Source of the DNA: Marinitenerispora sediminis
Lineage (GTDB): Bacteria; Actinomycetota; Actinomycetes; Streptosporangiales; Streptosporangiaceae
Length of the DNA: 60,601 nucleotides
Reading direction: 5' to 3'
NCBI RefSeq assembly: GCF_003336425.1
Contig: NZ_QEIO01000012.1
Location: forward strand, 1 to 60,601
Position 1 is the first letter of the stretch; the number at the start of each line of letters is the position of its first letter. The translations under genes were made by a program, and so were the position numbers. The notes under the pieces are model-generated. The model had not been told where the DNA came from. It ran no database searches and saw nothing but the letters and a program-made list of their open reading frames with translations. Shown piece by piece: positions 1 through 60,601 of the stretch.

Positions 1-304
1 CGCGGGCCGGACCCCGGGCCGGGATACCCGTGCACGTCGCTGCGGTGCGCCCGGGAGCGGCAGGCGCCCGCGGCAGCGGTCCGGCCCGGCTCTCTTCCTC
101 GGCCTTCCTCGGCACCGGTGGCGGGCTCGCGGATCCCGGGTGTCCGTGCTTGGCGCCGGCGCACCGCCGAGGTCGCCCCCGGCCGGCGGACCGTGTTCGG
201 CGGCCGTCGCCGGGAGGCCGGTGTCCGCCCGTCTTCCGACGTACCTACCGGTCCGAACCGGGGTTGCCCGGCGCCGCTCTGGTGGGATGAGGTAGAACGG
301 CGAC
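1..304. other. Left-edge stretch without a supported gene
   Basis: Very GC-rich sequence before the first convincing gene. Several frames are open on both strands, but none shows a recognisable domain and they overlap each other, as expected by chance at this composition. The last 20 bases carry a GAGGTAG-like ribosome binding site for the gene at 305. Part of a neighbouring gene beyond the edge could be present but cannot be recognised. Confidence 0.5.
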
Positions 305-841
305 ATGACCGAAACGACCGACACCACGCCCGGGTGGTTCTCCGCCGAGGAGCTGGACGCGGTGCGCGGCCGGCTGCCGATCCTCTACGTCAACGCCGTC
401 CCGGTGCGCATCGACGACTCCGGAACGGTGACGAGCGTGGGGCTGCTGCTGCGGGTCGCGCCCGACGGGAGCATCAGCCGTGCGCTGGTGTCCGGGCGGG
501 TGCTCTACCACGAGCGGATCCGCGACGCGCTGCTCCGGCACCTGGAGAAGGACCTCGGGCCGGTGGCGCTGCCGCGGGTGCCGATCTCGCCGCAGCCGTT
601 CACCGTCGCCGAGTACTTCCCGACCCCGGGGGTCACCCCGCACCACGACCCGCGGCAGCACGCCGTGTCGCTGGCCTACGTGGTCCCGGTGGCCGGCGAC
701 TGCCGGCCGCGCCAGGACGCGCTCGACCTCGTGTGGTTCACGCCGGAGGAGGCGGCCACCCCGGAGGTGCGCCAGGAGATGTCCGGAGGCCAGGACGTGC
801 TGCTGCTCCAGGCCCTGGCCTACGCCGGCCGGCTCGTCTGA
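305..841 (+). CDS. NUDIX-like (DUF4916) family protein
   Basis: 178 residues. The layout resembles the actinobacterial DUF4916/NUDIX-like group: a mixed beta/alpha fold, a central Tyr-Phe-Pro-Thr-Pro-Gly segment near residue 105 and a His-His-Asp-Pro-Arg stretch near residue 115, then an acidic Trp-Phe-Thr-Pro-Glu-Glu patch near residue 145. A full canonical NUDIX box (GX5EX7REUXEEXGU) is not visible, so catalysis on a nucleoside diphosphate compound is uncertain. The ATG is preceded by GAGGTAG. It converges with the IclR gene. Family assignment is from pattern memory; substrate unknown. Confidence 0.6.
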   Translation: MTETTDTTPGWFSAEELDAVRGRLPILYVNAVPVRIDDSGTVTSVGLLLRVAPDGSISRALVSGRVLYHERIRDALLRHLEKDLGPVALPRVPISPQPFTVAEYFPTPGVTPHHDPRQHAVSLAYVVPVAGDCRPRQDALDLVWFTPEEAATPEVRQEMSGGQDVLLLQALAYAGRLV

Positions 842-941
842 GCCCGGCCGTGCCGCGCCCGCGAGGGGAGCGGCCGCGGCCCGGGCGGGATGGGACCCGG
901 GCGGGATGGGGCGGCCTGGTGGCGGCCGGGCCCGCGCCGCC

Positions 942-1739
942 TCACATCCTGGTCAGCGGGCCGAACGGGGTGGCACCGGCCGCCTCGACGGCGTCGCGGG
1001 CGCGGATGAGCGCGTCGGTGACCGCGTCCTGCACCTCGGGCGAGTAGCGGGCGCTCGGGATGGAGCAGCTCACCGCGTCGATGGCCGGCCGGTCGTAGCG
1101 GACGGCGACCCCGACGCAGCGCAGGCCCACGACGTTCTCGCCGTCGTCGGTGGCGTATCCGCGTGCCCGGATCTCGGCGAGTTCGGCGAACAGCGCGCCG
1201 CGGTCGGTGACCGTGCTGTCGGTCAGGGCGGGCAGCGGGGCGGGGAGCAGGGCGTCGACCTCGGCGTCGGTCCGCTCGGCGAGCAGCGCCTTGCCGAGGC
1301 TGGTGCTGTGCGCCGGCAGGCGCCGGCCGACCCGGCTGAAGGGCCGCAGGTAGTGGCGCGACTCGCGGGTGGCCAGGTACACGACGTCCGCGCCGTCGAG
1401 CCGGGCGAAGTGCAGTGTCTCGCCGAGCTTCTCGGCGAGCGCGTCGAGGTGGGGGAGTACCAGGGCCAGGCGCGGGTCGGCGTCGATGTAGCCGGTGCCG
1501 GCGAGCAGCGCGCGGATGCCGATGGCGTACAGGGACCCGGTCGTGTCGGTGCGCACCCAGCCGCGGCCGACCAGCGTCTGCAGCAGCGCGTACAGGCTGC
1601 TGCGCGGCACGTCCATGCGCTCGGCGAGCTGGCGGAGGGTGGCCGGGCCGTCGAAGGAGCCGAGCGTCTCCAGCAGCTCGACGGTGCGCGCCGCGGACTT
1701 GACCTCCCGAACACCGCCCGTCTCGCGCGTGTCGGCCAT
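942..1739 (-). CDS. IclR-family transcriptional regulator
   Basis: 265 residues. An N-terminal winged helix-turn-helix (about residues 15-75, with RQLAERMDVPRSSLYALLQ) is followed by an IclR effector-binding domain (about 85-255, with the conserved STSLGKALLA segment and a Cys-Ser-Ile-Pro motif near the end). IclR proteins usually repress or activate a neighbouring catabolic operon in response to a small acid; no such operon lies beside it here. The ATG at 1739 is chosen because GAGGAGG sits just upstream; the longer open frame adds residues unlike the family. A perfect 14-bp palindrome at 1864-1877 could be its operator. Confidence 0.88.
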   Translation of the reverse strand: MADTRETGGVREVKSAARTVELLETLGSFDGPATLRQLAERMDVPRSSLYALLQTLVGRGWVRTDTTGSLYAIGIRALLAGTGYIDADPRLALVLPHLDALAEKLGETLHFARLDGADVVYLATRESRHYLRPFSRVGRRLPAHSTSLGKALLAERTDAEVDALLPAPLPALTDSTVTDRGALFAELAEIRARGYATDDGENVVGLRCVGVAVRYDRPAIDAVSCSIPSARYSPEVQDAVTDALIRARDAVEAAGATPFGPLTRM

Positions 1740-2045
1740 GCGGCTCCTCCTCTCGATCGGTGGACTCCCCGGGCCGGTTCCCGCTCCCGGCGGGCCGCCG
1801 GTCGTCCAGACGCTTGGATGGTATCCACATCGCGGACATGCCCGCGCGCCGTCGGCGGGCGGCCGTTCCGCGGAACGCGCTCGCATATCGGACAAAGTGA
1901 ATCTACGTCATAAAGACCGACATCGTCCGCGTTCCTCTCGTTCCGACCGCACAGGCCCGCCCCCGGGGCAGCGAACCCGGCCGAACCGGCGATCCCGCGT
2001 GCGCCGGCGGACCCCCGCGGTCGGGAAGGGGGCGGCCGGGCGCGG
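1740..2045. other. Intergenic region between cobQ and the IclR gene
   Basis: Holds the upstream region of the IclR gene, including the palindrome listed separately and a less GC-rich stretch around 1880-1925. No gene is supported. There is no clear hairpin terminator behind cobQ, so read-through into the IclR gene cannot be excluded. Confidence 0.5.
1864..1877. promoter_or_regulatory. 14-bp perfect palindrome, possible IclR operator
   Basis: The sequence CGTTCCGCGGAACG is its own reverse complement and lies about 125 bp upstream of the IclR start codon. Many IclR proteins bind palindromes of the GTTCC/GGAAC type and autoregulate. That this site is bound is an inference from position and symmetry only. 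Confidence 0.35.
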
Positions 2046-3605
2046 CTACCCCGCCAGCGGCCGGACGCCTCCCGGCGGAACCACGGGCAGGCCGCTCGGG
2101 GCCCCCTGCTCGATGAGGCGCAGCAGGGCGCCGGTGTCCATGTGCTCGGCGACCAGGTCGCCCAGCGCGTCCAGGCGGGCGGTCCGCTCGGCGGCGAAGT
2201 CGGTGCCGGGGGCCGGGGTGAAGGCGCGCCCGGCGCGGGCGGCGACGTCGGAGAGGAAGGCGCGGCGGAACGCGTCGTTCTCCAGGGCGCCGTGCCATGT
2301 GGTGCCCCACACCGCCCCCACCCGGCGGCCGTCCAGGAACGGTTCGCCCTCGGAGGGGTCGTCGACCGTGGTGACCCCGTGGTGGATCTCGTAGCCCGCC
2401 ACCGGCCGCCCGTAGGCGGTACCGCTCGGCCGGCCCAGGGTCTTCTCGCGCGCGAACGCCACGCGGGTGGGCAGCAGCCCCAGACCGGGCACCCGGCCCG
2501 CGCCGGACTCCACGTCGTCGTGGATCTCGCGGGCCAGCATCTGGTACCCGCCGCAGACGCCCAGCACCGGCCGGCCGGCGGCGGCGCGCCGGACAACGGC
2601 GTCGGCGAGGCCGCGCTCCCGCAGCCAGGCGAGGTCGTCGACCGTGGCGCGGCTGCCGGGCAGGATCACCAGGTCGGCGTCGTCGACCTCGTGCGGGCGC
2701 GTCACGAAGCGCACGTCCACCCCCGGCTCCACGCCCAGCGCGTCGATGTCGGTGAAGTTGCTGATGCGCGGCAGCCGGACGACGGCGACGCGCAGGCTCT
2801 GCGCGCCGAGCGGCGGCCGCGCCGGGCCGCGGTCGGCCGCCAGGCCGAGGGAGTCCTCGACGTCGATCCAGAGGCCGTCCAGCCAGGGCAGCACCCCGTG
2901 CACGGGACGTCCGGTGAGGTCGCGGATCATGTCCAGCCCGGGAGCCAGCAGCTCCGGGGCGCCGCGGAACTTGTTGATGACGAAACCGGCGACGAGCGCC
3001 TGGTCGGCGGGCTCCATGAGCGCGAGGGTGCCGTGCAGCGCGGCGAACACGCCGCCGCGGTCGATGTCCCCGACGAGCAGGACCGGCAGGCCGGCGGCCC
3101 GGGCCAGGCCCATGTTGGCGATGTCGCCGGCGCGCAGGTTGATCTCGGCGGGGCTCCCGGCCCCCTCGCAGACCACCACGTCGTAGTCGTCGCGCAGCTC
3201 GGCGAGGCTGTCCAGGGCGACCCGGCGCAGCCTGTCCCGGTAGGCGCGGTACCCGACCGCGTCGGCCTCGCCGACGGCGCGGCCGCGCACCACGACCTGG
3301 CTGCGGCGGTCACTGCCCGGTTTGAGGAGAACCGGGTTCATGGCGGCGCGCGGCTCGATGCCGCATGCGGCCGCCTGCATGGCCTGCGCCCGGCCGATCT
3401 CGGCGCCGTCCGGGGTGACCACGGAGTTCAGGGACATGTTCTGCGCCTTGAACGGCGCCACCTTGATGCCCTGGCGGGCCAGCCACCGGCAGATGCCGGC
3501 CGTGACGACGCTCTTGCCCGCGTCGGAGGTGGTGCCGGCGACCAGCAGCGCGTGGCCGGTCGTCCGTTCATCGCCGCCGCCGTCCCGGCCGCGGACTGCG
3601 CGCAT
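2046..3605 (-). CDS. cobQ: Cobyric acid synthase (glutamine-hydrolysing)
   Basis: 519 residues, the usual size. CobQ amidates side chains b, d, e and g of adenosylcobyrinic acid a,c-diamide with ATP and glutamine, in the cytoplasm. The N-terminal dethiobiotin-synthetase-like domain has the P-loop-type motif [10 protein letters not shown] (about residues 24-32); the C-terminal type 1 glutamine amidotransferase domain has the nucleophile elbow [10 protein letters not shown]. The ATG at 3605 is chosen because GGGAG lies upstream and the extra 27 residues of the longer frame are unlike the family. It is downstream of cbiB on the same strand with a 190-bp gap; both act after cobinamide ring amidation, so co-transcription is plausible. 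Confidence 0.95.
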
Positions 3606-3795
3606 CGTCCGAGCTCCCTCTCCTGCTCTGCCGTCCGCCTGGGCGGCGGGCCGCGCCGCCTCCGGTCCCCGCGCGGAGCGGGTCAACGATAGCGGGCACG
3701 TCGTCAGCCGCGCGGGGCGGCCCGCGGCCGGGGGCAGCCCCGGGCGGGACGCGGGGCCGGCTCGTCCCCGGCTCCCGGGCGCGCCAGCCGCAGGG

Positions 3796-4773
3796 TCAGC
3801 CCCGAGCGGGACGCGGGGCGGGCCGGCTGGCGAGTGCCCAGCTCCCGGCCGCCGCGAGCAGCGCCGCCGCCGCGTGCACGGCCCGGGAGAGCCGCACGGC
3901 CCGCCGGATGTCGCCCGCGCCGGGCCCCCGGCCCTCCCCGAGCTCCGGGCGGTGCTCGACGCGCATCCCGTAGACGTTGGTGCCGCCGAGCCGCACGTCG
4001 AGGGCGCCGGCGAAGGCGGCCTCGGCCTGCCCGGCGTTGGGGCTCGGATGGCGGTGGCCGTCCCGGCGGGCGGTCCGCCACGCGCGCAGCGGGCTGCCGC
4101 CGACGACCGGGGCGGCCGCGGCGGTGAGCACGGCGGTCAGCCGCGCGGGCGCCCAGTTCACGACGTCGTCGAGCCGGGCGGCGGCCCAGCCGAACCGCTC
4201 GTGGCGCGGCGAGCGGTGGCCGACCATGGCGTCGAGGGTGTTGGCGGCGCGGTAGCCGAGCAGCCCCGGCAGCCCGAGCAGCGCCCCCCAGACCAGCGGG
4301 GCGACGACGGCGTCGGAGGTGTTCTCGGCGACGGACTCGACGGTCGCGCGGGCGATGCCCTTCTCGTCGAGCGCCGCCGGGTCGCGCCCGCACAGGTGCG
4401 GCAGCCGGCGCCGCGCGGCGGCGAGGTCCCCGGCCTCCAGCGCGTCGGCGACCAGGCCCGCCTCGCGGCCGAGCATCGCGCCGCCGACCACGGTCCAGGT
4501 CGCCGCGCCGGTGAGCAGCGCCCGCCGCCAGGGGCCCGCGCGGTGCTGCAGGGCGGCCCCGGCGAGCACCACCGGCGCGGCGGCGCACAGGACGTATGCC
4601 GCCCCCCGGGCGCGGGAGGCGGCGTGCATCCGCCGCTCCAGGGCACCCGCGGCCCGTCCGAACAGCGCGACCGGGTGGCCGCGTTCGGGGTCGGGGAACA
4701 CGTGGTCGAGGGCCGCTCCGGCGAGCAGCCCGAGGGCGGCCGGCCAGGCGGGGGCGGGGCGGGTCCGTGTCAC
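3796..4773 (-). CDS. cbiB: Adenosylcobinamide-phosphate synthase CbiB/CobD
   Basis: 325 residues, normal for the family. This integral membrane enzyme attaches (R)-1-amino-2-propanol or its phosphate to adenosylcobyric acid, giving adenosylcobinamide (phosphate). Visible family segments include [18 protein letters not shown] near the N terminus, the [16 protein letters not shown]-like motif near the middle (here [13 protein letters not shown]) and a C-terminal [15 protein letters not shown] block. Several hydrophobic helices are evident. The GTG at 4773 is chosen because a GGTGGGG element precedes it and homology begins there, although the frame stays open for another 200 codons. It lies upstream of cobQ. 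Confidence 0.93.
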
Positions 4774-5467
4774 GGCCCCACCGTAGTGCCGCGGGTCATC
4801 GGACCCGCGCCGACGTCCCAATTCTGGGCAATACGGTGCATGCCTCGTTGACCGCGTCTCCCGCACCGCCCTATACCGGTGATCCACCCGGCGGCCGGTT
4901 CGACCGCGGGTGGGGGATGAGGGGGTGTCCGATGCTGTTCGCCGCGATCCTCCTGGCCATTGGACAGTGGTGGACCTGGTAGCCGCCGCGGGCCGTGCGC
5001 CGGACGGCGGCGGCCACGTCGGGCCCGCCGGCCCGGGGGTGCCCGGGTGTCCGGTCCCGGCCACCGGGCCGCGGGCCCCGCACTCGCCTTCCGGCCGCCG
5101 CGCCGGCGGCGGACCGCCACCGCGGGAGCCGATCCCCGGGGGCGCCGGAAACCGCGGTGCGCGGCGACGGCGGCGGAGCCGCCGCACGCACCGGCAGGCG
5201 GCCCGTCCCGGAGCCGGCGGCGTTCGTGTTTCGCGTGATACTGCGCGAACATGGTGTTCGTGTCGCGACAGCCCGCACCGGTTTCGGACGATCTGCCGCG
5301 CGCCGGCACCCGGTGAACACTCCAAGGTCCCCGCGTCGCCCGAGAGCGGACATCGGTCCTTCCGCAGGTCAGGCAGTCCCACGGATCCTGTACTGACACA
5401 CCGATGTGCAAACCCGGTAAAATCGTCCCGGACTGGTAAAGTGCCTGGTCAGTAACGACCAAGCCAG
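4774..5467. other. Intergenic region between cbiB and tRNA-Arg
   Basis: Nearly 700 bases without a supported gene. It contains the divergent upstream regions of cbiB (minus) and of the tRNA (plus), and a tiny hydrophobic reading frame at 4932-4982 that is discussed as a finding. No riboswitch-like B12 box is visible in front of cbiB on the minus strand. Confidence 0.5.
5393..5423 (+). promoter_or_regulatory. Possible promoter of tRNA-Arg
   Basis: A CTGACA element at 5393-5398 is followed 19 bases later by TAAAAT at 5418-5423, about 45 bases before the tRNA. A second TAAAGT lies at 5437-5442. The AT-rich boxes stand out in this GC-rich context. No start-site data, so this is inference. Confidence 0.35.
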
Positions 5468-5540
5468 GCGCCCGTAGCTCAGTGGATAGAGCACCGGACT
5501 TCTAATCCGACGGTCGCAGGTTCGAATCCTGCCGGGCGCG
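5468..5540 (+). tRNA. tRNA-Arg (anticodon UCU)
   Basis: A 73-base cloverleaf: acceptor arms GCGCCCG (5468-5474) and CGGGCGC (5533-5539) pair fully, the D stem is GCTC/GAGC, the anticodon loop CTTCTAA places TCT at 5501-5503, and the T arm is GCAGG-TTCGAAT-CCTGC. The discriminator is G and CCA is not encoded. The outermost anticodon-stem pair would be C-A, a small oddity. It reads AGA codons (and possibly AGG), which are rare in this GC-rich genome. Confidence 0.93.
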
Positions 5541-5558
5541 CCCTTCCTCGCCACGCGA

Positions 5559-5596
5559 AACGCCCTCCGACCTGGAGATTCAGGCCGGAGGGCGTT
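5559..5596 (+). terminator. Hairpin terminator after tRNA-Arg
   Basis: An 11-bp perfect stem pairs 5559-5569 with 5586-5596 (AACGCCCTCCG / CGGAGGGCGTT), starting 19 bases after the tRNA. There is no long U tract, which is common for actinobacterial terminators. Confidence 0.65.
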
Positions 5597-5937
5597 CGAC
5601 GTCATCGGTGGTTGGCGATGGCGACCCGGGGCTGTCAGGGGCGCACCGCGGCCAATCCACGGCCACGTTCAGCCGGTCTGATCTGGAGCCGGTTCCTCCT
5701 CGATCCGCGGTGGGGGGACAGAGCCGCCGGTGCCGGGCCGGGCGGCCTCGGCGCGGCGCCGCGGCAACGCGGCCAGTAGGCGGTTTCGGGCGGATCACGG
5801 AAATGCGGTGCGCGTGGTCCCATCGGTCGGCTACGTCACCGGGCCCGGCATCGTGGCCGCCTTCGCTGGTCCGCTCGGTGTCAGTGATGGAGGGCCGATC
5901 CGCCCAGCGTCAGCGGCCGCTGGCAGCATCAACCGCT
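5597..5937. other. Intergenic region before the DUF1963 gene
   Basis: No gene supported. The frame of the downstream gene is open through it but lacks family similarity. No clear promoter hexamers or repeats recognised. Confidence 0.45.
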
Positions 5938-7113
5938 ATGAGCATCACCCGTACTACCCCGCCGCGGCCGCTCGACGTGACCGCGCTCTTCCCTCAACTG
6001 GCCCCGCTGGCCCGCACGGCGACCCGGCTGCACCCTCGCCCTGGGGATCCGTCGGCACGTGACAGCTCGGTCGGCGGTCCGCTGTTGTGGCCGGCTGGAG
6101 AGCCGTGGCCGCACTGCGAAGGACCGCACGAGCTCGACGGGGTGAACCCGGCCCGGTCGCCGGCGGGCGTGAGACGGGAACGCCGGATCCATGCCGCCGC
6201 GCAGGGCCGGGATCTGACCTCGCGGGAACGGGAGACCCTCGCCCGCATCCGCTCCCCGAGGACCTATCCGAGACCAGGGCCGAGCCGCCGACCGTATGAC
6301 GGTTCGATGGCGATGTTGCCGCTGGCGCAGCTGTACGCGCGTGACGTGCCCGATCTGCGCCCGCCCACCGGGGCAGATCTGCTGCAGGTGCTGTGGTGCC
6401 CCTTCGACCACCCTCCGATGAGCTTCATGCCCAGGACCGTGGTGTTCTGGCGGTCCGAGGCCGCGGTCACCGACATCCTCACCACACCCCCGGAACCGCC
6501 CGTGGTGCAGTTCGACGGCTACCTGCCCGAGCCGTGCCTGCTCGCTCCGGAGCAGATCACCGAGTACCCCAACCCCTTGGAGCTGAGCAAGGACGTGCGG
6601 GCCCAGCTCGGGGACTGGAGCATGTGGCAGGCGGCCGGCGGCGCGGTGGACAGCCGGTACGCGTCGTACCCGGAGGAGTTCTACTCGGCCGATCTGTCCG
6701 TCGCGCCCGGCTGGAAGGTCGGCGGCTGGGCCCCCTGGGGGTACACCGATCCCAGGCCCCAGTCCTGCCCCGCCTGCGATAGCGCGATGGTCCCGCTGCT
6801 GACCATCCCCACCTTCGAATGGGACGACAGCACGCGCAGCTGGATCCCGGACGACCGCGGAGATCGCGAACACACCAGTCCATCCTCCGTCCGCACTCGC
6901 CCGGAGGGCCAGGCCGTGATCGACTTCTTTCGCGCCCAAGGCATCGAGGCCCACGACCGTGGTCGCGTCCCCCGCGATGCCCGCGTCGCGCCGCTCGGCA
7001 CCGACACTGTCCCAAGGCAACCGACCGCCGTCCAGATCGCCAGCGGCCAACGGCAGCAGCTCTACATCTGCCCGACGTCTCCGGAGCATCCCCACACCGA
7101 GCTGATGCAGTAG
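5938..7113 (+). CDS. DUF1963 (YwqG-like) domain protein
   Basis: 391 residues, cytoplasmic with no signal peptide. Features of the YwqG/DUF1963 group are visible: GGPLLWPAGEPWPHC near residue 45, a central LPLAQLYARDVPDL, and late on KVGGWAPWGYTDP followed by CPACDSAM, a possible metal-binding Cys pair. The biochemical role of the family is unknown. The ATG at 5938 fits the family start; the frame upstream is open but without homology and overlaps the tRNA terminator region. A heavily broken relative lies at 50.4-51.1 kb. Composition is slightly less GC-rich than its neighbours. Confidence 0.62.
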   Translation: MSITRTTPPRPLDVTALFPQLAPLARTATRLHPRPGDPSARDSSVGGPLLWPAGEPWPHCEGPHELDGVNPARSPAGVRRERRIHAAAQGRDLTSRERETLARIRSPRTYPRPGPSRRPYDGSMAMLPLAQLYARDVPDLRPPTGADLLQVLWCPFDHPPMSFMPRTVVFWRSEAAVTDILTTPPEPPVVQFDGYLPEPCLLAPEQITEYPNPLELSKDVRAQLGDWSMWQAAGGAVDSRYASYPEEFYSADLSVAPGWKVGGWAPWGYTDPRPQSCPACDSAMVPLLTIPTFEWDDSTRSWIPDDRGDREHTSPSSVRTRPEGQAVIDFFRAQGIEAHDRGRVPRDARVAPLGTDTVPRQPTAVQIASGQRQQLYICPTSPEHPHTELMQ

Positions 7114-7289
7114 CCGCACCGACGACGACCGGTCGCCTCGTCGTCTCCCCATCCGGGAAGCATCGGCCGGAGGCGGGAGACCCGCTGGGCCGCAACACGC
7201 GGTCATCTGGCGGACCAGGTGAAGAGGCCCGCCACGTGCGGTCCGGCGAGGTGGACGGCTGCTGCCTCCTCGTCGAGGACCATGTGCTG

Positions 7290-7327
7290 CCCGCCCGGCC
7301 GGCGCGTTCACGCGATGGCCGGGCGGG
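7290..7327. terminator. Hairpin between converging genes
   Basis: An 11-bp stem (CCCGCCCGGCC at 7290-7300 with GGCCGGGCGGG at 7317-7327) lies between the 3' ends of the DUF1963 gene and the chitinase gene. Being symmetric, it could terminate transcription from both sides, nearest to the chitinase stop. Confidence 0.5.
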
Positions 7328-7347
7328 TGCGGGCCCGGAGCGGGTTG

Positions 7348-8364
7348 TCAGGTGCCGAGGCGCGCTCCGACCTGGTTGGCGAAGGCGTAGCCGTTGGTGG
7401 CGTCCCAGTTGATCGACCACGTCATGGCGCCGCCGATGGGGCCGTAGGGCTGCGCGGGGGTGAAGGACCCGCAGTTGGTGCCCCGTTCGAGGCAGTCGAG
7501 GGCGCGGACCACGTTGGCCGGTGCCTGGTAGCCGCCGCCCGCCGCCGACGGGGTCGCGGGCAGGCCCAGGCCGACCTGGTCGGGACGCAGCCCCAGCTCC
7601 AGCTGGATGCATGCCTGGGCGGTGAGGAAGTCGACCGTGCCCTGGCTGTAGACCTGCCCGTCGCAGCCCAGCATCGTGCCGGAGTTGTAGTACTGCATAT
7701 TGACGATGGTGAGGATGTCGGAGATCGCCCGCGCCAGCTGGTGGTAGGCGAAGGACGGCGCCTGGAAGTCGATGGTCTGCGGCGCCATCGTGATCAAGAG
7801 GTCCGGGCCGGCCTGCGCGGACAGCGCGCGCAGCGCCTCCTCCATGTACTGGGCGTTGATGCCGTGTTCGAGGTCGATGTCGACGCCGTCGAAGCCGTAC
7901 TCGTTCATCAGGTCATAGGTGGTGCGCGCGAAGTTCGCGGCCTGCGTGGAGTTGGTGACGTCCACGTGGCCGCGCTCGCCGCCCACCGAGATGACGACCT
8001 TGCGCCCCTGGGCCTGGACCGCGGCGATGTCGTCCTTGAACTGCTGCTCGGTGTAGCCGTTGAGCTCGCCGCTGGCCAGGTTGAAGGTGATGCCGCCGGG
8101 GGTGCCGGCGAGGTTGTCGGCGAAGGCGACCGCGATCAGGTTGTAGGCGTCGGGGACGGCGCTGATCGGCAGCGTCGTGGATCCGTTGTTGAAGTTGTGC
8201 CAGTAGCCGGTGAGCCACGGGCCCCCGGCGGCGGTGGCCGCCGGGGCGTCGGTCTCGGCACCGGAGTCGGCCGAGGCGGGCAGCGCCGCCGACGTCAGCC
8301 CAACCGCCATCATCAGGATGGCGGCGAGGGTGAGCGGGTGTCTGCGTCGTGCGTGAGCCTGCAC
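7348..8364 (-). CDS. Secreted GH18 chitinase
   Basis: 338 residues. The N terminus is a signal peptide (RRRH, then a hydrophobic stretch to about residue 28, cleavage near ALPASADS). The rest is one glycoside hydrolase family 18 TIM barrel of the short bacterial type (ChiD-like). The catalytic motif DGVDIDLE spans residues 159-166, with E166 the proton donor; the SxGG strand motif (VISVGGE) is at 124-130 and the MQYYN motif is near residue 224. No separate chitin-binding or fibronectin domain is present. It should hydrolyse chitin outside the cell. A strong promoter-like element lies upstream (8472-8500). No DasR-type site was recognised. Confidence 0.92.
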   Translation of the reverse strand: MQAHARRRHPLTLAAILMMAVGLTSAALPASADSGAETDAPAATAAGGPWLTGYWHNFNNGSTTLPISAVPDAYNLIAVAFADNLAGTPGGITFNLASGELNGYTEQQFKDDIAAVQAQGRKVVISVGGERGHVDVTNSTQAANFARTTYDLMNEYGFDGVDIDLEHGINAQYMEEALRALSAQAGPDLLITMAPQTIDFQAPSFAYHQLARAISDILTIVNMQYYNSGTMLGCDGQVYSQGTVDFLTAQACIQLELGLRPDQVGLGLPATPSAAGGGYQAPANVVRALDCLERGTNCGSFTPAQPYGPIGGAMTWSINWDATNGYAFANQVGARLGT

Positions 8365-9312
8365 AGGGTGCTCCTTCGATCCGTTCTTCCGTGGGGGGAC
8401 GGTATGGGCCCCCGGCCGCGCGCTGCCGGGGTGCCCGTTGGGCCGGATCCGGTCGGGCTCGAATTGCTAAGAACCTAAGAGAACCCGATTGCGGCGTCAA
8501 CAGCGTCGACAGGGCGCACGTATTCACGGCCGTCCGCCGCCGGGATCGGAAATCTGATGAATGTCCACCTCAGCCATACGGTCGCGGTCAACCGAGGGCC
8601 GCTCCCGAAATCGGTGCGAATTCGAACCCGTCGAAGGCCGCGCCCCGCGGTGTCCGTGCCGCGGGGATCCGCGGCCACGGCAGCCGGTGCGGCCCTCCGC
8701 CGCTGCCCGGCCCCGGACACCGCTGCGGCCGCCGCCTGCCAGGTCACCGGCGTCGGAGGGGGTCGCACGACGGGGGATCGCGGCCGGAAGATGTGACGGT
8801 GCCCCGTCAGGATGGCGCTGGAGATTGCTTATTCGTCACGTCGACGGCGGGCGGTTCTTTCCAATCCTCCATACATGGGCGCGTGGTGCGGTGAAATGAA
8901 GCGGTCCACGCGATTTTATGGCTTTGGTGCGTCGGTCCGCACGCAGCACGCGAACAATCGGGGCGTCTTCGCGGAAACACCGGCTGGTCACCAGAAATGC
9001 GAAATTCCACGGACTCTCGGTGATTCGGGCTCCGGTCGAATCCGTCGGACCGCACGTCCGGGGATCCCGGGGTCCACCCCGCCGGGCGCGCCATCCCCGC
9101 CGGGGGCTCGGGCGCGGATGTGAGTGGTGGCGGCCAGGACGCCGGGGCCCCGCCTCCTCTTCAGGCCCCGTCGCGGCCGCTGCCAGGCACTGCCGCTCGC
9201 CGTCGCCGCCCCGGGCCCGGCCCGCCCGGCGCGCGGGCGCATGTTCCCTGCGTGCGGACTGGGACACCGCGGCCCGTCTCACAGAGGGGTCCGGTGCGGC
9301 GCGAGCCGCGCC
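8365..9312. other. Long intergenic region right of the chitinase gene
   Basis: About 950 bases, including the chitinase promoter. The part from roughly 8500 to 9050 is less GC-rich than the surroundings. Short overlapping frames exist on both strands (for example near 8812-9123), but none has a ribosome binding site, biased third positions or a recognisable domain. It may be remnant DNA; nothing specific can be named. Confidence 0.45.
8472..8500 (-). promoter_or_regulatory. Vegetative-type promoter of the chitinase gene
   Basis: Read on the minus strand, TTGACG (8500-8495) is followed by a 17-base spacer and TAGGTT (8477-8472), a near-consensus sigma-70/HrdB promoter about 110 bases before the start codon. 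The local A+T increase supports it. Confidence 0.6.
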
Positions 9313-9759
9313 TCACCCCGGCCGCGCGATCCATGAGAAGACGCCCAGCGCGGTTCCCACCAGGAAGAACACCGACCCGGTGGTCAGCAGGAGCACGGCG
9401 CCCGCGGTCGTCGCCCTGGCCTCGACGATCTCCGCCCGCCGCGGGTCTTCGGGGTCGTAGGCCACCGTCACCCGGCGCCCCTCGCGGAGCAGCCCGAAGT
9501 TGGTCGAGACCCGCTGCCGGGTCCGCACGTGCCGGCCCTCGCGGGTGACGAACTCGAACACCATCGCGCTCGTGCCGTTCCCGCCCCCGGACCGGCCGGT
9601 GACGGTGCCCGGCACGCGGATCCCGTGCCGGCGCAGCCATGCGATGGTGCGCAGTTCGCGGCCGCCGACACAGACGAGGGCGCCGCCGATCAGCACGAAC
9701 ACGGTGATCAGGGTGAAGGGCGGGCTCGCCGAGGCGGTCAGGACGCTACCGATGTGCAA
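9313..9759 (-). CDS. DUF3592-like membrane protein
   Basis: 148 residues from a TTG start at 9759, which has GGGGGAT five bases upstream; an ATG at 9831 (172 residues) is the alternative. Two membrane helices flank a small domain: helix 1 about residues 13-33, a GREL-RTIAWLRRHGIRVPGTV stretch typical of DUF3592, a beta-rich extracytoplasmic part ending VAYDPEDPRRAEI, and helix 2 near residue 120. Function of the family is unknown. It stands alone between long intergenic stretches. Confidence 0.65.
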   Translation of the reverse strand: MHIGSVLTASASPPFTLITVFVLIGGALVCVGGRELRTIAWLRRHGIRVPGTVTGRSGGGNGTSAMVFEFVTREGRHVRTRQRVSTNFGLLREGRRVTVAYDPEDPRRAEIVEARATTAGAVLLLTTGSVFFLVGTALGVFSWIARPG

Positions 9760-9919
9760 GGGATCCCCCGTCCGAGGTGTCGGTTCCGGCGCGGAATCCC
9801 CATCGTCACCGGGAACTCCGCCCGCGGCCATAGCCGGGCGCGCCAGAAGCCCGGCACCGCGTGCCGAGCCCGAGGCAGACCCGAGGCAGGCCCTGTCCGG
9901 CGCGCCGGATGCTCGGGGG

Positions 9920-9956
9920 CCGGTGCTGGTGCCGGTGCCGGTGCCGGTGCCGATGC
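9920..9956. repeat. Hexanucleotide microsatellite (GGTGCC)n
   Basis: Four to five copies of GGTGCC/GGTGCT in a row (GGTGCTGGTGCCGGTGCC and on). It lies in a non-coding part upstream of the DUF3592-like gene and could vary in copy number by replication slippage. Confidence 0.6.
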
Positions 9957-10189
9957 GGGAGCGGACGCGGGTGCCGGCCGGCGTTCGGGAGCGCCGCGCA
10001 CCTCGCGAGGGCTCGGAGCGCCCCTCGCGGCGGCAGGGGAGCCCTCCTCGCCGGGGGCGCGCGGTCCGCCGCTCCGCCCGCCCGGCTCCGCCCTTCGGGC
10101 TCCGTGGCGCACGTCCCCCGGAAACCTCTCGCGGCACACTGGCCCCTAAAGCTCCATTCATGCCGTTCTGTCCTTGAAATTCGCCATTC

Positions 10190-10219
10190 TTGACAATGCG
10201 GGCGCGTGGCAGAATATTT
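10190..10219 (+). promoter_or_regulatory. Promoter of the sigma-factor gene
   Basis: A consensus TTGACA at 10190-10195 is followed 17-18 bases later by AATATT/ATATTT (10213-10219). The AT-rich boxes are conspicuous in this DNA. They sit about 170 bases upstream of the sigma gene, so a long leader is implied. Confidence 0.55.
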
Positions 10220-10389
10220 TGCCCCGAGTACTCGTTAATCACATGCTCTGAGCTGGGAAAAGTAACAATTTCGGGGTCTGTGGATCTTATAGGCAAGGGC
10301 CGCTGCGGCGGTCCGAGCGGAGCCCGTCCGACCCGTGGCGGATCTCCGCGATCAGTGCCCTCCGGCAAACGCCAAGCGCAAGGAAGTGT

Positions 10390-10947
10390 GTGTTGGACGA
10401 AGATCTGTTCGTCGCGTGCCCTCCCACGGAGGACAGCGAGATCGACGACGAGATGGTGGAGCAGGTCAGCTGGGAGTACCTGGCGGAGAAGGAGCTGCCC
10501 AACATCGCCGTCTACCTCCTGAAGATCGGGGCCACCCCCGAGGAGGCACGCGACTGCGCCCGCATCGCCCTGCACCAGAGCTGGGAGAAGCGCGACACGA
10601 TCGACAACATGCGGGCCTACCTTCGCGTGACCGCGAAGAACATCTACCTCCGCTCGGTGCCGAAGCAGGTGCCGCTGGAGGAATGCGACGACCCGCCCGC
10701 TCCGGAGCACCTGTCGCCCGCGGCCCGGGTGGAGGCCCGGGACGAGGTGGCCCGTGTCATGGCCGCGATCCGCGAGCTTCCGCTCAGCCAGGCGGAGGCC
10801 GTGGCGCTCACCCTCGACGGCTTCACCACCAGCGAGATCGTCGCGATCACCGGCAGCACCCCGGCGGCCGTACGGACGGCCCTGCACCGCGGGCGGGCGG
10901 CCCTGAAGAAGCGCCTGGCGCCACAACCCGAAAAGGACGACGCGTGA
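10390..10947 (+). CDS. Sigma-70 family (ECF-like) RNA polymerase sigma factor
   Basis: 185 residues. Region 2-like helices (about 35-90, with YLLKIGATPEEARDCARIAL and a NMRAYLRVTAKN motif) and a region 4 helix-turn-helix (about 130-180, with LPLSQAEAVALTLDGFTTSEIVAITG followed by ALHRGRAALKKRL) fit an extracytoplasmic-function sigma factor. It should direct RNA polymerase to a small alternative regulon. The GTG at 10390 has AAGGAAG just upstream. It overlaps the next gene by four bases (GTGA), so translation is coupled. No typical ZAS anti-sigma domain is recognised next door; the coupled protein may fill that role. Confidence 0.85.
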   Translation: MLDEDLFVACPPTEDSEIDDEMVEQVSWEYLAEKELPNIAVYLLKIGATPEEARDCARIALHQSWEKRDTIDNMRAYLRVTAKNIYLRSVPKQVPLEECDDPPAPEHLSPAARVEARDEVARVMAAIRELPLSQAEAVALTLDGFTTSEIVAITGSTPAAVRTALHRGRAALKKRLAPQPEKDDA

Positions 10948-11468
10948 CCGACGAGGAACTCGACCGACTGCTCACCCGTACCGACCGCGCGCTGCTGCAC
11001 GCCTGGCACGCCGAGTTCGCCCGCATGCCCCGCCCCGCTCCGCCCGGCGCCGGCCCGGCCGAACCGGTCCTGCCCGCCGAGACCGTGGAGATCGACCTGG
11101 TGGCCACCGGCCAGTTCCACTCCTACCTGGTCAGCCTGCTCGCCATCACCGACCTGCTGGTGGAGGTCACCGCCCACTTAGGGCGCGAGGGCCGCATGGT
11201 CACCTCCCAGGTGCGCGGGCACCTCGACCGGCTCCGGGCCGGCCTGGACACCCGGACGCTGCGCCGCGACGACGCGCTGGACCTCATCGCCGACATCCGC
11301 AGCGCCGAGCGGCGCCTGCGGGCGATGATGCTCTGGGAGTTCGCCCCCTCGACCTGCCGGTGCACCTACACCGCCCTGGACAACCTGAGCGACGCCATCG
11401 CGAACCTGCGCCGGCAGGTGCACGCGCTCTTCGGCGACAGCGACACCCGCGACCTCGCCCAACGCTGA
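10944..11468 (+). CDS. Uncharacterised helical protein coupled to the sigma factor
   Basis: 174 residues, not recognised. It is predicted to be mostly helical and soluble: no signal peptide or membrane segment. A Cys-Arg-Cys pair occurs near residue 142 in an otherwise Cys-free sequence. The GTG start overlaps the sigma-factor stop codon (GTGA), so the two are made together. By position it could be an anti-sigma factor or sigma partner, but it lacks the usual HXXXCXXC zinc anti-sigma motif. Followed after 22 bases by the zinc-ribbon gene. Confidence 0.7.
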   Translation: MTDEELDRLLTRTDRALLHAWHAEFARMPRPAPPGAGPAEPVLPAETVEIDLVATGQFHSYLVSLLAITDLLVEVTAHLGREGRMVTSQVRGHLDRLRAGLDTRTLRRDDALDLIADIRSAERRLRAMMLWEFAPSTCRCTYTALDNLSDAIANLRRQVHALFGDSDTRDLAQR

Positions 11469-11490
11469 ACGTCCCGGAAGGAAGAGACCG

Positions 11491-11886
11491 GTGCCTGCCC
11501 GCCGCAGCTCCACCTCCACCTCCACCTCCGCGTCCTCGCCCCGCTGCGCCGAGGGGTGCCGCTCCCTGGAGCGCGCCCTCGGCCGGCGGGCCGGCGCCGA
11601 CGACCACGCCTTCACGTGCGCCGCCTGCGGCCACCTGGTGTGCGCGATGTGCGGTACCACCCCCGTGGAGTGGGCCGGCTACATCTGCCGCGGCTGCGTG
11701 GCGCCCGCGCCGGCCCGGCACCTGACCGCGGGCCAGCTCCGCGCCGCCCTCGCAGGCGTCGCCGACGACACCGTCCTCACCCCCGCCACCCTCGCCCAGG
11801 CGCTGCGACAGCTCGGCATCACCGCGACCACCGAACCGGCGGGCGCCACCCGGCTCGACCAGGTCGTCGCGGCCGTCTGGCCGTGA
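11491..11886 (+). CDS. Small Cys-rich (zinc-ribbon-like) protein
   Basis: 131 residues from a GTG with GGAAGGAAG upstream. The N terminus is a Ser/Thr run (STSTSTSASS), followed by a Cys-rich core about residues 19-70 with C-x4-C, CAACGHLVCAMC and ICRGC pairs, suggesting two zinc sites. The C-terminal third is helical (LRAALAGVADDTVLTPATLAQALRQLGI). No known family recognised. It is the third gene of the sigma-factor module, so a regulatory or adaptor role is possible. A hairpin terminator follows. Confidence 0.65.
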   Translation: MPARRSSTSTSTSASSPRCAEGCRSLERALGRRAGADDHAFTCAACGHLVCAMCGTTPVEWAGYICRGCVAPAPARHLTAGQLRAALAGVADDTVLTPATLAQALRQLGITATTEPAGATRLDQVVAAVWP

Positions 11887-12338
11887 CGCCGCCCGGAAGG
11901 GCGGCGGCCGCGCGGCAGCGGCCGGGGCCGGCCATCGCCCGGCGAGCCCGGACCGCGGCGGGGAGGCGTCCGCACGCCGCTGACGCGCCGCCCGTGACGT
12001 CGGTCCCGGTCCCCGGCCCGGGCCTGCCTGGGGCGCGAGGCTCCCGGGCGGCCGGAGCGGAAGGCCCGGACCGCCGTCCGGGCTTCCTGGCGGCCGGCCG
12101 GGGCAGCATGCTGGGTTTTTGGGGATATCGCCCCTTCTTGTGGTAGAGATCCCCACGAGCATGAAGAGGCTGACGGCCACCCGGGTGCGCCCAGTGGCAC
12201 TCCGCGACGGCCGCGATGGCCGCCCGCACCCTGCCGACGGGCGGCGGGCCCGTGAGCGCACCGCCCGGTGCCGCCTCGGGCGCCGCGCCGCCCGCGTTCG
12301 AACCCGGGCCGCCGTCCCCGTCCCCCCAGGAGGTCCCC
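11887..12338. other. Intergenic region after the sigma-factor module
   Basis: About 450 bases holding the terminator above and the leader of the next gene. A pair of GGGGAT/ATCCCC half-sites around 12120-12158 forms an imperfect inverted repeat with a long loop. No gene supported. Confidence 0.45.
12064..12087 (+). terminator. Hairpin terminator after the sigma-factor module
   Basis: A perfect 8-bp stem, GCCCGGAC (12064-12071) with GTCCGGGC (12076-12083), CGCC loop, then TTCCT. It lies 180 bases downstream of the Cys-rich protein gene. Confidence 0.5.
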
Positions 12339-12839
12339 ATGCCCGTCTACGTCTGCTCCCTGGCCGGCGCCATCGCCCAGGCCGTCCCGCCCGGCGGCGG
12401 CTACCACCTGCTCCGCTTCCCCTTCGACTCCTCCGGCGAGGCCTACGACGTCCACCGGATGCACGACCCCGTCCAGCCCGACGGGCATGTGGTCGAGGAC
12501 TGGCGGACCGATCCCCGCAGCGGTCTGATCTGGCCGCGCGTGAACGGGTGGGGCCAGCTGCACGCCAACATCCACTGGCGGGCCGGTGACTACGGTGAGC
12601 TGCGCGACCGGTTCTGCCGTGACCCCCTCGACCTGTCCACCGGCGTCGACTCCACCGGCACCGACCACCGCCCGCCCTCGCCCGGGATGCAGTGCTTCAC
12701 CAAGAGCCACGGCATCTTCGTCCGGCCCGGTACGCCGCTCGGCCTCATGGTGGGCCATACCGCCACGGCCGCGGCGACGGTGGAGTACGCGCAGTTCAAG
12801 CTGGTGATCCACGCCGACGTCGCCGCGGCGGCCACCTGA
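12339..12839 (+). CDS. Hypothetical protein, beta-rich
   Basis: 166 residues; the ATG follows an AGGAGG at ideal spacing, which strongly supports the gene. No family is recognised. The sequence looks like a beta-sandwich (alternating hydrophobics, many Gly/Pro/Asp turns, aromatic-rich segments LIWPRVNGWGQLHANIHW and FTKSHGIFVRPGTPLGLMVGH). No signal peptide or membrane helix is visible. It converges with the esterase gene. Carbohydrate or ligand binding is a guess only. Confidence 0.65.
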   Translation: MPVYVCSLAGAIAQAVPPGGGYHLLRFPFDSSGEAYDVHRMHDPVQPDGHVVEDWRTDPRSGLIWPRVNGWGQLHANIHWRAGDYGELRDRFCRDPLDLSTGVDSTGTDHRPPSPGMQCFTKSHGIFVRPGTPLGLMVGHTATAAATVEYAQFKLVIHADVAAAAT

Positions 12840-12865
12840 CGAGGGCTCCCCGGCCGCGGCGCTGG

Positions 12866-13768
12866 TCAGCCGACCGCCCGGCGCACGTGCCCGGCGATCA
12901 GGTCGTACATGCGCTCCGTCACCTCGCGGGTGCCGTGCATGATGTTGTACCCGTGGTCGACTCCGGCGACGTCGTGGTGCGCCACCAGCGCGCCGGCGGC
13001 CGCCAGGGACGCCGCGTAGGAGGCGCCCTCGTCGCGGAGCACGTCGAACTCGCAGGTGACGACGAGGGCGGGTGCGATGCCGGCGATGCCCTCGGCGTTG
13101 GTCCCCCAGGCCGGCGAGACCAGGCGGTCGCGCCGGGCGGCGGGGTCGGGCGCGTACGCGGCGTCGAAGATGTCGGTCATCCAGGGCCGGACCACCGGCC
13201 GGTCCGTCCGGCCGCGCTTGGCGCGGCCGGGGGTGACCAGGTCCAGCGGGGCGTAGTGCAGCATCTGCAGCGCGATGGCCGGCCCGCCGTTCTCCAGGGC
13301 GAGGCGCGCGGCCCCGGCGGCGAGCCCGCCGCCCGCGCTCTGGCCGCCCACGCACAGCCGGCGTCCGTCCCAGTCGCGCTCCGGCCGCGCGGCCCACGCC
13401 ACGACGTCGGACACCTGCTCGACGGCGACCGGGAAGCGGTGCCGCGGCGCGACGGAGTAGTCCACGCTGACCACGGCGACGCCGGCCCGCGCCGCCAGGA
13501 AGCGGCACCACGGGTCGTCCTGCTCGGGATGGGCGATGACGTATCCGCCGCCGTGGATGTTGACGTACACCGCCGGCCTGCCGGAGCCGGACGCCGCCGG
13601 GAGGTACACGGTGCACGCGACGTCCCCGTGGCGGGTCGGCACCCGGACCGCGGCCGTTCGGCCGGGGATCTCGGCGAAGCGGAGTTCCGGCTTCAGGCGG
13701 GGGACCATGACGGGCTTGAGGACCCACGCCGCTGCGGTGGCGACGGCCGGGACGGACAGGAGGGACAT
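12866..13768 (-). CDS. Alpha/beta hydrolase, hormone-sensitive-lipase type esterase
   Basis: 300 residues. The HSL/BD-FAE signature is complete: oxyanion motif HGGG at residues 72-75, nucleophile motif GQSAG with Ser144, an acid in CEFDVLRDEG and the catalytic His in VDHGYN near the C terminus. These enzymes hydrolyse short-chain esters or lactones. A hydrophobic N-terminal stretch (about residues 6-24) may be a membrane anchor rather than a cleaved signal. The ATG at 13768 is chosen because homology starts there; the longer frame is Arg/Pro-rich and unlike the family. Confidence 0.88.
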   Translation of the reverse strand: MSLLSVPAVATAAAWVLKPVMVPRLKPELRFAEIPGRTAAVRVPTRHGDVACTVYLPAASGSGRPAVYVNIHGGGYVIAHPEQDDPWCRFLAARAGVAVVSVDYSVAPRHRFPVAVEQVSDVVAWAARPERDWDGRRLCVGGQSAGGGLAAGAARLALENGGPAIALQMLHYAPLDLVTPGRAKRGRTDRPVVRPWMTDIFDAAYAPDPAARRDRLVSPAWGTNAEGIAGIAPALVVTCEFDVLRDEGASYAASLAAAGALVAHHDVAGVDHGYNIMHGTREVTERMYDLIAGHVRRAVG

Positions 13769-13960
13769 CGGGGCTCCGTACTCTGCGGTGGACCCGGCGG
13801 GGCGGCGGCCGGGCCGCGCACGCTGGGAGGTCGGGACGGTGGGGCGGCCACGGGGGAGGACGGCCGGAGCTGGTGCGGCCGCGCGTGCGCCCCCGCGTCC
13901 GGGCCCGGGGTGGCACGGGGACACGCCTTCCCCCGGGGGCCCCGGAAGGCGGGCGGCGCG

Positions 13961-14326
13961 CTACCGGTTCCCGCGGGACACCGGCCACGGGTCCGCGGCG
14001 GCCCGGTACGGTCCTTCGGTGTACTCCGCCAGCCGCCGGACGCGGGATCGCTCCAGGTCGCGGACCTCGCCCGCGAGGCCGCCGCGCCGGGCGTGGCGGC
14101 GGGACGCGCGGGCGGCGGCCGTCAGCTGCTCGTGGGTGAGTCCGTCGCAGCTCTCGCGGACCCGCCGGCGGAGGTCGGCGAAGGTCCGGTGGTGCTCGGC
14201 GGCGCGGTGGAGTTCGGCGGCGAGGTGGGCCACGTAGGCGGGGTCGCTCAGGGCGTCGGCCAGACTGTGCAGCACGGCAGGGGAGTAGCGCTCGGTGAGC
14301 GGGGCGATGTGCCAGTGGGTGACCAT
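13961..14326 (-). CDS. Hypothetical small helical protein
   Basis: 121 residues, rich in Arg, His, Ala and Leu, predicted helical; no domain recognised and no membrane segment. It is kept because AGGAGG precedes the ATG at a good distance and codon bias is normal for the window. It lies between the esterase and the SRPBCC/ArsR pair on the same strand. Confidence 0.6.
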   Translation of the reverse strand: MVTHWHIAPLTERYSPAVLHSLADALSDPAYVAHLAAELHRAAEHHRTFADLRRRVRESCDGLTHEQLTAAARASRRHARRGGLAGEVRDLERSRVRRLAEYTEGPYRAAADPWPVSRGNR

Positions 14327-14446
14327 GGTGCCTCCTGCGGGGGCGTTTCCACGACCGTATCGCCTGGTAGTGACATTCTTCGGCGGACGCGCGCCCGCGC
14401 CGCCGCCGGCACCGGACCGGGGACGGCCGGTCGGGTGCCCGGCCGG

Positions 14447-14876
14447 TCACAGCGGGGCCAGCGCCGCGGCGAGCGTCCAGGTATCCCTCCCAGCTGCGGG
14501 AGGCGCTGTCGGCGATCGCGGGATCGGCGCGGACGTGGGTGCGGACCAGGACGCGGCCGCCGTCGCCGGCGGGGCGCAGTTCGATGCGGACGTGGTCGTC
14601 GAACTCGCGGTCCCCGCCCTCGGGATCGTGCTCGTCGAAGGCGAACAGCCGGGGCGGCTCGACGTCGGTGATCACGGCGGTCACGCGGTTCCCCGCACCG
14701 TCGTCGAGCACCACCCGGCCGCCCGGGCGCGGCTGCGGTTCGGTGACCGCGAAGGGGTACCAGCGTCCGAGGTGCCCGGGGTCGGTGACCGCCCGCCAGA
14801 CCCGGTCCGGGCTGTGCGGGAGATGCCGTTCGAAGCGGAGGGCCGGGTGGCCGTCGAGGGTGTGGAGGGTGGTCAC
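14447..14876 (-). pseudogene. SRPBCC (AHSA1-like) protein gene with 3' frameshift
   Basis: The GTG at 14876 overlaps the ArsR stop codon. The first ~133 residues are a normal START/AHSA1-type domain (GHPALRFERHLPHSPDRVWRAVTDP, LGRWYPF, then beta strands and SASRSWEGYLDA). At about 14474 the frame is lost: in the present frame no stop occurs for some 2.8 kb, while shifting by one base gives LAAALAPL and a TGA at 14447-14449, exactly where such proteins end. The span is 430 bases, so one extra or two missing bases explain it. It may be a true late frameshift or a sequencing error; the protein could still be largely functional. ArsR-SRPBCC pairs are a common arrangement. Confidence 0.7.
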
Positions 14877-15259
14877 GGGGCGGGCTCCTCGGTGTGCGGT
14901 CCGGTGGGGGTGCTGGCGGAGCCGCCGGAGCCGCCGGAGTCGCGGGGCAGGCTGGCCAGGTGCCGTTCGAGGGCGTCCAGCCGCCCGTTCCACAGCTCCC
15001 GGTACGGGGCGAGCCAGGCGTCGAGGTCGGCCAGCGGTTCCACGCGCAGCCGGTAGCGCCGGTGCCGGGCGTCGGAGCGGACCGCCACCAGCCCCGCCTC
15101 GCGCAGGACCCGCAGGTGCTTGGAGACCCGCGGCTGGCTGACGGCCCGCTCCTCGACGAGTTCGCCGACGTTGCGCGGCCGGACGCGCAGCAGGTCGAGG
15201 ATGCGCAGCCGGGTCGGGTCGCTCGGGGCCTGGAAGGGCAGGGGAGTGGGCGCGGGCAC
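14873..15259 (-). CDS. ArsR-family winged-helix repressor
   Basis: 128 residues. A complete ArsR helix-turn-helix is visible (SDPTRLRILDLLRVRPRNVG, then SQPRVSKHLRVLREAGLV and the wing RYRLRVEP). It belongs to the subgroup that is paired with an SRPBCC protein; no metal-binding ELCVCDL motif is present, so arsenic or cadmium sensing is unlikely. The GTG at 15259 is where homology begins. Its stop overlaps the SRPBCC start (GTGA), so the pair is an operon. Direct repeats just upstream may be its operator. Confidence 0.85.
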   Translation of the reverse strand: MPAPTPLPFQAPSDPTRLRILDLLRVRPRNVGELVEERAVSQPRVSKHLRVLREAGLVAVRSDARHRRYRLRVEPLADLDAWLAPYRELWNGRLDALERHLASLPRDSGGSGGSASTPTGPHTEEPAP

Positions 15260-15278
15260 GGGCCGAATATGGCCCCGT

Positions 15279-15303
15279 GGGCATATACGCGCAAGGGCAT
15301 ATA
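15279..15303. promoter_or_regulatory. Direct repeats upstream of the ArsR gene, possible operator
   Basis: Two copies of GGGCATATA (15279-15287 and 15295-15303), 16 bases apart, lie 20-45 bases before the ArsR start codon. The second is part of the small palindrome CATATATG. These AT-rich boxes could include the promoter and the autoregulatory operator. Confidence 0.4.
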
Positions 15304-15607
15304 TGGGCGGCGGCCGGCCCCGGTGTCCCGCCGCCGGACCGGTGTGCGGCACTCCGGTGCTCGCGCGAGCGCTGGGCGGGGGTGGGCCGAACAACCTGGG
15401 GGCAGCCCTGGATTTCCTGACTACTCTGCGCTTACAGTTGGACGCAGTCAGCGGTCGAAGGATCGTGGGGCCGCGGTCCGGCAGTGCGCCGGGGCGCGGG
15501 AGCGCCAGCGTCGACAGCCCACCAGGTGAGTGCACCGCCGTTCTCGTCCCAGCCGTCCGGCTGCGGGCGTCCTCGCCCGATCCCGCGATCCGCACAGGAG
15601 GCTCCCG
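15304..15607. other. Intergenic region between the ArsR gene and the next plus-strand gene
   Basis: No gene seen. It must contain the promoter of the gene at 15608; a TACTCT (15422-15427) could be a -10 box but no matching -35 is evident. Confidence 0.4.
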
Positions 15608-16057
15608 GTGAGCACCACCGCCCTGACCGAAGTCCCGTCCTCCGCCCCGGCCGCCGACGGCCGGCGGCACGACGTCGTCCTCTCGCTCGACCCGCTGACC
15701 CACGCCGAACTCCGGCGCGCCGCCGGCGGCCAGAGCGTGCAGTGCTATCTGCGCGTCCTGGCCGGGCGGCACGCCCGGTGGCTGGAGACCCGCGAATGGC
15801 TGCTCCAGTTGGAAGCGGCCTACGGCAAGATGCCGCCCGAGGCGCTCGAGGCGCTGCACCGGCGGATGCTCGGCCTGCCGCGAGCCGTGCCCGAGGGCGC
15901 CCGGTCGCTGACCATCACGCTGGACGCGGAGGAGGCCGCCGCCCTCGCCGAGCGGGCGGGGGAGCAGCCGCTGGCGCCCTACGCCCGCGACGTCCTGATC
16001 GACCACCTCACCGGCGGCACCGGACCGGGCGCGGCCGAGGCGGCCGGGCCGGAGTAG
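15608..16057 (+). CDS. Hypothetical protein with two ribbon-helix-helix-like repeats
   Basis: 149 residues; GTG preceded by AGGAGG. The protein looks like an internal duplication: residues about 22-55 (DVVLSLDPLTHAELRRAA and on) and about 97-135 (SLTITLDAEEAAALAERA and on) share a beta strand followed by two helices, the plan of ribbon-helix-helix DNA-binding proteins. Between them is a charged helical linker with WLLQLEAAYGKMPPEALEAL. A DNA-binding or antitoxin-like role is an inference; no toxin gene adjoins it. The gene converges with the osmolyte importer operon. Confidence 0.68.
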   Translation: MSTTALTEVPSSAPAADGRRHDVVLSLDPLTHAELRRAAGGQSVQCYLRVLAGRHARWLETREWLLQLEAAYGKMPPEALEALHRRMLGLPRAVPEGARSLTITLDAEEAAALAERAGEQPLAPYARDVLIDHLTGGTGPGAAEAAGPE

Positions 16058-16082
16058 CCGCGCGCCGCGTGCCGGAGGCGGC

Positions 16083-16114
16083 CGCGGGACCGCGTTCCCC
16101 TCCGCGGTCCCGCG
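16083..16114. terminator. Bidirectional hairpin terminator
   Basis: A perfect 12-bp stem (CGCGGGACCGCG at 16083-16094 with CGCGGTCCCGCG at 16103-16114) lies between two converging genes. Confidence 0.65.
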
Positions 16115-16133
16115 ACAGCCCCGGCGCGCCCGG

Positions 16134-17138
16134 TCAGCGGCCGGCCAGCAGCGAGTCGCCCTCTTCGACGAAGCCCTCCTGGACCATCCAATCGCGTGCC
16201 ACGAACACCGGGTCCTGTCCCTCCTCGTCCACCCGGGCGTTCAGCCGCATGATGGTCTCGTTGTCCAGGCGCTCGGCGATCGGCGCGAAGATCTCGGTGA
16301 GCTGGGGGTAGCGCTCCGCGAACTCCTGCCGGACGTTGACCGCCGGGTTGTAGATCGGGAACGCCTGGCGGTCGTCCTCCAGCATGGTGAGGCCGAGCGC
16401 GCCGATCCGGCCGTCGGTGGAGTACGCCGATCCGAGCGTGCAGGAGCCCCGGTCCACGGCCGCGTACACCACCCCGGACGTCATGACGTCGCCGCGGGAG
16501 GGGAACTCCTCCTCGGACAGGTTGTAGTCGTCGCGCAGCGAGGCCAGCCCGTCGTCCCGGTTGAAGAACTCGGTGTCCATGCACAGCGACCGCTCGGAGT
16601 GCGGGATGTTCTCGATGTCGGAGATGCCGTGCACGTCGTAGCGCTCGGCTGTCTCGGGCGTCACCACGATCGCGTAGGTGTTGTCCAGCGGCGCCGGCGG
16701 GTTCAGCCACACCATGCCGTTGCGCTCCAGGTCGAGGTCCCGGATCCGCTCGTACTGGTCTCGGGGCTCCTTGAGCACCTCGTCCTGCCCCTCGTAGACG
16801 AGCCACGCGGTCCCGGTGTACTCCCACATGAGGTCGCTCTCCCCGGCCAGCATGGCCCGTCGGGCGTTGTCGCTGCCCTGGATGTTGGTACGGTCCACCA
16901 CCTCGAAGCCGGCGGCGTCGAGCGCCAGCACCGCGATCTTGCCGAGGATCAGCTGCTCGGTGAGCTCCTTGGAGGCCACCCGGATCTGCTCGCCCTCCAG
17001 CTCCGGGTAGTACCGGATCGAGCCGGGCTCCACGTCGGGGATGTACTGCGAGGCGGCCCGCAGGCCGCAGCCGCCGGCCAGGACCGCCAGTCCCAGGGCC
17101 GCGGCGAGCATCCGTGCGCGGCGCGCGTGTGCACCCAT
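16134..17138 (-). CDS. opuCC: Osmoprotectant ABC transporter substrate-binding lipoprotein
   Basis: 334 residues. The N terminus is a lipoprotein signal with AGGC (Cys24). The mature part is a type II periplasmic-fold binding protein of the OpuAC/ProX family: IRVASKELTEQLILGKI at the start, then an SDLMWEYTGTAW segment typical of glycine betaine/choline/carnitine binders. It would capture a quaternary amine at the cell surface. Last gene of the operon; its ATG overlaps the stop of the upstream permease by one base. Symbol given by operon position; substrate not proven. Confidence 0.87.
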   Translation of the reverse strand: MGAHARRARMLAAALGLAVLAGGCGLRAASQYIPDVEPGSIRYYPELEGEQIRVASKELTEQLILGKIAVLALDAAGFEVVDRTNIQGSDNARRAMLAGESDLMWEYTGTAWLVYEGQDEVLKEPRDQYERIRDLDLERNGMVWLNPPAPLDNTYAIVVTPETAERYDVHGISDIENIPHSERSLCMDTEFFNRDDGLASLRDDYNLSEEEFPSRGDVMTSGVVYAAVDRGSCTLGSAYSTDGRIGALGLTMLEDDRQAFPIYNPAVNVRQEFAERYPQLTEIFAPIAERLDNETIMRLNARVDEEGQDPVFVARDWMVQEGFVEEGDSLLAGR

Positions 17139-17917
17139 CACAGTCCCTTCGGCCGCAGCGCGGCGGTCACGACTCCGGCGATCCAGTCCACGAGCAGGGC
17201 GAGCAGCGCGATGAGCACCGAGCCCACCACGAGCGTGGCGACCCGGCTCGTGTTGACGCCGGACACCACGAGCTCGCCCAGTCCGCCGCCGTTGATGAAG
17301 GCCGCCAGGCCGGCCACGCCCACGTTGTGCACCACGGTGGTGCGGACGCCGGCGAGGATCACCGGCACCGCGAGGGGGAGTTCCACCCGCACCAGCACTC
17401 GCCACGCCGACATCCCGATCCCGCGGGCCGCCTCGACGAGGGCCGGATCCACCTCGCGAAGGCCGACCATCGTGTTGCGCAGCGCGGGCAGCATGCCGTA
17501 GAGCACCAGGGCCACGACGGCCGGCCAGAAGCCGATGCCGACCGCGATCGCCAGCAGCACGATCACCCCCACTGGCGGGGCGGACTGGCCGATGTTGGCG
17601 ACCGCGAGCACCGCCGGCGTCGACCACCGCATCCACCGCCGGCTCACCAGCACGCCCAGCGGGACGGCGATGGCCAGTACCAGGAGGGTCGACACCGCGG
17701 TCAGCCCGACATGCTCCCACGTCTTGGCCGCGATGTGCGGCAGGTTGAGGGACCGCGCCTCCGTGGAGTCGAGGTCGGCCGCCTGGGTGTAGGCCACCGT
17801 GGCCACGGCGGCGAGCAGGACGCCGGCGGGGGTGAGCAGCGTCCGCCAGCCGGCCCCGAGCGGCGCCGCGGCCGGTCCGCCGCCGGTGCGCGCGGCCGGG
17901 GTGCCGACCGCGCTCAT
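17138..17917 (-). CDS. opuCD: Osmoprotectant ABC transporter permease (second)
   Basis: 259 residues with about six membrane helices and the BPD_transp_1 EAA loop (DPALVEAARGIGMSAWRVL). It is the longer of two permeases in the operon and carries an extra N-terminal stretch of about 40 residues. Starts within the ATPase stop codon (ATGA overlap). Confidence 0.87.
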   Translation of the reverse strand: MSAVGTPAARTGGGPAAAPLGAGWRTLLTPAGVLLAAVATVAYTQAADLDSTEARSLNLPHIAAKTWEHVGLTAVSTLLVLAIAVPLGVLVSRRWMRWSTPAVLAVANIGQSAPPVGVIVLLAIAVGIGFWPAVVALVLYGMLPALRNTMVGLREVDPALVEAARGIGMSAWRVLVRVELPLAVPVILAGVRTTVVHNVGVAGLAAFINGGGLGELVVSGVNTSRVATLVVGSVLIALLALLVDWIAGVVTAALRPKGL

Positions 17918-19242
17918 CGGGCGTCCGCCTCGTCCGCGGCGCCGGCCTCGGCCGCGCCGGCCAGCGCCGCCGTGTCCGGCACGCCGCCGGATGCCGCGGG
18001 GACCGCCGTGCCGGCTCCATCGGCCCGCACGTGCCGCGCCGGCTGCCGCCGCTGCCTGACCTCCTGGATCGCCTGGCGGACGGTCGCGAGCGTCACGGCG
18101 CCCACGTAGCGGCCGTGCCGTCCGACCACCGGGACCACCTCCCGGTCGGCGTTGAGCAGCGCCTCGACCGCTTCCTGCAGCGTGGAGCCGCCGGAGATGA
18201 CGGTGTCGATCCGGCTGCCTGCCGCCGACGGGAGCACGCCGACCGGCCCGGAGCCGCCCGCCAGGTCCTCGCGGCCCACCCACCGCAGCGGGCGCTCCTC
18301 CTCGTCCAGCACGACCGCCCAGTCGCGTGCGGCCTCGTGCAGTCGTCGCCGCAGGTCGGCCACGTCGTCGCCGGGGCGGGCGCGCACCGCGTCGTCCAGG
18401 GCGACGTCGCGGACCCGGGTGAGCTTGAGCAGCTTCATGGAGGACCCGCCGCCGACGAACTGCTCGACGCTGGGGTCGGCCGGCTCGGCGAGGATCTCCT
18501 CGGGCGTCCCGAACTGCACGATCCGCGATCCGGCGCCGAGGATGGCGATGCGGTCGCCGAGCCGCAGCGCCTCGTCGACGTCGTGCGTGACGAACACGAT
18601 CGTCTTGGACAGCTCGCCCTGCAGCCGCAGCAGTTCCTCCTGCAGGTTCTCGCGGGTGATCGGGTCGAGCGCGCCGAACGGCTCGTCCATGAGCAGCACC
18701 GGCGGGTCCGCGGCGAGCGCCCGAGCGACGCCGACCCGCTGCTGCTGCCCGCCGGAGAGCCGGCGCGGGTACCGGTCGCGGTACTCGGCGGGGTCGAGCC
18801 CGACCAGCTCCAGCAGCTCGTCGACCCGCCGGGCGATGCGCCGCCGGTCCCAGCCGAGCATCAGCGGCACCTGCGCGATGTTGCCCGCCACCGTCATGTG
18901 GGGGAACAGCCCGGCCTGCTGGATGACGTAGCCGATGTGCCGGCGCAGCTGGTCCGGCTGCTGCGCCCGGGCGTCGAGCCCGCCGATGAGGATGCGGCCG
19001 GAGGTGGGCTCGATCAGCCGGTTGATCATGCGCATCGTCGTGGTCTTGCCGCAGCCGGACGGCCCGAGCAGCACGACGATCTCCCCGGCCGGAACGGTCA
19101 TCGTCAGGTCGTCGACGACGGGGTCGGCGGAGCCGAACCGCTTGGACACCCCGATCAGCTCGATCGGGACGCCGGCCGTTCCGCCGTCCTCCGCGGCGAG
19201 CGCGGCCAGGGTCTGCGGGTGGGCGGTGGTGGTCTCAGGCAT
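17914..19242 (-). CDS. opuCA: Osmoprotectant ABC transporter ATP-binding protein with CBS domains
   Basis: 442 residues. ABC ATPase core: Walker A GPSGCGKTT (60-68), signature LSGGQQQRV (162-170), Walker B VLLMDEP (182-188), switch His220. After it comes a CBS pair (about residues 290-400, ending VVPVVGRHGRYVGAVTLATV), which in OpuA-type transporters senses ionic strength or nucleotides. A low-complexity Ala/Glu/Asp-rich tail of roughly 40 residues follows and is unusual. The gene overlaps both permease genes. Confidence 0.93.
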   Translation of the reverse strand: MPETTTAHPQTLAALAAEDGGTAGVPIELIGVSKRFGSADPVVDDLTMTVPAGEIVVLLGPSGCGKTTTMRMINRLIEPTSGRILIGGLDARAQQPDQLRRHIGYVIQQAGLFPHMTVAGNIAQVPLMLGWDRRRIARRVDELLELVGLDPAEYRDRYPRRLSGGQQQRVGVARALAADPPVLLMDEPFGALDPITRENLQEELLRLQGELSKTIVFVTHDVDEALRLGDRIAILGAGSRIVQFGTPEEILAEPADPSVEQFVGGGSSMKLLKLTRVRDVALDDAVRARPGDDVADLRRRLHEAARDWAVVLDEEERPLRWVGREDLAGGSGPVGVLPSAAGSRIDTVISGGSTLQEAVEALLNADREVVPVVGRHGRYVGAVTLATVRQAIQEVRQRRQPARHVRADGAGTAVPAASGGVPDTAALAGAAEAGAADEADAR

Positions 19243-19888
19243 GGCTCCGGATCCCCCGTGAGGTCGTCAGCTTGCCGATCAGGACGAAGAGGGCGTCGAA
19301 CAGCAGGGCCATGAGCACGATGCCCAGCGTCCCCACGAGCGTGGCGTTGAGCGCGTTCGCGGCGCCGATGCGGGCGAGCCCCGAGAAGATCTGGTCCCCG
19401 AGCCCCGGCCCGGAGACGAACGCGGCGATGGCCCCGATGCCCATGGCCAGCTGGGCGGCCACCCGCAGGCCGGTCAGGATGACCGGCCAGGCGAGCGGCA
19501 GCTGGACGCGCAGCAGCACGCGCGAGCGGCTCATGCCGATGCCGCGCGCGGCCTCCACGAGCGCGGGGTCCACGCCGTTCAGGCCGACGATGGTGTTGCG
19601 CAGGACGGGGAGCAGCGCGTAGAGGACGATCGCCGTGACGCTCGGCGCCACGCCCAGTCCGAGGGGGGCGATGAGCAGGCCGAGCATGGCGAGGGAGGGG
19701 ATGGTGAACAGCACGCTGGTCGCGCCGGTGGCCAGCGCCGTCGCCCGCTCGTCGCGGTGCACGAGGATGCCCAGCCCGACGCCGACGGCGGCGGCGACCA
19801 GGAGGCACTGGGCCACCATGCTCGCGTGCTGGACGGCCTGGAAGGCCAGCATGTCGAAGCGGCTGGCGATGTACTCCGGGAGCGTCAC
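19235..19888 (-). CDS. opuCB: Osmoprotectant ABC transporter permease (first)
   Basis: 217 residues, five to six membrane helices, EAA loop VDPALVEAARGIGMSRSRVL. First gene of the importer operon; GTG start with GGGAGG upstream. The two permeases form the membrane pore with the CBS-bearing ATPase, giving a complete import system with the lipoprotein at 16.1-17.1 kb. Confidence 0.9.
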   Translation of the reverse strand: MTLPEYIASRFDMLAFQAVQHASMVAQCLLVAAAVGVGLGILVHRDERATALATGATSVLFTIPSLAMLGLLIAPLGLGVAPSVTAIVLYALLPVLRNTIVGLNGVDPALVEAARGIGMSRSRVLLRVQLPLAWPVILTGLRVAAQLAMGIGAIAAFVSGPGLGDQIFSGLARIGAANALNATLVGTLGIVLMALLFDALFVLIGKLTTSRGIRSHA

Positions 19889-20267
19889 GGCGTGGCCGCC
19901 TCCCGGGTCCGTCCGGTGTTCGGAGCAGCGGTTTCGGTCATGCGCCGCTTCCTTACCGGTGCGCGGGCACGTACTCGCATCCGGAGAGAAGGTGACGTTT
20001 TTGTTACCGAACGCGGTGTGCTGTCCGATTCGCGGTGTTATGTGGGACCTGGCGGCCCCGACGGCCCCGGGGGCGTGGCAGCCGGCGGGTCCAGCGGAGC
20101 GCGCGCGGCGGCGTGCCGAGCGGAAGGTCGGGGTGGCGGACTCTCGCGGAGGGGGGCGGCGCCGTGGCCGCTCCGCGGAGTCCCGTCACCCGCGCCGGAC
20201 GGAGCGCGCAGGGCCGTCCGGGGGCGCCGTCAGGCCGCGCACCGCCGGGCGGTGCCGGCCGCCGGGC
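19889..20267. other. Upstream region of the osmolyte importer operon
   Basis: No gene supported. Contains the operon promoter region on the minus strand and the inverted repeat listed separately. Confidence 0.45.
19991..20008. promoter_or_regulatory. Inverted repeat GGTGAC-N6-GTTACC upstream of the importer operon
   Basis: Half-sites GGTGAC (19991-19996) and GTTACC (20003-20008) match as an inverted repeat with one mismatch, separated by GTTTTT. It lies about 110 bases before the first permease start. It could be a regulator site for osmotic control; no regulator gene is adjacent. Confidence 0.35.
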
Positions 20268-20807
20268 TCACGCGCCGGCGGCCAGCGACCGCACGTAGTT
20301 GAAGTTCTGGTGCACCTGGTTGACCTGCACCTGGCTGTGCACCGGGATCTGCGTGGTGTGGTACTGCTGCCCGTTGCGCACCGCGACCTGCACGGTGCCG
20401 GAGACGCGGGTCTCCTTGACCAGTAGGAAGAACAGGCTGAACACGCAGATGAACAGGAAGCCGAGCAGGGCGAGGATCAGCGCCCAGGTCGGCATCTTCT
20501 GCTCGGTCTGGACGAGGTTGTTGATCGTCCAGACGCTGCCGCGCAGCGGGAACGCGCCGCCCGGCGTGATGACCTGGCTCTGGGTCACCGTGATGTCGCC
20601 GATGGTGGTCAGCGTGGGCTCGCCGCCGGGGGGCGTGGTCTGGTAGTCGGGAGGCGCCTGCCAGCCTCCGGTCTGCGGCGTCTGGTTGTAGGGCACCATC
20701 GCACCGGAGGGGTAGCCCCCCGAGGGGAGGCCCGGGTTGGCGGGCCCGCCTCCGGTCTGGTGGTGGGGTTCGCCCTGTCCCATGGGCGGCTCAGGGTAGT
20801 GGGTCAT
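20268..20807 (-). CDS. Hypothetical single-pass membrane protein
   Basis: About 179 residues from the ATG at 20807 (a GTG six codons upstream is possible). The first ~85 residues are Pro/Gly/Gln-rich and disordered. A short beta region follows (LTTIGDITVTQSQVITPGG), then a single membrane helix (about residues 110-135, ALILALLGFLFICVFSLFFLL) and a C-terminal domain (TRVSGTVQVAVRNGQQYHTTQIPV). This arrangement is common in actinobacterial cell-envelope proteins of unknown function. Confidence 0.72.
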   Translation of the reverse strand: MTHYPEPPMGQGEPHHQTGGGPANPGLPSGGYPSGAMVPYNQTPQTGGWQAPPDYQTTPPGGEPTLTTIGDITVTQSQVITPGGAFPLRGSVWTINNLVQTEQKMPTWALILALLGFLFICVFSLFFLLVKETRVSGTVQVAVRNGQQYHTTQIPVHSQVQVNQVHQNFNYVRSLAAGA

Positions 20808-20914
20808 AGTCAGGAATTCTCGCACCTGAATCGGACCGCCGAGTCGCTTCCCGGTAACAGAATCCCGTCATCCCCGCCATGGCGGGACGGCGCTGTGCCC
20901 CGCCCTGCCCCCGC

Positions 20915-21154
20915 TCAGCCGGCCCGGCGCTCCCGGAGCCGGGCCGCCGCCGCACGGGCCGTGGCCGGATCCGCGGCGCGCAGCAGCACGTCGCCCCTCC
21001 ACTCGTCGACCCGCCGCAGGTCGTCCTCGGCCGGGCCGTGCCCGGACGGTTCCTGGGTGCCGATCCGCGGCCCCGGGCCCGCCTCCGCGGTCGCCGTCCC
21101 GGCCAGGTCCGCGGCCGACAGGTAGCCGCCGGCCTCGGCGAGCCGCCCGCACAC
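20915..21154 (-). CDS. Possible small ORF next to the cobN riboswitch
   Basis: 79 residues from a GTG, almost all codons ending in G or C and a protein-like C terminus (DEWRGDVLLRAADPATARAA). No ribosome binding site or family is recognised, and the frame stays open across the riboswitch. It may be the 3' remnant of a longer gene displaced by the riboswitch-cobN unit, or a chance frame. Confidence 0.22.
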   Translation of the reverse strand: MCGRLAEAGGYLSAADLAGTATAEAGPGPRIGTQEPSGHGPAEDDLRRVDEWRGDVLLRAADPATARAAAARLRERRAG

Positions 21155-21164
21155 GGTCCGGCGG

Positions 21165-21330
21165 GGCCGCTCTGCCAGGATGGGACCCGGCGACCGGAGG
21201 AACACGGTGCGAATCCGTGGCTGTCCCGCAACTGTCAGGGGGGAGCCCGCCTCGAACGAGGCCACTGCCGCGCGAGCGGCGGGAAGGCCGGGGCGGGCGG
21301 CGAATCCCGAGCCAGGAGACTTCGCGCCGC
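21165..21330 (+). promoter_or_regulatory. Cobalamin riboswitch upstream of cobN
   Basis: The conserved B12-aptamer core is present in order: GGAACACGGTGCGAATCCG (21198-21216), GCTGTCCCGCAACTGT shortly after, and the B12 box GAGCCAGGAGAC (21309-21320). The box lies about 65 bases before the cobN start. Adenosylcobalamin or a related form binding here would reduce cobN expression. The GC-rich sequence between aptamer and start codon could sequester the ribosome site or form a terminator. Confidence 0.92.
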
Positions 21331-21384
21331 CGCGCACGTGTTCCGTTCCGGGGCGAGGACCCCGACAGGAAGTAAGGACCAGGC

Positions 21385-24300
21385 ATGGCCACGATCCTGC
21401 TGCTGTCCACCGCCGACACCGAGCTGCTCGCCGCGCGCGCCGCCGGCGCCGGCTACCGCACCGCCAACCCCGCGCGCACCGACCCGGCCGACCTGCCCGG
21501 CCTGCTGGACGGCGCGGACGTCGCCGTCGTCCGGCTCCTCGGCGGACGCGAGGCATGGCCGCGCGGCCTCGACGCGCTGCGCGCCAGCGGTGTCCCGCTC
21601 GTCGCCCTCGGCGGTGAGGCCGCCCCCGACGCCGAACTCCTCGCCCTGTCCACGGTGCCCTCCGGAGTCGCCACCGAGGCGCACGGATACCTGCGCGAGG
21701 GCGGAGTCGGCAACCTGCGGGAACTCGCCCGCTTCCTCTCCGACACCGTGCTGCTGACCGGGGAGGGCTTCGAGCCGCCCCGGCCGATGCCCGAGTACGG
21801 GACCCGCGGCACGCCTGCCGCGCACCCCGGCCGGCCCACCGTCGCCGTCGTCTTCTACCGCGCCCACGAGCTCTCCGGGAACACCGCGTTCGTCGACACG
21901 CTGTGCGCGGCGATCGAGGCGGCCGGCGGCGCCCCGCTGCCGGTCTTCACGGGGTCGCTGCGCGGCGTGTCGCGGGACACCCATTCCGGCCTGTTCGAGC
22001 TGCTCGACCGGGCCGACGCGGTCATCACCACCGTGCTCGCGGCCGGCGGGGCCGTGGCCGCCGACGCCAGCGGCGGCGGCGACGAGGACGCCTGGGACGC
22101 CGGCGCGCTCGCCGCACTGGACGTGCCGGTCCTGCAGGGGCTCGTGCTGACCTCCAGCCGCGCCGCCTGGGCGGCCTCCGACGCCGCGCTCACCCCCATG
22201 GACGCCGGCATGCAGGTCGCGATCCCCGAGTTCGACGGCCGGATCGTCACGGTCCCGTTCTCCTTCAAGGAGCTGGACCCCGCCACCGGCGTGCCCGTGT
22301 ACGCCGCCGATCCCGAACGCTGCGCCCGCCTCGCGGGCATCGCCGTGCGCCACGCCCGGCTGCGCGCGATCCCGCCGGCCGGGCGGCGGCTCGCCGTGGT
22401 GCTCTCCTCCTACCCCACCAAGCACTCCCGGGTCGGCAACGCCGTCGGCCTGGACACCCCCGCCTCGGCCGTGCGGCTGTTCCGCCGGCTCGCCGAGCAT
22501 GGCTACGACCTGGGCCCCGACGACCGGCTCTGGCGCCCGCCCGCGCCGGAGGAGGGCCGGCGCGCCGACGACGGCGACCCGCTCATCCACGCCCTGATCG
22601 CCGCCGGCGGCCACGACGTCGAGTGGCTCACGGCGGAGCAGCTCGCCCAGGCGCCGGCCCGGGTCCCCCTCGACGACTACCAGCGGTGGTTCGACGCGCT
22701 GCCCGCGCCCCTGCGCGACGGCATCCGCGAGCACTGGGGGGAGCCGCCGGGCGAGCTGTACACCGACGACTCCGCCGGCCGCCCGGAGATCGTGCTGGCC
22801 TGCCTGCGCTTCGGCAACGTCGTCCTGATGATCCAGCCGCCGCGGGGCTTCGGCGAGAACCCGATCGCCATCTACCACGACCCCGACCTGCCGCCCTCCC
22901 ACCACTACCTGGCCGCCTACCGGTGGCTGGAGACGGCACGGGAGGCGGGCGGGTTCGGCGCGGACGCCGTGGTCCACCTGGGCAAGCACGGCACTCTGGA
23001 GTGGCTGCCGGGCAAGGGGCTGGGGCTGGCCGCGGAGGACGCGCCGGACGCCGTCCTGGGCGACCTTCCGCTGGTCTACCCCTTCATCGTCAACGACCCG
23101 GGTGAGGGGACGCAGGCCAAGCGCCGCGGCCACGCGACCGTCGTGGACCACCTCGTGCCGCCCATGGCGCGCGCCGACACCTATGGCGACATCGCCCGTC
23201 TGGAGCAGCTGCTCGACGAGTACGCGCTGGTCAGCGACCTGGACCCCGACAAGGCGCCCGCGCTGCGCGCCCAGATCTGGACGCTGGTCAAGGCCGCGGA
23301 GCTCCACCACGACCTGCACACCGCCGAGATGCCGGGGGAGGAGGAGTTCGACGACTTCGTCCTGCACGTCGACGGCTACCTGTGCGAGATCAAGGACGTC
23401 CAGATCCGGGACGGCCTGCACGTCCTCGGTGCCGCCCCCGAGGGCGAGGCGCGGACCAACCTCGTGCTCGCGGTGCTGCGCGCCGCGCAGGTGTGGGCCA
23501 ACCAGGCGGGCGCGCTGCCCGGGCTGCGGGCCGCGATCGCCGCGTGCTTCGGGCTGGACGAGAAGGCGCTGCTGGCCGAGCCCGGCGCCCCCGTCGACGT
23601 GCCCGCCGCCCTCACCGAACTGGTCGACGGACCGAGCCGCAGCGGCTCCGACGCGATCGACCTCCTCGACGCGCTCGCCCGCCGGGCCGTGGAGCGGATG
23701 GACGCCCTGGGCTGGGTCGCCGACAAGGCCGGCACCGTGCTGGCGGAGGTGATCGGCCGGCCGGCGCCGGACGCCGAGCGGGTGCTCGCGTTCGCCGCCG
23801 AGGAGGTGGTGCCGCGGCTCGCGGCGACCAGCGGCGAGATCGACGCCGTGCTGCACGCGCTCGACGGCGGCCACGTGCCGGCCGGGCCGTCCGGATCGCC
23901 CACCCGCGGCCTGGTCAACGTGCTGCCGACCGGCCGCAACTTCTACTCGGTGGACCCCAAGGCGGTGCCGTCCCGCAACGCGTGGGAGGTGGGCCAGGCC
24001 CTCGCCGACTCCCTCGTGCGGCGCCACCTCGACGACACCGGGAAGTACCCGCGATCGGTCGGCCTCACCGTGTGGGGCACCGCCGCCATGCGCACCCAGG
24101 GCGACGACGTCGCCGAGGTGCTGGCCCTCCTCGGGGTCCGGCCGACCTGGGACGACGCGTCGCGCCGGGTCACCGGGTTCGAGATCGTCCCGCCGGCCGA
24201 ACTCGGCCGCCCGCGCATCGACGTCACTGTGCGGATCTCCGGGTTCTTCCGCGACGCCTTCCCGCACGTCATCAAGCTGCTCGACGACGCGGTCGCGGCG

Positions 24301-25116
24301 GTCGCCGAGCTGGACGAGCCGCCGGAGGCCAACTACCCCCGCGCCCACGCGCTGGCCGACCACGCCGGCCACGGCGACTGGCGGCGGGCGACCACCCGGA
24401 TCTTCGGCTCCAAGCCGGGCGCCTACGGGGCCGGCCTGCTGCCGCTCATCGACGCCCGCAACTGGCGGGACGACGCCGACCTCGCCGAGGTCTACGCGGT
24501 GTGGGGCGGCTACGCCTACGGCCGCGGCCTGGACGGCCGGGAGGCGCGCGCCGACATGGAGGCCTCGTTCCGCCGCATCGCGGTGGCGGCCAAGAACCAG
24601 GACACCCGCGAGCACGACATCGTCGACTCCGACGACTACTTCCAGTACCACGGCGGCATGGTGGCGATGGTGCGCCGCCTCACGGGCGCCAACCCGGCCG
24701 CCTACGTGGGCGACTCCGCGCTCCCGGACCAGGTGCGCACCCGGACGCTCGCCGAGGAGACCCGGCGCGTCTTCCGCGCCCGCGTCGTCAACCCGCGCTG
24801 GATCGCCGCCATGCGCCGCCACGGCTACAAGGGCGCCTTCGAGCTGGCCGCCACGGTCGACTACCTGTTCGGCTACGACGCCACCGCCGGCGTGGTGGAC
24901 GACTGGATGTACGCCAGACTCGCGGAGAGCTACGTCTTCGACCCCGAGAACCGGGAGTTCCTCGAACGCTCCAACCCGTGGGCGCTGCGCGGCATCACCG
25001 AGCGCCTGCTGGAGGCCGCCGACCGAGAGCTGTGGCAGCAACCGGATCCCGCCACCCTCGACCGGCTCCGCGAGACCTACCTCCGGCTGGAGGGCGACCT
25101 GGAGGACGGGGACTGA
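21385..25116 (+). CDS. cobN: Cobaltochelatase subunit CobN
   Basis: 1243 residues, the normal size. CobN is the large, corrin-binding subunit of the ATP-dependent chelatase that inserts Co2+ into hydrogenobyrinic acid a,c-diamide in the late-insertion (aerobic) route. Family landmarks include YRAHELSGN near residue 155, SSYPTKHSRVGNAVG near 340, and the strongly conserved HLGKHGTLEWLPGKGLGL near residue 530, then HVDGYLCEIKDVQIRDGLH near 660 and SDDYFQYHGGMVAM near 1080. Its ATPase partner is the fused ChlI/ChlD-type protein at 44.0 kb. Expression should be repressed by B12 through the riboswitch. Confidence 0.96.
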   Translation: MATILLLSTADTELLAARAAGAGYRTANPARTDPADLPGLLDGADVAVVRLLGGREAWPRGLDALRASGVPLVALGGEAAPDAELLALSTVPSGVATEAHGYLREGGVGNLRELARFLSDTVLLTGEGFEPPRPMPEYGTRGTPAAHPGRPTVAVVFYRAHELSGNTAFVDTLCAAIEAAGGAPLPVFTGSLRGVSRDTHSGLFELLDRADAVITTVLAAGGAVAADASGGGDEDAWDAGALAALDVPVLQGLVLTSSRAAWAASDAALTPMDAGMQVAIPEFDGRIVTVPFSFKELDPATGVPVYAADPERCARLAGIAVRHARLRAIPPAGRRLAVVLSSYPTKHSRVGNAVGLDTPASAVRLFRRLAEHGYDLGPDDRLWRPPAPEEGRRADDGDPLIHALIAAGGHDVEWLTAEQLAQAPARVPLDDYQRWFDALPAPLRDGIREHWGEPPGELYTDDSAGRPEIVLACLRFGNVVLMIQPPRGFGENPIAIYHDPDLPPSHHYLAAYRWLETAREAGGFGADAVVHLGKHGTLEWLPGKGLGLAAEDAPDAVLGDLPLVYPFIVNDPGEGTQAKRRGHATVVDHLVPPMARADTYGDIARLEQLLDEYALVSDLDPDKAPALRAQIWTLVKAAELHHDLHTAEMPGEEEFDDFVLHVDGYLCEIKDVQIRDGLHVLGAAPEGEARTNLVLAVLRAAQVWANQAGALPGLRAAIAACFGLDEKALLAEPGAPVDVPAALTELVDGPSRSGSDAIDLLDALARRAVERMDALGWVADKAGTVLAEVIGRPAPDAERVLAFAAEEVVPRLAATSGEIDAVLHALDGGHVPAGPSGSPTRGLVNVLPTGRNFYSVDPKAVPSRNAWEVGQALADSLVRRHLDDTGKYPRSVGLTVWGTAAMRTQGDDVAEVLALLGVRPTWDDASRRVTGFEIVPPAELGRPRIDVTVRISGFFRDAFPHVIKLLDDAVAAVAELDEPPEANYPRAHALADHAGHGDWRRATTRIFGSKPGAYGAGLLPLIDARNWRDDADLAEVYAVWGGYAYGRGLDGREARADMEASFRRIAVAAKNQDTREHDIVDSDDYFQYHGGMVAMVRRLTGANPAAYVGDSALPDQVRTRTLAEETRRVFRARVVNPRWIAAMRRHGYKGAFELAATVDYLFGYDATAGVVDDWMYARLAESYVFDPENREFLERSNPWALRGITERLLEAADRELWQQPDPATLDRLRETYLRLEGDLEDGD

Positions 25117-25131
25117 GGCCGAACGGGGCAG

Positions 25132-25190
25132 CGGCCCCGGGCGTGTCCCGAGTTGCGGAGTCGCTCCGCACGCCGGAAAGCCCGGGGCCG
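25132..25190. terminator. Nested hairpin terminator after cobN
   Basis: An outer 11-bp stem (CGGCCCCGGGC at 25132-25142 with GCCCGGGGCCG at 25180-25190) encloses an inner hairpin TGCGGAG-TCG-CTCCGCA (25154-25170). It starts 16 bases after the cobN stop and would fold on either strand. Confidence 0.6.
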
Positions 25191-25511
25191 TGACGGCTCC
25201 GGGCGCAGGGAAACGGGGGCCGGCTGGTCCAGCGACGCGCCGGTGTACTCGCGCACCAGCGCGACCAAGACGAGGAAGTCGGGGACGTAGCCGACCTGCT
25301 GCGAGGTCGTGAACAGCTTCCCGGTCCGCTTGATGTCGAGGTAGCCGTCCTCGATCGTGACCCCGGAGATCTCGCCCCACGGGATTTCGGTGCGGTCGAT
25401 GGCCAACGCGTGGGGTGTCGCGGTCACCGGCCCGAACCCGACCGGCCGGCCGGCGGAGAGTTCCGCGAGGGCGCGGGGCAGATGGGCGCGCGTCACGCCC
25501 TCCTCCAGCAT
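25191..25511 (-). pseudogene. 5'-truncated remnant of a DUF6585-like protein
   Basis: From the ATG at 25511 about 100 residues resemble only the C-terminal half of actinobacterial DUF6585-like proteins: EEGVTRAHLPRALAELSAG, a WGEISGVTIEDGYLDIKR strand pair and VPDFLVLVALVREYTGA. The frame then runs on through the terminator into the antisense of cobN without a family end. The N-terminal half (normally membrane helices and a first domain) is absent upstream, where the acylase leader begins. Best read as a decayed gene fragment. Confidence 0.5.
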
Positions 25512-25848
25512 CGGCCCCCACTCGCGACACCGCCCGAACGCGCCGAACGCGTCTCCCCGCCCGGGGTGCGCCGAGCCGTGGGCGGCCGCCGCCGTTCGTC
25601 CGGCTTCCGGACGGCCGCCAGGGGGTACCGCTACCCCGGCGGCCCCTGGCCGCAACCGGCCAACGCGGCCGCGGCCGGACCTCCGGAGCGGGCGGCGTAC
25701 CCGCACTCCGCTGTTACCAGCGGTAATACCGCACGCCTGCCGGCGGCTGGCCGCCCGGTGCTGCTGACCGATAAATATGAATGTCTTTCGGAAAACTGCT
25801 CTCGCTGCGTAACCTACCCGCACCCCCGCGTGAACGAGGTGTGTGGAC
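25512..25848. other. Upstream region of the acylase gene
   Basis: No gene supported. It includes a TTACC-AGC-GGTAA inverted repeat (25714-25726) and an AT-rich patch around 25770-25800 that may hold the promoter. Confidence 0.4.
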
Positions 25849-28785
25849 ATGGTGCGACGCCCCCGATGGCACGCGGCCGCCGCCGCGGGAACGGCGGTCA
25901 TCTGCCTGGCGACCGGTGCGGCCACGGCCGCCCCGGCCGCGGCCGAGCCCGCCGGCCGGCTCGACGCGGCCCGGCTCATGGCCGCCGTCGAGGACTACTG
26001 CGGCGACGGCTGCCACGACATCCTCGCGCCCGGTCAGAACGGCAACGCCACCCTGGTCGAGATCCTCGGCCACCAGCTGTTCGGCACCCGGCCGCAGTTC
26101 TCCGACACCCAGCTGGCGGCCTACGACGGCCTGCTGCACGGCTACGACGACCTCACCGGCACCGCGATCGACGACTACTTCCTGGACGCCTCGTTCGGCG
26201 TCCCCGCCGACGAGATCGGCTCCCAGGTCCAGCCGCGCTTCGACGTCACGATCGTCCGCGACCGCCGGCACGGCATCCCGCACGTCTACGGGACCACCCG
26301 CGCCGGAACCATGTACGGCGCCGGCTATGCCGCCGCCCAGGACCGGCTGTTCCTCATGGACCTGCTCCGCAACCTCGGCCGGGGGCAGCTCACCGCGTTC
26401 GCCGGCGGTGCCGAGAGCAACCAGGCGCTGGAACAGAGCCTGTGGCGCGGCGCCCCCTACACCGAGGCCGACAAGCAGGCCCAGATCGACCGCGTCGCGG
26501 CGAGCGGCGAGCGCGGCGCCCAGGCCCTCGCCGACGTCGAGAGCTACGTGGAGGGCATCAACGCCTACATCGACCGCGCCGAGCAGCGCCGCGACTACCC
26601 CGGCGAGTATGTGCTCACCGGCCACAAGGACGCCATCACCCAGGCCGGCGAGATCGAGCACTTCGGCGCCACCGACGTCGTCGGAATCGCGGCGATGGTC
26701 GGGCTGCTGTTCGGCGGCGGGGGCGGCGACGAGGTGCGGTCCGCGCTCGTGCGGGCCGGATTCTGGGACCGCTACGGCCCCGAGGACGGCGAGCGGATCT
26801 GGCGCACCTGGCGCATGGAGAACGACCCGGAGGCCGTGGTGACCGCCGAGGGGGAGTTCCCCTACACCCAGACCCCCGACCAGCCCGTGGGCGAGGCCGT
26901 CCCCGACCCCGGCTCCGTGGTGCCCTACGACATCGTCCGCGACCGGAGCGGCGCCGCCGCCACCGGTGCCGCCGCCCCGGCGCGCGCCGGCGGCACCGAG
27001 GACAGCGGTAGCGGAGCCGGTTCCGCCGCCGACCTGCCCGAGGCCGACCAGGACCGGCTCGCCGAACTCGCCGAGGAGGGCGACCTGTCCGCGGCCGAGG
27101 GCGTGTTCAACGACGGGCTGCTCCCCGGCGACCTGCTCGACGGGCCGCCGAGCATGTCCAACGCCCTCGTCGTCTCCGGCGAGCACACCGAGAGCGGCCA
27201 CCCCGTCTCCGTCGCCGGTCCGCAGACCGGCTACTACCTGCCGCAGCTGCTGCTCGTCCAGGAGCTCCAGGGCCCCGGCATCAGCGCGCGCGGGGCCTCC
27301 TTCCCCGGCGTCAGCTTCTACGTGCAGATCGGCCGCGGCGCCGACTACTCCTGGAGCCCCACGTCCGCCGGCCAGGACATCACCGACACCTTCGCGGTGG
27401 AACTGTGCGAACCCGGCGGAGGCACGCCCACCGTGGAGTCGCGGCACTACCGGGACGGCGCCGACTGCGTCGCCCTGGAGGAGCTCAGCGTGTACAACGA
27501 GTGGTCGCCGACCGTCGCCGACCAGACCCCCGCCGGCTCCTACACCCTCACGGCGCTGCGGTCCAGGTTCGGCCTCGTCGACAGCTTCGGCACCGTCGAC
27601 GGCGTCCCGGTCGCCTTCGCCACCCGCCGCTCCACCTACCTGCGCGAGGTCGACTCCATCATCGGCTTCCAGAAGTTCAACGACCCCGGCGCCGTCCGCT
27701 CGGCGGCCGACTTCCAGAACGCCGCCATGGACATCGGCTACGCGTTCAACTGGCACTACGCCGACGACGAGCAGATCGCCTACGTCAACTCCGGCGCCAA
27801 CCCGGTGCGCACCCCGGGCACCAACCCCAACCTGCCGATCAGCGCCGACTCCGCCGCCGGCTGGGCCGGCTGGGACCCCGAGACCAACGGCGCCGACTAC
27901 ACCCCGCTCGCCGAGCACCCCAACTCCCGCGACGCCGACTACTACGTCAACTGGAACAACAAGCCCGCCGCCGGATACACCTCCGGATACGCCACCGGGT
28001 CGGTGCACCGCGGCGACCTGCTGGACGAGCGGCTCCGGGAGCTCGTGGCCGCCGACGCGCCGGTCACCCCGGCGGCCCTCGTCGCCGCCATGCAGGAGGC
28101 CGCCACCGTCGACCTGCGCGGCGACCAGGTGCTGCCCGAGCTGCTCCGGGTGCTGGACAGCGCCCCCGTCGACGACCCCGCCCTCGCCGCGGCCGTCGAG
28201 GACCTGCGCGCCTGGCAGCAGGCCGGCGCGACCCGCCGCGAGACCGCGCCCGGCAGCGGGGAGTACGCGCACGCCGATGCCATCCGGACCATGGACGCCT
28301 GGTGGCCGCTGCTCGTGCGGGCGCAGTTCGAGCCGGGGCTCGGCACGGAGCTGTACGAGGCGGTGTCCGGCGTCGCGCAGGTCGACGAGTCGCCCTCCGG
28401 CCAGATCGGCGGCGGCGAGCCCGGCAGCGTGAACCAGGGCCAGGCCCACAAGGGGTCGAGCTTCCAGTACGGCTGGTGGTCCTATGTCGACAAGGACCTG
28501 CGCACCGTCCTCGGTGACGAGGTCGCCGGCCCGCTCGGCACCGCCTACTGCGGAGGCGGCGAGCTCGACGCCTGCCGGGCGGTGCTGCTGGACGCGCTCG
28601 CCGAGGCCGCGGCCGCACCGGCGACCGAGGTCTACCCGGGCGACGCGGAGTGCGCCGCCGGCGACCAGGTGTGCGCCGACTCGGTGGTGCACGCCCCGCT
28701 GGGCGGCGTTACGGTCGACCGCATCCCCTGGCAGAACCGGCCCACCTACCAGGCGGTCCACGAGTTCTACGGCGGACGGGGGTAA
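25849..28785 (+). CDS. Secreted penicillin-acylase family (Ntn) hydrolase
   Basis: 978 residues from the ATG at 25849, nine bases after GAGG (a GTG six bases upstream is too close). A signal peptide is evident (RRPRWH, hydrophobic core, Ala-rich site near residue 33). The mature part has the family layout: an alpha region with RDRRHGIPHVYGTTRAGTMYG and GYAAAQDRLFLMDLLR near residues 140-180, a spacer, then the autocatalytic site GPPSMSNALVVSG, where Ser437 would become the N-terminal nucleophile of the beta chain, with the usual Asn next to it. Such enzymes cleave amide bonds, for example in beta-lactams, acyl-homoserine lactones or cyclic lipopeptides; substrate unknown. The chain is longer than the ~800-residue norm, with an insertion rich in Ala/Gly/Asp before the cleavage site. 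Confidence 0.9.
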   Translation: MVRRPRWHAAAAAGTAVICLATGAATAAPAAAEPAGRLDAARLMAAVEDYCGDGCHDILAPGQNGNATLVEILGHQLFGTRPQFSDTQLAAYDGLLHGYDDLTGTAIDDYFLDASFGVPADEIGSQVQPRFDVTIVRDRRHGIPHVYGTTRAGTMYGAGYAAAQDRLFLMDLLRNLGRGQLTAFAGGAESNQALEQSLWRGAPYTEADKQAQIDRVAASGERGAQALADVESYVEGINAYIDRAEQRRDYPGEYVLTGHKDAITQAGEIEHFGATDVVGIAAMVGLLFGGGGGDEVRSALVRAGFWDRYGPEDGERIWRTWRMENDPEAVVTAEGEFPYTQTPDQPVGEAVPDPGSVVPYDIVRDRSGAAATGAAAPARAGGTEDSGSGAGSAADLPEADQDRLAELAEEGDLSAAEGVFNDGLLPGDLLDGPPSMSNALVVSGEHTESGHPVSVAGPQTGYYLPQLLLVQELQGPGISARGASFPGVSFYVQIGRGADYSWSPTSAGQDITDTFAVELCEPGGGTPTVESRHYRDGADCVALEELSVYNEWSPTVADQTPAGSYTLTALRSRFGLVDSFGTVDGVPVAFATRRSTYLREVDSIIGFQKFNDPGAVRSAADFQNAAMDIGYAFNWHYADDEQIAYVNSGANPVRTPGTNPNLPISADSAAGWAGWDPETNGADYTPLAEHPNSRDADYYVNWNNKPAAGYTSGYATGSVHRGDLLDERLRELVAADAPVTPAALVAAMQEAATVDLRGDQVLPELLRVLDSAPVDDPALAAAVEDLRAWQQAGATRRETAPGSGEYAHADAIRTMDAWWPLLVRAQFEPGLGTELYEAVSGVAQVDESPSGQIGGGEPGSVNQGQAHKGSSFQYGWWSYVDKDLRTVLGDEVAGPLGTAYCGGGELDACRAVLLDALAEAAAAPATEVYPGDAECAAGDQVCADSVVHAPLGGVTVDRIPWQNRPTYQAVHEFYGGRG

Positions 28786-28942
28786 CCCGGGGGGAGCGCG
28801 CGCCGGGGCGAGGGCCGGGCAGGGCGGCTCCCGGTACCGCTCCGCCCAATCCACCGGGGATCCGAGCCCGCGATCGCGTGCCGTTCGTCACATCGGTGGG
28901 TAGTTTAAGGAGTACCCGCCACAGGACGGGAGGGCGGTCGAC

Positions 28943-29383
28943 ATGCCGGTGTGGATTCTGTGGATGATCGCGGCGGTCGTGCTGGGGGTCGCGGAGATCT
29001 TCACGCTGACTCTGTCGCTCGGACTGCTGGCCGTCGCGGCCATGGCCGCCGGCGTCGCCGGCGCGCTGGGCGGCAACCTCGTGCTGCAGGCGCTCGCCTT
29101 CGTCCTCACCTCCGCCACGGGGCTGCTGGTGGTACGGCCCGTCGCGCGCCGCCACCTCCGCCAGCCGCCCCCGTTACGCTCCGGAACCGCCGCTCTCGTC
29201 GGCCGGTCCGCGGTGGTCATCGAGGAGATCGCCGGAGAGCGCGGCCGCATCCGGCTGTCCGGAGAGGAGTGGACCGCGCGGTCCTTCGACGAGAACCAGG
29301 TGATCCCGGCCGGAGCCCGCGTCGACGTGCTGGAGATCCAGGGAGCGACGGCGGTGGTCTACCCGCACGAGTCGCTGCCGTGA
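28943..29383 (+). CDS. NfeD-family membrane protein
   Basis: 146 residues: two or three membrane helices in the first ~75 residues, then a small OB-fold beta domain (SAVVIEEIAGERGRIRLSGEEWTARS). NfeD proteins partner with SPFH/stomatin proteins, and such a gene follows 46 bases downstream, so this is a matched pair acting on membrane organisation or quality control. GGGAGGG precedes the ATG; TAGTTT at 28901-28906 looks like a -10 box. Confidence 0.9.
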   Translation: MPVWILWMIAAVVLGVAEIFTLTLSLGLLAVAAMAAGVAGALGGNLVLQALAFVLTSATGLLVVRPVARRHLRQPPPLRSGTAALVGRSAVVIEEIAGERGRIRLSGEEWTARSFDENQVIPAGARVDVLEIQGATAVVYPHESLP

Positions 29384-29429
29384 CCGTGCGCCGGCCGGCG
29401 ACCTCCACTCATGACAAGGCAGGCAAGAG

Positions 29430-30515
29430 ATGCTCGGTTTCGAAGTCGTGTTCTTCGTCCTCGCGATCATCGTGATCGTGGCGGTCATGTCCATGGTGCG
29501 GATCGTGCCGCAGGCCCGCGCCTACAACATCGAGCGGTTCGGCCGGTACATGCGCACCCTGCAGCCGGGCCTGAACTTCATCATCCCGGGTGTGGACCGG
29601 GTCAACACCAAGTTCGACCTGCGGGAGCAGGTGTTCTCCTCGCGGCCCCAGCCGGTGATCACCGAGGACAACCTCGTGGTGAACATCGACACCGTCCTCT
29701 ACTACCAGATCACCGACCCGCGGGCCGCCGCCTACGAGGTCGCGAACTACCTGCAGGCCATCGACCAGCTCACGGTCACCACCCTGCGCAACGTCATCGG
29801 CGGCATGGACCTGGAGCGCACCCTGACCTCGCGTGAGGAGATCAACTCGCGGCTGCGCGGCGTCCTCGACGAGGCCACCGGCAAGTGGGGGATCCGGGTG
29901 AACCGGGTCGAGATCAAGGCCATCGACCCACCGCCCACCATCAAGGAGGCGATGGAGAAGCAGATGCGGGCCGAGCGCGACAAGCGGGCGGCGATCCTGC
30001 ACGCCGAGGGCGCGCGGCAGTCCAAGATCCTCACCGCCGAGGGCGCCCGCCAGCAGGCGATCCTGGAGGCCCAGGGCCAGCAGCAGGCCGCCATCCTGCG
30101 GGCGGACGGCGAGGCCAAGGCCATCGAGCGCGTCTTCCAGGCCGTGCACCGCAACAACGCCGACGCCAAACTGCTCGCCTACAAGTACCTGGAGACGCTG
30201 CCGTCGCTGGCCAACGGTGAGGGCAACACGTTCTGGGTGATCCCCGGCGAGCTGACGCAGGCCCTGCAGAACGTGAGCCAGGCGTTCGCCGGCAGAGCCG
30301 ACGGCACCGCGGCCGCCGCCGGCGAGCAGGAGGCCGGGGAGGAACGGGAGGAGTCCCGGCAGCTCACCTCGGGCGATCCGCTGCTCAACCAGGAGGCCGT
30401 GCGCGCGGCCGACGAGGCGGCCGAACGCGCCGCGGAGGCCGTGGCCAGCGCCAAGGCCGAGGCCGAGGCGGCGGCCGGGCCGACCGGACTGCCCAACCAG
30501 CGTCCGCAGAGCTGA
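29430..30515 (+). CDS. SPFH/Band 7 (stomatin-like, QmcA-type) membrane protein
   Basis: 361 residues. One N-terminal membrane helix (about 4-22), an SPFH domain (about 25-190: VPQARAYNIERFGRYMRTLQPG, VYYQITDP-like segment, GGMDLERTLTSREEIN), a coiled-coil with Ala/Glu/Gln repeats (AEGARQSKILTAEGARQQAI) and a conserved C-terminal FWVIPGEL. These proteins oligomerise into membrane scaffolds with NfeD partners. A Glu/Ala-rich tail of about 80 residues extends beyond the usual end. Confidence 0.92.
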   Translation: MLGFEVVFFVLAIIVIVAVMSMVRIVPQARAYNIERFGRYMRTLQPGLNFIIPGVDRVNTKFDLREQVFSSRPQPVITEDNLVVNIDTVLYYQITDPRAAAYEVANYLQAIDQLTVTTLRNVIGGMDLERTLTSREEINSRLRGVLDEATGKWGIRVNRVEIKAIDPPPTIKEAMEKQMRAERDKRAAILHAEGARQSKILTAEGARQQAILEAQGQQQAAILRADGEAKAIERVFQAVHRNNADAKLLAYKYLETLPSLANGEGNTFWVIPGELTQALQNVSQAFAGRADGTAAAAGEQEAGEEREESRQLTSGDPLLNQEAVRAADEAAERAAEAVASAKAEAEAAAGPTGLPNQRPQS

Positions 30516-30520
30516 CGCCG

Positions 30521-30560
30521 GCGCCGGAGCGGGGCGGTACCCGCCGCCCCGCTCCGGCGC
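30521..30560. terminator. Strong bidirectional hairpin terminator
   Basis: A perfect 17-bp stem (GCGCCGGAGCGGGGCGG at 30521-30537 paired with 30544-30560) and 6-base loop, between the converging SPFH and quinone oxidoreductase genes. Confidence 0.8.
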
Positions 30561-30587
30561 GCTCCCGACCCGGACCGGCGGGCCGGG

Positions 30588-31553
30588 TCAGACCAGCAGC
30601 AACTTGCCCGTGGTCCGCCGGCCCGCCAGGTCCTCGTGGGCGCGGGCGGCGTCGGCGAGGTCGTAGCGGCCGCCGATCCGCACGTCGAGACCGCCGCTCG
30701 CCACCAGGCCGAGCACGTCGGAGGCCCGGTCCAGCAGCTCGGCCCGGTCGGCCAGGTAGTGCGTCAGCATCGGCCGGGTCAGGTAGACCGAGCCGGCGGC
30801 GTTGAGCCGCTGCGGGTCCACCGGCGCGACCGCGCCGCTGGACTGGCCGAACAGCGCCAGCACCCCGCGCGGGCGCAGCGAGGCCAGGCTCGCGTCGAAC
30901 GTGTCGGCGCCCACGCCGTCGTACACCGCGGCGACGCCGACCCCGTCTGTCAGCGACCGTACCGCCTCGGCGACGTCGGTCTCGGTGTAGCGGATGACCT
31001 CGTCGGCCCCGGCCGCGCGCGCCAGCCGCTCCTTCTCCGGTGTCGACACCGTGCCGATGACCCGGCCGCCGCGCAGCTTCGCCAGCTGGGTGATCAGCAG
31101 CCCCGTACCCCCGGCCGCCGCGTGCACGAGCACCGTGTCGCTCGGCGAAACCGGGGCGGTCGAGTGGGTGAGGTAGTGGGCCGTCAGCCCCTGCAGCAGC
31201 ACCGCCGCGGCCTGCTCGCCGGTGACCCCGTCGGGGACCGGCACGGCGCGCTCGGCCGGAACGACCGCCCGGTCGGCGTAGCCACCCGGCACCATCACCC
31301 AGCCGACCCGCTGGCCGACCCGCAGGTCCTCGACACCGTCGCCCACGGCGCTGATCCGCCCGGCCGCCTCGACGCCGGGGGTGAACGGGGTCGGCACGGA
31401 GTAGGCGCCGCCGCGCTGGTAGATGTCGATGAAGTTGACCCCGCGCGCCTCGATGTCGACCAGGACCTCGCCCGGGCCGGGCCGCGGGTCGGCTACCTCC
31501 GCCAGCTCCATGACCTCCGGTCCACCCTGCTTCTCGATCACGATCGCGCGCAT
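30588..31553 (-). CDS. NAD(P)H:quinone oxidoreductase (zeta-crystallin/QOR type)
   Basis: 321 residues of the medium-chain dehydrogenase family without the zinc ligands of alcohol dehydrogenases. Visible: MRAIVIEKQGGPEVMEL, GVNFIDIYQRGGAY, GVEAAGRISAVG, and the nucleotide-binding AAAGGTGLLITQLAKLRGGRVIGT. It probably reduces quinones with NADPH in the cytoplasm. The ATG at 31553 is where family similarity begins. It follows the kinase gene on the same strand by 43 bases and may be co-transcribed. Confidence 0.92.
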   Translation of the reverse strand: MRAIVIEKQGGPEVMELAEVADPRPGPGEVLVDIEARGVNFIDIYQRGGAYSVPTPFTPGVEAAGRISAVGDGVEDLRVGQRVGWVMVPGGYADRAVVPAERAVPVPDGVTGEQAAAVLLQGLTAHYLTHSTAPVSPSDTVLVHAAAGGTGLLITQLAKLRGGRVIGTVSTPEKERLARAAGADEVIRYTETDVAEAVRSLTDGVGVAAVYDGVGADTFDASLASLRPRGVLALFGQSSGAVAPVDPQRLNAAGSVYLTRPMLTHYLADRAELLDRASDVLGLVASGGLDVRIGGRYDLADAARAHEDLAGRRTTGKLLLV

Positions 31554-31596
31554 GGTCGTTCTCCATTCGTCGGCGCGGGCCCTCGGCCCGCGGGGA

Positions 31597-33579
31597 TCAG
31601 CTGGCGGACGGGTCGGGCTCGTCCTCGCCCAGCCGGTGGAGGGCGAAGTTGTCGAAGAACACGCAGGCATCCGCTCCGCCTCCGCCGCCGCGCTGCACGG
31701 TGATGCCGACCTGCCGGCCGTTCTCCGGGTCGTCCGGCAGCGGTTCGTTGTCGACGGCCTCCAGCACGTGCCGGCCGTTGACCCACAGGTTGATGGTCAT
31801 GGTCGCGGCCTCGCCGTCCAGCTCGCAGGACATCGCGAGGTTGTTGACCGCGCCCTCGTCGGTGTCGAAGCCGCGGACGCTGTCGGTGGCGGCCAGCTGG
31901 TTCCCCCCGTTGTCACCCGCGTCGCGCCGGACCTGCGCGCCGGTGCCGTCGAAGCGCACCAGCGCCTCGTAGCGGGATCCCGGACCGTCCTCCGAGCTGA
32001 GGTGGAAGCAGCGCAGGCCGAGCAGGCTGTAGTCGGGACCGTCCTGCGTGACGGCGTCCACGCTGACCAGGACCCGGTCGGGCCTCGGCTCGGTGACCGG
32101 AGCGTACTCGCCGCGGCTCTGCTGCTCGGCCGACACGCGCAGCGCGAACTGCTCCTCGTAGTAGCCGCCGTCGGAGGACTCGTCATCGGGGTTGAACACC
32201 GTGTTGGAGTACCAGCCAGTGTCCGTGCGGAGGAAGTCGTCGGTGTAGACGGAGGAGCCCTCCGGGACACCGGGGCCGCCCAGCAGCCGCACCCCTCCGA
32301 TGACGGCCGCGCCCACGACGATGACCGCGAGCGCGCTCGCGCCCACGACCCGGGCGCCGCCGGGCACCGCCGCGCCACCTGGGGGAGGCACGGGGGAACC
32401 GCCCCCGGGTGCGCCGCCCACCGGGGGCTGCGGGCCGGAGGTGGGCTGGTGGCCGAGGGAGTGCTGTGGGCCGGAGGTGGGCTGGTGGGCGCCGCCGAAT
32501 CCGGGCTGCGGACCGGAGGTGGGCTGGGGGTGCTGCGGCGGCGCGGAGCCGGTCCGGTCGGCCGGTCCGTCCGGCATCGCCCGGGTGTCCACCTCGGAGA
32601 GGTCCGCGGTGGGCGTACCGGAGTCGCCCGGTCCCGCGGCGGCTCCGGCCGCCCCCGCGAGCCCGGCGGCCGCGAGGTCGGCCGGGCGGGCGGTCGACGG
32701 CGGGGTCCAGGAGCGGACCACCGTCTGGTCGACCACGGACTCGGCCGGATCCTCCTGGCCGAACAGCCGGTTGAGGAGCTGCTGCGCGGTGGGTCGGCGG
32801 GCGGGGTCCTTCTCCAGCGCCGGGAGTACGAGGTCGCGCATCTCGGGGTCGAGGCCGCCGAGGTCGGGCTCGCCGGAGGAGATGCGGTGCAGGACCGCGG
32901 GAACGGTCGGCGCGTCGAACGGCGCCTTGCCGGTGCCCGCGTAGGCGACCAGGCAGCCCCAGGAGAAGATGTCGGAGGCCGGGGTGACGTCCTGGCCGAG
33001 GACCAGTTCGGGGGCCAGGTAGGCGGGGGTGCCCATGAGCTGGCTGGACCGGGTGACCGCGCTGTCGTCGTCCATGGCGCGGGCGATGCCGAAGTCGATC
33101 ACCTTGGGACCGACGGAGGAGAGCAGGACGTTCGCGGGCTTCAGGTCCCGGTGCACGATCCCGGTGCCGTGGATGGCGGCCAGCGCCGCGGCGACCCCCA
33201 TGGCCAGGCTCTCCAGGGTGCCGCCGCGCATGGGGCCGTCGGCGGCGACGGCCTGGGCCAGGTTGGGGCCGGGCACGTACTCGGAGACGATGAACAGCGG
33301 GTCGCCGTCCAGCCGGGCGTCGAGGACGGCGGCGGTGGAGAACCGCGCCACCCGGCGGGCGGAGCGCACCTCGCGCGCGAAGCGCCGGCGGAAGTCCTCG
33401 TCGTCGCTGAGGTCGGGATGGATGAGCTTCACCGCGACGAGACGCCCCGAGGTGTCCTCGGCCAGGTAGACGGTGCCCATGCCGCCCCGTCCCAGCCGAC
33501 CCAGGAGACGGTAGCCGCCGAGCTCGTGCGGGTCGCCGGTGCGGAGGGGCTTGATGCGCTCGTGCCCGTTGGACGTCAC
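31597..33579 (-). CDS. Serine/threonine protein kinase with extracytoplasmic domain
   Basis: 660 residues. The N-terminal kinase domain (about 20-275) has GRGGMGTVY, catalytic VHRDLKPANV, DFGIA and the APE-type motif (LAPEL). Then comes a Pro/Gly/Gln-rich linker with repeated TSGPQ units (QPTSGPQP, HQPTSGPQHS and so on), a membrane helix near residue 405 (ALAVIVVGAAVIGGV) and an extracellular domain of about 230 residues resembling a LamG/jelly-roll sandwich (WYSNTVFNPDD, then C-x-FFDNFAL near the end). It is a receptor-like Hanks kinase without PASTA repeats. GTG start. Divergent from the DUF6504 gene. Confidence 0.92.
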   Translation of the reverse strand: MTSNGHERIKPLRTGDPHELGGYRLLGRLGRGGMGTVYLAEDTSGRLVAVKLIHPDLSDDEDFRRRFAREVRSARRVARFSTAAVLDARLDGDPLFIVSEYVPGPNLAQAVAADGPMRGGTLESLAMGVAAALAAIHGTGIVHRDLKPANVLLSSVGPKVIDFGIARAMDDDSAVTRSSQLMGTPAYLAPELVLGQDVTPASDIFSWGCLVAYAGTGKAPFDAPTVPAVLHRISSGEPDLGGLDPEMRDLVLPALEKDPARRPTAQQLLNRLFGQEDPAESVVDQTVVRSWTPPSTARPADLAAAGLAGAAGAAAGPGDSGTPTADLSEVDTRAMPDGPADRTGSAPPQHPQPTSGPQPGFGGAHQPTSGPQHSLGHQPTSGPQPPVGGAPGGGSPVPPPGGAAVPGGARVVGASALAVIVVGAAVIGGVRLLGGPGVPEGSSVYTDDFLRTDTGWYSNTVFNPDDESSDGGYYEEQFALRVSAEQQSRGEYAPVTEPRPDRVLVSVDAVTQDGPDYSLLGLRCFHLSSEDGPGSRYEALVRFDGTGAQVRRDAGDNGGNQLAATDSVRGFDTDEGAVNNLAMSCELDGEAATMTINLWVNGRHVLEAVDNEPLPDDPENGRQVGITVQRGGGGGADACVFFDNFALHRLGEDEPDPSAS

Positions 33580-33910
33580 AGTGCTGGGTTCCTTCGTGGA
33601 TCGCGTGATTCGCGCCTCATAGCGTACCGAGGTCCACCGACCGGCCCACAGGTCGCGGGCGTGGCGGGGCGGAGGGCGGCAGCGGCGGCGGGCCGCCGCG
33701 TGGCCCGCCGCGGCGGCCGGGGCGGGTGGATTCCGGCCGGGCCGAACCGCCCGGGAACGCCCGCCCGCCGACGTCGACGGCTATAATGGGTACACATGTT
33801 CGAATCGAGTTTCGCCTGCTCTTCCCCGCGGGCGCTGTCCGCGCGTGCGCGGCCGGAGGCGGCCGCGCGAGAGGTCACTGCTACGAGGTCACCGATCGAG
33901 GGGAGTCACG
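33580..33910. other. Divergent intergenic region kinase/DUF6504
   Basis: No gene supported. Carries the TATAAT box and LexA-like box of the DUF6504 gene (listed separately) and a leader of just over 100 bases. Confidence 0.5.
33782..33803 (+). promoter_or_regulatory. TATAAT promoter box overlapping a LexA-like SOS box
   Basis: A perfect TATAAT (33782-33787) is followed at once by GGGTACACATGTTCGA (33788-33803). The actinobacterial LexA consensus is TCGAAC-N4-GTTCGA: the right half-site is perfect and the left matches in three of six positions (the centre ACACAT fits known boxes). The box covers the expected transcription start, where a repressor would block initiation. Confidence 0.5.
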
Positions 33911-34180
33911 GTGGGGCGGGTCTACGGCGTGCCCATCACGGTCTGGGAGAACGAGGGGCGCCCGGTGCGCTTCCGGTGGGACGGCAGGCTCTACACCGTC
34001 CACCGCATCCTCGACCACTGGATCACGCTGCGCTCCGACTGGACGCCGGCTGCCGAGGGCGGCCTGCCGGAGCGGCGGCACTGGCGGGTGCAGGCCGGCT
34101 CGGACCGGGCGTTCGGGGTCTACGAGATCCGCCATGAGACCGCGGGCGACACCTGGCTGCTCGCCCGGGTGTGGGACTGA
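33911..34180 (+). CDS. DUF6504-family small protein, possibly SOS-controlled
   Basis: 89 residues from a GTG with GGGGAG upstream. The pattern VRFRWDGRLYTVHRILDHW, HWRVQAGSD and a closing WLLARVWD is that of DUF6504, a family of small actinobacterial proteins which, as far as I recall, often lies beside translesion polymerase genes. Function unknown. No polymerase gene is next to it here, but the upstream LexA-like box fits a DNA-damage link. A terminator follows. Confidence 0.72.
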   Translation: MGRVYGVPITVWENEGRPVRFRWDGRLYTVHRILDHWITLRSDWTPAAEGGLPERRHWRVQAGSDRAFGVYEIRHETAGDTWLLARVWD

Positions 34181-34202
34181 GCGGGGGAACGACCCGGCGC
34201 CG

Positions 34203-34233
34203 CGGCTCCGGCGGGCGGACCCCGCCGGAGCCG
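34203..34233. terminator. Bidirectional hairpin terminator
   Basis: A perfect 13-bp stem (CGGCTCCGGCGGG at 34203-34215 with 34221-34233) and CGGAC loop, between the DUF6504 gene and the APC permease gene. Confidence 0.7.
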
Positions 34234-34301
34234 TCCGGCCCCCGTCCACGGCGTCCAGCGTCCCGCGGACGGGGCTGGGGGAAGCGTGTTGCTTGCTGCG
34301 T

Positions 34302-34391
34302 GCCACGGAGGCGTGCTGTCCGTTCCGCGCCACGGAGCCCCGCTGTCCGTTGCTCGCCACGGAGGCGTGCTATCCGTTCCTCGCCACGGAG
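34302..34391. repeat. 27-bp tandem repeat at the 3' end of the permease gene
   Basis: The core GCCACGGAG recurs at 34302, 34329, 34356 and 34383, exactly 27 bases apart, with the intervening sequence also conserved (GCGTGCTGTCCGTT-like). On the minus strand each unit encodes nine residues of the type SVARNGQHA in the permease frame. The permease stop codon lies inside the repeat. Confidence 0.85.
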
Positions 34392-35788
34392 GCGGTCAGC
34401 CGAACCTCGGCGTCCGGCCCCGGTGCCACGCGCGGCAGCCGCCACATCAGCAGGGCTCCCGCCAACCACCAGGCGCCCACGATGCTCCACTCATACGGCC
34501 AGGACAGCGCGGCCGGCATCCCCGGCAGGTACAGTGCGGCCAGTGCGAGGCTCAGCACCAGTGCGAGCACGCCCACGGCGTTCCCGGCCGGCACCCGGAA
34601 CGGCCGCGCCATCTCCGGCTCCCGGCGGCGCAGCGCCAGGAACGAGAGCGCCACCACCACGTAGGAGACGACGATGTTGATCCCGCCGGCGTTCACCAGC
34701 CAGGTCAGCATCCGGTCGCCGAACAGCGGGGCCAGGACCGACAGCCCGCCGATGAACAGCAGCGCGTTGGACGGCGTCCGGAACCGGGGGTGCAGCCGGG
34801 CGAACCAGGCGGGCAGCATGCCGGAGACCGCCATGGCGTAGAGCAGCCGGCTCGCACCGATCAGGAAGGCGTTCCAGCTCGTGACGATGCCGGCGATCCC
34901 CCCGATCACCAGCACGGTGCCCATCGCGGAGCTGTTCCAGAGCGCTGCCATGCCGTCCGCGGAGGCCAGTTGCGACGCGGCCAGCTCCCCGGCCGGCAGC
35001 GACGAGGCCACGGTCAGCATGACGAGCACGTACCACGCGATCGCGCACCCCACCGACACCACCAGCACCGCGCCCACCTGGCGCTGCGGCAGCCGGATCT
35101 CCTCGGCCGACTGAGGGATGACGTCGAAGCCGACGAACAGGAACGGGGTGGCGACCAGCACCGCGATCAGGCCGGGCGCCCCGCCCTCGAACAGCGGGCG
35201 CAGGTTGCCGGCCGAGCCGCCGACGGCCGACCCGAGCAGCAGCGCGGCGCCCACGGCGACCAGGAACAGCACGGCGACGGTCTGGAACACGCTGGCCGGC
35301 CGGATGCCGACGTAGTTGACCGCCGTGATCGCCACCGCCGCGCCCACCCCGATCGCCACCCACGAGGCGTGCACGTCGTCGCCGGCGACCGTCCACAGGT
35401 GGCCGGCCCGCAGCTCCGGCAGCAGGTAGCTCACCGTCTCGGGCAGCGCCACCGCCTCGAACGCCACCACGGTGAGATAGCCCAGCACGATGCCCCACGA
35501 GGCGATGAAGGCCCCGTGGGAGCCCAGCCCCCGCAGGGCGTAGTGGTGCTCGCCGCCCGCCCGCGGCATGGCGGCGACGAGTTCGGCGTAGGTGAGCCCG
35601 ACCAGGGTGACGATGGTGCCGCCGATCACGAACGCCAGCGCCGCCCCGAGACTGCCGGCGCCGCTGATGAAGTCTCCGGTCAGCACCACCCAGCCGAAGC
35701 CGATCATCGCGCCGAACGCGAGTGCGAGTACGTCGGCGCGCCCGAGGACACGCACGAAGCCGTCGTTGCCATCACTTTCCGTCTTCAA
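34370..35788 (-). CDS. APC-family amino acid permease
   Basis: 472 residues with about 12 membrane helices. The first helix carries the APC substrate-binding signature (GAMIGFGWVVLTGDF); GFDVIPQSAEEI in the middle is also typical. It should import an amino acid or amine with cations. The start is a TTG with GGGAGG upstream. The C terminus, SVARNG, is the first unit of a 27-bp tandem repeat; a TAG in that unit stands where sister units have CAG, so the chain stops within the repeat. Confidence 0.9.
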   Translation of the reverse strand: MKTESDGNDGFVRVLGRADVLALAFGAMIGFGWVVLTGDFISGAGSLGAALAFVIGGTIVTLVGLTYAELVAAMPRAGGEHHYALRGLGSHGAFIASWGIVLGYLTVVAFEAVALPETVSYLLPELRAGHLWTVAGDDVHASWVAIGVGAAVAITAVNYVGIRPASVFQTVAVLFLVAVGAALLLGSAVGGSAGNLRPLFEGGAPGLIAVLVATPFLFVGFDVIPQSAEEIRLPQRQVGAVLVVSVGCAIAWYVLVMLTVASSLPAGELAASQLASADGMAALWNSSAMGTVLVIGGIAGIVTSWNAFLIGASRLLYAMAVSGMLPAWFARLHPRFRTPSNALLFIGGLSVLAPLFGDRMLTWLVNAGGINIVVSYVVVALSFLALRRREPEMARPFRVPAGNAVGVLALVLSLALAALYLPGMPAALSWPYEWSIVGAWWLAGALLMWRLPRVAPGPDAEVRLTASVARNG

Positions 35789-36252
35789 GGGGGCCTCCCG
35801 GAAGTGGGTGCGGGTTGGGACAGGGTCCCCGACACGGGAGCGAAAGGGAAGGGGGCAGCCGGAAGCGGAGCGGACGCGCCCGGTCAGGGCGCGCGGCCGG
35901 GTCCGCGGGCCCCCGCCCGGGCGTGCCGGGCGTGATCTCGCGGTGCCCGGTCACGCGCGGCGGCTCGGAGCCGGGAGCGCGACGCCCCTGCGGGACGTCG
36001 GCCGGCCCGGCTCTCCGTCGCCCGGGTCGGCACCGGGTGCGGTGGTCCGGTCAGGAGCAGGGGGCCAGCGGGCTGGTGGGCGGGCGTCACGGCAGCCGGG
36101 CCAGCACGCGGGTGCCGCCCGGTGGCGGAAACGGCCATCGTCCGGGTGCTGGTGCTGGTGCTGGTGCTGGTCGTGCCGGCGCGTTGCGCGGCAGGGGCAG
36201 GCGCAGCCGAGCACGGCCAGGGCGGCCGGCGTGCCCCCGTCTCGGCGCGGTG
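35789..36252. other. Intergenic region with GGTGCT repeats
   Basis: About 460 bases without a supported gene, containing the hexanucleotide run near 36147 and the upstream region of the permease gene. Confidence 0.5.
36147..36172. repeat. Hexanucleotide microsatellite (GGTGCT)n
   Basis: About four copies of GGTGCT in a row between the permease and amidase genes, non-coding as far as can be seen. Confidence 0.6.
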
Positions 36253-37668
36253 TCACGCGACCGGCGGCCGCCGCTGCCCGAACCCGGTGGTCCGCTCGAA
36301 GGCGTGGCCGACCTCCAGCACCAGCCGGTCGGCGTGGTGCGGACCCACGATCTGCAGACCCACCGGGAGGCCGCCGGGTGTGAACCCGGCCGGCACCGAA
36401 AGCGCGGGGCTGCCGGTGACCGAGATGTAGTAGGCGGAGCGCATCCAGTCCAGGTAGGTGGCCTGGGGGACGCCGTCGATGTCGGTCGGGAACTCCAGAC
36501 GGGCGTCGAACGGCGGGACCTGGCTCACGGGCAGCAGCAGCACGTCGTGGTCCTGGAAGAACTCCCGCATCCGGTGGTAGATCTCGGTGCGCAGCCGCTC
36601 CGCGCGCGCGACGTCGGAGCCGGCGAGCTTGCGGCCCTCCTCGATGTTCCACGCGAGGCTCGGCTTGAGGAGGTCCCGGTCGGCGTCGAGGAGCGGCCCG
36701 TAGGCGGACTCGAACGTCCAGGCCCGCAGGGTGCGGAAGACCTCCTCGGCGCCGGCGAGGTCCGGAGCGGCCTCCGTGACGCGGCACCCCAGCTCCTCGA
36801 ACACCCGCACGGCCGGCGTGAGCACGTCCAGCACCTCCTGGGCGCAGTGGAACGCGCCGTCCAGGTCGGGGGTCCAGGCGACCCGCAGGCCGGCGAGGTC
36901 GCGGTCCAGCGGCGGGGCGAACTCCGATCCGGGCTCGGCCAGCGCCACGGGGCTGCGCGGGTCGGGGCCCGCCATGACCGAGAGGAGCAGGGCGGCGTCG
37001 GCGGCGTCGCGGGCGAGCGGGCCCTGGACCGAGAGTGTCGACCAGCCGAGCGAGGCCGGATATACCGGCACCCGGCCGGGAGAGGGCCGCAGCCCCACCA
37101 CGTTGTTGAATGAGGCGGGGTTGCGCAGCGAACCGCCCATGTCCGAGCCGTCGGCGAGGGCGTGCATCCCCGTGGCGAGCGCCGCCGCGGCGCCGCCGCT
37201 GCTGCCGCCCGCCGACCGGGTGACGTCATAGGGGTTCAGAGTGGTCCCGAAGACCGGGTTGAAGGTATGCGACCCCGCGGCGAACTCCGGGACGTTGGTC
37301 TTGCCGATGGTGATGGCCCCGGCGGCGCGCAGCCGCTCGATGAGGAGCTCGTCGCGCTCGGGAATGTTGCCGGTGAAGAACGGTGAGCCGTACGTCGTGC
37401 GGATTCCGGCGGTGTCGTGGGTGTCCTTGTGAGCCATGGGCAGACCGTGCAGCGGCCCCACCGGGGCGCCGGACGCGAGCCGCTCGTCGGCGGCGTGCGC
37501 CTCACGCAGGGCCCGTTCCGCGCTGAGCGTCACCACCGCGTTGACGGTCGGGTTGATCGTGGCGATTCTCGCGAGATGGGCCTCCACGAGCTCGCGCGCG
37601 GAGATCTCGCGGCGGCGCAGCATGGCGGCCATCTCGCGGGCCGGCCGGAAGGCGATGTCCTCGTACAT
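36253..37668 (-). CDS. Amidase-signature family hydrolase
   Basis: 471 residues. The Ser-cisSer-Lys triad is complete: Lys81 in MAHKDTHDT, cis-Ser156 in SAGGSSGGAAAAL and nucleophile Ser180 in GSDMGGSLRNPA. The family hydrolyses amides; the GatA-like length and lack of GatB/GatC neighbours suggest a catabolic or detoxifying amidase rather than tRNA amidation. The ATG at 37668 is chosen from the family start (MYEDIAFRPA); an AAGGAG lies somewhat further upstream. Divergent from the acetyltransferase gene. Confidence 0.93.
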   Translation of the reverse strand: MYEDIAFRPAREMAAMLRRREISARELVEAHLARIATINPTVNAVVTLSAERALREAHAADERLASGAPVGPLHGLPMAHKDTHDTAGIRTTYGSPFFTGNIPERDELLIERLRAAGAITIGKTNVPEFAAGSHTFNPVFGTTLNPYDVTRSAGGSSGGAAAALATGMHALADGSDMGGSLRNPASFNNVVGLRPSPGRVPVYPASLGWSTLSVQGPLARDAADAALLLSVMAGPDPRSPVALAEPGSEFAPPLDRDLAGLRVAWTPDLDGAFHCAQEVLDVLTPAVRVFEELGCRVTEAAPDLAGAEEVFRTLRAWTFESAYGPLLDADRDLLKPSLAWNIEEGRKLAGSDVARAERLRTEIYHRMREFFQDHDVLLLPVSQVPPFDARLEFPTDIDGVPQATYLDWMRSAYYISVTGSPALSVPAGFTPGGLPVGLQIVGPHHADRLVLEVGHAFERTTGFGQRRPPVA

Positions 37669-37910
37669 GGGCGGCGCTTCTCCTTCTTCTTCTCGCAGCG
37701 GCGTGCGACGGACCGGAGCGCCCGGGTCGGCCGCGAGCCGCCGCTCGCGCCATTCCAGCGCCGTACGGAACGTCGGGCTACGGTATGGCCTGCCCACTTT
37801 CTTCGCTTTCTTCGGTACTTCGTGGGAAGTCGCGCCGCGCCGTGCGCTGGAGTGACGCGTTCCTGGGAAAACACTGCGGGCCGCCGGCCGGCTTGGCTAC
37901 GGTGTCGGGC

Positions 37911-38717
37911 GTGACGGAGCACGTGGCCCGGGCGACGGAGGACATCATTGCGGAGTTCTGGGCGCTCGGCGGTGAGACCCGGGTGATCAACGGGGCACGG
38001 CTGATCCGCAACCGCGAGGTGCCGCTGGTCGGCCGCTGGAACGTGATCACCGGGCTGGTGGGCGACGACTCCGACCAGTTCCGGCGGATGCTGGCCGAAG
38101 CGCTGGACTGGATCGGCGCCCCGGCGGCGCGGGTCTACGCCGGCCCGGCGATGTCGCGCGTGACCGAGGCGGCGCTGCTGTTCGCGGGGTGGCGGCCGCG
38201 TACGACCATGGTGGAGATGGTCGTCGCCGGCCCGCTGGCTCCGCCGCGGCGCACCCCCGATCCGGTCGCCGTCCGCCCGGTGGAGGACGACGCCGACTGG
38301 GACATGCTGCATGCGCTGCTGCGGCTCGGCCACGAGGAGGAGGACCGAGCGGAGGGGCACCCGCCCCGGCCCGAGGAGTACACGCGGCAGAGCCTGCGTG
38401 CCCACCGGATGCGCTCCGCCTACGTCAATTACTGGCTCGCGCGGGTGGCGGGCGAGGACTGCGGGTTCTTCTCGTCCTGGCCGCGTCCGGAGGGAATGGC
38501 GGTGGTGGAGGACCTGTACGTCCGAGCCGACCGGCGCGGCCGCGGTGTGGGGTCCCAGCTGCTCCGGCACGCGGTCGCCGACGCGCGCTCCGCCGGAGCC
38601 GACCCGGTGCTCGTGCGCGCCGACGCCGCCGACTGGCCCAAGGACTTCTACCACCGCCGCGGCTTCCGGCCGGCGGCGGTGGCGCGCTACTACGAACTCG
38701 CCGCCGAGCGCGGGTGA
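37911..38717 (+). CDS. GNAT-family N-acetyltransferase
   Basis: 268 residues from a GTG. The C-terminal half is a GNAT domain: VVEDLYVRADRRGRGVGSQLL is the acetyl-CoA loop, and DFYHRRGFRPA the end motif. The first ~120 residues look like a degenerate or accessory domain. There is no ribosome binding site, but TACGGT lies a few bases before the start, so a leaderless transcript is likely. Substrate unknown. Confidence 0.82.
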   Translation: MTEHVARATEDIIAEFWALGGETRVINGARLIRNREVPLVGRWNVITGLVGDDSDQFRRMLAEALDWIGAPAARVYAGPAMSRVTEAALLFAGWRPRTTMVEMVVAGPLAPPRRTPDPVAVRPVEDDADWDMLHALLRLGHEEEDRAEGHPPRPEEYTRQSLRAHRMRSAYVNYWLARVAGEDCGFFSSWPRPEGMAVVEDLYVRADRRGRGVGSQLLRHAVADARSAGADPVLVRADAADWPKDFYHRRGFRPAAVARYYELAAERG

Positions 38718-39807
38718 GGGGAACAGCCTGCGTGGCGTGAACGTAGAGGGGGTCTGCGTGGCGTGAACGTAGAGGGCGTCTGCGTGGCGTGAACGGAGGG
38801 CGGGTGTCGGCGGGGGACAAGGACAGGGCTGCCCCGGGGTGCGGATCCGCGGATCGCATCGCGGCGGGCCCGGCCGCCGTGCCCTCCCGGTGCGGTCCCG
38901 GGCGCCGGGTTCCGGAAACGGCCGACCGGGAATCGGAAACAGGGAAACCGATGGGGCGGCCACCGCGTCCTTTCTCCTGAAGGCGGAGTGGCGCCGCGCG
39001 ACGCGGCGGGCCGGGGGCCGCCCCTGGGGAGACGGCCTCCGCGGCGTGGGCGGGGCACGAATCTCCGCGGCGCGGACGACAGGCCAGCTCCGCGCGCCGA
39101 CGGAGGGCGGTTCACGGCGGCGTGAGCGGAGCACGAGGTAGCGGGAGGGTCATGAAGACCGCGTCGATCCGGAGACCGCGTCCCCCGCGCGCTCCAGTCC
39201 CCTCGGACGGGCGGAGCCGCGCGCCCGCCGACGTGTCCACGGCGTCGTCCGGGCGGTCCGACCGGAACGGGCCGGCCCGTTCCGCCGCAGGTCGGGGCCG
39301 GGAGCCTGCCGGCCGGCGACGGAGGGGAGATCGGCCGGATGTGGCCATTGTCAAAGGTTGTCGCGTTGTCGGCCCCAGCACTCGGCGGCCGCAGCGGGGG
39401 CGGGCTCGCCCGGTGGTGGGATCGCGGTCGAGTGTCGCCGCAGCTCAGTGCGGGCATCGCGCCGAGCGGTCTGGCGAGCGCGGACCGCTCCGCCGGCGCC
39501 GTGCGGCCGAACGGCCGTTGTGCCGGGTGGATCGGCGGAACGGCGGGGGCAGCCGTTCGTTGCGCGAGTCAGTATCATCTCGGTCATCCACAATTGTTCT
39601 TTGTCGCTCCGCCGCAATTCCGGCCCTGAGACCGAACGGGATCAGCACACTCCGAATCCGGGGCCGACAACGAGCGACCGCCGGTGAGGGTCACGTAGCG
39701 CACACGGACGGGTTCACGACAGTGATGATCGCAATGGCTCTGCCACCGGGGCGGCAGTGTGCGCTTCGCGCGAATGGGCGGGCCGGACGTGTCTGGTCGG
39801 AGGCCCG
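38718..39807. other. Kilobase intergenic region before the beta-propeller gene
   Basis: Contains the 26-bp repeats and then about 1 kb with no convincing gene. Composition becomes clearly less GC-rich from about 39550 to 39750, which probably marks the promoter region of the next operon. Overlapping short frames exist, but they lack ribosome sites and known motifs. Confidence 0.5.
38728..38800. repeat. 26-bp tandem repeat, about three copies
   Basis: Units starting CTGCGTGGCGTGAACG occur at 38728, 38754 and 38780, 26 bases apart; the third is partial. They begin 10 bases after the acetyltransferase stop codon. The period is not a multiple of three, so they are not coding repeats. Confidence 0.85.
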
Positions 39808-41253
39808 ATGAGCTACGGGGTCCAGCTGACACCGCATCAGCACCGCATCAGCATCGTCATCGCCCCCGACGAGCGCAGTGCGCAGGTCGTCGTGGAGGGG
39901 AACCAGTTCCACGTCGCGGGTGACTCCCCGAAGGAGACCCGGCGTGCGGCGCTCGATGTCGCGGCCGACTACGCCGCGCGTACCGGCCGCCCGGTGGTCG
40001 TGGATGCCCGGGACGCCCACAGCGTGTGGGAGCTCATCGCCAACCCCAGCGGCGTGGTCCGCGCCGCCCCGGCCGGGGGCGGACGCGCGGCGCCGCCCCG
40101 GCCGCCCAGGGCCCCGCGCCGGCGCGGACCGGGTACCGGGACCGGGCGCAGGGTCGCCCTCGCGGTGGCGGGCGGCGCCGTGGCCGTCGCCGTCCTCGCG
40201 GGGGGCGGCTACGCGGTGGTCCGATTCCTGCCGGACACGCTGGAGACCGTGCAGGGCGAGCAGACATCCGCCCCCGAGCCGGCGACCCTGGACAGCCGTC
40301 CGGTGCCGCCCGGGTTCACCGAGCAGGCCGCGTGGCGGCTCGACATGGCTCCCGGAACCCGGCCGGCCGTCGCCCCGGACGGCAGCGCGGTCGCGTTCGT
40401 CGATCCTGACGAGCGGCTGGTCGTCGCCGGGCCGGACGGTGTCGAGCGGTGGGCGGCGGACCTGCCGGTGCCACTCGGCGACATCGATCAGCAGCTGCGG
40501 ATCGTGGCCGCCGGCGAGTCGCTGCGGGTCGCCCTCGTCGGCGACGGCACGCTGTGGACGTGGCCGCTGGAGGGCGGCGACCCCGAGGCGGTCGAACTGC
40601 CGGCCGGCGCCCAGGTGAGCTACGCGGGCCGTGCGCCGCTGGTCCTCGCGGGCGGCGGAGCGTTCGTCCCCTCCGGGGGAGAGCTCGCGCCGGTCCCGCT
40701 CTCCGACGGCCAGGGCGCACTGGCCGCCGACGGCGACGCCGTGCTGGTCGCCTCCGCCCGCGGACCGTGGGCGTGGGCGGCCGAGGACGGGGAGCCGGCG
40801 GAGGTGGAGCCCGCGGAGCCCGACGGCGCGCGGCGCCTGGACCGGGTGCTGACCGCCTCGGCCGAACACGTCCTCATCCGCTGGACCTCGGCGGACGAGG
40901 ACCGCGTCGTGCTCGCGGTGCACGACGCCCAAGATGGCTCGGTCGCGGCCTCGGTCGCGATCGCCCCGGGAGAGTTGGAGGACGCCCGTTGGGTGGCCGG
41001 CGAGGCCGTCGCGGCCTATGGACCGGTGGTCGTTGACCTGACCGCCGGCGAGGCCCGCGCGCTGTCCGGCTTCACGCCCGTGACCGCGGCCGGAGACACG
41101 CTCTTCGGCGAGCTGGACGGCGCTGAGGTGGCCGTCGCGCGCGACGGCGACCCGGTGGAGCTGGAACCGGACACGGCGCAACCGTGGGGCCTGCTCGACG
41201 GCCGCGCGGTCGTGGTCGCCGGCGACGGGCTCTACGCCCTCTCTCCCGAATGA
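39808..41253 (+). CDS. Membrane-anchored protein with extracytoplasmic beta-propeller
   Basis: 481 residues; TCGGAGG precedes the ATG. An N-terminal cytoplasmic domain of about 90 residues (beta strands, then DSPKETRRAALDVAADYAARTG) is followed by a Pro/Arg-rich linker, one membrane helix (about 127-147) and some 330 residues of repeated four-strand units with WTWPLEGG, WAWAAEDG-like blades, a likely six- or seven-bladed propeller. No catalytic motif is seen. It is followed after 31 bases by a sortase substrate, so a cell-envelope role is likely. Confidence 0.75.
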   Translation: MSYGVQLTPHQHRISIVIAPDERSAQVVVEGNQFHVAGDSPKETRRAALDVAADYAARTGRPVVVDARDAHSVWELIANPSGVVRAAPAGGGRAAPPRPPRAPRRRGPGTGTGRRVALAVAGGAVAVAVLAGGGYAVVRFLPDTLETVQGEQTSAPEPATLDSRPVPPGFTEQAAWRLDMAPGTRPAVAPDGSAVAFVDPDERLVVAGPDGVERWAADLPVPLGDIDQQLRIVAAGESLRVALVGDGTLWTWPLEGGDPEAVELPAGAQVSYAGRAPLVLAGGGAFVPSGGELAPVPLSDGQGALAADGDAVLVASARGPWAWAAEDGEPAEVEPAEPDGARRLDRVLTASAEHVLIRWTSADEDRVVLAVHDAQDGSVAASVAIAPGELEDARWVAGEAVAAYGPVVVDLTAGEARALSGFTPVTAAGDTLFGELDGAEVAVARDGDPVELEPDTAQPWGLLDGRAVVVAGDGLYALSPE

Positions 41254-41284
41254 CCCCCGCACCCCCTCAACTGGAAGGAGAAGG

Positions 41285-41872
41285 ATGTCCCGTTCAGCAC
41301 GCGCGGTCGGCATAGCCGCCGCGGGTCTGCTGGCCTTCGGGTTCTCCACGGCTCCGGCGTTCGCCGACACCGCCGAGGAGATCACGCCCGAGGCCGCCCC
41401 GGCCGTGGCGCCGGCGGACACCACCAGCGCGGACCGGCAGCCCGGTCTGGATCTGGGCCTCAACCTGGGCGTGGAGCTGCCGGACCTGATTCCGGACGAC
41501 CCCACGCCTCCGGACAACCCGGACCCGACGCCTCCGGACCCGGGCCCGACGCCTCCGGACCCCGACCCGACTCCGCCCGACCCGGACCCCACACCTCCGG
41601 GCCCGGAGCCGACCCCGCCGGGCCCCGGCGACCCGGAGCCGACGCCTCCGGGCCAGGACCCGGATGACGGACAGGGCCCGGGCAACCAGGCTCCGTCCCA
41701 GACCGGTTCGCAGCCCGCCGCCGACAGCTCGACTCAGGCCGATGACGAGCCCGAGGAGCTGCCGGTGACCGGATCGGACCTGTCCGCCCTCATGTACGGC
41801 GGCCTGCTGGCCGCCGGCCTCGGCGCGGTGACCGTGTACGCGGCCCGCCGTCGCCCGGCCCAGGAGAGCTGA
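41285..41872 (+). CDS. LPXTG cell-wall-anchored protein with Pro-rich stalk
   Basis: 195 residues: a signal peptide (residues 1-27, cleavage after AFA), an acidic segment, a stalk of repeated PTPPDPDPTPP and PTPPGPEP units (about 75-125), then the sorting signal LPVTG at residues 159-163, a membrane helix and RRR. A sortase would cut between Thr and Gly and link it to peptidoglycan. The stalk is DPTPP-type polyproline, suited to spanning the wall; no adhesive or catalytic domain is present. GAAGGAGAAGG precedes the ATG. A terminator follows. Confidence 0.88.
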   Translation: MSRSARAVGIAAAGLLAFGFSTAPAFADTAEEITPEAAPAVAPADTTSADRQPGLDLGLNLGVELPDLIPDDPTPPDNPDPTPPDPGPTPPDPDPTPPDPDPTPPGPEPTPPGPGDPEPTPPGQDPDDGQGPGNQAPSQTGSQPAADSSTQADDEPEELPVTGSDLSALMYGGLLAAGLGAVTVYAARRRPAQES

Positions 41873-41888
41873 CCCACGAGGTGACCGG

Positions 41889-41926
41889 CCCGGGCCACCG
41901 CCATCCGGCGGTGGCCCGGGTCTTTT
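41889..41926 (+). terminator. Hairpin terminator with T-tract
   Basis: A perfect 14-bp stem (CCCGGGCCACCGCC at 41889-41902 with 41907-41920), ATCC loop and TCTTTTCC behind it: a classical intrinsic terminator, 16 bases after the LPXTG gene. Confidence 0.85.
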
Positions 41927-42381
41927 CCTGCCGGGAGGGCCGGTGGCCGGCGTCGGGAGCAGGAGCGGCGCGGACCGCCACGGAGGGCGGGCCGTCCCGT
42001 GCCGGAGCCGGGCGGACTCGCCCGCCGACCTTGCGGTCCCCGGGTCAGGCCGCGGGATCGCGGCGCGTGAGCGCGCTGGGGTACCCCGCACCTCCCGCCC
42101 GCCACGTCGAGGCCCCAGGCCGCGGAAGCGGCATCGCCCCCAGTCCGGGCTGGCCAGTCCGGCGCGGCCGCGTCACCGCGCGGCAGCTGCGGGACCTGGG
42201 CGGAGGGCGGTGCCGTGCGCGGTACCCGTGGCGTCCTGCTCCCCGGCCCGCGGGCGCGGCGCGCGGCCGGTCCCGGGCGTGGAGTGAGGCCCGCCCCCGG
42301 CACGCGCGCGTGGATCCGGAACAGGCGGGACACGGACGGGAGCCCGCTGCCGCCGGCGGCCGAACGGATGCCGGAGAGCGG
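41927..42381. other. Intergenic region between converging genes
   Basis: About 450 bases with no supported gene. Overlapping open frames are present on both strands without recognisable domains. Confidence 0.45.
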
Positions 42382-42852
42382 TCACCAGACTCCGGTCGGC
42401 GCGCCGCCGTACTTCCAGCCGTCGGCGGCCAGTTCGGCGACGGCGGGGTGCTCACGCGCATGGCGCTCCGGCCGCGGGGCCAGCCGCCGCCAGCCGAACC
42501 AGTGTTGGCGTACCCCCGCCCACAGCACCAGCCAGACCAGCGTCCAGGCCCAGGGAATGGCGATCTGCCACTGGTCGGCCCAGGGAGAGCCGCCCAGGTT
42601 GGATCCCACCATCAGCACGGTGGGCAGCCCGGTGACCAGCGCGGAGGCGACGAATATCCACCGTGACACCCGTTCGACGCCGTGTCCGAAACGGCACCGT
42701 CCGCAGCGGGGGACGTTCACCCGCGTCACCGCCCATCGGGTGTGGAGTGCGACGACCAGGGGCGTGAATCGAACGTCCCGGTGCATACCGAAATGCAGGT
42801 ATTCGCCATCGCGAGTGGGCGCGGCGCAGAACCAGCACTCGTTCGCCGTCAT
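42382..42852 (-). CDS. Small membrane protein with CXXC zinc-binding pairs
   Basis: 156 residues. The N terminus has CWFC (residues 6-9) and later CGRC near residue 50, a likely zinc site; two membrane helices follow (about 62-82 and 92-112) and a cytoplasmic tail. No family recognised. There is no ribosome binding site, but TATTCT lies six bases before the ATG, so the mRNA may be leaderless. Confidence 0.65.
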   Translation of the reverse strand: MTANECWFCAAPTRDGEYLHFGMHRDVRFTPLVVALHTRWAVTRVNVPRCGRCRFGHGVERVSRWIFVASALVTGLPTVLMVGSNLGGSPWADQWQIAIPWAWTLVWLVLWAGVRQHWFGWRRLAPRPERHAREHPAVAELAADGWKYGGAPTGVW

Positions 42853-43077
42853 GACGTGAGAATAGCGACCGGACCCGCCGAGCGGATGAAGCGCTCCATT
42901 TTTCGTGAATTCCGCCAAAGAACCATTTCTCATCATTCGGTAGTGCGCGAAGAGCCGTGGAACCGTTTTCCCGCCCTGATGCGGGAAGCACTCAGGCGCG
43001 CGGCCCGATGGGCCGGACGGTGACGGAAGCCGGCCCCCGTGCCCCCGGGGCCGGCCCGGCCCGGCATGACCGACGCC

Positions 43078-43782
43078 ATGAAGGTCGCAGCGGCCCAGTT
43101 CCTGTCTTCCGGCTGGTGCCGTCGCCAACGCCCGGCAGATGGCCCTCCTCGCCGGTGACGCCCGTGCACAGGGGGCGGAGCTGGTGGTGTTCCCGGAGCT
43201 GGCCGTGACGGGGTACGAGCTCGAAGCCGTACTCGCCGACCCCCGCCTCGGGATCGAGGCGGACGACCCGCGTCCGGACCCCGTCTGGGCGAGCGGCATC
43301 GCCACCGTCGTCAACCGCGTGGCCGCCACCGAGGGACCACGACCCGCGATCGAGACGCTGATCTTCGGTGCCGACGGCGGGCTGCTCACCACCTACCGCA
43401 AGCACCACCTGCTCGAAGACGAGCGGGGCGCCTGCACGGCGGGGCGGCGCGACGGCCGCTTCGAGCTCGCGGGAGTCCGGTTCGCGCCCGCCACGTGCGA
43501 CGACGACCATTTCTGCGACCTGACCGCCCGCGGTGCCGCGGACGGCTGCCAGGTGCACCTGGCGAGCTCGCTGGACGGCACGGGCGGTGGAGCGGCGGAG
43601 CTGGCGACGGGGTATCCGGGCATCGCCGAGAGGTCGAACCTCTACGTCGTCCTGGCCAACCACGTCGGACCGGCAGGCGCGTGGACGGCCGCGGCCGCTC
43701 CGTGGTCTGGTCCCCCGGCGGCGCCCTCCAGGCGCAGGCCGACGCCCGGACAGCCATGGTGGTCACGGCCGAGGTCGGTTAG
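43078..43782 (+). pseudogene. Carbon-nitrogen hydrolase (nitrilase-like) with two frameshifts
   Basis: The start (ATG at 43066 or 43078, MKVAAAQFLSSG) and the end (GRSVVWSPGGALQAQADAR, stop at 43782) lie in one frame, while the body lies in another. The switches are near 43115 and near 43690, in opposite directions, so the total length remains that of a 235-residue enzyme. The catalytic triad is intact: Glu in VFPELAVTGYE, Lys in TYRKHHL and Cys in PATCDDD. As written it cannot make the full protein. Two indels within 600 bases mean either genuine decay or sequencing error. It directly precedes the second cobalamin riboswitch. Confidence 0.75.
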
Positions 43783-43833
43783 CGCCCCATCCGGGCGGCG
43801 CCCCTCGTACCGCCGCGCCGCGGACCGGTGTGC

Positions 43834-43990
43834 GATGCTGAGTCCGGTGCCGACGCAGGAACCCGGTGCGAATCCGGGGCGGTCCCGCCACTGTCACCAG
43901 GGAGCGAACCCGCACGGACGCCACTGCCGGCACTGGCCGGTGGGAAGGCGCGGGGGAGCGGCGATCTGGGAGCCAGGACACTGCGCGGCA
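43834..43990 (+). promoter_or_regulatory. Cobalamin riboswitch upstream of the ChlI/ChlD-type gene
   Basis: Core elements in order: GGAACCCGGTGCGAATCCGG (43858-43877), GGTCCCGCCACTGT just after, and the B12 box GGGAGCCAGGACAC (43968-43981). It ends about 50 bases before the GTG of the chelatase gene. It differs from the cobN copy in P1 and the peripheral stems, so the two are not recent duplicates. Confidence 0.92.
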
Positions 43991-44039
43991 GCACGGCCAA
44001 CCCCCGTGGGCGTGGACTCCCGAGGAAGGACGGACCCGC

Positions 44040-46094
44040 GTGAGCGCTTCCGCTCGCTATCCCTTCAGCGCGGTCGTCGGCATGGACGACCTCAAACTTG
44101 CCCTCCTGGTCAACGCGGTGTCGCCGTCCGTCGGCGGCGTGCTGGTACGCGGTGAGAAGGGCACCGCGAAATCCACGATCGTACGGGCCCTGGCGGCACT
44201 GCTGCCCGACATCGACGTCGTCACCGGCTGCCGCTTCGCCTGCGACACCGCCGAGCCCGACCCGGAGTGCCCCGACGGCCCGCACCCCGCCGATGCGCTC
44301 GCGCGGGTGCGCCCGGCCCGGCTGGTCGAGCTCCCGGTGGGGGCGAGCGAGGACCGGCTGCTCGGCTCGCTGGACATCGAACGCGCCCTCACCGAGGGCG
44401 TGAAGGCGTTCGAACCCGGTCTGCTGGCCGCCGCGCACCGCGGCGTGCTCTACGTGGACGAGGTCAACCTGCTGCACGACCACCTCGTGGACCTGCTGCT
44501 CGATGCCGCGGCCATGGGGACCTCGCACGTCGAGCGGGAGGGAGTGTCCGTCCGGCACGCCGCGCGGTTCCTGCTGGTGGGCACGATGAACCCCGAGGAG
44601 GGCGAGCTGCGGCCGCAGCTGCTCGACCGCTTCGGGCTGACGGTGGAGGTCGCCGCCACCCGCGACCCGGCCGAACGCGCCGAGGTCGTGCGCCGGCGCC
44701 TGGCCTACGAGGACGCGCCCGAGCGGTTCGCCGCGCAGCACGCCGCCGCCGAGGCCGACCTCGCCGCCCGCATCCGGGCCGCCCGCGACCGGCTGCCGGG
44801 GGTCGTGCTGACCGACGCCGCGCTGCGCCAGGTCACCGCGGTCTGCGCCGCCTTCGAGGTGGACGGGCTGCGCGCCGACCTCGTCACTGCCCGCACCGCC
44901 ATGGCGCTCGCGGCCTGGCGGGACCGAAGCGAGGTGACGGCCGAGGACGTGCGCGACGCCGCCCGGCTCGCCCTGCCGCACCGGCGGCGGCGCGACCCGT
45001 TCGACGCCCCCGACCTGGACGAGGACCGCCTCGCGGAGGCCCTGGAGCAGGCGGGTGAGTCCGACCCAAAAGGCCCTGACGGCGGTCCGGACGCCCCGGA
45101 GGACGGGGACGGTCCGGACCGCCGGGAACCCGGGGACGACGCCCCGGGGCAGGGGTGCGCCCCGCCCGACACGGCGGCCGGGAGCGGACCCGACGCCGGG
45201 CCGCCGCCCGGAACGGAGCGCGGCGAGGCGGGCACCGACGACGGACCGCGTCGCGGCGAGGGTCCGGCGCCGGAGGGGGGCCGCGCCGACCCGGACGAGC
45301 CCTACCGGCCGCGGCTGCTCCGCGTCCCGGGCCTGGGCGCCGGCACCCCCGGCCGGCGGTCCCGCGCCGCGACGCCGTTCGGACGCACGTCCGGCGCGCG
45401 CCCGCCCCGGGACCGGATCGGGCCGCTGCACCTGGCGGCCACGTTGCGCGCCGCCGCCCCGCACCAGCGCGCCCGGGGGCGGACCGGCCGCGGCCTGGTG
45501 CTCGCCCCCGGCGACCTTCGCGAGTCGGTACGGGAGGGCCGCGAGGGCAACCTCGTGCTGTTCTGCGTCGACGCCAGCGGTTCCATGGCGGCCCGCCAGC
45601 GCATGCGCGCCGTCAAGGGGGCCGTCCTCAGCCTGCTCCTGGACGCCTACCAGCGGCGGGACAAGGTCGGCCTGGTCACCTTCCGGGGCCGGGACGCCGA
45701 ACTGGCGCTGCCCCCGACCTCCTCGGTCGAGGCGGGCGCGCGCCGGCTGCGCGAACTGCGCACCGGCGGCCGGACCCCGCTGGCGGCCGGCCTGCTGCGC
45801 TGCGCCGACGTGCTGCGCGTGGAGCGCACCCGGGACCCGCGGCGGCGCCCGCTGCTCGTCGTGGTGACCGACGGAAGGGCGACGCACGGCGGCCTGGACA
45901 CCGCACTGCGCGCCGGCGCGTGGATCGGTGACCAGGGGGTCGAGAGCGTGGTCGTGGACTGCGAGTCCAGCCCGGTCCGGCTCGGCCTCGCCACCCGGCT
46001 CGCCGCGGCGCTGCGCGGCGAGGCCGTCCGCCTAGCCGACCTCCGCGCCGAGGCGCTGACCGGACTGGTGCGCCACACCCGCCGCGCCGCCTGA
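44040..46094 (+). CDS. Putative cobaltochelatase ATPase subunit (fused ChlI/ChlD type)
   Basis: 684 residues. The N-terminal AAA+ domain (ChlI/BchI-like) has Walker A GEKGTAKST (about 38-46), GRFACDT-type CRFACDT, and Walker B GVLYVDEVNLL near residue 138. A long acidic Pro/Gly-rich linker (about 335-430) joins a C-terminal von Willebrand A domain with MIDAS motif DASGSM near residue 512 and TDGRATHGG. It replaces separate CobS and CobT as the motor of the CobN chelatase. GTG start with AGGAAGGA upstream. First gene of the riboswitch-controlled unit; cobO follows after 71 bases. Confidence 0.93.
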   Translation: MSASARYPFSAVVGMDDLKLALLVNAVSPSVGGVLVRGEKGTAKSTIVRALAALLPDIDVVTGCRFACDTAEPDPECPDGPHPADALARVRPARLVELPVGASEDRLLGSLDIERALTEGVKAFEPGLLAAAHRGVLYVDEVNLLHDHLVDLLLDAAAMGTSHVEREGVSVRHAARFLLVGTMNPEEGELRPQLLDRFGLTVEVAATRDPAERAEVVRRRLAYEDAPERFAAQHAAAEADLAARIRAARDRLPGVVLTDAALRQVTAVCAAFEVDGLRADLVTARTAMALAAWRDRSEVTAEDVRDAARLALPHRRRRDPFDAPDLDEDRLAEALEQAGESDPKGPDGGPDAPEDGDGPDRREPGDDAPGQGCAPPDTAAGSGPDAGPPPGTERGEAGTDDGPRRGEGPAPEGGRADPDEPYRPRLLRVPGLGAGTPGRRSRAATPFGRTSGARPPRDRIGPLHLAATLRAAAPHQRARGRTGRGLVLAPGDLRESVREGREGNLVLFCVDASGSMAARQRMRAVKGAVLSLLLDAYQRRDKVGLVTFRGRDAELALPPTSSVEAGARRLRELRTGGRTPLAAGLLRCADVLRVERTRDPRRRPLLVVVTDGRATHGGLDTALRAGAWIGDQGVESVVVDCESSPVRLGLATRLAAALRGEAVRLADLRAEALTGLVRHTRRAA

Positions 46095-46165
46095 GCCCGC
46101 CCACTGTCCGGCCCGACCACGGCGCGCGGTCGGCGCGCCCGCAACCGACGAGGAGAACGACGCAC

Positions 46166-46768
46166 ATGCCGCAGGGCAGACCCGCCTACGTGCCCGACGA
46201 CGGGCTCACCACCCGCCAGCGCCGCAACCGGCCGCTGCTCATCGTGCACACGGGGGAGGGGAAGGGAAAGTCCACCGCCGCGTTCGGCCTGGCCACCCGG
46301 GGGTGGGCGCAGGGCTGGGACATCGGTGTCTTCCAGTTCGTCAAGTCGGCGAAGTGGCGTATCGGGGAGGAGAAGGCGCTGCGCGTCCTCGGCGAGTCCG
46401 GGGAGGGCGGCCGGGTGGCCTGGCACAAGATGGGCGAGGGCTGGTCCTGGATCCAGCGGCCGGGCACCGAGGCCGACCACGCGGCCGACGCCGCCGAGGG
46501 CTGGGCGCAGATCCGCCGCGACCTCGCGGCCGAGACCTACCGGCTGTACGTGCTGGACGAGTTCACCTACCCCATGAAGTGGGGCTGGGTCGACGTGGCG
46601 GAGGTCGTCGACACCCTGCGCGCCCGCCCGGGCGCCCAGCACGTCGTCATCACCGGCCGCGACGCCGACCCGCGGCTGCTGGAGGCGGCCGATCTGGTGA
46701 CGGAGATGGGCAAGGTGAAGCACCCCATGGACGCGGGGCAGAAGGGCCAGCGCGGCATCGAGTGGTGA
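46166..46768 (+). CDS. cobO: Cob(I)yrinic acid a,c-diamide adenosyltransferase
   Basis: 200 residues, CobA/CobO/BtuR family. The P-loop is GEGKGKST (residues 30-37); RGWAQGWDIGVFQFVKS and LDEFTYPMKWGWVD are family blocks. It transfers the adenosyl group of ATP to Co(I) of the corrin after cobalt insertion, so it follows logically the chelatase gene in the same transcript. GAGGAGAA lies upstream of the ATG. The operon is interrupted after it by the 46.8-48.3 kb accessory region. Confidence 0.96.
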   Translation: MPQGRPAYVPDDGLTTRQRRNRPLLIVHTGEGKGKSTAAFGLATRGWAQGWDIGVFQFVKSAKWRIGEEKALRVLGESGEGGRVAWHKMGEGWSWIQRPGTEADHAADAAEGWAQIRRDLAAETYRLYVLDEFTYPMKWGWVDVAEVVDTLRARPGAQHVVITGRDADPRLLEAADLVTEMGKVKHPMDAGQKGQRGIEW

Positions 46769-46838
46769 ACCCGCCCGGTCCTAGGGGAGCGCCTGTTACC
46801 CAGTCCGAATCGAGCACCATGTCCCGCCAGCGCCGAGG

Positions 46839-47290
46839 TCAGCTGATGGGGTGTTGGTGTTTGAACGTGTAGCGGTCGGCGGCGACGAGCTGGCGGGTGA
46901 CCTGTACAGGTCGGTTGTCGGAGTTGTAGGAAATGCGCCAGCGGCCGAGGAGCGGCGTGCCTTCGGCGATATACATCTGCTGGCGCTCGTCTGGGGTGGG
47001 CATGGTCGCGAAGACGGTCTCGTCGTAGCTGGCCAGGTCGAGTAGCGGGCGAATGGTGCCCGAGTCGTAGTGGCGGGCCTCGGCGAGAGGAGTGCCGCGC
47101 GCGATGTCGGCAGGATAGTAGGACTCGATCAGCCCGGCGGGGACGTCGTCGAGTCTGATGAGCCGGCGCCGAACAACGACAGACCCGCCGGCCTCGCTGC
47201 CCAGTCGGTCGGCGACCTCGGCGGGAGCAGGGATCTCGGTGACCTCCAGCAGATCATGACTCTCGGTGCCGGTGACATCTTCGATGAGGT
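46839..47290 (-). pseudogene. GntR-family regulator remnant: UTRA domain only
   Basis: The reading frame encodes a UTRA ligand-binding domain (LLEVTEIPAPAEVADRLG, VVVRRRLIRLDDVPAGLIESYYP, ending TRQLVAADRYTFKH), the C-terminal half of HutC-type GntR regulators. The winged-helix DNA-binding half is absent: upstream of about 47290 the frame runs into DNA that codes for an unrelated protein on the other strand. It therefore cannot act as a normal repressor. Codon use is less GC-biased than in the neighbours. Confidence 0.68.
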
Positions 47291-47705
47291 CACCGAGGTC
47301 GCGCTGACCGCGTTTCTGGTTGCCGCAGAGCAGGGGGACGCGGGCTGTGCGCAGGTCTGGTCGTCTTGGCTGGAGCGGGAAGGTCGCGAGACCTATGCCT
47401 ACCTGACCATTGACGAGCTGCTCACCGCATTCGCCGTCAACTCCGTCGAAGCAGACACCCCGCACGCATCCGTCCTGCTGCCCGCCCAGAAGAGCGACAT
47501 CCTTCGCAAAGAACGAAACTACTACAACAGATTCCTTGCGAAGAGGCTTGCCAACCCCTTGGTCGACGCCAAGCAGCTCGTCCTGTTCCAGAACATCGCC
47601 CTTGCTGACACCGAGAAACTTGACCAGTCACTGGAGGCGATTCAGAGATTCTGCAGTAAACCTAACCTCGCCCGAATCTACACGGCAGTCAACTCTCGGA
47701 GGTAA
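47256..47705 (+). CDS. Orphan, probably 5'-truncated gene upstream of CYTH
   Basis: 149 residues from the ATG at 47256, without a ribosome binding site. The first ~12 codons are antisense to the UTRA remnant, while the rest (LTAFLVAAEQGD, YAYLTIDELLTAFAVNS, RKERNYYNRFLAKRLANPL) is a helical, charged protein with a natural amino-acid mix. No family recognised. It ends in GGAGGTAA, which supplies the ribosome site of the CYTH gene, so the two were one operon. Most likely the 3' part of a longer gene cut at a recombination junction. Confidence 0.5.
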   Translation: MTLGAGDIFDEVTEVALTAFLVAAEQGDAGCAQVWSSWLEREGRETYAYLTIDELLTAFAVNSVEADTPHASVLLPAQKSDILRKERNYYNRFLAKRLANPLVDAKQLVLFQNIALADTEKLDQSLEAIQRFCSKPNLARIYTAVNSRR

Positions 47706-47712
47706 CCGCACC

Positions 47713-48327
47713 ATGCACGCCATTGAAGTCGAACGGAAACGCCGACTCCCAGGCACTGAAACGGGTGCTGTGGCGGCTCGGCTCGCCGCGCTGGGCTTCC
47801 ACCGGAAGGGGGCTTTCGTTGAGGTCGACACCTACTACAGCAGGCCCGACGCCGACTACCTGGAAACCGTGGAATGTCTGCGGGTACGCCAGCGCGACGG
47901 CTTCGCCGAGATCACCTACAAGCCCGCCTCGACCAGCGCCACTCATCGCCGGGACGGCATCATCGCCAAACCCGAGACCAACGTGATCCTCGCCGACGCG
48001 CACCAAGCCGAGGCCGCCAACCAGCTGCTGGCCGTCGTCGGCATGACGCCGCTGGCACGGGTGGAGAAGTCACGAACGCTGTACCGCCATCCCGACCGCG
48101 ATGACGTCACCATCAGCCTCGACGCCATCACCGACGTGGGAGTGTTCGTCGAGACCGAGGTCATCGCGACCGATACCATCGAGGCCGCGACGTGCCTCGA
48201 AGACCTTGAACGACAGTTGGGTTTCACGATCCTGCCGGTCGTCAGCTCGCCCTACCGCGACCTCGTCCTCCAACACGCGTCGCACGTGCCGTCATCCACC
48301 GTTCCCGGAGTCCTGCCGTCCGCGTGA
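47713..48327 (+). CDS. CYTH-domain (class IV adenylate cyclase-like) protein
   Basis: 204 residues. The N terminus carries the CYTH signature EXEXK (residues 5-9, EVERK), followed by a beta-tunnel pattern with YYSRPDADYL, CLRVRQRDGFAEITYKP and the late FVETEVIA metal-binding acidic strand. CYTH proteins act on triphosphates (adenylate cyclase, thiamine triphosphatase or inorganic triphosphatase). GGAGG at the end of the preceding frame positions translation. Lower GC bias than the cob genes around it suggests acquisition. Confidence 0.8.
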   Translation: MHAIEVERKRRLPGTETGAVAARLAALGFHRKGAFVEVDTYYSRPDADYLETVECLRVRQRDGFAEITYKPASTSATHRRDGIIAKPETNVILADAHQAEAANQLLAVVGMTPLARVEKSRTLYRHPDRDDVTISLDAITDVGVFVETEVIATDTIEAATCLEDLERQLGFTILPVVSSPYRDLVLQHASHVPSSTVPGVLPSA

Positions 48328-48400
48328 TATCCCATGCATCGTTCGACCTGGCCCCCGGAATAGGGTGAGGTTGGGACAGGGCGACAAGAGGAGAGATGGC

Positions 48401-49804
48401 GTGTCCAGCGTGCCCCGGATCGTCGTCGCCGCTCCGGCTTCGGGGAGCGGGAAGACGACCGTCGCCACCGGCCTCATGGCCGCCCTGGCCGCCCGGGGGG
48501 CGCGGGTATCCGGACACAAGATCGGCCCCGACTACATCGACCCCGGCTACCACGCCCTCGCCACCGGCCGGCCGCCGCGCAACCTCGACCCCGTCCTGTG
48601 CGGTGCGGGCCGCGTGGTCCCGCTGTTCCGGTACGGCTCCGCCGGCGCCGACATCGCGGTGATCGAGGGGGTGATGGGCCTCTTCGACGGCGCCGCCGAG
48701 CCCGAGCACTTCCACGGTCCCGGCGACTTCGGTTCCACGGCGCACGTCGCGCACCTGCTGGACGCACCCGTCGTCCTCGTGGTGGACGCCGCCCGCACCA
48801 GCCGGTCCGCGGCGGCGCTGGTGCACGGCTTCCGCAGCTACGATCCGCGCGTCCGCGTCGTCGGGGTGATCCTCAACCAGGTGGCCTCCGACCGCCACGA
48901 GCAGCTACTGCGGTCCGCCCTGGAGGACGTGGGGACGCCCGTCCTCGGCGCCCTCCGGCGCACCGACGCCGTCGCCGCCCCCTCGCGCCACCTCGGCCTG
49001 GTCCCGGCGGCCGAGCGCTCGGAGCGGGCGCGCGCGGCCGTCGCCCGGCTGGGCGAGCTGGTCGCGCGGTCCTGCGACCTGGACGCGATCACCGCCGCGG
49101 CGCGCACCGCGCCGCCGCTGGCCGGCGCCGTGTGGGATCCGGCGGCGGAGCTGGCGGCACAGCCGGGGACCGCGCCGGCAGCGGGGGCCGCACCACGGGT
49201 GGCCGTCGCCGGCGGACCGGCGTTCACCTTCGGCTACACCGAGAACTCCGAACTGCTGCGCGCGGGGGGCGCGGAGGTGGTCGCGGTCGACCCGATGTCC
49301 GACGAGAAGCTGCCCGACGGCACCTCGGCGCTGGTGGTCGGCGGCGGCTTCCCCGAGGTGCACGCCGCCGAGCTCTCCGCGAACGAACCGCTCCGGCACG
49401 CCGTGGCCGGCTTCGCCGCCGGCGGCGGCCCGGTGGTCGGCGAGTGCGCCGGGCTGCTGTACCTGTGCCGCACCCTGGACGGGGCGCCCATGTGCGGGGT
49501 GCTGCCCGCCGACGCGCGGATGACCGACCGGCTCACGCTCGGCTACCGCGCCGCGGTCGCCGTCCGCGACTCCGTGCTGGCCCCGGCCGGGACCCGGGTG
49601 GCGGGCCACGAGTTTCACCGGACGACCGTCGCCCCGGCCCACGGCGCGGTCCCGGCGTGGCAGTGGCGCGGCGGGTCGCCGTCCGGGTTCGCCGGTCCCG
49701 CACTGAACGCCTCCTACCTGCACCTGCACTGGGCGGGCGCGCCGCACCTGGCGGCCCGGCTCCTCTCCGCCGCGCGTTGGCACGCGGGAAGGGACACCGC
49801 ATGA
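48401..49804 (+). CDS. cobB: Hydrogenobyrinic acid a,c-diamide synthase (CobB/CbiA)
   Basis: 467 residues. The N-terminal ATP-binding domain has ASGSGKTT (residues 13-20) and KIGPDYIDPGYH; the C-terminal glutamine amidotransferase domain has FTFGYTENSELL and the nucleophile segment GECAGLLYL. It amidates carboxyls a and c of the corrin ring with glutamine and ATP, just before the CobN chelatase step. GTG start with AAGAGGAGAGA upstream. It overlaps the next gene (ATGA). Confidence 0.94.
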   Translation: MSSVPRIVVAAPASGSGKTTVATGLMAALAARGARVSGHKIGPDYIDPGYHALATGRPPRNLDPVLCGAGRVVPLFRYGSAGADIAVIEGVMGLFDGAAEPEHFHGPGDFGSTAHVAHLLDAPVVLVVDAARTSRSAAALVHGFRSYDPRVRVVGVILNQVASDRHEQLLRSALEDVGTPVLGALRRTDAVAAPSRHLGLVPAAERSERARAAVARLGELVARSCDLDAITAAARTAPPLAGAVWDPAAELAAQPGTAPAAGAAPRVAVAGGPAFTFGYTENSELLRAGGAEVVAVDPMSDEKLPDGTSALVVGGGFPEVHAAELSANEPLRHAVAGFAAGGGPVVGECAGLLYLCRTLDGAPMCGVLPADARMTDRLTLGYRAAVAVRDSVLAPAGTRVAGHEFHRTTVAPAHGAVPAWQWRGGSPSGFAGPALNASYLHLHWAGAPHLAARLLSAARWHAGRDTA

Positions 49805-50376
49805 CCGAACCGCCGTCCGTGTTCCCGATGGTGGTCCTGGAGACCGAGCGCCTCATCATGCGGGCGTTCACCGATGCCGACATCGAGGACGTCTACCTCG
49901 CCGTCTCCCACCCGAGCACCCAGGTGTGGCTGCCGCTTCCGGCCCCCGGGCAGCCCTACACGCTCGCCGACGCCGCGGAGTGGTGCCGGGTTCGGGCCCC
50001 CGAGGCGCGGGCGAGCGGCGACGGCCAGCAGTGGGCGGTGCTGGAACGCGGGACGGGAGGCTTCGTGGGGGCCTGCGGGCTGCTGCGGACGCTGTGGCGG
50101 GCCCAGGTGACCGAGGTGGGCTACTGGCTGGCCCCGTGGCAGCGGGGCAAGGGGTACGCCACGGAGGCGGTGGCCGCGGTCGCGCGGTGGGCGCTCCGCG
50201 ATCTCGGCTTCGAGCGGCTGGAGCTCAAGGCGGCCGTGGGCAACACCGCGTCCCGGCGCGTCGCGGAGAAGGCCGGCTTCGTGTACGAGGGGGTGGAGCG
50301 CAACGCGATGCCGCTGCACGAGGGCCGCACCGACCTCGCGGTGTACAGCCTGATCCCCGGGGATGTGCGGTGGTGA
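49801..50376 (+). CDS. GNAT-family acetyltransferase (RimJ/RimL type)
   Basis: 191 residues. Typical RimJ-like pattern: LETERLIMRAFTDADIEDVY at the start, VGYWLAPWQRGKGYATEAV (acetyl-CoA loop), and NTASRRVAEKAGFVYEGV near the end. It acetylates a protein terminus or small amine. It is translationally coupled to cobB by an ATGA overlap, although no B12-related role is known for it. Confidence 0.88.
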   Translation: MTEPPSVFPMVVLETERLIMRAFTDADIEDVYLAVSHPSTQVWLPLPAPGQPYTLADAAEWCRVRAPEARASGDGQQWAVLERGTGGFVGACGLLRTLWRAQVTEVGYWLAPWQRGKGYATEAVAAVARWALRDLGFERLELKAAVGNTASRRVAEKAGFVYEGVERNAMPLHEGRTDLAVYSLIPGDVRW

Positions 50377-50379
50377 CGC

Positions 50380-51142
50380 CGGGGCCCGTGCCAGAGGTTC
50401 CCGAAGACGCTGGTGAACGTAGGGGCGGCGCGCCGTGCGGCCAGGTCCTCGCGCTGGAGACCCCCGTGGACGGTGGCGCCCTCCCTGCCGTCGATGTGCG
50501 GGAGCCAGTCAGTGAGCAGCATCCAGTCCTCGACCGGCAGCTGAGACCACACTGCCCCCGCCCCGGACGCCCGCTTCGGCAGCCCGCGCCGCGCGCCGCA
50601 CGAGACGGTCGAGCGTATTGAGGTGGCCGGGCAGCGGCGCGCTGTGGGGCGCCGCGGGGAGCTCGACCGCGCGGTGGCGGGGGCAGGGAGACACCGGATA
50701 CCGTCCGCAGCCGCCCTGCGGACCCGCCTCGACGATCGGCCGGTAGCCCTCCGTCTCGAACCAGGCCCAGGAGTCCTTGTCGCGCTCTTCGACGGCCCTA
50801 ACGGCGGGCATGTACCCCACCTCGCCCATGTCGGCGCGATCGCCGTCGTCCTCGGAGAAGGCGACGAGCAGCAGGTGGCCGTCGGGCGGCAGGGGGAGGC
50901 CGGCCGCGGCGCCGGGCAGCGCCGCGAGGTCGATGGAGGCGACGAAGGGGGGAAGGGCTCCGGGATTCCGGGGGAAGCGGCAGCGGACCGCCGAACCCGC
51001 CCACGACAGGCCCGTCGCCCTCCGGCGCCAGTGTCGCGCGGGGCGGGCGTGTCCATCCACCGCTCGACGTCGTCGGCGGGGACACCCGTGCGAGCGCCGT
51101 GCCGCGGAAGGGGGCCGGCCTGGCGCGCGTCTCGGGACTCAT
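50380..51142 (-). pseudogene. DUF1963 (YwqG-like) pseudogene with multiple frameshifts
   Basis: Consecutive family blocks are found in order but in different minus-strand frames: GVPADDVERWMD, then DGPVVGGFGGPLPLP, then PFVASIDLAALPG with LPPDGHLLLVAFSEDD and GEVGYMPA, then WMLLTDWLPHIDGREGATVH and REDLAARR. At least three frame changes are needed, so it cannot be translated as one protein. It lies antisense between the cobB-GNAT pair and cobI. A structurally intact relative sits at 5.9-7.1 kb. Confidence 0.7.
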
Positions 51143-51350
51143 GGCGTCCCCATAGAGCCGGGGTCGGTCTTCTCCGGCCCGCGAGGCCGCCGCAGGCCGC
51201 GGCGCCGCGGCGGTCGGCCGCGACGCGCGAGCCGGGTACCGGCTCCGCCCCGCCGCACGCGAAGCCGGGCACCCTTCCGGCCGGGCCGGCGTCCACCGCC
51301 GATAGCCTGGCCGGCGGACGCGGCGGACAGCATCAGGAAGCGCGGTGGGC

Positions 51351-52106
51351 ATGGGAACAGGCCCGGGAGCGGGGAAGCGGCTGGTCGGGGTCGGTGTCGG
51401 CCCGGGGGATCCCGAGCTGGTCACGGTCCGGGCCGTTCGGCGGCTGCGGGAGGCCGACGTCGTCCTGGTGCCGGTCATGGCGCCGGACGAACCCGGGCGG
51501 GCCGAGGCCACCGTGCGCTGCTATGTGCCTGACGGCCGGATCGAACGCGTGGTGTTCGCCCTCAACGACCGGGGCGGCGGCCGCAGCGCGCGCCGGGTCC
51601 GGGCGTGGGAGGAGGCGGCGCGCACCGTCCTCCGGCACTTCGGCGCTGGCGCGGCGAGCGTCGCCTTCGCCACCATCGGCGACCCCAACATCTACTCCAC
51701 CTTCGGCTACCTCGCCCAGACGGTGCGGGAGACTGCCCCGGGCGCCGAGATCGAGACGGTCGCCGGCATCACCGCCATGCAGGACCTGGCCACGCGCTCC
51801 GGCACCGTGCTGGTGGAGGGGAGCGAGCCGCTCACCCTCCTCCCGGTCACCGCCGGGGTGCGGCGGCTGCGGGAGGCGCTGGACGGCGACGCCACGGTGG
51901 TCGCCTACAAGTTCGGCCGTCACGCCCCGGACGTGCGGGAGGCGCTGCGCGAGTCGGGCCGGCTCGCCGGCGCCGTCCACGGCTCGCGGCTCGGGCTGCC
52001 GGACGAGCGGATCGCGCCGGCCGCCGAACTCGGCCGCGCGCCGCTGCCGTACCTGTCGACATTGATCGTGCCCGCCCGGCGCACGGAGCGGGGAGGGAAG
52101 CTGTGA
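51351..52106 (+). CDS. cobI: Precorrin-2 C20-methyltransferase
   Basis: 251 residues, SAM-dependent tetrapyrrole methylase fold: GVGVGPGDPELVTVRAVRRL at the start, FATIGDPNIYSTFGYL (the GDP-type loop) and VAGITAMQDLA. It methylates precorrin-2 at C20. The ATG at 51351 has AGGAAG ten bases upstream; a GTG at 51345 is possible. TAGCCT at 51304 may be the -10 box of this transcript. It overlaps cobM (GTGA). Confidence 0.94.
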   Translation: MGTGPGAGKRLVGVGVGPGDPELVTVRAVRRLREADVVLVPVMAPDEPGRAEATVRCYVPDGRIERVVFALNDRGGGRSARRVRAWEEAARTVLRHFGAGAASVAFATIGDPNIYSTFGYLAQTVRETAPGAEIETVAGITAMQDLATRSGTVLVEGSEPLTLLPVTAGVRRLREALDGDATVVAYKFGRHAPDVREALRESGRLAGAVHGSRLGLPDERIAPAAELGRAPLPYLSTLIVPARRTERGGKL

Positions 52107-52903
52107 CCGGGAAGGTGACCTTCGTCGGGGCGGGACCGGGGGCGGCCGACCTGCTCACCGTCCGGGCGGTCCGCGCGATCGAGGCGGCTGACGTGGTGGT
52201 CTGGGCGGCCAGCCTGGTCCACCCCGACGTGCTGGAGCACGCCCGCCCCGACGCCGAGATCGTCGACTCCGCGAAGCTTGCGATGGAGGGCGTGCTGCCC
52301 TACTACCGCCGGGCGGCCGACGAGGGGATCCGCGTCGCGCGGCTGCACTCCGGGGACCCGGCCCTGTGGGGCGCCATGCAGGAGCAGCTGGAGCGCTGCC
52401 GCGAGCTGGGCGTGCCGACCGAGGTCATCCCGGGCGTGTCGAGCTTCAGCGCCGTGGCGGCGCTGGTCCAGCGCGAACTGACCGTCCCGGAGGTGGCCCA
52501 GTCGGTGGTCCTCACGCGGCTCGGCGGCGGCAAGACGCCGATGCCGCCCGGTGAGGAGGTGCGCGAGTTCGCGCGGCACGGCACCACGATGGCGCTGTTC
52601 CTCTCGGCCGCCCGCTCCGGGCAGCTCCAGCAGGAGCTGCTGGCCGGCGGGTACCCGCCCGAGACGCCGTGCGTGGTCGCCTACCAGGCCACCTGGCCGG
52701 ACGAGCTGGTGCTGCGCTGCACGCTCGGCGAACTGGAGGCCGCCATCAAGCGGCACCGGCTGTGGAAGCACACCCTGGTGCTCGTCGGCCCCGCCCTGGA
52801 GGCGGGCGGCACTCGGTCGCACCTGTACCACCCCGGCCACTTCCACGAGCACCGGCGCGCCGATCCCGAGGCGCGCCGAGCCCTGCGGGACCGGCGGGCA
52901 TGA
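52103..52903 (+). CDS. cobM: Precorrin-4 C11-methyltransferase
   Basis: 266 residues, tetrapyrrole methylase family, CobM/CbiF type: TFVGAGPGAADLLTVRAVRA, LHSGDPALWGAMQEQL, VIPGVSSFSAVAA, QSVVLTRLGGGKTPMP and a C-terminal HLYHPGHFHEHR typical of CbiF/CobM. It methylates C11. GTG start within the cobI stop; its own stop overlaps cbiD (ATGA). Confidence 0.95.
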   Translation: MTGKVTFVGAGPGAADLLTVRAVRAIEAADVVVWAASLVHPDVLEHARPDAEIVDSAKLAMEGVLPYYRRAADEGIRVARLHSGDPALWGAMQEQLERCRELGVPTEVIPGVSSFSAVAALVQRELTVPEVAQSVVLTRLGGGKTPMPPGEEVREFARHGTTMALFLSAARSGQLQQELLAGGYPPETPCVVAYQATWPDELVLRCTLGELEAAIKRHRLWKHTLVLVGPALEAGGTRSHLYHPGHFHEHRRADPEARRALRDRRA

Positions 52904-54105
52904 CGGATCCGGCCGGGCGGGACCGGGCGGGCGAGGCGGCGCCGGACCTGCGTGAGCCGGACCTGCCCCGAACCATGAAGGTGCGGCAGAAGGCGCTGCG
53001 GACCGGCTGGACCACCGGCACGTGCGCCTCGGCAGCGGCGAAGGCCGCCGCGCAGGCCCTGGCCACCGGTGGGCCGGTCGAGGTCGTGGAGGTCGCCCTG
53101 CCGTCCGGGCGCCGGGTCACCTTCGCCACCGAACGCTGCGAGCGCCTGTCCGCCGACCGGGCCGAGGCGGTGGTCGTCAAGGACGCCGGCGACGACCCCG
53201 ACGTGACGCACGGCGCGCACGTCACCGCCACGGTCACCCGCCGCCGCGAGCCCGGCCTGGAGCTCGACGGCGGCGTCGGGGTCGGAGTGGTGACCAGGCC
53301 GGGCCTGGGGCTGGAACTCGGCGGGCCCGCCATCAATCCGGTGCCGCGCGAGATGATCGCCCGTGCGGTCGGCGAGGCCGTCGACACCGGGGTGGAGGGC
53401 CTGCGCGTCGTCATCAGCGTCCCCGACGGGGAGCGCATGGCGCGCAAGACGACGAACGCGCGCCTCGGCATCATCGGCGGGATCTCCATCCTCGGCACGA
53501 CCGGGATCGTGCGGCCGTTCTCCACGGCGTCGTGGCGGGCGAGCGTGGAACAGGCCGTCTCCGTGCTCGCCGCGCAGGGCGAATCCACCCTCGTCCTGTG
53601 CACCGGAGGGCGCACGGAGAAGGGGGCGATGCTGCGGCACCCCGAGCTGCCACCGGTGTGCTTCGTGGAGGTCGGCGACTTCACCGGCGCCGCGCTGCGC
53701 CGCGCGGTCGAGCGCGGGGTGCGGCGTGTGGTGTTCGTCGGCATGGCCGGCAAGCTCACCAAGCTCGCCGCCGGGATCCTGATGACGCACTACACCAGGT
53801 CGAAGGTCTCCACCGGACTGCTCGCGGAGATCACCCGCGCGGTCGGCGGTCCCGCCGCGCTCGCCGAGGAGGTCGCTGCCGCGAACACCGGACGGCACGC
53901 CTACGAGCTGTGGGAGGCCGCCGGGCTGCTGCCGGCGGCGGGGAGCGAGCTGTGCCGCCGGGTCGGCGACGTACTGACCCGCTTCGCGGAGGGGGCGGTG
54001 GACGTGGAGGTCGCGATGGTGGACTTCACCGGACGCCGCGTCGTGGCGGAGTGGCCGGGGCTGGGAGGCTCGGGGGCGACCTCACCGGCACCGAGGCGGC
54101 GGTGA
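52900..54105 (+). CDS. cbiD: Cobalt-precorrin-5B C1-methyltransferase CbiD
   Basis: 401 residues. CbiD family blocks: RTGWTTGTCASAAAKAAA, TRPGLGLELGGPAINPVPREMI, ISVPDGERMARKTTNARLGIIGGISILGTTGIV, and FVGMAGKLTKLAAGILMTHYTRSKV. It adds the C1 methyl group and is characteristic of the cobalt-early pathway, where it takes the role of CobF. Its partnership here with the CobN chelatase shows a mixed enzyme set. A 30-residue N-terminal extension precedes the family start. Third gene of an overlapping operon cobI-cobM-cbiD. Confidence 0.95.
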   Translation: MTDPAGRDRAGEAAPDLREPDLPRTMKVRQKALRTGWTTGTCASAAAKAAAQALATGGPVEVVEVALPSGRRVTFATERCERLSADRAEAVVVKDAGDDPDVTHGAHVTATVTRRREPGLELDGGVGVGVVTRPGLGLELGGPAINPVPREMIARAVGEAVDTGVEGLRVVISVPDGERMARKTTNARLGIIGGISILGTTGIVRPFSTASWRASVEQAVSVLAAQGESTLVLCTGGRTEKGAMLRHPELPPVCFVEVGDFTGAALRRAVERGVRRVVFVGMAGKLTKLAAGILMTHYTRSKVSTGLLAEITRAVGGPAALAEEVAAANTGRHAYELWEAAGLLPAAGSELCRRVGDVLTRFAEGAVDVEVAMVDFTGRRVVAEWPGLGGSGATSPAPRRR

Positions 54106-54635
54106 CCGCGTCGAAGCGAGCCGGAGAAGGCGGGGCGCCGCAGCCTCCGCCCCGGAGGGGCCCGAGCACGTCGTCACGCTAGCGAGCACCGAGCGCGGGA
54201 TGTACGCCGTGTGGCTGTCCCTGGGCTTCGGCCTGCTCGTCGCCGGGGCGCCGATCACGGCAGGCGGCGTCGTATATGCGCGGCGACGTCGCGGCAACTC
54301 GAACGTCGGGCGGAACCTGTCCGCGCTGCCACCGGAGTAGGCCGGACGGGATGGCGCCCCGGCTTGGGGTGGCTGGAACGGAATGGCCTTGGATACGGCC
54401 AACCTGGTGCCAGCACCATCACTGGGACTGCTTCCGGTGTCGTTCACGCGGCGCGGCAGTCGGAAAGTCGTCCTTTCCGACTCGTGATGGCCTGCTGGTC
54501 GTGGGAGCGATGGGATCCACAGCTCCGCAGCTGGGAGAGGGAAACCGGAGCGGCTCAGCTCTGGAAGGAAACGCTGAGTGTCTCCTCGTCGGGAACCGGC
54601 GGCTTGCTCAGTTGGGGGTCGTGGATAGGTCGGAA
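54106..54635. other. Region between cbiD and the AbrB-type pseudogene
   Basis: Besides the small frame above, nothing recognisable. From about 54350 the GC content falls and codon bias disappears, as in the adjacent broken antitoxin; probably degenerate DNA. Confidence 0.45.
54200..54340 (+). CDS. Possible 46-residue single-pass membrane protein
   Basis: ATG after GAGCGCGGG, then one hydrophobic helix (WLSLGFGLLVAGAPITAGG) and an Arg-rich end (YARRRRGNS). Too short for homology-based naming. It stands just after cbiD and may be a real small protein or chance. Confidence 0.35.
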   Translation: MYAVWLSLGFGLLVAGAPITAGGVVYARRRRGNSNVGRNLSALPPE

Positions 54636-54847
54636 ATGAGAACCAGGCGGCGGCGTGCGGTGCTGCGTCGAAAGAACCAAGTCACCCTTCCCCACGAGCT
54701 CGCGGAAGGCTGCACATCCGCGAAGGCGACGAAATCGAGTTCACCATCAGCGACGGCGGCGACGTCATGCTTCGTGGTCTGACCAGGGTGCCTGCTGATC
54801 AGGCGGGCAGCACGGGGACGAGCGGCTTCCCGGCAGGCCGCACGTGA
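54636..54847 (+). pseudogene. AbrB/MazE-type antitoxin gene with a frameshift
   Basis: From the ATG at 54636: VLRRKNQVTLPHELAE, the AbrB swapped-hairpin start. At about 54709 one base is missing; the next frame continues LHIREGDEIEFTISDGGDVML and ends at 54847. Together the two pieces make a complete AbrB-like DNA-binding antitoxin of about 70 residues. No toxin gene is found beside it. Confidence 0.68.
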
Positions 54848-55022
54848 GATTCTGGCGCAGGGTGGGCACGCACGCCATTTTCAGGCCGGGGCCGAGTTGG
54901 CCGTCTGACCTGGGGCGTTACCAAGCTCCACCAAGGTTTTCCATCACTTTCCGGTCCCTCTCCAAATCCGTGGTCCGGCACACGGAGACCGGATACGCCC
55001 GCCTCTCCATTCCCATGCCATA

Positions 55023-55415
55023 GTGGCCGATGTGATCGGACGCCTGTTCTCCCTCGTCATCGACTGCCCCGACCCCTCCGGACTCGCGGCCTTCTATGAG
55101 AGCCTCCTGTCGCTCACCCGAGCCGAGGAGAGCCCCGAGTACGTCGTGCTCAAGAGCACGACCGGTTCCGAGATCGTGATGTTCCAGCGGGTCGCCGACT
55201 TCCGGCCGCCCCGGTGGCCCGACCCCGCTCGGCCGCAGCATATGCACGTCGACGTCCTGGTCGATGACCTGGATGTGGCCGAGGCCCGGGTGCTCGCGCT
55301 GGGCGCGACGCTGCTCGATGGCTCGGACAAGCCGATCGGCTACCGGGTGTACGCCGATCCGGTCGGCCACCCGTTCTGCCTCGTCACCCCCGAAGCCGTG
55401 GCATCCGGCGGCTGA
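55023..55415 (+). CDS. VOC-superfamily (glyoxalase-like) protein
   Basis: 130 residues, one VOC module: LFSLVIDCPDPSGLAAFYESLL at the start, QHMHVDVLVDDLDVAEARVLALGATLL and a closing VYADPVGHPFCLVTP. Bacterial members of this type include glyoxalase/bleomycin-resistance-like proteins of unknown substrate. The GTG start has no ribosome site, so a leaderless or different start is possible. Confidence 0.85.
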   Translation: MADVIGRLFSLVIDCPDPSGLAAFYESLLSLTRAEESPEYVVLKSTTGSEIVMFQRVADFRPPRWPDPARPQHMHVDVLVDDLDVAEARVLALGATLLDGSDKPIGYRVYADPVGHPFCLVTPEAVASGG

Positions 55416-55515
55416 CGCGCGCCGCCGGACCGGCGGTCAGCGTGCGGGATGCCCACCAAACGGGGCGGCAGGGGCGCAATCCGGTGATCTCCGGATTCTG
55501 CGATCCTGTGGTGCC

Positions 55516-55983
55516 ATGAGCGACCTCCAGATCCGCCGCGCCGTCGCCGCCGACATTCCCGGCATCGTCGCCCTGCTGGCCGACGACGAACTCGGCGCCA
55601 CCCGCGAGAGTCCGCACGACCTCGCTCCCTACCGGGAGGCCTTCGCCGAGATCGACGCAGATCCGCGGCAGTTCCTGGCGGTCGCCGAGCGTGGCGGACG
55701 CACCGTCGGCACCCTCCAGCTGACCTTCCTGCCGGGACTGTCGCACCGCGGTGGGACCCGGGCGCAGATCGAGGCGGTCCGCATCGCCGGGGACGCGCGC
55801 GGGCGCGGGCTGGGGACGGTGCTCATCTCGTGGGCGGTGGAGGAGGCGCGCCGGCGCGGGTGCCGGATGGTGCAGCTCACCTCCGACGCCGGGCGCGTGG
55901 ACGCGCGCCGCTTCTACGAGCGGCTGGGATTCACCGCCTCCCACGTCGGCTTCAAGCTGGCCCTCCCGGACTCCGCCGGATGA
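55516..55983 (+). CDS. GNAT-family acetyltransferase
   Basis: 155 residues. IRRAVAADIPGIVALLADDELG at the start, the acetyl-CoA loop IAGDARGRGLGTVLISWAVEEA and RRFYERLGFTASHVG at the end. Substrate unknown. It overlaps cobL (ATGA), so the two are translated together. Confidence 0.88.
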   Translation: MSDLQIRRAVAADIPGIVALLADDELGATRESPHDLAPYREAFAEIDADPRQFLAVAERGGRTVGTLQLTFLPGLSHRGGTRAQIEAVRIAGDARGRGLGTVLISWAVEEARRRGCRMVQLTSDAGRVDARRFYERLGFTASHVGFKLALPDSAG

Positions 55984-57209
55984 TCACCGTCGTCGGACTG
56001 GACGGCGGCCCGCTCGGTCCCCGCGCCGCCGCAGCGCTGGCGCAGGCGACCTGCGTCGCGGGGGCGCTGCGCCACCTGGCGGCGGTGCCGGTGCCGGCCG
56101 GGGCGACCCGGGTCGTGATGGGAGACCTGGCCGCCGCGCTGCGCGAGGTGACCGGGCACAGCGGCCCGGCGGTCGTACTCGCCTCCGGGGACCCCGGGTT
56201 CTTCGGCGTCGTGCGCGCCCTGCGGGAGCGGGGCGTGCACCCGGACGTGCTGCCGGCCGTCTCCTCGGTCGCGCTGGCGTTCGCCCGGATCGGGGTGCCG
56301 TGGGACGACGCCGTCGTGGCGTCCGCGCACGGCCGGTCCGGGCGGGGACGCTCCGTCCGCCGGGCCCTCGCCGCGGCGCTCGCACATCCCAAGGCGGCGA
56401 TCCTCACCGCGCCGGTGAGCGCGGAGCCGCGCGCGTTCCTGCCCGCGCTGCTGCGCGCCGGCCGGGACGTCTACGTGGCCGAGCGCCTCGGCGCCCCGGA
56501 CGAGGCGGTCGTGCGGGTCACCGACGCCGCCGACGCCGAGCGCGACCGCGCGCACCCCAACGTGGTGATCGCCGTCGACCCGGAGCGCGCCGTCGCGCCG
56601 GCCGCGGCCTGGCTGCCCGGGCACCAGGGCGCCCCGGACGGCTGGGCCCTCCCGGAGGCGGACTTCGCGCACCGCGACTCCATGGTCACCAAGGCCGAGG
56701 TCCGCGCGGTGGCACTCGCGCACCTGGCGCCGCGGCCCGGCACCGTGGTGTGGGACGTCGGGGCGGGCAGCGGCTCGGTGGCCGTGGAGTGCGCCCGGTT
56801 CGGCGCGCACGCGGTCGCCTTCGAACGCGCGGCGGCCGACTGCCGGCGCATCCGCGGCAACGCGGCGGCGCACGGGGTCGCCGTGCGGGTGTGCGAGGGG
56901 GAGGCCCCGGGGGTGTTCGAGCGCGTTGCGGGGCTCCTCGCCCCGGACGCCGTCTTCGTGGGCGGAGGCGGGCCGGGGGTGGTCGCCGCCGTCGCCGAGC
57001 GCTTCCGCCCCGACCGCGTCGTCGTCGCCCTCGCGGCGCTCGACCGGGTCCGCACCGTGTACGACCTGCTGGAGGCGGCCGGATACGAGGTGGCGGGCAC
57101 CCAGCTCCAGCCGTCCCGCCTGGCCGCCCTCCCGGACGGCTCACTGCGGCTCGCCGCCACCAACCCCGTCACCCTGCTGTGGGGGGCTCGCAGCACGGCG
57201 GCCGCCTGA
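55980..57209 (+). CDS. cobL: Precorrin-6Y C5,15-methyltransferase (decarboxylating)
   Basis: 409 residues, the fused CbiE-CbiT form. The N-terminal tetrapyrrole methylase half has VVGLDGGPLG, ASGDPGFFGVVRAL and AVSSVALAFARIG; the C-terminal Rossmann methylase half has HRDSMVTKAEVRAVAL, WDVGAGSGSVAVECARFG and FVGGGG. It methylates C5 and C15 and decarboxylates the C12 acetate. Located after the coupled acetyltransferase gene, not joined to cobI-cobM-cbiD because of the degenerate region between. Confidence 0.94.
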   Translation: MITVVGLDGGPLGPRAAAALAQATCVAGALRHLAAVPVPAGATRVVMGDLAAALREVTGHSGPAVVLASGDPGFFGVVRALRERGVHPDVLPAVSSVALAFARIGVPWDDAVVASAHGRSGRGRSVRRALAAALAHPKAAILTAPVSAEPRAFLPALLRAGRDVYVAERLGAPDEAVVRVTDAADAERDRAHPNVVIAVDPERAVAPAAAWLPGHQGAPDGWALPEADFAHRDSMVTKAEVRAVALAHLAPRPGTVVWDVGAGSGSVAVECARFGAHAVAFERAAADCRRIRGNAAAHGVAVRVCEGEAPGVFERVAGLLAPDAVFVGGGGPGVVAAVAERFRPDRVVVALAALDRVRTVYDLLEAAGYEVAGTQLQPSRLAALPDGSLRLAATNPVTLLWGARSTAAA

Positions 57210-57287
57210 ACCGCTCCCCGAGCCGCGGCCGACCGGCTCGCGGCCGCGCTCCCACGGACCGGCCGCGCCCTCCGGTAGCGTGCCCGG

Positions 57288-58202
57288 ATGACCAGGATTC
57301 GCAAGGCCGTCATCCCCGTCGCGGGTCTGGGCACCCGGTTGCTGCCGCTGACCAAGGCACTGCCCAAGGAGATGCTGCCGATCCTCGACAAGCCGGTGCT
57401 CCAGCACACGATCGAGGAGCTGGTGGCGTCGGGCATCGAGGACATCACCATCGTCACCTCGTCCCGCAAGGCGCTGATCCAGCAGCACTTCGCGCCCGAC
57501 GAGGACCTCGACCTGCGGCTGCGCGCCGACGGCAAGGCGGACCTCGCCGAGGTGCTCCGCGATGTGGTCTCGCAAGCCCGGATCACCTACCTGTACCAGG
57601 ACGGGCCCTACGGCAACGGCACGCCGGTCCTGAACGCGGCCCGCGTCGTCGGCGCCGAGCCGTTCATGGTGCTGTGGGCCGACGACGTGTTCACCTCGGC
57701 GGTGCCGCGCGCCCGGCAGCTGCTGGACGCCCACGAGCGGGCCGGGGCGCCCGTCCTGGGGCTCATGGCCATGGAGCCGGCCGAGTCCCGGCGGTACGGG
57801 GTGCCGGTCGTGCGGGAGGACCTGGGGAGCGGCCTGCTGCGGATCGGCGGCATCGTCGAGAAACCGCAGCCCGAGGACGCACCGTCCGGGTACGCGTCCA
57901 TCGGCGGCTACGTCGTGACCCCGGGGGTCGTCACCGAGTTGGAGCGGCAGGTCCAGCGCGGCCGCGTGGACCCCAAGGGCGAGGTCTACCTGTCCGCCGC
58001 GATCCACGAGGTCGCGCTCCGGGAGCCCGTATTCGGGCAGGTTATCGACGGCACGTGGTGGGACACCGGCAATCCGCTCGGTTACCTGCGCGCGCAGTTC
58101 GCCGCGGCGCTGGCGCATCCGGTCTACGGCCCGGAGCTGCGCCGGATGGCGCGGGAGACGCCGGAGACGGAGGGCGGGACGGAGACGCGGCCCGTGCCGT
58201 GA
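57288..58202 (+). CDS. galU: UTP-glucose-1-phosphate uridylyltransferase
   Basis: 304 residues. The nucleotidyltransferase signature is GLGTRLLPLTKALPKEMLPI near residue 14, followed by LQHTIEELVASGI, WADDVFTS and IVEKPQPEDAPSGYASIGGYV. It makes UDP-glucose for cell-wall and exopolysaccharide synthesis. TAGCGT lies six bases before the ATG, so it may be a leaderless transcript independent of cobL. Confidence 0.94.
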   Translation: MTRIRKAVIPVAGLGTRLLPLTKALPKEMLPILDKPVLQHTIEELVASGIEDITIVTSSRKALIQQHFAPDEDLDLRLRADGKADLAEVLRDVVSQARITYLYQDGPYGNGTPVLNAARVVGAEPFMVLWADDVFTSAVPRARQLLDAHERAGAPVLGLMAMEPAESRRYGVPVVREDLGSGLLRIGGIVEKPQPEDAPSGYASIGGYVVTPGVVTELERQVQRGRVDPKGEVYLSAAIHEVALREPVFGQVIDGTWWDTGNPLGYLRAQFAAALAHPVYGPELRRMARETPETEGGTETRPVP

Positions 58203-58302
58203 CCGCGGGCGCCCACAAGAGCGCGGTCGCTGCCCCGCCCGCCGGGGCAGGGCCGTGGCTGGACGGTGGGGACGCGGCCAGACGTCCGACCAGGGAGTGC
58301 GC

Positions 58303-58641
58303 ATGACCGAGGATCCGGCCAGCATCGTGCGGACGGCGTTCCGGCACTACCGGGCGCAGGACCGCGCCGCGGCCCTCGCTCTCTACGCCGACGACTTCTC
58401 GTTCACCAGCCCGCAGGACGATCACATCGACAGGGCGTCCTTCTTCGAGCGGTGCTTCCCGACCGCCCACCGGTTCGCGGAGCAGCGGCTGCTGCACGTC
58501 GTCCCGGTGGACGACGAGCTCGTCTTCGTCCACTACGAGTACGAGCTCACGACGGGCGGCCGCTACCGCAACATGGAGGCGGTCACCGTCCGGGAGGGGC
58601 GCATCCGGGAGGTGCGGGTCTTCTTCGGCGGCGAGGTGTGA
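58303..58641 (+). CDS. NTF2-like (SnoaL-type) protein
   Basis: 112 residues, one NTF2-fold domain: IVRTAFRHYRAQDRAAALALYADDFSFTSP and MEAVTVREGRIREVRVFFG. This fold is used by small isomerases, dehydratases and lipid-binding proteins; function unassigned. AGGGAG precedes the ATG. Confidence 0.82.
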   Translation: MTEDPASIVRTAFRHYRAQDRAAALALYADDFSFTSPQDDHIDRASFFERCFPTAHRFAEQRLLHVVPVDDELVFVHYEYELTTGGRYRNMEAVTVREGRIREVRVFFGGEV

Positions 58642-58930
58642 CGGCGTTACGGGGGCCGGGAGGCCCGCGCGGGCTGGCGGGCGGCACCGGCGGACTTCCG
58701 GCCCGGACCGCCGACGCGGTGCGGCTCCTGGCCCAGGGGGACGAGGTGGGCGTCAGCTTCCCCGAAGCCGCCGGTGCCGCCGGCTCCCGAACTCCGCGGG
58801 GCCTCCTCGCCCGCCACCCGCCCGGTGCTGGCCGCACCGCGGACCACGCGCACCACCGGCCGCCGACCTCGACCGCCCGCCATTCGGCGAATTGACGGGC
58901 TTAAGGGCACCTGCCAGGCTGCACGGCATT

Positions 58931-59578
58931 ATGGACCTCCTGTTCGTGATGCGGACGCTCCTCGTCATGGCTTTCGGCCGCCCGGCGAAGACCAAGTACC
59001 GCACGCCGCTCACCACCCACCAGCTGTGGATGGTCTCCCTCGCTGGCATCCTCGCCGAACGTACTCCCGGTCGCAGCCACACGCTGCTGTACCCCACCAG
59101 GCGGATCGACCGCCGCAACCCCAAGCTCCGGCTCTCCGAGAGCTGGGACATCACCGACCGCGCGTCGCTGCTCAGCACCCTGGACTTCCTGGCGACCACC
59201 GGCCACCGCGGCAGCTACGCCGTCCGGATCGGCCACCCGCCGCTCGCGTGGGACGCCATGCGCTACGCCGACATCACGCGGTACGGGTTCGCCGCCGGGT
59301 ACATCGACGAGCGCACCGCCTGGCAGCTGCTCGCCCGCATGGTCGGCCCGGTCGCGCAGACCTACCGTTCCTGGCAGGCCTACGCCGACGACTTCCTGCT
59401 CGGGCGCCAGGTGTGGCTGGGCGGCCTGGTCGGCGGCAGGTACGAGGACTGGGCGGTCTCCCAGCAGGAGACGGTGGACGCCGCCCGCAAGCTCCTCGAC
59501 CCGGCCAACACCGACAGCCCGTGGCAGCGCGTGCCGTGGGAGGCCATCTACCGGCCGGACGGTCCGGCGCCCAGGTAA
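58931..59578 (+). CDS. DUF1266 domain protein
   Basis: 215 residues. The second half shows the DUF1266 pattern (WDAMRYADITRYGFAAGYIDERTAWQLLARM and WQAYADDFLLGRQVWLGG). Family function unknown. The ATG at 58931 lacks a clear ribosome site; TTGACG at 58893 may mark the promoter. Converges with cbiX. Confidence 0.78.
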   Translation: MDLLFVMRTLLVMAFGRPAKTKYRTPLTTHQLWMVSLAGILAERTPGRSHTLLYPTRRIDRRNPKLRLSESWDITDRASLLSTLDFLATTGHRGSYAVRIGHPPLAWDAMRYADITRYGFAAGYIDERTAWQLLARMVGPVAQTYRSWQAYADDFLLGRQVWLGGLVGGRYEDWAVSQQETVDAARKLLDPANTDSPWQRVPWEAIYRPDGPAPR

Positions 59579-59651
59579 CGCCGCCGATGGTCTCGGGAGC
59601 GTCGGGAGGGCGCGGCCGCCCGCTTCGCGGCCGCTCAGGCCGGCCCATGCG

Positions 59652-60572
59652 TCAGTGGTCGTGCCCATGGCCATGGCCATGGCCATGGCCGTGCGCCGGG
59701 TCGTCCGGGTGGTGGTGCGGGGTCTGCGGCGCGCCCACCCGGTCCTCGAAGCCCGGGATGGCGATCCGGTAGACACAGGTGTCGCAGTTCATCCGGATGT
59801 CGCCGGCCAGGGCCTCCTCGTACCGCTCCACGATCACGTCGGCGAGGCCGTCGCAGTCGCCGACCACCGGGGCGCACCGCACGTCGAGGCCCGGGTGCGC
59901 GGCCGCGTATCCGAGGGACTGGTCCACCACCCGGTCGGGGAGCACGCCGGCGAACAGGAAGTACGGCAGGACCACGACCCGGCGCGCGCCCAGGCGGCGG
60001 ATCCGGTCCAGCCCCTCGGGCACGCTCGGCCAGGCCAGGGAGATGAAGGCGGGCTCCACGAACTCGATCCCGCGCTGGGCGGCGTGTCCCTCCTGGAGCA
60101 GCCGCGCCACCTTGACCACCTCGGCGTTCGCGTCGGGATCGGTGGAGCCGCGCCCCACGAGCAGCACGGCGGTATCACCCCGGGCGGCGAGTTCGGCGGC
60201 GGGCACGTCCAGCACGCCGTCCAGGCGCTCGGCGAGCAGCCGCAGCATGGCGGGATGCGGACCGAGCGGGCGGCCGTAGGTGTAGTCGAACCCGGGCCGG
60301 CGCGCCTTCTCCCGGGCCAGCGCGCCCGGGATGTCGCCCTTCGCGTGTCCCGCGGCCACCAGCATCATGGGAACGGCCACCACGTGGCGGTGCCCCCGGT
60401 CATACAACTCGCCGACGGACTCGGTGAGCGGCGGCGGCGACAGTTCGATGAACCCGCCGGCCACGTCCCGGTCGGTGAGCCGCCCCCGGAGGCGGTCCAC
60501 GAAGGCGGTGAACCCGGCGACTCCCTTCTCGTCGCGGGTGCCGTGTCCGACCAGGAGCAGAGGGGGCTTCAT
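59652..60572 (-). CDS. cbiX: Sirohydrochlorin chelatase, CbiX long type
   Basis: 306 residues: two tandem CbiX/SirB halves (PLLLVGHGTRDEKGVAGF with catalytic His9; second half with AFISLAWPSVPEGLDRIRRLG and RVVVLPYFLFAGVLPDRV). The C terminus has MNCDTC, the MXCXXC motif that in the Bacillus megaterium long CbiX binds a [4Fe-4S] cluster, and ends in an HGHGHGHGHDH tail, a likely metal store. It inserts Co2+ (or Fe2+ for siroheme) into sirohydrochlorin. AAAGGA precedes the ATG. The His tail is encoded by a CCATGG hexamer repeat. Confidence 0.93.
   Translation of the reverse strand: MKPPLLLVGHGTRDEKGVAGFTAFVDRLRGRLTDRDVAGGFIELSPPPLTESVGELYDRGHRHVVAVPMMLVAAGHAKGDIPGALAREKARRPGFDYTYGRPLGPHPAMLRLLAERLDGVLDVPAAELAARGDTAVLLVGRGSTDPDANAEVVKVARLLQEGHAAQRGIEFVEPAFISLAWPSVPEGLDRIRRLGARRVVVLPYFLFAGVLPDRVVDQSLGYAAAHPGLDVRCAPVVGDCDGLADVIVERYEEALAGDIRMNCDTCVYRIAIPGFEDRVGAPQTPHHHPDDPAHGHGHGHGHGHDH
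59665..59692. repeat. CCATGG hexanucleotide repeat coding for the His-Gly tail of CbiX
   Basis: About four copies of CCATGG in a row; in the minus-strand frame each adds His-Gly. Copy-number change by slippage would stay in frame and only alter tail length. Confidence 0.75.
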
Positions 60573-60601
60573 ACAGGTCCTTTCGTGGGGGCGGGGCGGG
60601 G

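Follow-up and report, generated by a model that had tools for sequence, protein, structure and literature searches.

DnaE2 mutasomes drive damage-induced mutation in actinobacteria, and the stand-alone ImuB-C partner of DnaE2 is, to our knowledge, little studied. As reported by Aravind et al. (2013, PMC3765255), the ImuB-C superfamily occurs also as a stand-alone protein that adjoins DinB, Ku/ligase, and other repair genes, and damaged-DNA binding was proposed for it. A DnaE2-[ImuB-C] module is known in Actinobacteria (PMC12926913, 2026; PMC6511836, 2019), and the partnership of the two proteins is thus already known in outline. For Deinococcus species other than D. taeanensis, the arrangement lexA-imuY-imuB-C-dnaE2 has been published (PMC8072749), and a LexA regulon that includes dnaE2 has been described in Streptomyces venezuelae (PMC9380542).

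Here, we compared these systems with a DUF6504 gene located in a 60,601-nucleotide stretch of Marinitenerispora sediminis DNA (the window). The DUF6504 protein shares with the stand-alone ImuB-C (PMC3765255) a small beta-rich domain of approximately 80–90 amino acids, kept tryptophans, an SOS context, a match to the ImuB C-terminus, and its occurrence alone. In contrast to the published cases, which are described as belonging to repair operons, the genome carries two unlinked copies, and the window copy is not beside a polymerase gene. The Deinococcus cassette likewise combines an SOS-controlled stand-alone ImuB-C with DnaE2, and the corresponding gene on the D. taeanensis plasmid is annotated as DUF6504; however, that cassette joins lexA and a Y-family protein gene in the same operon, whereas single genes are found here. 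The actinobacterial module (PMC12926913, PMC6511836) consists of the same two genes, which form an operon in relatives of the family, but in the window's clade they are separate, with promoter, LexA box, and leader at both, and several relatives are without DnaE2. As for the S. venezuelae regulon (PMC9380542), the box type (tCGAAC-N4-GNNCGa), the targeting of dnaE2, and the tolerance of a GTAC left half are common to both systems, although the selected-gene table of that paper includes no DUF6504 gene. We consider it probable, at roughly 75%, that the window gene encodes a stand-alone ImuB-C, is repressed by LexA, and was split from a DUF6504-dnaE2 operon with a shared control module. As far as we found, the separation of DUF6504 and dnaE2 with the control module retained has no earlier description; it would be a case of operon partners that parted yet kept one regulatory module.

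The features of the locus are listed in Table 1. The translated protein matched PF20114 with an E-value of 2e-12 and 47.7 bits, above the Pfam cut-off of 24.2. GTG 33911, preceded by the Shine-Dalgarno (SD) sequence, is most likely the start codon, and a leader of approximately 115 bases lies ahead of it. A leaderless open reading frame from ATG 33796 within the box was rejected, as neither its start codon nor its frame was conserved across orthologues. The gene is flanked upstream by a divergent kinase gene (31597–33579, minus strand) and downstream by a convergent permease gene (34370–35788, minus strand); therefore, it is very likely transcribed alone, which bore out the sequence-only reading. 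A scan of the region for T-run terminators found none, and the hairpin between the convergent genes is possibly the end of the transcript. A 27-bp tandem repeat of 3.4 copies (34302–34394) is also located between DUF6504 and the permease gene, and two cobalamin riboswitches are present elsewhere in the window on the plus strand (21198–21321 and 43856–43983).

Table 1 Features of the DUF6504 locus in the window.
Feature	Position	Strand	Basis
-10 element TATAAT	33782–33787	+	Read from sequence; TAnnnT or similar at the same place in orthologues
LexA/SOS box GGGTACACATGTTCGA	33788–33803	+	13/16 positions overall, 9/12 informative; directly after TATAAT
5'-leader hairpin: stem GCCTGC (33814–33819)/GCGGGC (33828–33833), loop TCTTCCCC (33820–33827)	33814–33833	+	Alignment and covariation
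Shine-Dalgarno sequence GAGGGGAG	33898–33905	+	Read from sequence
DUF6504 gene (PF20114), 89 aa	33911–34180	+	GTG start to TGA; profile match and family alignment
G+C-rich strong hairpin between the convergent genes	34202–34236		Fold of −37.5 kcal/mol for 34196–34240; no T run

The second DUF6504 copy of the genome (28.1 bits against PF20114, cut-off 24.2) was identified on another contig (G000:C387:21263-21551; L002:1442-1731). A sequence search of the PDB with DUF6504 gave no match, none was found in the phage collection, and a related-locus search in the genome contig collection returned a single distant match in Clostridia. A literature search on DUF6504 by name had no matches. Single-sequence AlphaFold2 proposed five strands at low confidence (pLDDT 50), too weak for a fold search.

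We attempted to relate DUF6504 to ImuB-C on the basis of sequence. The C-terminus of a Sphingomonas ImuB (amino acids 435–497) matched PF20114 with an E-value of 3.3e-4 and 21.3 bits, below the cut-off of 24.2, and tblastn combined with Pfam placed DUF6504 at the C-terminus of this Y-family protein, whose gene stands in an imuA-imuB-dnaE2 arrangement. Weak matches to four annotated Y-family polymerases were also obtained by tblastn with DUF6504. On a D. taeanensis plasmid, lexA, a Y-family polymerase gene, a gene annotated as DUF6504, and a PHP gene stand in a row; this row is the arrangement published for other Deinococcus (PMC8072749) and agrees with the ImuB-C superfamily (PMC3765255). In our reading of the combined evidence, DUF6504 and ImuB-C are probably the same family. 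The protein would accordingly be an accessory of error-prone translesion synthesis that helps recruit a polymerase to lesions.

The promoter region was then examined. A TATAAT hexamer abutting a 16-base sequence that matches the actinobacterial SOS box at 13 of 16 positions, with a perfect GTTCGA half, had been described from the letters, and all of these features were confirmed. Compared with TCGAACACATGTTCGA, the box has mismatches at positions 1, 2, and 4, and its right half (33798–33803) is perfect. It overlaps the presumed transcription start, and a -35/-10 scan yielded no sigma-70-like -35 partner for the TATAAT. Scores were counted over the 12 informative positions of the palindrome TCGAAC-N4-GTTCGA. 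At least 9/12 was reached in approximately 13% of dinucleotide-shuffled upstream regions of this size and at least 11/12 in fewer than 0.2%, and the genome contains 503 sites with up to two mismatches to the SOS box, compared with 169 for the reversed pattern. The window site by itself is a weak match and is not significant. Since a lone match carries little weight at this frequency, a comparison with relatives was needed to settle the question of LexA control.

Upstream regions were compared in three groups. Group A comprised 31 direct orthologues of the window gene, group B comprised 30 genes that are second copies or resemble them, and group C comprised 20 single-copy genes of the family. 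In group A, 31/31 had the box immediately after a hexamer resembling a -10 element, with a score of 11/12 in 18 cases and 10/12 in 13. Group B contained it in 27 of 30 (17 at 12/12 and 10 at 11/12), mostly in the layout of box, TAnnnT, and an apparently leaderless GTG, and group C in 20/20 (one at 12/12, 13 at 11/12, and six at 10/12). A class-wide survey found 119 of 297 genomes above the Pfam cut-off for DUF6504; in all 30 loci taken from other families the box was present (26 at 12/12 and four at 11/12) and was the sole such site in each locus (up to approximately 3.5 kb). The second copy of the genome has the perfect palindrome TCGAACATGTGTTCGA directly upstream, followed by TAGAAT as the -10 and an apparently leaderless GTG, a layout common to its orthologues. 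The scan of other DUF6504 genes for the same box, named earlier as a check, thus favoured the proposed control. Absence of the box from orthologues, named as a refuting outcome, was not observed, and its conservation raises the window site well above what chance would give: predicted LexA control of the window gene and of its relatives across the class is well supported, and the box of this putative stand-alone ImuB-C gene has been kept across much of the class.

A weight matrix built from the relatives, with the window copy left out, gave the window box 21.2 bits, 6 bits more than any other site in the window; this score is not independent of the orthologues from which the matrix was made. 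Within its orthologue group the window box is nevertheless the lowest-scoring one (9/12; left half GGGTAC), and LexA may therefore bind less tightly here. This low score, together with the frequency of 9/12 in shuffled regions, would fit a chance or decayed box, in which case the window copy would have lost effective LexA control and would be read from a constitutive TATAAT promoter. We regard this as improbable, as the right half is perfect and the placement with respect to the -10 has not changed. In addition, five orthologues (L104, L117, L118, L119, and L121) have the GTAC left half, as do the dnaE2 leaders in the window's clade, and the S. venezuelae dnaE2 site TCGTACGTACGTTC, which has this same half, was validated for LexA in vitro (PMC9380542). 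In the LexA-repressed reading that we prefer, LexA would occupy the -10/+1 region and repress DUF6504, and RecA-driven cleavage of LexA upon DNA damage would switch the gene on.

The LexA regulon of the genome is consistent with this box type. The single lexA gene (C409:12896-13084, minus strand) is preceded by two boxes, TCAAACAAACGTTCGA at 13368 and the perfect TCGAACGGGCGTTCGA at 13437; recA and uvrA, both identified by sequence, lie behind TCGAACACAGGTTCGG and TCGAACAGCTGTTCGG, respectively. All three genes carry the same type of box as DUF6504. Only four perfect SOS palindromes exist in the 6.0-Mb genome, and one of them precedes the second DUF6504 copy. Two further perfect palindromes are located at G000:C416:4910 and C114:17268, where the nearest genes (aminotransferase, MauE-like, BldD-like, and MTHFR) are not usual SOS genes.

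RecA-independent PafBC promoters have the consensus TTGTCRGTG-N8-TAnnnT. This type was absent in the window and its family; the 31 orthologues gave a single strict match, which does not adjoin the box. In the other families, it was observed upstream of DUF6504 in 9/30 loci under a strict and 19/30 under a loose definition. Many DUF6504 promoters of these loci (L205-L234) have a PafBC-like TGTCGGTG-N8-TAnnnT that immediately precedes the LexA box, and this motif combination suggests dual DNA-damage control there.

The relation of DUF6504 to dnaE2 was investigated in the family and beyond. In the three family members examined (L156, L158, and L163), DUF6504 is followed by a gene for an error-prone DnaE2-type protein of 1140–1170 amino acids, and the two genes overlap in two of the three. 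Outside the window's clade, dnaE2 adjoins DUF6504 in most genomes having dnaE2. In L205, L207, and L221, all of them loci of other families, DUF6504 is followed by a gene for a SAV_6107-type HEPN protein (PF18726) and then by a further gene. In L205 and L221 this further gene was recognised as the beginning of a DnaE2-like gene with its PHP part; the HEPN protein may belong to the mutasome as an additional component. The link of DUF6504 to translesion polymerases made in the sequence-only reading was therefore right in kind, as the gene lies ahead of dnaE2 in relatives and its product matches the ImuB C-terminus. Adjacency to a Y-family polymerase gene was rejected: in single-contig relatives, the best-scoring one lies at least several hundred kilobases away.

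In the genome of the window, dnaE2 (C136:1346-4675) is not adjacent to either DUF6504 copy (C14 and C387). Its upstream region reads TATAAT-CCGTACATAAGTTCGA-TTTCGGCCAG-TCTTCCCC; as the unlinked dnaE2 repeats the promoter, LexA box, and leader motif of DUF6504, the DUF6504-dnaE2 pair looks co-regulated although separated. These arrangements suggest an ancestral DUF6504-dnaE2 operon headed by DUF6504, which would have split in the window's clade with both genes keeping a TATAAT-like -10, the LexA box, and a short CUUCCCC leader element. The DUF6504 protein would most likely bind DnaE2 or, in genomes that lack it, a different polymerase.

Because the gene stands alone, its SOS control had been taken in the sequence-only reading to point to an independent DNA-damage role. 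In such a case DUF6504 would act without DnaE2, for example with a single Y-family polymerase or on damaged DNA, and the separation would reflect a new role. This part of the reading stood only partly. Seven relatives (G006, G010, G018, G023, G040, G042, and G044) have two DUF6504 genes, whose promoters keep the LexA box, and no DnaE2-like gene, only DnaE1-like matches of about 28–31%; the repair-gene neighbourhoods and the damaged-DNA binding proposed for stand-alone ImuB-C (PMC3765255) agree with independent action as well. On the other hand, the genome has its own dnaE2 with the same module, and the 500 bases before the match to its sole Y-family polymerase gene contain no box of at least 10/12. 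We thus consider an independent role somewhat unlikely here and retain the partnership with DnaE2 as the preferred reading. Relatives with DUF6504 but without DnaE2 are natural material for separating the roles of the two proteins.

Between the box and the start codon, the sequence CTTCCCC was conserved in group A in 23 of the 32 leaders, the window among them, and in 20/20 group C leaders, one of which (L164) has the variant TCTCCCC. In DUF6504 leaders it is usually the loop of a six-pair stem, and the stem shows compensatory changes, e.g., GTCTGC/GCAGAC, GGCCG/CGGCC, and CACCCG/CGGGTG. In group A, 95% of stem cells were paired, compared with 24–42% when the partner was slid by 1–3 columns; the corresponding values in group C were 99% and 33–47%. 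In whole-leader folds, alternative pairings compete with this small hairpin and are often favoured over it, and its existence therefore rests on covariation and not on energy. A covariance model of the group A leaders (R1), with the window in its training set, scored the window at 31.6 bits as the only significant site in the genome; the next-best site (24.6 bits), within a coding sequence resembling lgt, was rejected as chance. No Rfam family matched the leader (33600–34000) up to an E-value of 5, and a literature search on the leader element, dnaE2, and structured RNA had no matches. As far as we found, the leader hairpin with the invariant CUUCCCC loop is new.

The element is missing in nine of the 32 group A genes, four of which are among the seven relatives without DnaE2, and all group A relatives with an observed dnaE2 of the DUF6504-linked type have it. 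Its presence appears to track that of DnaE2, which is only suggestive given the small numbers and related species.

A composite pattern, GNAC-N4-GTTCGA-N(2-28)-CTTCCCC, was searched for in the genomes. In the own genome it occurs at exactly two places, the window DUF6504 gene and dnaE2. Among the matches listed for 110 family genomes, it was found at 86 places, compared with four in the listed reversed controls; 58 of the 86 were at DUF6504, five at dnaE2 by coordinates, and three more at dnaE2 on inspection. One further listed place (G007, L280:2911), with a LexA box and CTTCCCC hairpin, lies before an imuA' gene (NCBIfam NF058630, E-value 7e-41) followed by an imuB-like gene. L292, a DUF6504 locus of a different family within the order, has the pattern as well. 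In the imuA'-type dnaE2 regions of other genomes, plain boxes were found and the element was absent. Another site with a box and CTTCCCC hairpin (G048, L282:2862) has the appearance of an imuA' locus that has degenerated.

Through the leader element, DUF6504 and dnaE2 probably share a further layer of control that acts after transcription, a possible layer that is directly testable. We tentatively propose that mutagenesis genes of the order share a CUUCCCC leader RNA recognised by one and the same protein or small RNA acting in trans. It would serve as a second checkpoint after SOS derepression, restraining the error-prone polymerase and its ImuB-C partner. Each gene would have retained the element when the operon came apart, and at least one imuA'-imuB cassette (G007, L280) is preceded by it too. 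Several dnaE2 leaders keep the CUUCCCC sequence but have a weak stem, as would be seen if the element were a DNA site for a second regulator or a promoter-proximal pause; the compensatory changes in DUF6504 leaders and the excess of pairing over the slid controls (95% compared with 24–42%) make a DNA site unlikely. We likewise doubt a cis switch, in which the loop would pair with the SD and block translation until released. The loop CUUCCCC is complementary to the SD sequence GGGGAG, and the predicted probability of this pairing was 0.79 in the window, with means of 0.45 in group A and 0.70 in the single-copy group. However, the duplex energy was no better than with shuffled SD regions, and permuting CUUCCCC left the SD pairing unchanged. 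SD sequestration was rejected as the reason for the invariant loop, since the pairing is not sequence-specific; this favours recognition of the loop in trans, possibly by the DUF6504 protein itself.
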